From: a virus
Strand: one strand, 5' to 3'
Length of the DNA stretch: 24,673 nt
IMG/VR virus record: IMGVR_UViG_3300027747_000650
Location: 1 to 24,673 of that record
The notes beneath the pieces are model-generated. The model ran no database searches. It was not told where the DNA came from and was given only the letters and a program-made list of their open reading frames with translations. The translations under genes and the position numbers were made by a program. Positions 1 through 24,673 of this stretch are shown piece by piece (positions within the stretch are counted from its first letter, which is position 1; every line of letters starts with the position of its first letter).

Positions 1-123
1 CTTGCCTTCACCAATAGCGACAACTATACCACTAAACAATTTAGTTGTGGTAGGAATAATGATGGTGCTTGATAATTTTTCGTCATCTTGACGGATTAGT
101 ACACAATTACTGAGTGGTCGCAT
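1..123 (-). CDS. groES: Phage GroES-like co-chaperonin (Cpn10), C-terminus beyond window
   Basis: The 41 visible codons begin MRPLSNCVLIRQDD and end IVVAIGEGK at the left edge. The RPL-x-D/N-x-V-x-I/V-x-R start and the G-x-V-V-A-I/V-G-x-G strand are hallmarks of 10-kDa chaperonins. Between them, residues 23-36 form a short version of the mobile loop, with a hydrophobic III-P where GroES has GGIVLP. In the family, a heptamer caps GroEL and this loop contacts GroEL; phage versions such as T4 gp31 help capsid protein folding. The ATG overlaps the stop of the upstream gene (TAATG), so it belongs to the packaging/head operon and probably assists coat folding. That role is inference. The gene is cut by the window, so total length is unknown. 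Confidence 0.85.
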   Translation of the reverse strand, partial: MRPLSNCVLIRQDDEKLSSTIIIPTTTKLFSGIVVAIGEGK

Positions 124-269
124 TATTTCTTCATCTTCCCTTTAGACATCGCTGCTCTTTTTTCTGAATACGCAATTGCTACAGCCTGTTTAACTGGCTT
201 GCCTGATTTAATTTCTGCTTTCACATTGGATCTGAAGGCTTCTTTGCTTGCTGATTTTTTTAACGGCAC
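123..269 (-). CDS. Small basic phage protein, DUF6496-like (48 aa)
   Basis: Forty-eight codons from a GTG start: MPLKKSASKEAF at the N-terminus and KPVKQAVAIAYSEKR in the middle, ending in a lysine-rich tail (SKGKMKK). The MPLKKG/S start followed by an x-P-x-K-Q-A-V-A-I-A-Y/L segment matches a small protein found next to phage head genes and labelled DUF6496; the assignment is from memory of the family pattern. Function is unknown. The high lysine content and lack of a membrane segment suggest a nucleic-acid-binding or structural small protein. GTG is chosen because AGGGGA lies about 9 bases upstream and MPLKK is the family's start; no in-frame ATG gives that N-terminus. It begins two bases after the preceding stop and overlaps the GroES start by one base. 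Confidence 0.75.
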   Translation of the reverse strand: MPLKKSASKEAFRSNVKAEIKSGKPVKQAVAIAYSEKRAAMSKGKMKK

Positions 270-271
270 GA

Positions 272-427
272 TTATTTCCCCTTTTTTGCAGTTTTTGCTG
301 AATCTTTAAAATCTTTTGCTGTCGGTGCGTTTTTTGAACCTACTTTGTTCATTTTTTCACCGCTACCCGCAGCTATCCTAGCTTGTTTTTTATGAATGTT
401 AGCATAAAGTCCTGGTTTAGTTGCCAT
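272..427 (-). CDS. Small conserved phage protein MATKPGLYANIH-type (51 aa)
   Basis: Fifty-one codons: starts MATKPGLYANIHKKQARI, continues with GSGEKMNKVGSKNAP and ends with a lysine/alanine tail (AKTAKKGK). This pattern (KPGLYANIH, then AGSGEKM, then VGSKGAPTA) is familiar from small proteins of unknown function encoded near phage portal and terminase genes. The protein is soluble, basic and probably partly disordered. It starts one base after the stop of the DUF6321-like gene and ends two bases before the next start, so it is part of a tight run of four short genes after the large terminase. The function cannot be stated; a role in head assembly or packaging is only suggested by position. 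Confidence 0.75.
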   Translation of the reverse strand: MATKPGLYANIHKKQARIAAGSGEKMNKVGSKNAPTAKDFKDSAKTAKKGK

Positions 428-706
428 TTAACAGTTCCAATTCTTAAGTGATGCCTTGGCGCGTGGTGCGTCGCCTTTAGCGTGTTTAACAACGCCTTCC
501 ATCCTGGCACAAAATGACGCTTTACGGCCTGCATCGGCTTTCGTCTTAGGATTGGGAGCGGGTGCCTTGAGATTACTACCATTTTTTGCGTTGTACTCGG
601 CGCGGCCTTTGGCGGTCATGCCCGCACCTTTTTCGGTGGTGTTGTACGTTTTGTTTTTACCGGTTGTTTTGTGCGCAATCGGTTTGTCGTGTTTTTTCGT
701 TGCCAT
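428..706 (-). CDS. Small basic phage protein, DUF6321-like (92 aa)
   Basis: Read from the ATG at 706 (MATKKHDKPIAHKTTGK). It contains GAGMTAKGRAEYN at about 28-40, KASFCARMEGV at about 64-74 and ends KNWNC. The GMTAKG..YR, RRKSFCARM and terminal RWNC pattern is that of a small phage protein family labelled DUF6321, often next to terminase; that is recognition by pattern only. It is rich in lysine, with no membrane segment and two conserved cysteines. An upstream in-frame ATG at 721 would add MDGFI, but the 706 start gives a TAATG overlap with the terminase stop, the same junction used throughout this phage. Function unknown; the position suggests a packaging or head-completion role. Confidence 0.75.
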   Translation of the reverse strand: MATKKHDKPIAHKTTGKNKTYNTTEKGAGMTAKGRAEYNAKNGSNLKAPAPNPKTKADAGRKASFCARMEGVVKHAKGDAPRAKASLKNWNC

Positions 707-2232
707 TATGAACCCATCCAAGAGTTAACTGCTGAACTTTGTGATTGATAATTATTTCGTTTGATTATACCTTTATTTTCGCGGTGTGCAACAGGAAATG
801 CAAATGTCAAACAGATAGCATCGGCAGCATCGGGTGACGCCAGCCCTCTTGCCTTCATATCCTTCTTCGATTCCAAGAAAATACTACCCTTGCTATCCGG
901 CTTCATCAGCGGGCTGATCAAGTCACTTTTCAGATACTTGTCGCTCGGTATGCTTGCCGTTTTGAGCCATTCCTTCATATTGCCCCACATCTCAGCACGT
1001 TTGTTGCCGTACATCATCGGATTCTTGGCCTTATTGCCGAAGTTCACACCTTTAATCTTGTACCGTTGCTCTTTCAGACGATCCACCACGCCAGCACCAA
1101 GTCCACCCTCATCAACGCAGACCATCGCCGGTTGATACTGCTCAATTGCTTCAATCACATAGCCAACCACCGTCATCGTATCGTCGCCCTTGTACCGTTT
1201 AATCTCTACAATGTCACGACCTTGCCGGACAGCGATGACTGTTGAGTCCGAGCCAAACCTTGCGGGGTCTACACCAATCGTAATCGGTGCTGAATCATCC
1301 TTATGCTTAGGGCGTTTCATCGCTTCATCTACTAGACTGACAGGTATAAACTGATCATCACCTTCTGATGGAAACTGTCCATACACCTCAACGTTGGCTT
1401 GATACGAATCAGCCCCATATTCTTCAATAATCTGCTCATACACATTCTTGTCAGTACCTTCAACTTGCCTAGCGTCGATGTTGCGATTCTTCCAAAACGC
1501 ACGCTTGGCGTTAAACGCTTCGTAGAAGTAGCCACTATTGCGCCGTGGGTTACTGAACGCTAACCAGAACCTATTGGGTGTGTTCTCTGTGAAGAACCCA
1601 GATGTTACCGCCCAGATGGAATCGTCAATACCTGACGCTTCATCGAACACGACCATCACACCGTCGTAGTTGTGAACCCCCGCGAACGCGTCGGGATTCT
1701 CGGCTGACCATAGCCGGCCTTCCAAATTCCAATACCGTGTGCCTTTCTTCAGATCCCGCTCGACTAGTTCCGTCAGCCATTTAGCTGGCATCACACGTGT
1801 TGCTGACACCTCGAACCAATGACTGTTCATGGACATACTTAACCACTTAGTAATCTCGGCCCATGTGACTGAGCGTAGCTGACTCTCGGAGTTAGCGGAC
1901 ACGATGACCGTGGCACCAATCCGTGTGGTCATCATCCACAGCACGAGCCATGACACTAGCGCCGATTTGCCGATACCACGACCAGAAGCTACCGCTTCAC
2001 GCAGTACGTCGTAGTCGACCTTGCCTTGGTTCTGTTTGATATGCTCGGCGATGTCAAGTAAGACCTCACGTTGCCACTTGCGTGGGCCTGCAAAGTTTTC
2101 GAGTGGGGTGCCTTTTTGCCCCCAAGGATAGCAGAACATCACAAACGCTAGTGGGTTATCCTTAATCGCCGGACTCCACAGGCGTGCCATCAGTTCTTGT
2201 TCGTCACTTGCAGAGTAGATGGTGGATTGCAT
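706..2232 (-). CDS. terL: Terminase large subunit (packaging ATPase-nuclease)
   Basis: A 508-residue motor that cuts concatemeric phage DNA and pumps it into the prohead. The N-terminal ATPase shows Walker A SGRGIGKS at 83-90 and Walker B VMVVFDE at 192-198 with the catalytic Glu. The C-terminal RNase H-like nuclease shows GVDPARFGSD around 320-329 (metal Asp322), VCVDEGG around 371-377 (Asp374) and SPDAADA around 466-472 (Asp468/471). Length and domain order are normal for Terminase_6/P22-type large subunits. Its ATG directly follows the stop of the small subunit gene, and its own stop overlaps the next ATG. All motif residues are intact, so it is probably functional. Which packaging strategy (headful or site-specific) it uses cannot be read from this sequence. 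Confidence 0.95.
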   Translation of the reverse strand: MQSTIYSASDEQELMARLWSPAIKDNPLAFVMFCYPWGQKGTPLENFAGPRKWQREVLLDIAEHIKQNQGKVDYDVLREAVASGRGIGKSALVSWLVLWMMTTRIGATVIVSANSESQLRSVTWAEITKWLSMSMNSHWFEVSATRVMPAKWLTELVERDLKKGTRYWNLEGRLWSAENPDAFAGVHNYDGVMVVFDEASGIDDSIWAVTSGFFTENTPNRFWLAFSNPRRNSGYFYEAFNAKRAFWKNRNIDARQVEGTDKNVYEQIIEEYGADSYQANVEVYGQFPSEGDDQFIPVSLVDEAMKRPKHKDDSAPITIGVDPARFGSDSTVIAVRQGRDIVEIKRYKGDDTMTVVGYVIEAIEQYQPAMVCVDEGGLGAGVVDRLKEQRYKIKGVNFGNKAKNPMMYGNKRAEMWGNMKEWLKTASIPSDKYLKSDLISPLMKPDSKGSIFLESKKDMKARGLASPDAADAICLTFAFPVAHRENKGIIKRNNYQSQSSAVNSWMGS

Positions 2233-2694
2233 TTAAGCGGTTTGCTTTTCTTTTAGTTGCGGTTTCACGTGGAACGTCGCATCAACGTCGGTGTAGACAC
2301 CCTCAATGACGCGCGTTTGTGCTTGTTCTAATGCCTGAGTGATGCTGATGCGTTGCTCTACGTCGATGGACAGTTGCTGTTTTGCGACCCACCCGTGCTG
2401 ATGCTTTAAGATTTCTAATGCTGACTTTGCGTCGCCTGCTTTGGCAGCGTTGTGCAGTACGGTGGACATTTCCATCTCCCCGTCGGCGCGGCCTTTGAGT
2501 TCAGCCATCTCAGCAATCGGATCTAGTTGAATCAGTTGCCGGTACTCGGTAGGCAACATTCCAGACGCCAAAGCAAGCGAGTCACCTTTGAGTCCTAACT
2601 TGGAAGCGGCGTAGATTTTCTCTAGGCGTGACTCCGTAGCGCGAACCTGTCGCACTTCGTAAGGGAAGGATTGGAAGTTATCGAACATTTGCAT
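2233..2694 (-). CDS. terS: Probable terminase small subunit
   Basis: A 153-residue soluble, helical protein directly upstream of and abutting the large terminase. Residues 21-60 (SRLEKIYAASKLGLKGDSLALASG onward) look like a helix-turn-helix that could recognise packaging DNA. Residues 84-110 (AAKAGDAKSALEILKHQHGW) resemble the oligomerisation segment of small terminases that recruit the large subunit. Assignment rests mostly on position and size. No clear Shine-Dalgarno sequence precedes the ATG at 2694. A second ATG lies at 2688 (Met3), and a promoter-like element runs right up to the start, so initiation may be leaderless. It reads away from the origin-like region. Confidence 0.8.
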   Translation of the reverse strand: MQMFDNFQSFPYEVRQVRATESRLEKIYAASKLGLKGDSLALASGMLPTEYRQLIQLDPIAEMAELKGRADGEMEMSTVLHNAAKAGDAKSALEILKHQHGWVAKQQLSIDVEQRISITQALEQAQTRVIEGVYTDVDATFHVKPQLKEKQTA

Positions 2695-2723
2695 AGTGTA
2701 TCAAATTTCTTGCTAAGTGCTAA
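2695..2723 (-). promoter_or_regulatory. Candidate promoter for the terminase operon
   Basis: On the minus strand TTAGCA (2723-2718) is followed after 17 bases by TACACT (2700-2695), which is preceded by TGA as in an extended -10. The -35 matches the sigma70 consensus at 4 of 6 positions and the -10 at 4 of 6. Transcription would start near 2688, inside the annotated start of the small terminase gene. Confidence 0.4.
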
Positions 2724-2802
2724 TAAAAAATTTCTAAAAAAATAAAAAGTTTTTGCAAACGCTCCATCAGCGAACACACCTACGCCCAGGCCCTACCCGG
2801 GT

Positions 2803-2825
2803 GCTTTGCAGCCGAAAGCTTTTTT
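2803..2825 (+). terminator. Weak terminator-like hairpin
   Basis: GCTTT (2803-2807) can pair with AAAGC (2815-2819) around a 7-base loop, followed by six T (2820-2825). The 5-bp stem is short, and no plus-strand gene lies upstream. If real, it would stop plus-strand transcripts entering from the terminase side. Confidence 0.25.
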
Positions 2826-2904
2826 GCCAGTTAGCTTGCACCGAAAGCGATCGCTAGGCGTTTGCCATTGGCTTGTTGCTTAGAGTTTTAGGGGTGCCAT
2901 CCAT

Positions 2905-3021
2905 CATGGACAATGTGGACATTGTGGACAATTGTTTTTTATTGAATGCTTGGGGTGCCTAATAACTTTAGACTGTGGACAATATGGACAACTATTTTTT
3001 ATTTAGTCCACATTGTCCATG
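2905..3021. repeat. 16-bp exact inverted repeat within the box array
   Basis: CATGGACAATGTGGAC (2905-2920) is the exact reverse complement of GTCCACATTGTCCATG (3006-3021). Each arm carries two box cores. The 85-base spacer holds further boxes at 2923, 2974 and 2985. The arms could form a large hairpin or cruciform, or simply place two box pairs head to head. Confidence 0.85.
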
Positions 3022-3090
3022 TCATAACATGGGGCTAAAAACATGGACAAAATGCGTGGACATTTGTGGACATTGTGGACAAGTGGACAA
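2907..3090. repeat. Left array of GTGGACA boxes
   Basis: TGGACA cores start at 2907, 2916, 2925, 2976, 2985, 3044, 3057, 3067, 3076 and 3084, and two reversed copies lie at 3006-3019. Spacing of 9 bases recurs (2907/2916/2925, 2976/2985, 3067/3076). Several copies read TGTGGACAA, the complement of TTGTCCACA, which differs from the DnaA consensus TTATCCACA at one base. They may bind DnaA or a phage initiator. Confidence 0.85.
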
Positions 3091-3116
3091 TCGATTTTTA
3101 ATTGGTACAAGTTGAC

Positions 3117-3151
3117 TATATCTTGTTTAATTTTTTAACTTATAAGATATA
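3117..3151. repeat. AT-rich inverted repeat between the two box arrays
   Basis: TATATCTT (3117-3124) and AAGATATA (3144-3151) form an 8-bp inverted repeat around an A/T-rich loop with a TTTTTT run. It lies where the box orientation switches. This is the natural candidate for the DNA-unwinding element of the origin; that function is inferred from position and composition. Confidence 0.5.
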
Positions 3152-3162
3152 TACAAGTAACA

Positions 3163-3267
3163 TTATCCACATTATCCACATCGAGCGTTTATATGGTTCT
3201 CATGCCAGTTCGCCGCGTCCACATTCTTATCCACACCATGTCCACAATTGATCCAATTTTGTCCACA
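3163..3267 (+). repeat. Right array with three perfect DnaA boxes
   Basis: TTATCCACA occurs at 3163-3171, immediately again at 3172-3180, and at 3227-3235. Related boxes are GTCCACA at 3217-3223, TGTCCACA at 3239-3246 and TTGTCCACA at 3259-3267. TTATCCACA is the established high-affinity DnaA box of E. coli, so direct binding of the host initiator is plausible. All six boxes face rightward, opposite to most of the left array. Confidence 0.85.
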
Positions 3268-3278
3268 AATTAACAATT

Positions 3279-3296
3279 AATTATTTGCAAATAATT
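3279..3296. promoter_or_regulatory. 18-bp perfect palindrome, candidate operator
   Basis: AATTATTTGCAAATAATT is a perfect dyad. It extends imperfectly outward through AACAATTA on the left and TGTT on the right. It lies 26 bases upstream of the -10 element of the rightward genes, about where a regulator would act on that promoter. The binding protein is unknown. Confidence 0.5.
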
Positions 3297-3318
3297 GTTG
3301 TGTTGTTGTAATAAATTT

Positions 3319-3327
3319 TGATACAAT
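3319..3327 (+). promoter_or_regulatory. Extended -10 promoter for the small-gene cluster
   Basis: TGATACAAT combines an extended TG with a -10 hexamer TACAAT (5 of 6 to consensus). No good -35 is seen at 17 bases; TTGTTG repeats lie at 3295 and 3303. It is followed by an AAAGGAA ribosome site and the ATG at 3371. Confidence 0.5.
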
Positions 3328-3370
3328 AGAATCTAGCAACAAATTAATTAACTCAACTAAAGGAATCTAA

Positions 3371-3697
3371 ATGAGCGTAACAGATGAAAACAGATTAAAA
3401 GAACAAGTTTCCCACATTGTCAACACCATCCAAGATGGATATTTAGACGATGAAACTGGGGAGGTAATAAGTGGCTTTGATTACCTAACTGATGTACTTG
3501 ACATTGAATACATTGTCGATTCAAAAAAGCAATACTTGGGGGCTAGAATTTTAGTGGCTTTTGGTGGGCCAAATATTTGGATTAATACTCGCACTCAACA
3601 AGTTGAGGGGTATTGGTGGGGTAGCACATCCATCCAGTCATACAACAACGATGAGATGGACATCGATGGTGCATTGTCTGAACTTTATAACTGTTAA
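3371..3697 (+). CDS. Conserved hypothetical phage protein (108 aa)
   Basis: First gene of the rightward small-gene cluster. Residues 34-65 (SGFDYLTDVLDIEYIVDS, then YLGARILVAFGGPNIWINT) and the following VEGYWWG form a compact pattern I recognise from hypothetical proteins in diverse phages and plasmids, but no function is attached to it. It is acidic and soluble, with no membrane segment or catalytic motif. A strong ribosome site (AAAGGAA, 3359-3365) precedes the ATG by a few bases. Downstream of the origin-like region and a promoter with a palindromic operator, it is probably made early. An early-acting host-takeover or replication-modulating role is possible but not shown. Confidence 0.75.
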   Translation: MSVTDENRLKEQVSHIVNTIQDGYLDDETGEVISGFDYLTDVLDIEYIVDSKKQYLGARILVAFGGPNIWINTRTQQVEGYWWGSTSIQSYNNDEMDIDGALSELYNC

Positions 3698-3709
3698 GGA
3701 AAAAACAAA

Positions 3710-3979
3710 ATGATTATCAACTTAAAAATCGAAATTACTGAAAAAGAAATTATGGGCTTTTTGCGTGAATACCCCGAAAAAAATATCCAAGATTTATTAG
3801 GCGAAATTAATAACACAGTTTATCTTGGGGGAGATTGCATTGCCGCCATGATGATGAGATTGCATGACATCAACTGTGAACATTACATCGAAAAAAGTGA
3901 AGTAAACAATCAATTAGACTACTTAGCAAAAATATCTGATGATGTGTTTTATGCTCGACTAATGAGTGAAAATAAGTGA
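3710..3979 (+). CDS. Hypothetical protein (89 aa)
   Basis: I do not recognise this protein. It begins MIINLKIEITEKEIMGFLRE and appears mainly helical, with a methionine cluster (AAMMMRLHDINC at 47-58). There is no membrane segment or known motif. It follows the first gene by 12 bases with an AAGGAAAAAA ribosome site and shares that gene's AT-rich composition. A strong hairpin sits just after its stop, so it may close a short two-gene transcript. Confidence 0.6.
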   Translation: MIINLKIEITEKEIMGFLREYPEKNIQDLLGEINNTVYLGGDCIAAMMMRLHDINCEHYIEKSEVNNQLDYLAKISDDVFYARLMSENK

Positions 3980-3984
3980 AATTT

Positions 3985-4011
3985 AAAAGCCTATTCAATG
4001 AGTAGGCTTTT
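3985..4011. terminator. Stem-loop after the second small gene (attenuator or partial terminator)
   Basis: AAAAGCCTATTC (3985-3996) pairs with GAGTAGGCTTTT (4000-4011) over 12 bp with one G-U pair and a 3-base loop AAT. Only four T close the stem on either strand. It lies within the rightward cluster, so it may reduce transcription of the later small genes rather than stop it, or act as an RNA-processing site. Confidence 0.6.
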
Positions 4012-4063
4012 GGATCATTATTTAAATGATTATTTGCTAAATTAAACTAAAGGAAATTACACA

Positions 4064-4309
4064 ATGAAAGATTATCTTACTTTTAATATTACTTGTCACT
4101 TCGGATGTGCAATTGTTAACAACGATTATTCTGGCTTAATAGATGGTGAAGAGGAACAATTAAATCGGTTTTTAGATAAGTTAAAAACCGACTATAAAAC
4201 AACTGATTTAATCATGGAAGCTTTTGATGATGAACCCCAGTTCACTCGTTGCGATGTAACTAACCTTATGAGCGATTGTATTAAATTTACTTTGGAGATC
4301 TCAGAATGA
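4064..4309 (+). CDS. Hypothetical acidic protein (81 aa)
   Basis: Unrecognised. It starts MKDYLTFNITCHFGCAIVNN and continues as an acidic, probably alpha/beta protein (DGEEEQLNRFLDKL, EAFDDEPQFTRCD). There is no membrane segment. The alternation CHFGCAIV suggests a beta strand with two cysteines. The leader AAACTAAAGGAAATTACACA repeats the AACTAAAGGAA found before the first gene of the cluster, suggesting a common translation-start design. Its stop overlaps the next ATG (ATGA), so the following membrane protein is probably translationally coupled. Confidence 0.6.
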   Translation: MKDYLTFNITCHFGCAIVNNDYSGLIDGEEEQLNRFLDKLKTDYKTTDLIMEAFDDEPQFTRCDVTNLMSDCIKFTLEISE

Positions 4310-4413
4310 AAAACAAACCTAATTTTACAGATTATCTTTGGGGTACCTTTTTCGCTATCTTTATTGGTGCGGCACTAGGTTTTATTTTTGCAATTAAAAA
4401 TGGGGGGTTTTAA
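4306..4413 (+). CDS. Short single-TM protein (35 aa)
   Basis: ATG at 4306 overlaps the previous stop (ATGA). The 35 residues begin MKNKPNFTDYLWG and contain one hydrophobic segment, FFAIFIGAALGFIFAI, at about 15-30, then a short KNGGF tail. The GAALG small-residue patch is typical of packed single-pass helices. The short, positively charged N-terminus suggests N-in topology. Small inner-membrane proteins of early phage clusters often affect host functions or superinfection, but nothing here fixes the role. Its stop lies one base before the next ATG, and the GGGGGG near its end probably serves as that gene's ribosome site. Confidence 0.6.
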   Translation: MKNKPNFTDYLWGTFFAIFIGAALGFIFAIKNGGF

Positions 4414-4414
4414 T

Positions 4415-4639
4415 ATGGTTTACGAAATTCAACACTTCACCTTGCGTGATGGATGGGTTAACACTTGGACAATTGAGAATGAAGATGGCACAACTCAACT
4501 TGAATATTTTGATTCAATAATTGATGCCCAAGAATCGTTAAATGAATTTTTACAAGATGAACATCAAGCCTATGTAATGGGTTACACCGATAGTCCATTC
4601 AAAGAAGAAGAATTTAGAATCGTGGAGGTTACACAATGA
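4415..4639 (+). CDS. Conserved hypothetical protein YEIQHFTL-type (74 aa)
   Basis: Starts MVYEIQHFTLRDGWVNTWT and ends EEFRIVEVTQ. The YEIQHFTL-x-DGW-x-NTW opening, an acidic amphipathic helix (DAQESLNEFLQDE) and a closing EEFRIVE form a small-protein pattern known from phages and plasmids with no assigned function. A longer reading frame could start at a TTG at 4388, but the ATG at 4415 has a G-rich ribosome site at suitable distance and gives the family N-terminus. Its stop overlaps the next ATG by four bases. Soluble and acidic. Confidence 0.7.
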   Translation: MVYEIQHFTLRDGWVNTWTIENEDGTTQLEYFDSIIDAQESLNEFLQDEHQAYVMGYTDSPFKEEEFRIVEVTQ

Positions 4640-5103
4640 GCGTGAAAATTCAAGATGTATATACTGGCGGCGGTTGCGATCACTTGGAGATTGCTTATCC
4701 TCAATATGGGATATTTTTTGTTGTTAATAATAACGATTGCAATATTCCCAAAGTTGGTGAAGACTGGGGATTCTGTTCTTATGAGTCTGAGGAAAAAATG
4801 AACGATGGGAATTACATCGATTGCCAAGGGCCATTAGATAATTTTAGACAAGATTCATTGATTGACTTTTTTAATGGCTACATACTGGCGAAGGGGTTAA
4901 AAAAAGACCCCCAATATTTTGACCTTGAGAATGTCGATTTTTGCGAGTTGTCAAGCGACATTGCCAACACTTGTGAACCTCATGTGTTAGTTGATGCCCT
5001 CTATTTTCACTTAAAAACATTTACCAAGGATGAACTAGTAATGTACCTAAGCTCGTTAGATTCTAACGATTCTTATAAAATCACCGACTATTTGGAGAAA
5101 TAA
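4636..5103 (+). CDS. Hypothetical acidic protein (155 aa)
   Basis: The largest gene of the cluster, coupled to the previous one by an ATGA overlap. It opens MSVKIQDVYTGGGCDHLEIAY and includes WGFCSYESEEKMNDG near residues 44-58 and a helical C-terminal half (LVDALYFHLKTFTKDELVMYL). It has several cysteines (about residues 14, 35, 47, 63, 103 and 112) but no CxxC pair that would indicate a zinc site. Strongly acidic and soluble. I cannot assign a function; a DNA mimic or host-protein inhibitor would fit its acidity but is speculation. Confidence 0.6.
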   Translation: MSVKIQDVYTGGGCDHLEIAYPQYGIFFVVNNNDCNIPKVGEDWGFCSYESEEKMNDGNYIDCQGPLDNFRQDSLIDFFNGYILAKGLKKDPQYFDLENVDFCELSSDIANTCEPHVLVDALYFHLKTFTKDELVMYLSSLDSNDSYKITDYLEK

Positions 5104-5105
5104 AA

Positions 5106-5312
5106 ATGAACCCAAAACAATATGAACTTTATTTTTTAGACTTGTCTAGCCCATCAAATAAGTCACGCCTTGAATATAAATATCAATTAAATTTTATCAA
5201 CAACCCCGATTATTCATTAGATGAATACCATGAAATTAATAATCTTGAATTAGGGGGTTCTTGTAACTTATCTCATGGCAATATCGAGCATTGGATCCGT
5301 CGCATCAACTAA
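5106..5312 (+). CDS. Hypothetical protein (68 aa)
   Basis: Begins two bases after the preceding stop. MNPKQYELYFLDLSSPSNKS opens a small soluble protein rich in Asn, Tyr and Leu, with no recognised motif. The GGAGAAATAAAA before its ATG, inside the previous gene's end, is a good ribosome site. Composition and AT content match its neighbours. Function unknown. Confidence 0.55.
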   Translation: MNPKQYELYFLDLSSPSNKSRLEYKYQLNFINNPDYSLDEYHEINNLELGGSCNLSHGNIEHWIRRIN

Positions 5313-5331
5313 CTTAAAAGGAAAATAAACC

Positions 5332-5454
5332 ATGTACATCGTATTCTATAAAATCCAAGGTGAAGAACTCTCAATTAGATTTGCTACTAAAGAAAGTGCA
5401 ACACTATTCGCTAATCGATACAACGGAACAATAGAAAAGAGTGTAACGCTATGA
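5332..5454 (+). CDS. Short hypothetical protein (40 aa)
   Basis: MYIVFYKIQGEELSIRFATK starts a 40-residue protein predicted to be strand-strand-helix, ending EKSVTL. The leader AAAAGGAAAATAAACC supplies a strong ribosome site. Its stop overlaps an ATG (ATGA) that opens a 20-codon hydrophobic frame. Unrecognised; support comes from the ribosome site, spacing and continuity with the cluster. Confidence 0.5.
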   Translation: MYIVFYKIQGEELSIRFATKESATLFANRYNGTIEKSVTL

Positions 5455-5513
5455 TCCACGCTCTCGCCATGTTCGCAATCCTCTTTCTTTTAATCGCTTT
5501 ATTCGACTTATAA
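5451..5513 (+). CDS. Micro-ORF encoding a hydrophobic peptide (20 aa)
   Basis: The ATG at 5451 overlaps the previous stop (ATGA). The 20-residue product MIHALAMFAILFLLIALFDL is almost entirely one hydrophobic segment with a single acidic residue near the end. It is long enough to span a membrane. The stop is followed within 20 bases by the terminator of the cluster. It could be a small membrane peptide or a chance frame; the coupling and composition favour a real one. Confidence 0.4.
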   Translation: MIHALAMFAILFLLIALFDL

Positions 5514-5532
5514 AGCCCCTCAACCCCAACAA

Positions 5533-5556
5533 AAAAGCCCCTTAATTGGGGCTTTT
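5533..5556. terminator. Bidirectional rho-independent terminator
   Basis: AAAAGCCCC (5533-5541) pairs with GGGGCTTTT (5548-5556) around TTAATT. A T-rich tract follows in the plus direction, and the leading A run gives T residues in the minus direction. It sits between the converging ends of the small-gene cluster and the primase-helicase gene and probably serves both. Confidence 0.85.
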
Positions 5557-5559
5557 CTT

Positions 5560-7872
5560 TTACTTGGATTTGACTACTTGGGGGGTTGGTATGTCCTCAA
5601 CTGCCCTTCTTAATTCTGACTTACTCAAACTCAACGCAACTTCTGGGGCGGCAAAAATATGCTTTTTAGTGTCAAACTCCCTTGATTTTAACCTCCCACA
5701 ATCCACCCAATTTGCTTCTTTTAAAGCGTGAAGGAGTGCGGCTTGTGGCACTTTAACATTGCTAGGGGCTAACCCAGTTAGACGATCGCAGAGAGCGTGA
5801 AAAGGTGAGCTAATCACCCCTTTTGTGAACTCCCCACTACGATTACGCAACATCTCGACAAGATATGATTCAGCCATAGACATTCCATGTTCGATAAGGT
5901 TAGATTTAAATTCAGTTGTAAAGGGTGGGGCAGATGGGTTGAAGTGACTTACATCACGGCTATGCAACCACGCTGAAATCGACTCGAAACCCCCATTTTG
6001 GTACCAATCCCACATTTTTTTAGCCTTGTTTGAGTCCATCTTTGGGGCTGCCGACCATACGCAAAACCATCTTCTATCCTGGGACGCTAAACTAATCGGA
6101 ACAGGGTCATTAGAAAACGCTAAAACGAACAGTCTATTTGCCATTTGGTATGGGTGTAAGCCTTTGCGATTAATTGGCAACATCTCTGGGGGCGCTGCAA
6201 TGATTGGCTTAAGTTGGTTAGCTAACTGCCTACGTGCTGCGGCATCCGGTTCTTTCAATTCGTTAATGATGAGAATCTCAGACTCTAATTGATAACCCCA
6301 CTGGCTAGTCACGCTATTACTATCCATGATCCCACGATTCTTAAGGTGTGGCCCACAGACTGCCCAGATGAACGGCGCCCACATAGTGTCTTTTCCAGAC
6401 CCCTCATCACCACCATGCAAAACGGCATGATTGATCTTGATGCGTGGGTTCTGCACCTTGAACGCCATGATGTCGAGTAAATGACTCAACTCCTCTGGCT
6501 CAGTAATCAACTCACGGCAATGGTCTAACCACGCTAAAACCGACTGATCATTCCCCTTGGCACCCTCAACATTTGGTCTAGCGTCACGCCAACGATTGCC
6601 AAATAAATCCCCATCACGGTTAACAATCACCGATTCACCGGCAGCATAGGTAATACCGACTAACGCCTTAGCTCCCTTGGCTTGCCTATTCTCATCGAAA
6701 CAATTTGACGCTAATATTCTGCTACCACTATGGATTGACTTGCAATCGATATGACGATAGAGCGCATTGAAAGTCTGACGGCTAACCTCGCGTCTGTCTT
6801 GCATATCGAAATATGATTCGTCATCCTGCACGTAAGCGAAGCGCTGATACCATTCCTCTTTTTCGACACGACCTAACTGTTTACGCTCAACTTCGGCAAT
6901 GTGGGCATCGGCATCGTTACTAAACATATCAGATGGGCTGATTTTAGCAAGCGCAACATTCATCGCTTCCGAAATGAGTTCTTCACGTAATCCATGAGCG
7001 ACTGTCGGGCCACCATTATCGGCAACCCACGCTAAAAACGACCTAGAATCGAAGTCAATACAATGCGAATGTAAGCAACAGTACGAACGATCCAACGGCT
7101 TGTAACGCCCCTCTGGATTGCCGTCGGTGTGTTCTGCATTGTTCGGACAGATAACGCCTAGCCACCCCTCACCATTAATTTTGGACAAGATGAGGCCTTC
7201 AGTATTAAGCCACGCTAACACGTTGTCGCTACCATTATCTGCTAATCTTAGCGGTTGATAATGGTTCGTATCAGCAGGCGCTGGGGTAACCCCCAACGCA
7301 TCGCAGATATCTCCTAAAGTATATTCGTTCAAAGGCGTAAACTCAACCAATTTTGCTTCAAAATTATTGCGACCAGGCTTCAGATTGATACTACCCGGCA
7401 AACGAACATTGCGTACCGCATTGCAAGCCCCTGCATCGGTGTAACCTGCATCGGCAATGGCTCGAATGGCTGCGGTAAACTCCCCCTTGGTCGGTTGTTC
7501 AGTAAACGCGTAGCCGTACTGAAAATTCCCCTCAGAAGTTTCTAAAATCCACGTTGGTGCAAGTGGTGGGGTCTTGGACTTGGTGCCAATGTCATCTAGC
7601 ATCATAAATAGAACATACTCGCAGTTAGACGCGCTTGCTGAGATGCGCCCATCCTCGAACCGGTCAATGATAAACGATGCAGTATTCACATACCACGCTT
7701 CCCCTGTTCGAGTCTTGGCAGTCGGCAAGTAAGCAGGCCATGTGCATTTGACTGCACCGTCTGCATGGAACTGCATCTCGTTGTTCTTCAGTTGTGGCTT
7801 TTGTCGAACGATTAACGCAGTTTCGCCTTCCGGTGCTAAGTTGATGATATAATCTAATAGATTTTGTTTCAT
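5560..7872 (-). CDS. Primase-polymerase / SF3-type helicase fusion (RepB primase + DUF5906-like)
   Basis: A 770-residue replication protein expected to prime and unwind DNA at phage forks. Residues about 55-180 resemble the RepB/archaeo-eukaryotic primase fold: LFMMLDDIGTK at 88-98 with a DD pair, WILETSEGNFQYGY at 108-121 and AVRNVRLPGSINLKPG at 152-167. A zinc-binding cluster follows (C242, H248, C265/266, H268, H270, C271). The C-terminal half is a D5/SF3-like ATPase: Walker A GGDEGSGKDT at 487-496, Walker B ILIINE at 533-538, sensor AFSND near 585-589 and an arginine pair at 600-601. This order is known from phage primase-helicases such as NrS-1-type proteins. A good GGAGAT ribosome site precedes the ATG. 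It is last in the leftward replication operon. The exact primase catalytic residues are not certain. Confidence 0.85.
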   Translation of the reverse strand: MKQNLLDYIINLAPEGETALIVRQKPQLKNNEMQFHADGAVKCTWPAYLPTAKTRTGEAWYVNTASFIIDRFEDGRISASASNCEYVLFMMLDDIGTKSKTPPLAPTWILETSEGNFQYGYAFTEQPTKGEFTAAIRAIADAGYTDAGACNAVRNVRLPGSINLKPGRNNFEAKLVEFTPLNEYTLGDICDALGVTPAPADTNHYQPLRLADNGSDNVLAWLNTEGLILSKINGEGWLGVICPNNAEHTDGNPEGRYKPLDRSYCCLHSHCIDFDSRSFLAWVADNGGPTVAHGLREELISEAMNVALAKISPSDMFSNDADAHIAEVERKQLGRVEKEEWYQRFAYVQDDESYFDMQDRREVSRQTFNALYRHIDCKSIHSGSRILASNCFDENRQAKGAKALVGITYAAGESVIVNRDGDLFGNRWRDARPNVEGAKGNDQSVLAWLDHCRELITEPEELSHLLDIMAFKVQNPRIKINHAVLHGGDEGSGKDTMWAPFIWAVCGPHLKNRGIMDSNSVTSQWGYQLESEILIINELKEPDAAARRQLANQLKPIIAAPPEMLPINRKGLHPYQMANRLFVLAFSNDPVPISLASQDRRWFCVWSAAPKMDSNKAKKMWDWYQNGGFESISAWLHSRDVSHFNPSAPPFTTEFKSNLIEHGMSMAESYLVEMLRNRSGEFTKGVISSPFHALCDRLTGLAPSNVKVPQAALLHALKEANWVDCGRLKSREFDTKKHIFAAPEVALSLSKSELRRAVEDIPTPQVVKSK

Positions 7873-7900
7873 TTTGTATCTCCGTGAGTGTTGACTTTTT

Positions 7901-7946
7901 AAATCCCCTAGCCAAATCTAATAAAGTAGCTAGGGGATTTTTTTTT
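7901..7946 (+). terminator. Strong plus-direction terminator inside the minus-strand operon
   Basis: AAATCCCCTAGC (7901-7912) pairs perfectly over 12 bp with GCTAGGGGATTT (7929-7940) around a 16-base loop, and T continues to 7946. The T tract lies on the plus strand, so it stops rightward transcripts, although both flanking genes are on the minus strand. On the minus strand the stem is followed by only three T and then A, so the operon could read through. Confidence 0.75.
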
Positions 7947-7948
7947 AA

Positions 7949-9919
7949 TTACTTTCCATAACGCTGCATTGTATTTACTTCAATGTTTAATGGTAATCCT
8001 TGCGCCCATGCCGGTGGAGTACACATCACCTCTTGCATCTTCTGCGTTACCGCTTCTGGTTCGGATGTTTCCACGACTATTTCATCATGTATGTGTAAAA
8101 CCACATCATCCAATTGACGTAGTGAATGTCGAAGTAAATCATTGGCAACGGCTTGCGTAATGTTCTCGCAGGCAAGCCCTCTCCATAATCTGCCACGTGG
8201 CCATTCTGTTGCGTCTGCGGCAGGTTTCCATGCTGATTTGGCATAAGTAACTCCATCTGGTTCTAACTTTGCGAATGGATAGCATAACACACGACCGCTT
8301 GGAAGTGCATACCATAAGTGTTGACCATCAAACAGATAAGCCACACGCCCTGCGCTAAACTCGCGCCCAACATTACGCATGGCTCTGGTGTAAGCGTTCT
8401 CTAAATTCTGCCATAAATCGACTGCCCAAGGGTTTGCCATACGCCAAGCGTTAACCATCTGCTTGGCTAAAGGCTCTGGCAACGATACACCGTAGACCTT
8501 ACCCATTGCAGCAAAGGCACCCACACCACCAGCAAAGCCACACGCTAACTCTTGCACCTTACCTAGTTGACGCTGACTGTCAGACACTTGATCAACTGCC
8601 ACCCTAAAGGTCGCACTTGCATTGTGCTTATAAACATCAGCACCAGTACGGAACAAGTCTAACTTCTGCACACCAGATGGGCAATTAGATAGCCAAGGGT
8701 TTACTCTTGCTTCAACTGCTGACCAATCGGCTACTACCAAGGATTTTCCGTGCATCGGTATAATTGCTGGTCGCAACATTCCTTTGAGTACGTCGGTAAC
8801 TCGCTTTCCGTAAACAGGCACAATTGCGTGGCTTCTAACCATTGCTTGCCTGACGGCGTCGGGTTCTTTAGCACACTTTCGGGTGAAGTTGTGGACTTGG
8901 GCGCCGTAGCTACTTGCTCTGCCCGTAGCACTTCCACCAGCAAACACGAACGCTCCTCGAACTCGTTGATCTTCAACATCGGCTAATTCCTTTAATCGTT
9001 TAAATTTGGCTACGCTCGACGCCCATAGGTCATCAGCGCATTGGATAACATCTGCCACGTTTGGCGGCACTTGTTCTGGATTTTCTTGCGCAAGAACTAA
9101 TAGATTAGCCCTTACCGACTTGTCAATGGAATACTTCTTGACATCATCTTTGTAAATTTCCATCAGTTTCTTAGCTTCATTACCGACACGTGCAAGCACC
9201 CACTCACGCATCTTGGTGCTACGAACTGAGGTAATTTCCCCCTCAGTCACTTCAGTTACAATCTTCTCAATTTCTTCTAACTCGACACTTGCATAACCGA
9301 TGGCTGCGTTACATAAGTCGGTGTCGATTAAAACCCCCCTGTCGTTGATGCGCTCATTCACATGATAGTCAGCCAACTCCTCATCCGATAACTGGCGCAT
9401 GGCCTTGCTAATCGCACGCATAGCACGAACGTCTTGGCTGCAATAAGAAATCATCTCAGCCATTAGCGTAAGGTCGTCATTGAATGCACCGTCAGCTTTA
9501 GGAATAGACAACAAACGAATGAGTTGACTGCCACGGTGATCCTTACGCATATTGGCACCACTAAAGCGACCGACATCTTCGAGTGAACCTGGCGCGCAGT
9601 TGGCACGTGCTTGTGTTGCGGTGCAATAGAACTGCTCTAACTTTGGTTCGGGGATGCCGTAATCAGGGCATAAGACATACCAAAAGATTAAACGCTCAAA
9701 CGCAGCGTTATGCGCCCTAATCTGACCGCCTTGTTGGATAAAGTCAATAATTTGTTGTGGGAATGGTTGACTAGGCACCCATGTCTGTACATCTTCATCA
9801 TTGAAAGCATAGGAAAGACACAGCACCGAAGTGCTGATGTCCTTGGCATAGTTGTAGCCACCACGACTGATAAGGTCACAACGGCTACGCGTTTCAAAAT
9901 CTAAATAGAGTATTGTCAT
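7949..9919 (-). CDS. Family A DNA polymerase with 3'-5' exonuclease
   Basis: A 656-residue replicative polymerase. The proofreading domain has Exo I DFET at 7-10, Exo II HNAAFER at 70-76 and Exo III YCSQD at 159-163. The polymerase domain has motif A VVADWSAVEARV at 395-406 (metal Asp398), motif B R450-QLGKVQELACGFAGG (O-helix, Lys454) and motif C HIHDE at 609-613 (Asp612). All catalytic residues are present. The length matches the compact pol A found in many phages; no 5'-3' exonuclease domain is present. It lies between the probable DNA-binding protein and the primase-helicase. No clear ribosome site precedes the ATG at 9919, so efficient translation may depend on another mechanism, or the start may be slightly different. 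Confidence 0.95.
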   Translation of the reverse strand: MTILYLDFETRSRCDLISRGGYNYAKDISTSVLCLSYAFNDEDVQTWVPSQPFPQQIIDFIQQGGQIRAHNAAFERLIFWYVLCPDYGIPEPKLEQFYCTATQARANCAPGSLEDVGRFSGANMRKDHRGSQLIRLLSIPKADGAFNDDLTLMAEMISYCSQDVRAMRAISKAMRQLSDEELADYHVNERINDRGVLIDTDLCNAAIGYASVELEEIEKIVTEVTEGEITSVRSTKMREWVLARVGNEAKKLMEIYKDDVKKYSIDKSVRANLLVLAQENPEQVPPNVADVIQCADDLWASSVAKFKRLKELADVEDQRVRGAFVFAGGSATGRASSYGAQVHNFTRKCAKEPDAVRQAMVRSHAIVPVYGKRVTDVLKGMLRPAIIPMHGKSLVVADWSAVEARVNPWLSNCPSGVQKLDLFRTGADVYKHNASATFRVAVDQVSDSQRQLGKVQELACGFAGGVGAFAAMGKVYGVSLPEPLAKQMVNAWRMANPWAVDLWQNLENAYTRAMRNVGREFSAGRVAYLFDGQHLWYALPSGRVLCYPFAKLEPDGVTYAKSAWKPAADATEWPRGRLWRGLACENITQAVANDLLRHSLRQLDDVVLHIHDEIVVETSEPEAVTQKMQEVMCTPPAWAQGLPLNIEVNTMQRYGK

Positions 9920-10024
9920 AGGATAGGTGGGGCGTCGATTCGGTCACTATTGCACATATGTTAGAAAGCAGAAAAATAACATACTTGTGACATCCTCGAA
10001 TATCTGCTTAATCACCCCTAAGAC

Positions 10025-10681
10025 TTAGCTTCTACGACGACGAGTTGCAGGCGCTGGTGCTTCTGCTGCAGTTTCTGCTTCTTTCGGTGCTTCTAACTGC
10101 TCGGCTTTGTCGGCATCCATACCTACCCATGACTGAATGTCAAAGATTGGAGTATAGATACGGCCATAAGACTTGTGACTGTAATGCTCTTTCTTTAGCG
10201 ACACAATCGGAACAGGCTTACTACTATCTGTTTCTACTTGTGTTGCGATGGCTACGGCTAGGGCTTGAACTGATCGTTTGCCACCAACGCTAGTTGTGGT
10301 GTAACGTACTTCCATATCCTTATCTTCGCCAGTCAAACACTTCATGGACATACCGACCTGCGTTTCCCAACCTTTCTTTGCGTTAGGTGGCGCTGCGTCA
10401 AGTTCCGGCAATGGCTGAGATACTGATACCATCTTCTCACCAAGCACTTCACCATCACCCCATGCGATGTAACCATGCACGAATGAGAAAGGATTGACTG
10501 CCCATGTAGAATCATCTTCGACTTCGGTCTGATCTGCACCGAATACCCAATGGCCTGTTTTGTCCATCTTGATGATGACGACACCTGCTGCGCCAACATC
10601 GGTTTCTAAAGCACGTAATGCTGTAGATAATGATTCGACTGAAGGTAATTTTGCTGCTGAAAATGTAGTTAAATTTGACAT
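10025..10681 (-). CDS. Conserved phage replication-operon protein, possible ssDNA-binding protein
   Basis: A 218-residue protein directly upstream of the DNA polymerase gene. Recognisable segments are VVIIKMDKTGHWVFGADQTE at about 34-53, NPFSFVHGYIAWGD at about 62-75, YTTTSVGGKRSVQALA near 126-141 and HYSHKSYGRIYTPIFD near 165-180. I know this pattern from hypothetical proteins in the same operon position of other phages. The place is where many phages carry a ssDNA-binding protein (often DUF2815), but the sequence does not match DUF2815, and the Ala/Pro/Glu-rich tail ends in RRRRS rather than the acidic tip of SSB. The ribosome site AAGGA overlaps the stop of the upstream gene (TAAGGA). DNA binding is inference. 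Confidence 0.65.
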   Translation of the reverse strand: MSNLTTFSAAKLPSVESLSTALRALETDVGAAGVVIIKMDKTGHWVFGADQTEVEDDSTWAVNPFSFVHGYIAWGDGEVLGEKMVSVSQPLPELDAAPPNAKKGWETQVGMSMKCLTGEDKDMEVRYTTTSVGGKRSVQALAVAIATQVETDSSKPVPIVSLKKEHYSHKSYGRIYTPIFDIQSWVGMDADKAEQLEAPKEAETAAEAPAPATRRRRS

Positions 10682-10692
10682 AATTTTATTCC

Positions 10693-11814
10693 TTATTGAA
10701 TTTTAGAAAGGGCCGCGGTGAGTTGCTTCCCGATGTTTACCACGGCTGGGCGTGAATCATCTTCACGCGCCAACGTACTGCCGCTACTTACTGCTACTAC
10801 TAAGTCGTCAGGCAATTTTGCGCCTAACTTCTTGAGTTCTTTTTCTGCTTGCGCAGGGGATACAATCGACTTCTTAAACGCATCAATACCTAAGTCGGCT
10901 AGTTGAACGCTTGCTTCAGTTTCATTCGACCATTGGCGTGTAGCACGCTTGTTGACCAACTTCCACCCTGGCACAGGCTTATCATTCTCAAGCATTTGAA
11001 ATGCTAATGCTCTCAAGTCTGTAATCCATTGTTCTAACAAGTCACAGTTTGCTAAGTATGCACCAATTCTCTGCGCGTCTAATGATTCTAAACTTGTATG
11101 CAACGCGCGGTCAACTGCACCAGTCATTTGTGGGCAAGTCGGCTTGGCTGCGCACCATCTGCAATGCTCACCTGCCTTCATGGTTGCCGTTTTCTTTTCT
11201 GACTCGTAAACTGCGTGTTGGAGTTGTGTTTCAAACTGCGCAATACGCTCTTTAGTCGTCACCCAACGTCTAATCATAGGTGGCTGAATAATGACACATT
11301 CAATTGCATCAACACCATCAAACGCCCACTTCGCTGATTCAGTACGCATGGCTGCGGCAGCATAAAACATCAACTGTTCGTTTTCTTCTACGCTAACTGC
11401 TACGCCATCACCAAACTTCCAGTCGAGTACGATTGCGCAATTACCGATACGACCAATTAAATCACATGAACCAAAGACATTAGGTAAGAAGTCACCAAAA
11501 TTAACTTTAGTTTCTACTGCATATTCCATCTCAAGCTTAGGATCTACTTCATGCAATAGTTTTAAAGCCCCCATTAATTTGTTGTCAATTAATTCTTGCG
11601 TTAATACTTGGTCGTTATACCTCATACCAAGCAAAGACTCTGGTGGTATATCTGAACCTAATACTTGTGCAATTGCGTCATGCAGTAATGTACCTTCATC
11701 GGCATAGCTACTGCTTGGCTTTGGTGGCATCTTAGCGCATAAGGCAACCGATGCTGGGCAGTTAATAACCCTTTTAGCAGTTGAGCCGCCGACGATATTT
11801 GAATGATTAGCCAT
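10693..11814 (-). CDS. DUF2800-like PD-(D/E)XK nuclease with Fe-S cysteines
   Basis: A 373-residue RecB/Cas4-type nuclease. The active site is visible: EGTLLH at 40-45 (His45), GSCDLIG with Asp118, VLDWKFG with Asp131 and Lys133, and NEQLMFY with Gln147/Tyr151. Four cysteines fit the Cas4/AddB-type 4Fe-4S pattern: one near the N-terminus (C19, with C26 also near) and a C-terminal trio C218-x2-C221-x5-C227. Such enzymes resect DNA ends; in this operon it may process replication or recombination intermediates or degrade host DNA. It begins with a TAATG overlap with the 65-aa gene and is followed 12 bases later by the probable DNA-binding protein. The fold and catalysis are inferred from motifs; the family label is from memory. 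Confidence 0.85.
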   Translation of the reverse strand: MANHSNIVGGSTAKRVINCPASVALCAKMPPKPSSSYADEGTLLHDAIAQVLGSDIPPESLLGMRYNDQVLTQELIDNKLMGALKLLHEVDPKLEMEYAVETKVNFGDFLPNVFGSCDLIGRIGNCAIVLDWKFGDGVAVSVEENEQLMFYAAAAMRTESAKWAFDGVDAIECVIIQPPMIRRWVTTKERIAQFETQLQHAVYESEKKTATMKAGEHCRWCAAKPTCPQMTGAVDRALHTSLESLDAQRIGAYLANCDLLEQWITDLRALAFQMLENDKPVPGWKLVNKRATRQWSNETEASVQLADLGIDAFKKSIVSPAQAEKELKKLGAKLPDDLVVAVSSGSTLAREDDSRPAVVNIGKQLTAALSKIQ

Positions 11815-12011
11815 TATGCAGCCCTCGCTTTCATCATTGCATCAGCAATTTTATAAGATTGCATTGCTAAATATTCAAGATAATATTCTTCTATTTTAAA
11901 AACCATTCCTTGCATTGCTTTAGCAGCGAAGTAATCTCTTAAATCCATGCCATCTTGTGCAACTGTATAACCATCTTTATATTCTTTATGCTCACTTGGA
12001 AATGCTTTCAT
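11814..12011 (-). CDS. Small conserved phage protein, first gene of replication operon (65 aa)
   Basis: Residues 18-35 (AQDGMDLRDYFAAKAMQG) followed by a helical YLAMQSYKIADAMMKAR tail form a pattern that recurs in small phage proteins of unknown function. It is soluble and helical. It is the first gene after the near-consensus leftward promoter, with an AAAGGT ribosome site about 9 bases before the ATG. The stop overlaps the nuclease start (TAATG). Expression with replication genes suggests a DNA-metabolism or regulatory role, not shown by sequence. Confidence 0.7.
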   Translation of the reverse strand: MKAFPSEHKEYKDGYTVAQDGMDLRDYFAAKAMQGMVFKIEEYYLEYLAMQSYKIADAMMKARAA

Positions 12012-12047
12012 TTTTATTTACCTTTAATTTAGTTGATTGGAGATTTT

Positions 12048-12076
12048 ATTATACACAAATAAAAATATTGTGTTAA
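12048..12076 (-). promoter_or_regulatory. Near-consensus sigma70 promoter for the replication operon
   Basis: On the minus strand TTAACA (12076-12071, 5 of 6 to TTGACA) is followed by 17 bases and TATAAT (12053-12048, 6 of 6). Transcription would start near 12041, leaving a leader of about 30 bases. The promoter occupies most of the gap between the two divergent replication units. Confidence 0.8.
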
Positions 12077-12086
12077 ACTTTTTTAC

Positions 12087-12383
12087 ATGGAAATTAAAAA
12101 TAAATCAGAAAGTGAGTCAGAAATTGAAAAATACTTCATTTGGGCAGTTGCGTCACTCGGTGGCAAAAGTTTTAAATTCAAGTCAATTAATCATCGTGGG
12201 GTGGCTGATCGAATTGCTTGTCTACCTGACGGCTCGACCTGGTTTGTCGAAATTAAACGGCCTAAAGGTGGTCGCCTATCGCCTTTGCAAGTTTTATTTG
12301 CGGAGGAAATGGCAAAACTAAATCAAAATTACGCGTGTCTGTGGGATAAAAATCAAATAAACGAATGGAAAAATAAACTATGA
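12087..12383 (+). CDS. VRR-NUC domain nuclease (98 aa)
   Basis: A stand-alone VRR-NUC protein of normal size for phages. Conserved features are GVADRIACLPDG with Asp41, FVEIKRPKGG with Glu55 and Lys57 (E-x-K), and the following LSPLQVLFAEEM helix with the Gln. These make up the PD-(D/E)XK active site. Stand-alone phage versions are proposed junction-resolving or flap nucleases; in this phage the enzyme would trim replication or recombination branches. It is the first gene of the rightward replication unit, and its stop overlaps the methyltransferase start (ATGA). No convincing -35/-10 pair was found for this strand, so the rightward promoter is unidentified. Confidence 0.9.
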   Translation: MEIKNKSESESEIEKYFIWAVASLGGKSFKFKSINHRGVADRIACLPDGSTWFVEIKRPKGGRLSPLQVLFAEEMAKLNQNYACLWDKNQINEWKNKL

Positions 12384-13837
12384 AAATACGATTTGGTAGT
12401 GTGTGTAGTGGCATTGAAGCCGCTAGTGTTGCGTGGCATCCTTTAGGTTGGGAAGCTGCGTGGTTGTCCGAGATTGAAAAATTCCCTTGTGAAGTGCTAA
12501 AGCATCATTACCCCAATACCCCTAACCTTGGCGACATGACTTTACTTGCCGACAAAATACGGTTAGGTGAGATAGAAGCCCCCGATGTATTTTGTGGCGG
12601 CACACCATGCCAAGCTTTTAGCGTAGCAGGACTACGGCAATCCCTTGACGATAGCCGTGGAAACTTATCATTAACTTTTTGTGAGATCGCAGATGCAATT
12701 GACGAACGTAGACTTATTCAACAATCCAATCCAACCATTATTTTTTGGGAAAATGTGCCAGGAGTCCTCAACACCAAAGACAACGCCTTTGGATGTTTTC
12801 TTGCAGGACTTGCCGGTGAAAGCGACGCACTCATCCCGCCAGGGAGCAGATGGACAGACGCTGGTTTTATTGATGGCCCCAAAAGAGCAGTCGCGTGGAG
12901 GACACTCGATGCCCAATATTTCGGCTTGGCCCAACGTCGGAAGCGAGTGTTTGTTGTCGCAAGTGCTAGAAACGACATCTGTCCCGCAGAGATACTTTTT
13001 GAGTTCGAAGGCGTGCGACGGGATACTTCGCCGAGCAGAAAAGAGGGGCAAGAAATTGCCAATTGCCTTACAAAAAGCCCTTCAAGCCACAGCAGCTATA
13101 ACCCAGCAAGAAGTGAAGGAAATGCCGTAGTAGTTGAAAAAGTAGGTACTTTATTAGCGAGAGATTATAAAGGCTTAGGTTCTTTTGACCACGACAAAAT
13201 GATTGTTTCAAAAATTGGCTATTGCAATGATTTAGCCCCTACACTTACCTCAAGTGCTGCAGGTATTAGTAGAGTGGGCAATGATACTACTGCCGATGCA
13301 CAATATGTGGTTCAACAAGCTATTGCGTTGGCTGAAAACACAATTGGTAGACAACCCCAAAATGGTGGTAATGGCAACGGTTTTACTGAGAACGGCCCAA
13401 TGTATACCCTCAATGCGACGGGTGTACATGGGGTGTCTTATGGGTTTGAGCCTGGAATTGCAAAAAGAGAAGGTGAACCTAATCGGTTTGTTGAAGAACA
13501 AACACCAACATTAAGAGCCAATATGGGGGACAACCAAACTGCTGTGGTTCACGCTTTTAAAGTGCGTGGTGGTTGCGAAGGTGGTGGTAAAGGTTATTTA
13601 GGTCAAGATGAAAAAGCATTTACTATATCAACTACGCAAGACCAACAAATCCATCACAACATGGCGGTCAGAAGATTAACCCCAATCGAATGCGAGCGTT
13701 TGCAAGGTTTTCCAGATGGATACACAAATATCAAGCCTAATTGCCCAGATGGCCCACGTTATAAAGCGTTAGGTAACTCATGGGCGGTGCCTGTAGTGGC
13801 TTGGATTGGTAAAAGGATTAATGATGCAATTGCGTAA
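12380..13837 (+). CDS. DNA cytosine-5 methyltransferase (Dcm-like)
   Basis: A 485-residue m5C methyltransferase. Motif I FGSVCSGIEAAS at 5-16 binds SAM, motif IV GGTPCQAFSV has the catalytic Cys77, motif VI ENVPG starts at 124, motif VIII QRRKRVFVV starts near 185, motif IX RRLTPIECERLQGFP is at 431-445 and motif X GNSWAVPV at 465-472. A variable region of about 240 residues between VIII and IX holds the target-recognition domain and is Gly/Asn/Thr-rich, as in other large phage Dcm proteins. No cognate restriction enzyme is nearby, so the likely role is protecting phage DNA or marking it. It is coupled to VRR-NUC upstream, and its 3' end overlaps the helicase start. The recognition sequence cannot be predicted. 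Confidence 0.95.
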   Translation: MKIRFGSVCSGIEAASVAWHPLGWEAAWLSEIEKFPCEVLKHHYPNTPNLGDMTLLADKIRLGEIEAPDVFCGGTPCQAFSVAGLRQSLDDSRGNLSLTFCEIADAIDERRLIQQSNPTIIFWENVPGVLNTKDNAFGCFLAGLAGESDALIPPGSRWTDAGFIDGPKRAVAWRTLDAQYFGLAQRRKRVFVVASARNDICPAEILFEFEGVRRDTSPSRKEGQEIANCLTKSPSSHSSYNPARSEGNAVVVEKVGTLLARDYKGLGSFDHDKMIVSKIGYCNDLAPTLTSSAAGISRVGNDTTADAQYVVQQAIALAENTIGRQPQNGGNGNGFTENGPMYTLNATGVHGVSYGFEPGIAKREGEPNRFVEEQTPTLRANMGDNQTAVVHAFKVRGGCEGGGKGYLGQDEKAFTISTTQDQQIHHNMAVRRLTPIECERLQGFPDGYTNIKPNCPDGPRYKALGNSWAVPVVAWIGKRINDAIA

Positions 13838-15158
13838 ATACCAAGAAAAGGCTGCCGACTTTCTTTATGAGAACAACCGAGCCATGATTCTTGCGCCAGT
13901 CGGTGCAGGCAAGACGGCTCTTACCCTTATAGCCATGCAAGATATGCTGCGCTACAAGTTTGTCAAGCGTTGGCTAGTGTTGGCGCCCAAGCGTGTCTGT
14001 ACTGATGTGTGGCCGGTTGAGCAACCCAAGTGGGCTACCGATATGCCGATTGCCGTAGCAGTTGGCACCCCAGCACAACGCCTGCAAGCCCTACACTCTG
14101 GCTACCCTGTGGTGGTGACGAACTACGACAATATTCAATGGTTGTCCGAACAAAAGTTAGACTTTGACGGCGTAGTATTTGATGAGTTGACCAAACTCAA
14201 GAACCCATCCGGCAAACGCTTCAAAGCGTTGATGAAAGTGTTAGAACCCATGCGCATCCGTTGGGGCTTGACCGGATCGTTTACTTCCAACGGCTTAGAA
14301 GATGTCTACGGCCAATGCAAAGTGGTGGATGAATCCCTACTTGGTCGGTCTAAGGGCGCGTTTATGCAACAGTATTTTGTCTTAATCAACCGTGATTTCG
14401 GTGAATGGGAGCCAAGAGTAGGGTCACTCACGCAGGTCATGGAACGTATTAAGCTTGCTACGTTTGTGCTAGATGCAGGCGAATACAAGGACAAGTTGCC
14501 ACCATGCCATGAGGTTGAGTTAAGGGCGACAATGGCAGACGACAAGCCGTACAAAGCGATGAAGAAAGACTACGCCGTACAGTTTGCCAAGGAAATTATC
14601 ACCGCCGTTAGCGCAGCAGCCGTTACACAGAAGTTGCAACAGATGGCGTCTGGCTTTGTCTACCAGACTGAAACGACACCATCCAATACCCCTGGTCGCA
14701 TGAACGTGACGAAAGTACCGATTTGGTTTAGTAGCCATAAGTTTGATTTGCTAGATGATTTGCTTGAGGAGAACCAACACGCCAATACCATCATTGTTTA
14801 CAATTACATCGAGGAGTTGGCAGAACTCAAGCGTCGCTATCCTCATGCCCAGACGATTAATGATGAGAAGGTTATCGAGCGTTGGAATGATGGCAAGGTT
14901 GAATTGTTTTTGCTACACCCCAAGTCAGCAGGGCATGGGTTGAATCTTCAGTTTGGTGGCAACAAGATGGTGTTTGTATCGTTGCCGTGGAGTTTAGAGT
15001 TGTATGAGCAGACTGTTGGTCGTCTGCACCGTAGTGGTCAAACAAAAGAGGTATGGGTTTACATATTAGTAACAGAGGGTACGATTGAGAATCGTATATT
15101 AACCGCCTTGAAGGATAAAAAGGCATTATCGGAAATAACTATGGAAGAATTGAAATGA
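13824..15158 (+). CDS. SNF2-type superfamily 2 helicase/translocase
   Basis: A 444-residue compact SF2 ATPase. Motifs are Walker A APVGAGKTA at 24-32, motif II VVFDEL at 117-122 (DELT rather than DEAH), motif III LTGS at 149-152, motif V SAGHGLNL around 368-375 and motif VI QTVGRLHRSGQ at 396-406. The QxxGRxHRxGQ box is diagnostic of the SNF2 group. Phage members are found in replication modules and probably remodel forks or displace proteins from DNA. The frame extends upstream to a TTG at 13806, but AAAGGA about 7 bases before the ATG at 13824 supports that start; an ATG at 13821 is also possible. It overlaps the methyltransferase end by 14 bases and the next gene by four (ATGA). Confidence 0.9.
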   Translation: MQLRKYQEKAADFLYENNRAMILAPVGAGKTALTLIAMQDMLRYKFVKRWLVLAPKRVCTDVWPVEQPKWATDMPIAVAVGTPAQRLQALHSGYPVVVTNYDNIQWLSEQKLDFDGVVFDELTKLKNPSGKRFKALMKVLEPMRIRWGLTGSFTSNGLEDVYGQCKVVDESLLGRSKGAFMQQYFVLINRDFGEWEPRVGSLTQVMERIKLATFVLDAGEYKDKLPPCHEVELRATMADDKPYKAMKKDYAVQFAKEIITAVSAAAVTQKLQQMASGFVYQTETTPSNTPGRMNVTKVPIWFSSHKFDLLDDLLEENQHANTIIVYNYIEELAELKRRYPHAQTINDEKVIERWNDGKVELFLLHPKSAGHGLNLQFGGNKMVFVSLPWSLELYEQTVGRLHRSGQTKEVWVYILVTEGTIENRILTALKDKKALSEITMEELK

Positions 15159-15340
15159 GTATATTAAAACCTAGATTTGGACTGCTGGATAACGCATCCG
15201 AAGTTGCGAAAGAGTTAGGTCTTAGCGAGGTAAGCGTCAATAATATTAAAAATGCTGCGTTAACCAAAGCAAAAAAGATTTTAAAAAACAAAGGGTTTAA
15301 AGCCACCGATTTTTTTGAGGAGAGTAAGGATGAAAGATAA
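15155..15340 (+). CDS. Small HTH protein resembling sigma factor region 4 (61 aa)
   Basis: Residues 14-43 (ASEVAKELGLSEVSVNNIKN followed by AALTKAKKIL) match the pattern of sigma70 region 4: a helix, GLS turn, recognition helix and then x-A-L-x-K-A/L. There are no sigma regions 1-3. Sigma region 4 contacts the -35 element and the beta flap, so this could be a stand-alone transcription regulator or anti-sigma-like factor; it might equally be a plain HTH DNA-binding protein. The basic C-terminal half (KKILKNKGFKATDFFEE) would suit DNA binding. ATGA coupling to the helicase and an 11-base overlap with the next gene place it in the middle of the rightward unit. Confidence 0.65.
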   Translation: MSILKPRFGLLDNASEVAKELGLSEVSVNNIKNAALTKAKKILKNKGFKATDFFEESKDER

Positions 15341-15554
15341 CCAATCACCTTTTGATAGTTTGGTTTTAAGAGTAAGAAATGCTGGGTATGTTGAAGCAGC
15401 CGATATGCTACAACAACAAGCCAAAGAGATTAAACAGTTAAACTTTGTATTAAAAAATTTAACCTTGGCAACCAATAAAAAAATCAATGAACTTGAAGAA
15501 GAAATTGAGCATCTAAAAAATAAAGTTCAATATTGGAAAGGCTTACATAAATGA
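15330..15554 (+). CDS. Coiled-coil hypothetical protein (74 aa)
   Basis: Read from the ATG at 15330 (MKDNQSPFDSLVLRVRNAGY). The C-terminal part from about residue 20 is a long helix with heptads (LQQQAKEIKQL, KKINELEEEIEHLKNKV), so a dimeric coiled coil is likely. GAGAGTAAGG precedes the ATG as ribosome site. An in-frame GTG at 15315 would add five residues but lacks such a site. It overlaps the HTH gene by 11 bases and the next ATG by four (ATGA). Function unknown. Confidence 0.65.
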   Translation: MKDNQSPFDSLVLRVRNAGYVEAADMLQQQAKEIKQLNFVLKNLTLATNKKINELEEEIEHLKNKVQYWKGLHK

Positions 15555-15700
15555 GATTAATATTTTTTGGGTTTTTAATAGCATTTTTTATTTGTACTTT
15601 AACCATTTTTTTAACCGAACAGACTAGAAAGGAAGCCCATGAAGCGAGTAGATCAGTACAAAGCCAAGCTAAAGGCTGCGAAAGCAACACTAAAAATTAG
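15551..15700 (+). CDS. Short single-TM protein (49 aa)
   Basis: The ATG overlaps the upstream stop (ATGA). MRLIFFGFLIAFFICTLTIF is a hydrophobic N-terminus spanning the membrane, followed by a polar Lys/Glu/Ser/Gln-rich tail (EQTRKEAHEASRSVQSQAKG). The architecture is that of a membrane-anchored short tail. There is no lipobox that I would trust (FFIC-T is poor). The second half overlaps the next gene in another frame for 62 bases. It could be a small spanin-like or membrane-anchoring protein, but that is only a shape resemblance. Confidence 0.5.
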   Translation: MRLIFFGFLIAFFICTLTIFLTEQTRKEAHEASRSVQSQAKGCESNTKN

Positions 15701-15833
15701 GCAACGTAATTTTAATATCGTGTCACGCGAGTTAATTAAAACCATTGATGAAATTGAAATTTTAAATAGAAAGATAGAAGATGAAACCTTTAAGCTGGCG
15801 ACAATTACTAGCAACATTAAATCAACTGACTGA
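15639..15833 (+). CDS. Coiled-coil hypothetical protein nested with TM gene (64 aa)
   Basis: MKRVDQYKAKLKAAKATLKI opens a strongly helical basic segment, then IDEIEILNRKIEDETFKLA supplies heptads, so a coiled coil is predicted. AAAGGAAG lies 5 bases before the ATG, a strong sign of translation. Its first 62 bases overlap the end of the single-TM gene, and its last 53 bases overlap the next gene, each in a different frame. Function unknown. Confidence 0.6.
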   Translation: MKRVDQYKAKLKAAKATLKIRQRNFNIVSRELIKTIDEIEILNRKIEDETFKLATITSNIKSTD

Positions 15834-15975
15834 AGCTGAAGTCTTGGAGATGCTCAACGCTGAAAGGCAAGGGCCTAGACGCGCGTCTATTCTCGAGCGC
15901 CTTCACATGAGGTACAACACCTTACGTGTGAGCCGTGAGCGTATTGAGATAATGAAAGAAGCGGTGGCACCGTGA
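15781..15975 (+). CDS. Conserved hypothetical phage protein (64 aa)
   Basis: MKPLSWRQLLATLNQLTEAE begins a helical protein whose centre (VLEMLNAERQGPRRASILER) and tail (LRVSRERIEIMKEA) fit a small protein pattern seen in other phages with no known function. It is soluble and Arg/Glu-rich. It starts inside the preceding gene (53-base overlap), and its end overlaps the next GTG. GATAGAAG before the ATG is a modest ribosome site. Confidence 0.65.
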   Translation: MKPLSWRQLLATLNQLTEAEVLEMLNAERQGPRRASILERLHMRYNTLRVSRERIEIMKEAVAP

Positions 15976-16148
15976 TTAATCCTGATTTTGAAAGTTGGTC
16001 GCATGACAACTTAGTGCAGTTTGCTAAGGAGTCCTACAACCATCTGATAGATGATGCGTGTCGTATTGATGCGCTACAACAAGACTTGAAGGCGGCGATT
16101 AAAGCCTACCGACACATCAACACAAGGACAACTAATGAACAACTATAA
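15972..16148 (+). CDS. Hypothetical protein, GTG start (58 aa)
   Basis: The GTG at 15972 overlaps the previous stop (GTGA). The product starts MINPDFESWSHDNLVQFAKE and is helical and mixed-charge, ending INTRTTNEQL. RIDALQQDLKAAIKAYRH is probably an amphipathic helix. Acceptance of this frame rests on the GTGA overlap, the continuous chain of coupled genes and sensible composition. It overlaps the next gene by 14 bases. Unrecognised. Confidence 0.55.
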   Translation: MINPDFESWSHDNLVQFAKESYNHLIDDACRIDALQQDLKAAIKAYRHINTRTTNEQL

Positions 16149-16284
16149 ACCCGGATGGAAAAACCCCAATTGGTTTTATGTTCCAGCAAGACACACCAAC
16201 ATTCTTGAAAGTTTTAAAAGAATAGGTTGGCACGCGCCAAGTCAATCACGCGTAAAGTCTAGTGCCGCTGCGATCAATAATTAG
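16135..16284 (+). CDS. Short hypothetical protein (49 aa), overlaps the convergent lysis gene
   Basis: MNNYKPGWKNPNWFYVPARH opens a 49-residue aromatic-rich protein that continues NILESFKRIGWHAPSQSR. The YVP-x7-LE-x-FKR-x-GW-x-P-S arrangement recalls small phage proteins of unknown function. It is the last gene of the rightward unit. Its final 39 bases overlap the 3' end of the endolysin gene on the opposite strand, so the two units collide without a spacer. Support is moderate. Confidence 0.55.
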   Translation: MNNYKPGWKNPNWFYVPARHTNILESFKRIGWHAPSQSRVKSSAAAINN

Positions 16285-16674
16285 CGCTTGCTTGCGTGGC
16301 TTATCAGTAGGATGGTTAGGGATAGAAATATGGCACCAACTGTCAAACTCACGGATAAGTTGATCATATTCAAGCCCAGACGCCATGAGCGCTTGCACTA
16401 CCTCATCTGGTTTCATGCCAGGCACACGGATGTCAGCCGCGCACCCTACACGATGTTGGCTAGTGTCTTTAGAACCTACGGCATCATTCACTTGCTTAGA
16501 CCGAAATGCTGAGTTAATCATAATCGGTTTGCCACGCAGTACCATTTTTACTTTTTCAAGAAATTCAGCTAATCGTTGTAGGTTAGCAATCTCTGCATCA
16601 TTAGGAGTGTTGTCAAACTCACGGTGGTCGGTATGCGTGAGTTCTTCTAGTGTAAAGTGTTCAGTTAGGTTCAT
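16246..16674 (-). CDS. Endolysin: M15-family D-Ala-D-Ala-type peptidase
   Basis: A 142-residue single-domain peptidase of the M15_3 group, which cleaves peptidoglycan stem peptides during lysis. The zinc site is complete: SQHRVGCAADI gives His74 and Asp81, and WCHIS gives His115; Arg58 in SAFRS is also conserved. It has no signal peptide, so it should depend on a holin, which lies directly upstream. Its ATG overlaps the holin stop by four bases. It is the last gene of the leftward virion/lysis operon, and its 3' end overlaps the convergent 49-aa gene by 39 bases. Confidence 0.9.
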   Translation of the reverse strand: MNLTEHFTLEELTHTDHREFDNTPNDAEIANLQRLAEFLEKVKMVLRGKPIMINSAFRSKQVNDAVGSKDTSQHRVGCAADIRVPGMKPDEVVQALMASGLEYDQLIREFDSWCHISIPNHPTDKPRKQALIIDRSGTRLYA

Positions 16675-17078
16675 TTAGCGGCTACCCCTTGAAGTTTCTC
16701 AAATGTTCTTAGACCACCCATACCCAACATCCCCATGAGCAGTTGCCAAAGGTTATCATCAAGCCCTGGCAATGGTGGAATTACAACCCCAAATATACCG
16801 GCAATCGTGCCTGCTAACGGCCTTAATAAGTATTGATATGCTAACGCCAAAGCGCATACCCAACCGCACGCTGGGCGCCAGCCTGACACGAATAGAGAGG
16901 AATTAGTAGCTTCTGCTTTATTGATGTCAGTCTGCGCAGTCATAGAAGCAAGTTCACCAGACTGTTGTAACTTTAGAAGTTCAAGTTTTGCTTGGGATGC
17001 TTGTGCTGGGTCGGGGAAGATACGTGTGATGAGCGTGTTGCCAAGGTCGAGCGCCGCGCTAATAGGATCTAAACTCAT
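16671..17078 (-). CDS. Holin of the 3-TM gene-transfer-agent type
   Basis: A 135-residue membrane protein. SGWRPACGWVCALALAYQYL (about 65-84) is the hallmark GWRP-x-C-GW segment of the 3-TM holin family (PF11351), followed by a second hydrophobic stretch IAGIFGVVIPPL and a third, LWQLLMGMLGMGGL. The N-terminal 60 residues are amphipathic and soluble. In this family the protein permeabilises the inner membrane so the endolysin can reach the wall. It overlaps both neighbours by four bases, giving a compact holin-endolysin cassette. Confidence 0.85.
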   Translation of the reverse strand: MSLDPISAALDLGNTLITRIFPDPAQASQAKLELLKLQQSGELASMTAQTDINKAEATNSSLFVSGWRPACGWVCALALAYQYLLRPLAGTIAGIFGVVIPPLPGLDDNLWQLLMGMLGMGGLRTFEKLQGVAAK

Positions 17079-17308
17079 TTGTCAGCCTTTCGGTCTAAGC
17101 GATCAAAAATCTTTTCTAAGATGGATTCTAATTTGTCAAATCTTGATTCAATATCTACTTTGCGAACATATTGTGTGGGTAAATCCACTTCAATTTCTTT
17201 AAGGTCATTTTTTAATTGCTGAATAGCATCCCATAATTGTCTAGCAAACCATCCGGCACAAGCTAAAACTGCAACAACTACAATATTAAATAATGACTGA
17301 TTTTCCAT
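17075..17308 (-). CDS. Membrane-anchored coiled-coil protein of the lysis cassette (77 aa)
   Basis: Read from the ATG at 17308 (MENQSLFNIVVVAVLACAGW). One TM helix at about residues 8-24 is followed by a charged helical region (LWDAIQQLKNDLKEIEVDLP) and heptads at the C-terminus (FDKLESILEKIFDRLDRKAD). N-terminal anchor plus coiled coil is the build of an inner-membrane spanin, but no outer-membrane lipoprotein partner was found, so this is only a possibility. The frame extends to 17326, but GAGAT before the ATG at 17308 supports the shorter start. It overlaps the holin gene by four bases. Confidence 0.7.
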   Translation of the reverse strand: MENQSLFNIVVVAVLACAGWFARQLWDAIQQLKNDLKEIEVDLPTQYVRKVDIESRFDKLESILEKIFDRLDRKADK

Positions 17309-17309
17309 A

Positions 17310-19835
17310 TTATCTCGCAAGGGCATTTTGATTAAGTTGTTCTGGTGCTAATTTGTTTCTGTTTGTTGCGCGATTTATGGCAGTACCAACTAAAGGTGAC
17401 CATTCTTTACTGTCGTTTAACACATTTAAAAATTTAGTCCTTTCAGATGCAGGTAAAGTATTTAATATTTCATTCATACTTTTACCTGACTCCGCACCTT
17501 TAATTAACACTTGCATTGCTTTGTCGTTAATTTTACCTTCAATAGTTTGAATTAATTTTTTAGCAACGGCAGTTTCTAACCCTACGAAACCAGGAATTTT
17601 TTCTGCCCAACTATTTTCTTTAAAACCTAATGCACGGCGAGCAGTATTAATCTGTTCTTTAATTTTTGCATCGCGTACAATTTCATCTTTAATTTTTAGT
17701 AAAGGTTTTATTTTTTCAGACATTTGCACCGCAATATCGTAATTGCCTGGTCCAAATATGTCTTGAACTGCTTTTGTGTCATTACCTTCAACCAATTTAA
17801 CAAAAGTATTCTTATCTGTCGTGTATAAGTTTCTTAACTTATCAGCCATTTCCATTTGTTCAATTTGCTTTAATCCGGCTGAATGGGTAGCTAAATAATC
17901 ACGCCATGTTTTACCTCCAGCTTTTTCAATAGCATCATCAATTAGAGGGCGAATTTGCGTTAGCATATCTGCTATGCGTTTACTTTGCGTACTAGGATCA
18001 AGCCCATTAGATCTTAATTCTTTTTCAATAGCGTCGTTAAGACCAGTTTTACGAATTTGGTATAGATCGTTAACATCCATAATTCCACCACCAGTCTTAG
18101 CCACATTTTTAATATGTTGGTTAAGATTATTTAATACACTTACTTGTATTGGGTCTGCCCTTGTGCCTACTTGATTTGCAAACTCACTTAATTTTTTAGT
18201 AATAACACTAACATCTAAAGGTTGTATTCCTTTAGCAGTTAAATCAGCTAATTTAGCTTCAGCATTTCTTGCAATTTCGCCTTGCGTTAATGATTCTGCG
18301 GCGGCTTTATTAGCCACTTCATCTGCTCTATTAGCTAAATTAGTTAAATTAGCGTCAGTAGCCAAATTAGTTGGCGCAGGGTTAATTGCTCTTGCTTGTA
18401 CGCCCGGCGCATTAACACCTGCGTTATCTATTAGCTTAGGTGTAATATTAAGGGGTTCTATTGTTACTTGTGGGTTACTTAACCGGCGCACTTTTTCTAC
18501 ATTAGCAGCTGCGGCTTGTCTAGCTAAATCGGCTTCTTGTTGTAAAGGAACCATAATTTCCTTACCAAGATTAGCGTTTAACATATTTTCTTCACGACCA
18601 CGTGTAGTTAAATTATTTAATGTTTTATTTGCTACTTCACGGCTAGTTTTTGCTTCTGCTTCGGTAGCACCTCTAGCCATATTTGCTATCATATTAAACT
18701 GATCTTGCGCTTGTTTAGTTTTTAAAGTGCTAAATACTGCTTTAGTATCTTTACCTTTAACAACATCAAGAAACGCTTGCCATACGTCATTTTGAATACC
18801 ATACGCTGCTTGTGCCGCGTCTATATCCATTGGTGCTATGCCATTGGCTGCACGAATCTCATTAATCGTATCACCAGCCATTTTACGAGCAATTTTACCT
18901 GCTTCAACTTTAGCAGCTTGATTAGTAGCTAAATCCCAAACTTTACCTGCGGCAATAGCAATACCTTTTGCAACCGGTGGAACTGCAATAGGCACGGCAG
19001 CACCTATAGCGCCTGCTGTAGTATTAGATTGCTCAGGACTAATTAACATATTTGTAACTACGCTTGTACCGGCGCCGCCTGCACCTTGCACACTTAAATT
19101 TAATATTTTTTGTAACGCGTTAGTTGGTACAATTCCTGTTTTAAAGCCACTTGACGCTAATGATTCGGCAATTGGCGCAGCAAATTTAGCCAATGCAGGG
19201 TTTACAGAACTAATTTTAGTTACCGCGCTGCCTAACGCACCGGGTACCGCCATCGTTACTGGGTTAAATACCTCGCCAGCAAACGCAGCCGTTTTAGTTA
19301 CTGGTGCATAACTTTGTTGATTAACACCTTGCACAATCTGATTTTTAGCTTGTAACGCTTGTTCAGTCATAGATAGTGGTTTTTGACCAGTTATCATGCT
19401 AGACATTGTTGTTGCGGGTTGACCCACACCTGTTACTTTACTAGCTAAATTGGCTACGTTTAAAGGTATTGATGCTGCGCCCATTGCATAGTTAATAGGT
19501 ACGCCTGCCATTGTTGTTAACGCTTTAGCAGCAACGCCTGTAGCACCTGTTGGTGCTGAATCATATCCTGCGGTGTTTAACGGCAAACCGGACATTGGAT
19601 CGTACTGCATATCCTCAACGCCTTGCGTAAACATATTGCCTTTTTCAGCGCCTACGTTTTGACGTTTAGGGGGTGTTTCTAAATAAGACAATATATCTGT
19701 AGGCTTATACCCATTATCTAAAGCCGTTTTTACTTTTGAACTGTAATCTGGCAACGTACCAAGATGCTTAGTAATAGCCGCATCATCATACCCCGCAGAT
19801 CTTGCTTGTGCAATTTGTTCTTGAATAGTAGTCAT
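17310..19835 (-). CDS. Large ejection-type internal virion protein (841 aa)
   Basis: An 841-residue Ala/Asn/Lys/Thr-rich, mostly helical protein of the type that podoviruses eject with their DNA. The N-terminus holds two copies of a helical motif: QARSAGYDDAAITKHL (10-25) and ALDNGYKPTDILSYL (38-52). A hydrophobic Gly/Ala-rich stretch near 115-300 may insert in membranes, and the second half is helical (many AAA/NKAA segments). No lysozyme domain is visible. Its ATG overlaps the previous stop (TAATG). The role is inferred from size, composition and position after two smaller ejection-type proteins. Confidence 0.7.
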   Translation of the reverse strand: MTTIQEQIAQARSAGYDDAAITKHLGTLPDYSSKVKTALDNGYKPTDILSYLETPPKRQNVGAEKGNMFTQGVEDMQYDPMSGLPLNTAGYDSAPTGATGVAAKALTTMAGVPINYAMGAASIPLNVANLASKVTGVGQPATTMSSMITGQKPLSMTEQALQAKNQIVQGVNQQSYAPVTKTAAFAGEVFNPVTMAVPGALGSAVTKISSVNPALAKFAAPIAESLASSGFKTGIVPTNALQKILNLSVQGAGGAGTSVVTNMLISPEQSNTTAGAIGAAVPIAVPPVAKGIAIAAGKVWDLATNQAAKVEAGKIARKMAGDTINEIRAANGIAPMDIDAAQAAYGIQNDVWQAFLDVVKGKDTKAVFSTLKTKQAQDQFNMIANMARGATEAEAKTSREVANKTLNNLTTRGREENMLNANLGKEIMVPLQQEADLARQAAAANVEKVRRLSNPQVTIEPLNITPKLIDNAGVNAPGVQARAINPAPTNLATDANLTNLANRADEVANKAAAESLTQGEIARNAEAKLADLTAKGIQPLDVSVITKKLSEFANQVGTRADPIQVSVLNNLNQHIKNVAKTGGGIMDVNDLYQIRKTGLNDAIEKELRSNGLDPSTQSKRIADMLTQIRPLIDDAIEKAGGKTWRDYLATHSAGLKQIEQMEMADKLRNLYTTDKNTFVKLVEGNDTKAVQDIFGPGNYDIAVQMSEKIKPLLKIKDEIVRDAKIKEQINTARRALGFKENSWAEKIPGFVGLETAVAKKLIQTIEGKINDKAMQVLIKGAESGKSMNEILNTLPASERTKFLNVLNDSKEWSPLVGTAINRATNRNKLAPEQLNQNALAR

Positions 19836-21097
19836 TATGGCTTAGGTTTTGGTTTAAATATATCATCAAGTGATGGTTTTTTTGTACCTGAAGGTGCAGG
19901 CGCAGTAGGATTTGTTGGTGTTGGTGTTGGCGTTGGTTTTGCGTCTGAAGGTAAGTCCATCAACCCAACTTTACGCATGCGATCAACAACTTGACTCCAT
20001 GCTAGTTCGCGTGTATCTCTAGGTAGAGTATTATCTGAAATTTCACCTAACCCCGCCATAATAAATTTACGATCATCATTGGAAATACCCGCGCCTAATT
20101 TACCACCAAGTAAATCAGTTGCTATTTTAGTTTCAAAAGTTTTTAATTGACCAATAGCATCTGCACCTTCTGTAGATTCACCAATTACCCTACCTAAAAA
20201 GTCAACTGAAGCGCCGCCGTAACTACCAGTAGATTTTTTAATTAAGTTTCTAACTTTATCTTCACCACTTATAGGATTAAAACCAATAGTTTCAAGAACT
20301 TTTCTAGCGCCTTGAATATCTTTAACTCTTGATACTTCTTCAGTAGCCGCTAATTCACCACCTTTTTTAACTTTAGCCATGTTAGCTTGTGCTTCTGGGT
20401 TAGTTTCAAAGTTATATTTATCTCGCGCTAATACTAATTGCCCAGCGCTAGTAGTAGCGTTCTTTTCGCCAGTTGCCGCTATTCTATTTTTATGATCAAC
20501 TTCAAATCTATCTTTTACATCTAAAATATTCATTGCGGTATTTTTTTGCCATTTTCTAAAATCAGGTTCTCGCGCAATAGATTGTTTAAGTTGGTCTGCT
20601 TTTACTTGATCAATGTCACCATTAGCTAAATGTCTTTCAACCCCCGCAATTGCTTCTTGCGGGGTATTTAAATTAATAATGTCAGTAACGGCTTTGTTCA
20701 TTTTTTTTATTTTTTGCTCAAATTTAAGCCCTTCTACTTCAATATTTTGCTTTTCAATTGCCCCAGCTTGTTTTTGTTCTTCTTGTTGTGCTTTTACTAA
20801 ATTAGGAAGGTCAGAACCAAAACCACCTTTTGCCGCGTCGCTATACACACCTGCGTAATTAATCTTACCTGTTGTTGGGTCAGTATTTTTTGCAAAAGAT
20901 TGGTTAAGAAAATTTACTTTTTCATCCCCACGTTTAGCCGCCGACAATTGATATTGCGCCAATGCGTTTTGATTCTGCGCAGCCATATTTTGATTCTGCG
21001 CGTTTTGAATCTGCGACAACGCCGCATACTGATTCATTGGATTTTCTACTTGGAGTGGTTTAACTCCTAATGCAATGTTGGTGTCAATATTTGCCAT
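19835..21097 (-). CDS. Ejection-type internal virion protein (420 aa)
   Basis: A soluble helical protein. The N-terminal 60 residues are Gln/Asn/Ala-rich (SQIQNAQNQNMAAQNQNALA), encoded by repeats of TTTTGATTCTGCGC on the plus strand. A long helical middle follows (QKIKKMNKAVTDIINLNTPQ), then a Pro/Thr/Lys-rich tail with KPTPTPTPTNPTAP. This build is typical of podovirus proteins ejected into the host. It is sandwiched between the 251-aa and 841-aa proteins with 2-base spacing and a TAATG overlap. No enzyme motif. Confidence 0.7.
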   Translation of the reverse strand: MANIDTNIALGVKPLQVENPMNQYAALSQIQNAQNQNMAAQNQNALAQYQLSAAKRGDEKVNFLNQSFAKNTDPTTGKINYAGVYSDAAKGGFGSDLPNLVKAQQEEQKQAGAIEKQNIEVEGLKFEQKIKKMNKAVTDIINLNTPQEAIAGVERHLANGDIDQVKADQLKQSIAREPDFRKWQKNTAMNILDVKDRFEVDHKNRIAATGEKNATTSAGQLVLARDKYNFETNPEAQANMAKVKKGGELAATEEVSRVKDIQGARKVLETIGFNPISGEDKVRNLIKKSTGSYGGASVDFLGRVIGESTEGADAIGQLKTFETKIATDLLGGKLGAGISNDDRKFIMAGLGEISDNTLPRDTRELAWSQVVDRMRKVGLMDLPSDAKPTPTPTPTNPTAPAPSGTKKPSLDDIFKPKPKP

Positions 21098-21099
21098 GT

Positions 21100-21855
21100 T
21101 TATCCTATGAAAGGGTCAACAGTTGAAGGAATAACCCCGCCACCACCGCCGCCATATATATTACTGTTGCCGTATTGATTAGCGTATGAAGACATATTTC
21201 GATTGTTAAACGCATTTAACATATTCTGATTTTGATTGTAGTTTAAATAAGTTCCTAACCCGCTTGTTATTGCGTTAGCGCCACCTACTGTACCGGCAGC
21301 ATTTGCATTACCTGCACCGATAATATTTCCGGCAGCTGAGTTACCAAAAGCCCCAGCAGCTGCGGCTTGGTTATTTGCTGATCCTTGCCCCATACTTGCT
21401 AGGTTTTGTAACACACCAGTATTAGTGTTGTATGCTTGTAACTTTTGCGCGTTACCAGTTAAATAACGATTGTATGCGTTTTGATATTCTTGTGATCCTG
21501 CTTCTTGACCATAGTTGGTTGCAGCACGTAATGCGTTGCCAGAGATTAAACCACCTCTAGCTGCGGCTGACGCGTTCAAGCCTTTCATGCCTTCGTTAAA
21601 TCGAAACGCATAGCCTGGGTCGGCAGAGTAATTAAACGCATCAGGTGTGTAAGGTGTTTGACTAGCCAATTTATTGGTAGCGTTTACACCAACGTCATAG
21701 AATGGTTTGTTTAATTCAATCTGACGACCTAATGCGTCTTGTTGAACTTGCGTTGCTTGTTGCGCTGCTTGTGCTTGGGTACTAGCCGCCTTGTTAGACG
21801 CTAACCCACCGATTACGGCGCTGCCTACAACGGCTCCTGCTACCCAAAAAGTCAT
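21100..21855 (-). CDS. Ejection-type virion protein (251 aa)
   Basis: Begins with a hydrophobic Gly/Ala segment, AGAVVGSAVIGGLASNKAAS, and continues with a Gln/Ala helix (QAQAAQQATQVQQDALGRQI). The centre holds the recognisable GMKGLNASAAARGGLISGNA followed by YGQEAGSQEYQNAYNRYL. The C-terminus is Asn/Gly-rich with GGGGGG. I know this pattern from phage structural operons, where it is labelled a DNA injection or internal virion protein. It is the first of the three ejection-type genes and starts with a 4-base overlap with the cupin-like gene. Confidence 0.75.
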   Translation of the reverse strand: MTFWVAGAVVGSAVIGGLASNKAASTQAQAAQQATQVQQDALGRQIELNKPFYDVGVNATNKLASQTPYTPDAFNYSADPGYAFRFNEGMKGLNASAAARGGLISGNALRAATNYGQEAGSQEYQNAYNRYLTGNAQKLQAYNTNTGVLQNLASMGQGSANNQAAAAGAFGNSAAGNIIGAGNANAAGTVGGANAITSGLGTYLNYNQNQNMLNAFNNRNMSSYANQYGNSNIYGGGGGGVIPSTVDPFIG

Positions 21856-22316
21856 AGTGTTACCTCTATCTGTTGATCTTTAATAGTATTACCAATAGTG
21901 TACATATCGTTTGCATCTGTTTCAACTAATTCAGCTTCAGCATCTTCAATTGTTTTAGCATCTACAACATGAAAAGTCATACATAAAGCGTCTGTTTCTG
22001 CATACACAGCACGTTTTGTACCAGGCGTACTACACAACAAATGTGGGCCAGTAACTAATTGTACCCCATCATCTGTAGTAATTGCTACTGTACCTGATAC
22101 GATTAAATAAAAATGTTCTTTTTTGTGAACTTTACCAACCACTAAAACACCTGCTGGTCGCCATACTTCACGGCAATACATCCCTGCATGGAACGTATGG
22201 GTAGTCTTAGGTTCATATTGTGGTAGCTTAGAAATCTCATGTTGCAAGTTTTCTACCCTTTGACGTAAGGGTACATTAGGCAACAACCCTTTGCCGAATG
22301 TCATGGTTATATTCAT
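21852..22316 (-). CDS. Cupin-like protein in the tail operon (154 aa)
   Basis: The middle of this 154-residue protein fits a cupin (RmlC-like) barrel: VHKKEHFYLIVSGTVAI at about 63-79 with His64, Glu67, His68 and Gly75, then a second strand set GPHLLCSTPGTKRAVYAETD and CMTFHVV with His116. These residues could form a metal site, though spacing differs from classical cupins. The N-terminus and acidic C-terminal tail (EAELVETDANDMYTI) lie outside the barrel. Placement between the short 2-TM protein and the ejection-type genes suggests a virion or assembly part. Enzymatic activity is not implied. Close joins to both neighbours support one operon. Confidence 0.65.
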   Translation of the reverse strand: MNITMTFGKGLLPNVPLRQRVENLQHEISKLPQYEPKTTHTFHAGMYCREVWRPAGVLVVGKVHKKEHFYLIVSGTVAITTDDGVQLVTGPHLLCSTPGTKRAVYAETDALCMTFHVVDAKTIEDAEAELVETDANDMYTIGNTIKDQQIEVTL

Positions 22317-22317
22317 A

Positions 22318-22515
22318 CTATTTTGATGAAATAGGTTGTGTGGTGATAATACGCAAGATGGTCACGATTACACTAAGACCAATACCAACAAACATTTGTT
22401 GTACTGGTGAAATATGCAATAGAAAAACATAGCCTTGCAAAATTGATAAGACCGCTAACAGTAAAGCAAATAAGACTGTGCGAGATTTTAAAAGCTGAAG
22501 TAAAGTATTAATCAT
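22318..22515 (-). CDS. Small 2-TM protein in the tail operon (65 aa)
   Basis: Two hydrophobic segments, VLFALLLAVLSILQGYVFLL at about 14-33 and MFVGIGLSVIVTILRII at about 41-57, flank a short ISPVQQ turn, with a basic N-terminus (LLKSR) and the tail TTQPISSK. The pattern is known from phage tail regions without a fixed role. A holin-like or superinfection-blocking function is possible; a proper GTA-type holin is already present downstream. One-base gaps separate it from both neighbours. Confidence 0.6.
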   Translation of the reverse strand: MINTLLQLLKSRTVLFALLLAVLSILQGYVFLLHISPVQQMFVGIGLSVIVTILRIITTQPISSK

Positions 22516-22516
22516 A

Positions 22517-23218
22517 TTATGTCGCCTGTGTTTGTGCGGTTAAAATGCCATTGGTAAATGTCATGCTACCGTTGGCGCCTAAAGAAGTTAATTTAGCGGT
22601 GTTAATTGTTACTGAAAGCCCACTACCTAATCCTAAATTAGTTCTTGCGGTTGCTGCGTCTGTTGCACCTGTACCGCCGTTGGCTACCGCAAGTGTGCCA
22701 GCTAGTACGATAGCACCTTTAGTAGGCGTGTTTGGCGTTAACCCTGTTGTGCCACCACTAAAGGTTAGTACACCATCGTTATTAACAGTTACATTGGTAG
22801 TGCCTGATTTAGTAATTCCTGTGCCAGCAATAATAGATATAACACCGTTATTGGTAATTGTTACTGCGCCAGTACCACCACTAACAGCTATGCCAGAACC
22901 TGCTACCGCCGAAGTAACGCCGGTGTTATTAATCTGAATGGTGCCATGCCCATTAGTTACACTAATTCCGGTGCCGGTACCTAAAGTGTTTTTATTTAAA
23001 CTATTATCGGTGCTATTGCCAATCAGCAGTTGACCATCGGTGTAACTTGTTTGGCCTGTACCACCGTTAGCCGTGCTAATTCCAGCGCCAGTACCGCTGC
23101 CAGTTGTCGTAAATAGATTATATAAAAACCGATACCAAGCAGGCGTAATATCGCCAGATTCTTTGTCTAGGAATGGTGTCCTAGGCGCGGGGATTTTGGT
23201 GATGTCGGGATTAGCCAT
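22517..23218 (-). CDS. Short tail-fibre-like virion protein with Gly/Thr repeats (233 aa)
   Basis: The N-terminus MANPDITKIPAPRTPFLDKE followed by TPAWYRFLYNLF is a known virion-attachment opening in phages. The rest is a Gly/Thr/Asn-rich beta-repeat protein: NNTGVTSAVAGSGIAVSGGT, then NNGVISIIAGTGITKSGTTN, then NNDGVLTFSGGT, and near the end the classic LAVANGGTGATDAATARTNL. Such repeats form trimeric beta fibres or shafts. At 233 residues it is short and lacks a receptor-binding tip, so it may be an adaptor or head-tail-exposed decoration. It starts with a TAATG overlap with the stabilisation-protein gene. Confidence 0.75.
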   Translation of the reverse strand: MANPDITKIPAPRTPFLDKESGDITPAWYRFLYNLFTTTGSGTGAGISTANGGTGQTSYTDGQLLIGNSTDNSLNKNTLGTGTGISVTNGHGTIQINNTGVTSAVAGSGIAVSGGTGAVTITNNGVISIIAGTGITKSGTTNVTVNNDGVLTFSGGTTGLTPNTPTKGAIVLAGTLAVANGGTGATDAATARTNLGLGSGLSVTINTAKLTSLGANGSMTFTNGILTAQTQAT

Positions 23219-24651
23219 TATTTACCTGTTGCACTCACTAATAAATTGGCGCCCGTAATAACTAGCTTTATTGGGTCTGTGCCAGATATTTCATAGACAC
23301 GATCGCGTAACTTGAGTGTCATGCCAAGCCGACGCCAAAATGCTCGATAGCCATATTGACCAATTTTACCCATCTGTGTCCAATGTTCGCTAGACCACGT
23401 ATGCCCACCATCATCTGACCAACGCAACATGACTTGAGGATCACTACCTTGCCCCGCGTTAAGCCCAGCACCAGACTCACAAAGTAACTGTAATCCATGT
23501 TGTGCGGTACGAACTAGCGTATTTGTATTCTCAGGGATGGGGCGCCATGAGCGTAACCATTTTTGTATATCGCCATTATCTTGATAAGTATCTAAATCCA
23601 ATGCGTAAATGTTGCCGTTTTCATAATCGCCTACAATAATTTTATTGTTGAAGGTCATCTGGCATTGTGATCTGTGACGTGTAAAGTCTCCATTTGACCA
23701 TCCTGCACGTTCATGCCATGCGCCTGTCGATACATCGTAAACCCATGTCTTACCCGCAGTTGGGAATGATATTACATAAAACGCATGACCTTCTTGTTGG
23801 TAAGTGTACGCCCTTGCATCAGAAACGTCGCCGTAGCCTTGAATAGCATATTCTACGGCGTGGGTTGAAATGCGTTTGCCTGTGTAGCCTTGATTACGAT
23901 AAATGATTCCATAACCCCTTGGATCAGCACCGAGCCAAAACAAACTATTGTCTAACTTGCAAATAGATGACTTAGCAATACAACCAATCTCGTTATACGC
24001 ACCTTGAATCGGTGCTAATGGAAATGGTACAGTTGCAGCGTCATACCAAACCTCAATAGTGCCTGTGCCAAACACCCATGTTTCACGGTTATTAGTTACA
24101 ACTGCTACCACATTGTCTGGTGAACTTTCGGCAGCGGCAAACGCTAATGGGTCGGTAATCATGCCATCAAAAATATTGGTAACCCAAAGGATTTGCGAGT
24201 TGGGTTGATTGTAAACAAAGTACCCATCAATGTAAGAAATGGTGCTTGCGCCTGCTGGTGTAGTAGCCTGAACAAAAGTGTTAGCTGTTTCGTTATAGAT
24301 AAACAAGTCGGGGTCACAAGCGATGGCGATTTGCGTGCCATTATCGGCAATCGAAACAGGGCCTGTGCCTGTAATGTTGCCTAACTTAGTAGCCGTGTAA
24401 TCTGGCAAAATCTTATAGAACTCGCTACCAGATGCAACATACGCATCATTGCCATTAGTTTGATGAGTCCATAGCCCACGAATAGGGCCTGTACCAATCG
24501 TGGCTAAGTTAAGAAGCCCAGGTGTTCGGTTAAGAAATCCACCTGTCAGTCCACCTTCCGGCACGGCTTCTGGGAATAAGTTGACCATCCTACTGTCGGC
24601 AGCATTAACTGATCGCGCGACGTAGGATTGTCCTAATATGGGCGTAAGCAT
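23218..24651 (-). CDS. P22 gp10-type packaged-DNA stabilisation protein (tail accessory)
   Basis: A 477-residue beta-rich protein matching the phage stabilisation family: SVNAADSRMVNLFPEAVPEG near the start, TPGL at about 44, then WVFGTGTIEVWYDA, the Gly-rich LGADPRGYGIIYR, VYDVSTGAWHERAG and, near the C-terminus, VMLRWSDDGGHTWSSEHW. In P22, gp10 closes the portal after packaging and joins the tail hub. Length is the same as P22 gp10. Its ATG overlaps the stop of the gene entering from the right edge, and its stop overlaps the fibre-like gene (both TAATG). Confidence 0.88.
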   Translation of the reverse strand: MLTPILGQSYVARSVNAADSRMVNLFPEAVPEGGLTGGFLNRTPGLLNLATIGTGPIRGLWTHQTNGNDAYVASGSEFYKILPDYTATKLGNITGTGPVSIADNGTQIAIACDPDLFIYNETANTFVQATTPAGASTISYIDGYFVYNQPNSQILWVTNIFDGMITDPLAFAAAESSPDNVVAVVTNNRETWVFGTGTIEVWYDAATVPFPLAPIQGAYNEIGCIAKSSICKLDNSLFWLGADPRGYGIIYRNQGYTGKRISTHAVEYAIQGYGDVSDARAYTYQQEGHAFYVISFPTAGKTWVYDVSTGAWHERAGWSNGDFTRHRSQCQMTFNNKIIVGDYENGNIYALDLDTYQDNGDIQKWLRSWRPIPENTNTLVRTAQHGLQLLCESGAGLNAGQGSDPQVMLRWSDDGGHTWSSEHWTQMGKIGQYGYRAFWRRLGMTLKLRDRVYEISGTDPIKLVITGANLLVSATGK

Positions 24652-24673
24652 TAATAGTTACCAGCAAAGATAT
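24651..24673 (-). CDS. C-terminal end of a gene entering from the right edge
   Basis: Only six codons (IFAGNY) and a TAA stop that overlaps the next ATG (TAATG) are visible. The same junction occurs at other true gene joins here, so this is probably the end of the upstream structural gene, possibly a tail accessory or head-completion protein. Too short to identify. Confidence 0.45.

Follow-up and report, generated by a model that had tools for sequence, protein, structure and literature searches.

The α protein of P4 is about 770 aa long, and the P4 origin (ori) carries type I repeats. P4 α binds its origin repeats through a winged helix (PMC4234260); iterons are bound by the C-terminal domain in SaPI Rep and Cch2, and SaPI5 Rep is likewise a primase-helicase (PMC7581432). 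The mode of action described for P4 α and SaPI Rep (PMC4234260, PMC7581432, PMC7145576) is the one that we propose here for a phage protein. In the NrS-1 primase-polymerase-helicase (6k9c/6k9e), which is the closest solved helicase by sequence to this protein, the fold of the Tail domain was called novel by its authors, who could not place it, and no origin role was described (PMC7102993). In PLEs, origins and initiators change together, escaping an origin-directed nuclease (PMC8263062). We analyzed a repeat array upstream of the small terminase subunit gene (terS) of a lake phage, which is very probably an iteron origin whose reader is a self-loading primase-helicase encoded by the phage itself and working like P4 α or SaPI Rep.

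The window analyzed is the entire virus record of 24,673 bases, and this 24.7-kb record is probably a fragment of the phage genome. By its gene content, the window probably belongs to an epsilon15/P22-type (epsilon15-like) podovirus; a P22-type head closure match was found, and TerL (706–2232) is 36% identical to that of epsilon15 and 67–73% identical to those of two uncultured or lake phages. No direct DNA relatives of the window were found in the phage collection; relatives located inside MAG contigs carried mixed host labels, and these contigs are probably binned phage contigs. The array sits between the divergent terS (2233–2694, minus strand; annotated as terS in the relative OR003940), which forms its left border, and a set of small rightward genes starting at 3371. 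About 2.3 kb, with small ORFs in between, separates the array from the end of the gene encoding the 770-aa primase-helicase (5560–7872, minus strand), a putative initiator by co-variation (see below). This protein contains a DUF5906 SF3-type helicase (Pfam E 8.9e-10), and its N-terminal primase region gave a weak match to RepB_primase (RepB/AEP-type) with an E of 3e-4, below the Pfam cut-off; no Toprim domain was found in it by Pfam. A family A DNA polymerase (PolA; 7949–9919) follows, and the other genes in the window include those for an exonuclease, a holin, an M15 peptidase, and structural proteins. The window also encodes a C5 cytosine methyltransferase (12380–13837), whose gene overlaps that for an SNF2-type helicase (13806–15158); both are opposite in direction to the replication genes.

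The array (2905–3268) comprises 18 distinct TGGACA/TCCACA box cores in 361 bases (between 2907 and 3267), while the maximum in order-1 Markov simulations of the window (n = 300) was five boxes per 361 bases. Ten boxes form a left cluster (2905–3091) reading TTGTCCA(C/T)A on the minus strand, i.e., TGGACA on the plus strand, with cores at 2907, 2916, 2925, 2976, 2985, 3044, 3057, 3067, 3076, and 3084; the full TGTGGACA is present in only five boxes left of 3090. Two boxes within the left cluster (3004–3022, plus strand; AGTCCACA and TTGTCCAT, cores at 3007 and 3014) face the opposite way, and a "++" pair is also found within the left cluster of many relatives. A gap of 73 bases (3090–3162), which is 79% AT and represents a putative unwinding element, is followed by a right cluster of six boxes on the plus strand (3163–3268; three copies of TTATCCACA and one each of GCGTCCACA, ATGTCCACA, and TTGTCCACA), all six of which read TCCACA, opposite to the left cluster. 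The perfect TTATCCACA boxes are located at 3163–3171 and 3172–3180, which abut exactly, and at 3227–3235; TTGTCCACA occurs four times in the array. A spacing of nine bases recurs at four places (2907/2916/2925, 2976/2985, 3067/3076, and 3166/3175). The first-pass annotation of this DNA had reported 18 cores in about 360 bases, three perfect boxes, two abutting DnaA boxes, a nine-base spacing, and a switch in polarity around an AT-rich segment; our analysis reproduced all of this, with 10 versus 2 boxes on the left and 6 of 6 on the right. It had also proposed a switch in cumulative GC skew as a check; the skew within the window follows gene orientation, and the extremes in five long relatives are not consistently at the array.

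Using TerL and the primase-helicase as queries, we recovered about 150 loci, later about 300, from IMG/VR, from which a comparison set of 195 distinct arrays (about 200 relatives) was assembled, with terS as the locus landmark; a box class was called in 175 of these, with classes that were defined after the first data set was seen and with some arrays being weak. A dense array was present at the matching place, upstream of terS, in almost all readable relatives (175/195 called). When loci were aligned at terS, approximately half had no TGGACA array, and nearly all of those had another dense array there. A search for the array in related phages, which had been put forward as a check of the original reading, thus showed that the dense array and its layout are kept and that the box sequence differs. 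Eight box alphabets were distinguished, namely TTRTCCACA, ATGACYCACA, ATGACTAACA, CTTACA (i.e., (A)TTGCTTACA/ATGACTTACA), GCCAACA (TAGCCAACA), ATGACCCAAA, TTTGAC/TGACAAT, and GTTTACAT. The arrangement of minus-strand boxes, AT gap, and plus-strand boxes persists across these alphabets; the fraction of boxes fitting it was 0.83, as compared to 0.67 with shuffled orientations (169 arrays). The AT gap in relatives has class medians of about 52–103 bp and is 60–73% AT, except in the small GTTTACAT class (two arrays).

To compare phage proteins as predictors of box class, we counted the box-class changes needed on the tree of each protein. On 71 shared loci, the TerS tree needed 17 changes, the TerL tree 16, and the primase-helicase tree nine; sliding windows along the primase-helicase (108 loci) went from 29 changes at residues 1–106 to 6–7 at residues 645–770. 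With windows of equal length on 66 shared loci, TerS, which served as a negative control for the box reader, needed 14–16 changes and TerL 8–14, as compared to just five for primase-helicase residues 675–753. On the same rows, PolA needed 11–18 changes versus 4–7 for the C-terminal end of the primase-helicase, and the exonuclease 7–9 versus five. Because TerS is nearest to the array and is yet a poor predictor, physical linkage is not the reason why box class is tracked. As judged from these trees, box class tracks the primase-helicase C-terminus and not TerS, TerL, PolA, or the exonuclease. TerS was rejected as the box reader, given its 14 or more changes in every window, and so were PolA and the exonuclease, which were no better than background; a nucleotidyltransferase was also no better than background, in a 36-row set without discriminating power. 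Small genes located between the array and the primase-helicase gene were likewise rejected as readers, since no ORF family in this interval was present at more than 65 of the 123 loci, the most frequent one being the translation of the array itself.

Within the C-terminal part, column 734 was the best single predictor of the window's box class among all 770 columns, followed by column 731. Both fall in a six-residue segment, 729–734 (KSREFD; 5671–5688, minus strand), in which the residues at 729, 731, and 734 are predictive of the box sequence. Among the 195 distinct arrays, those with D734 included 83 of class TCCACA, five of class ACCCACA, and seven uncalled (e.g., L086, L087, and L091), and none of the 87 called arrays lacking D734 was TCCACA (all 87 belonged to another class; 13 were uncalled). 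R731 was accompanied by ACA-ending boxes in 132 of 132 called arrays, and arrays lacking R731 carried GACCCAAA (23 arrays), TTTGAC (18), or GTTTACAT (two); K729 was associated with CACA boxes. By loop, KSREFD or KSRRYD is paired with TTRTCCACA, KSRAHT with ATGACYCACA, MSRDYT with ATGACTAACA, ASRDYT/L with CTTACA, ASRAYQ with GCCAACA, ASGDFQ with ATGACCCAAA, and ASADFK with TTTGAC. On trees built without the C-terminal part of the primase-helicase, 12 of 12 independent pairs were concordant for D734 in the first set, and approximately 20 of 23, with none discordant, in a larger tree; independent pairs also linked R731 with ACA (16/16, larger tree) and, among R731 proteins, K729 with CACA (about 12/12). 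Of the called D734 arrays at loci fetched after the rule had been seen, 48 of 51 were TCCACA and three ACCCACA, and a clade that is about 60% identical and has KSRR.D loops carries TCCACA boxes. The R731 rule is broken by the two GTTTACAT arrays, whose boxes have an ACA ending although R731 is absent; these exceptions and the uncalled D734 arrays indicate that other residues matter too. With these exceptions in mind, we consider it reasonably probable that residues 729, 731, and 734 set the alphabet and that loop and array have switched together repeatedly, giving incompatible origins. We hold with similar, moderate confidence the code proposed from these associations, in which R731 would correspond to the C of the terminal ACA, K729 to a C in place of A/T at the position two bases ahead, and D734 to TCC.

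AlphaFold2 modeling of residues 631–770 with 56 relatives (mean pLDDT 82, about 81–94 over the winged part) together with structural matches predicted a C-terminal winged-helix domain at approximately residues 665–741 (5650–5880, minus strand), with the order helix, strand, helix, helix, strand, loop, strand. In this model, the last two strands are joined by the loop at 729–734, which forms the wing and has residues 729, 731, and 734 at its tip, and helix 710–719, the usual reading helix, hardly varies among relatives. The full-length primase-helicase was modeled poorly (pLDDT 38). The structures matched by the domain model are winged helices, at moderate scores (Z no higher than 6.3), and Foldseek against PDB gave no match with E < 0.001; the P4 origin-binding domain was absent among the Foldseek matches listed, which is no evidence against it, and a sequence profile of the domain found nothing credible in PDB and Pfam. 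The NrS-1 polymerase Tail (6k9e_B 618–718) aligns with the winged-helix model (Z 4.4, rmsd 3.0, 71 residues), which suggests, as far as the model goes, an origin-binding role for this unexplained Tail domain in NrS-1-type polymerases.

The array is thus a candidate replication origin, well supported indirectly by its iteron layout, AT core, and conserved position and by its co-variation with an initiator-type helicase; binding, melting, priming, and origin function are what we infer for the array and the primase-helicase. Because the box class changes in step with the loop, the phage most likely starts DNA copying with its own protein. As judged from co-variation only, the C-terminal domain would set iteron specificity. 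We propose that the C-terminal winged helix would bind the boxes, with the wing tip determining which box sequence is read, and that binding in two orientations could assemble a pair of helicase rings directed toward the AT core, which they would then open; the N-terminal primase may make primers that the phage PolA would extend.

Like P4 α, the primase-helicase combines a primase, an SF3-type helicase, and a predicted C-terminal winged helix for origin binding in a single protein (PMC4234260), and, like P4 ori, the array has short repeats and an AT-rich region. However, P4 has a Toprim (DnaG-type) primase where a RepB/AEP-like match is found here, and a second repeat site (crr), of which no counterpart was seen here (in each of five long relatives, the 500-base stretch ranking second in box density contains just 2–4 boxes); the box alphabet here also varies widely among close relatives. 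With SaPI Rep, SaPI5 Rep, and SCCmec Cch2, the protein shares the design of a self-loading helicase with a C-terminal domain for short iterons, with both self-loading and iteron binding being predicted here. In contrast to SaPIs, in which the origin is directly downstream of rep, the array lies about 2.3 kb away, beyond small genes, and, unlike SaPI and SCCmec, the window represents a phage with its own PolA and not a satellite or island. The locus does have the short repeats, the AT-rich segment, and the non-coding stretch of an iteron origin, along with a phage SF3/DUF5906 helicase of predicted hexameric type with a putative C-terminal DNA-binding domain; since the narrower P4 and SaPI definitions failed on primase type, second site, and position, we regard it as the same kind of device and a member of neither family. 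Bacterial oriC also has TTATCCACA-type boxes and an AT-rich element, but the boxes here differ in sequence from one relative to another, in step with a phage protein.

In the first-pass annotation, opening of the AT core had been ascribed to host DnaA or to a phage initiator acting at the same site. The three perfect TTATCCACA boxes, the four TTGTCCACA boxes, and their dense array around an AT core fit host DnaA, and the relative MW202483 encodes a DnaA domain-IV protein. However, in the other box classes, which share the place and layout, TTWTNCACA either is absent or occurs at or close to the chance level, and even the TCCACA class averages only 0.61 perfect E. coli boxes per array versus 4.88 for TTGTCCACA; DnaA domain IV was found in one of 39 records searched, and it is the loop of the phage primase-helicase that predicts box class. 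As the box sequence varies while the layout stays constant, with DnaA boxes at or near chance, or absent, elsewhere, a host protein with one conserved site cannot explain the arrays, and opening of the core by host DnaA is very unlikely. The notion of a host-dependent design falls along with it, and the alternative of a phage initiator is favored. The likeness of the window's boxes to DnaA boxes stems from an overlap between the TTRTCCACA alphabet and the DnaA consensus, and the best reading is that it is incidental. Iterons and DnaA boxes are combined in some phage and plasmid origins, and the perfect DnaA boxes in the window could mean that host DnaA is additionally captured by TTRTCCACA boxes, as a helper or decoy beside a primary phage initiator; this is rather unlikely, as DnaA boxes do not clearly exceed chance in relatives with other alphabets, suggesting that DnaA is not generally needed. 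A phage-encoded DnaA domain IV was rejected as the reader, being present in MW202483 only and absent from the 38 other records searched. In MW202483, the lone domain-IV protein is encoded at 7083–7379 (minus strand) and the array belongs to the GTTTACAT class; an annotated homing endonuclease gene (10712–11158) lies between array and terS in this phage, recalling origin-associated nucleases.

Initiators commonly autoregulate, and the array's position between divergent genes would also suit operators for terS and the early genes, with the primase-helicase as an autoregulator and not an origin binder. We consider this quite unlikely, since 18 boxes, an AT core, and two-sided polarity exceed what operators need, the domain proposed to read the boxes is part of one polypeptide with a helicase, and sigma-70-like sites between 2600 and 3500 are not above shuffles. 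That the boxes form a packaging (pac) site for the small terminase would agree with terS adjoining the array in relatives and starting about 210 bp to its left in the window, but the 14–16 changes for TerS against five for the primase-helicase C-terminal segment make this extremely unlikely. Just as improbable is a role of the boxes as template sites used by the N-terminal primase, instead of as sites bound by the C-terminal domain; TGTGGACA does contain GTGG, an efficient site preferred by the related NrS-1 primase (PMC8718748), but box class is predicted worst by the primase end (29 changes) and best by the C-terminal end.

The proposed reading of the array by the phage's own primase-helicase implies a warning, in that what looks like a dense "DnaA-box" array in a phage can be a set of iterons for the phage's own helicase. 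How an initiator and its origin can shift specificity jointly while the replicon survives is an open question. Such co-switching becomes directly testable with the natural pairs of initiator and origin compared here, which number about 195, span at least eight alphabets, and share a short loop that can be read. Initiator and origin specificities also switch together in the PLE RepA/ICP1 Odn system; however, PLE RepA belongs to the RepA_N family, has no helicase, and switches through replicon exchange, as compared to a wing-tip change here. By analogy, PLE-like nuclease pressure on these phage origins is plausible, and origin-alphabet switching in lake phages perhaps provides escape from origin-directed parasites or competing phages. 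One hybrid locus, L136, carries upstream of terS (segment 169–723) a remnant TCCACA left cluster adjoining a complete GACCCAA array, and its primase-helicase has a GACCCAA-type loop, matching the complete array, as if the locus had been caught in mid-switch; this suggests that box-class switches may occur via recombination of array and loop.
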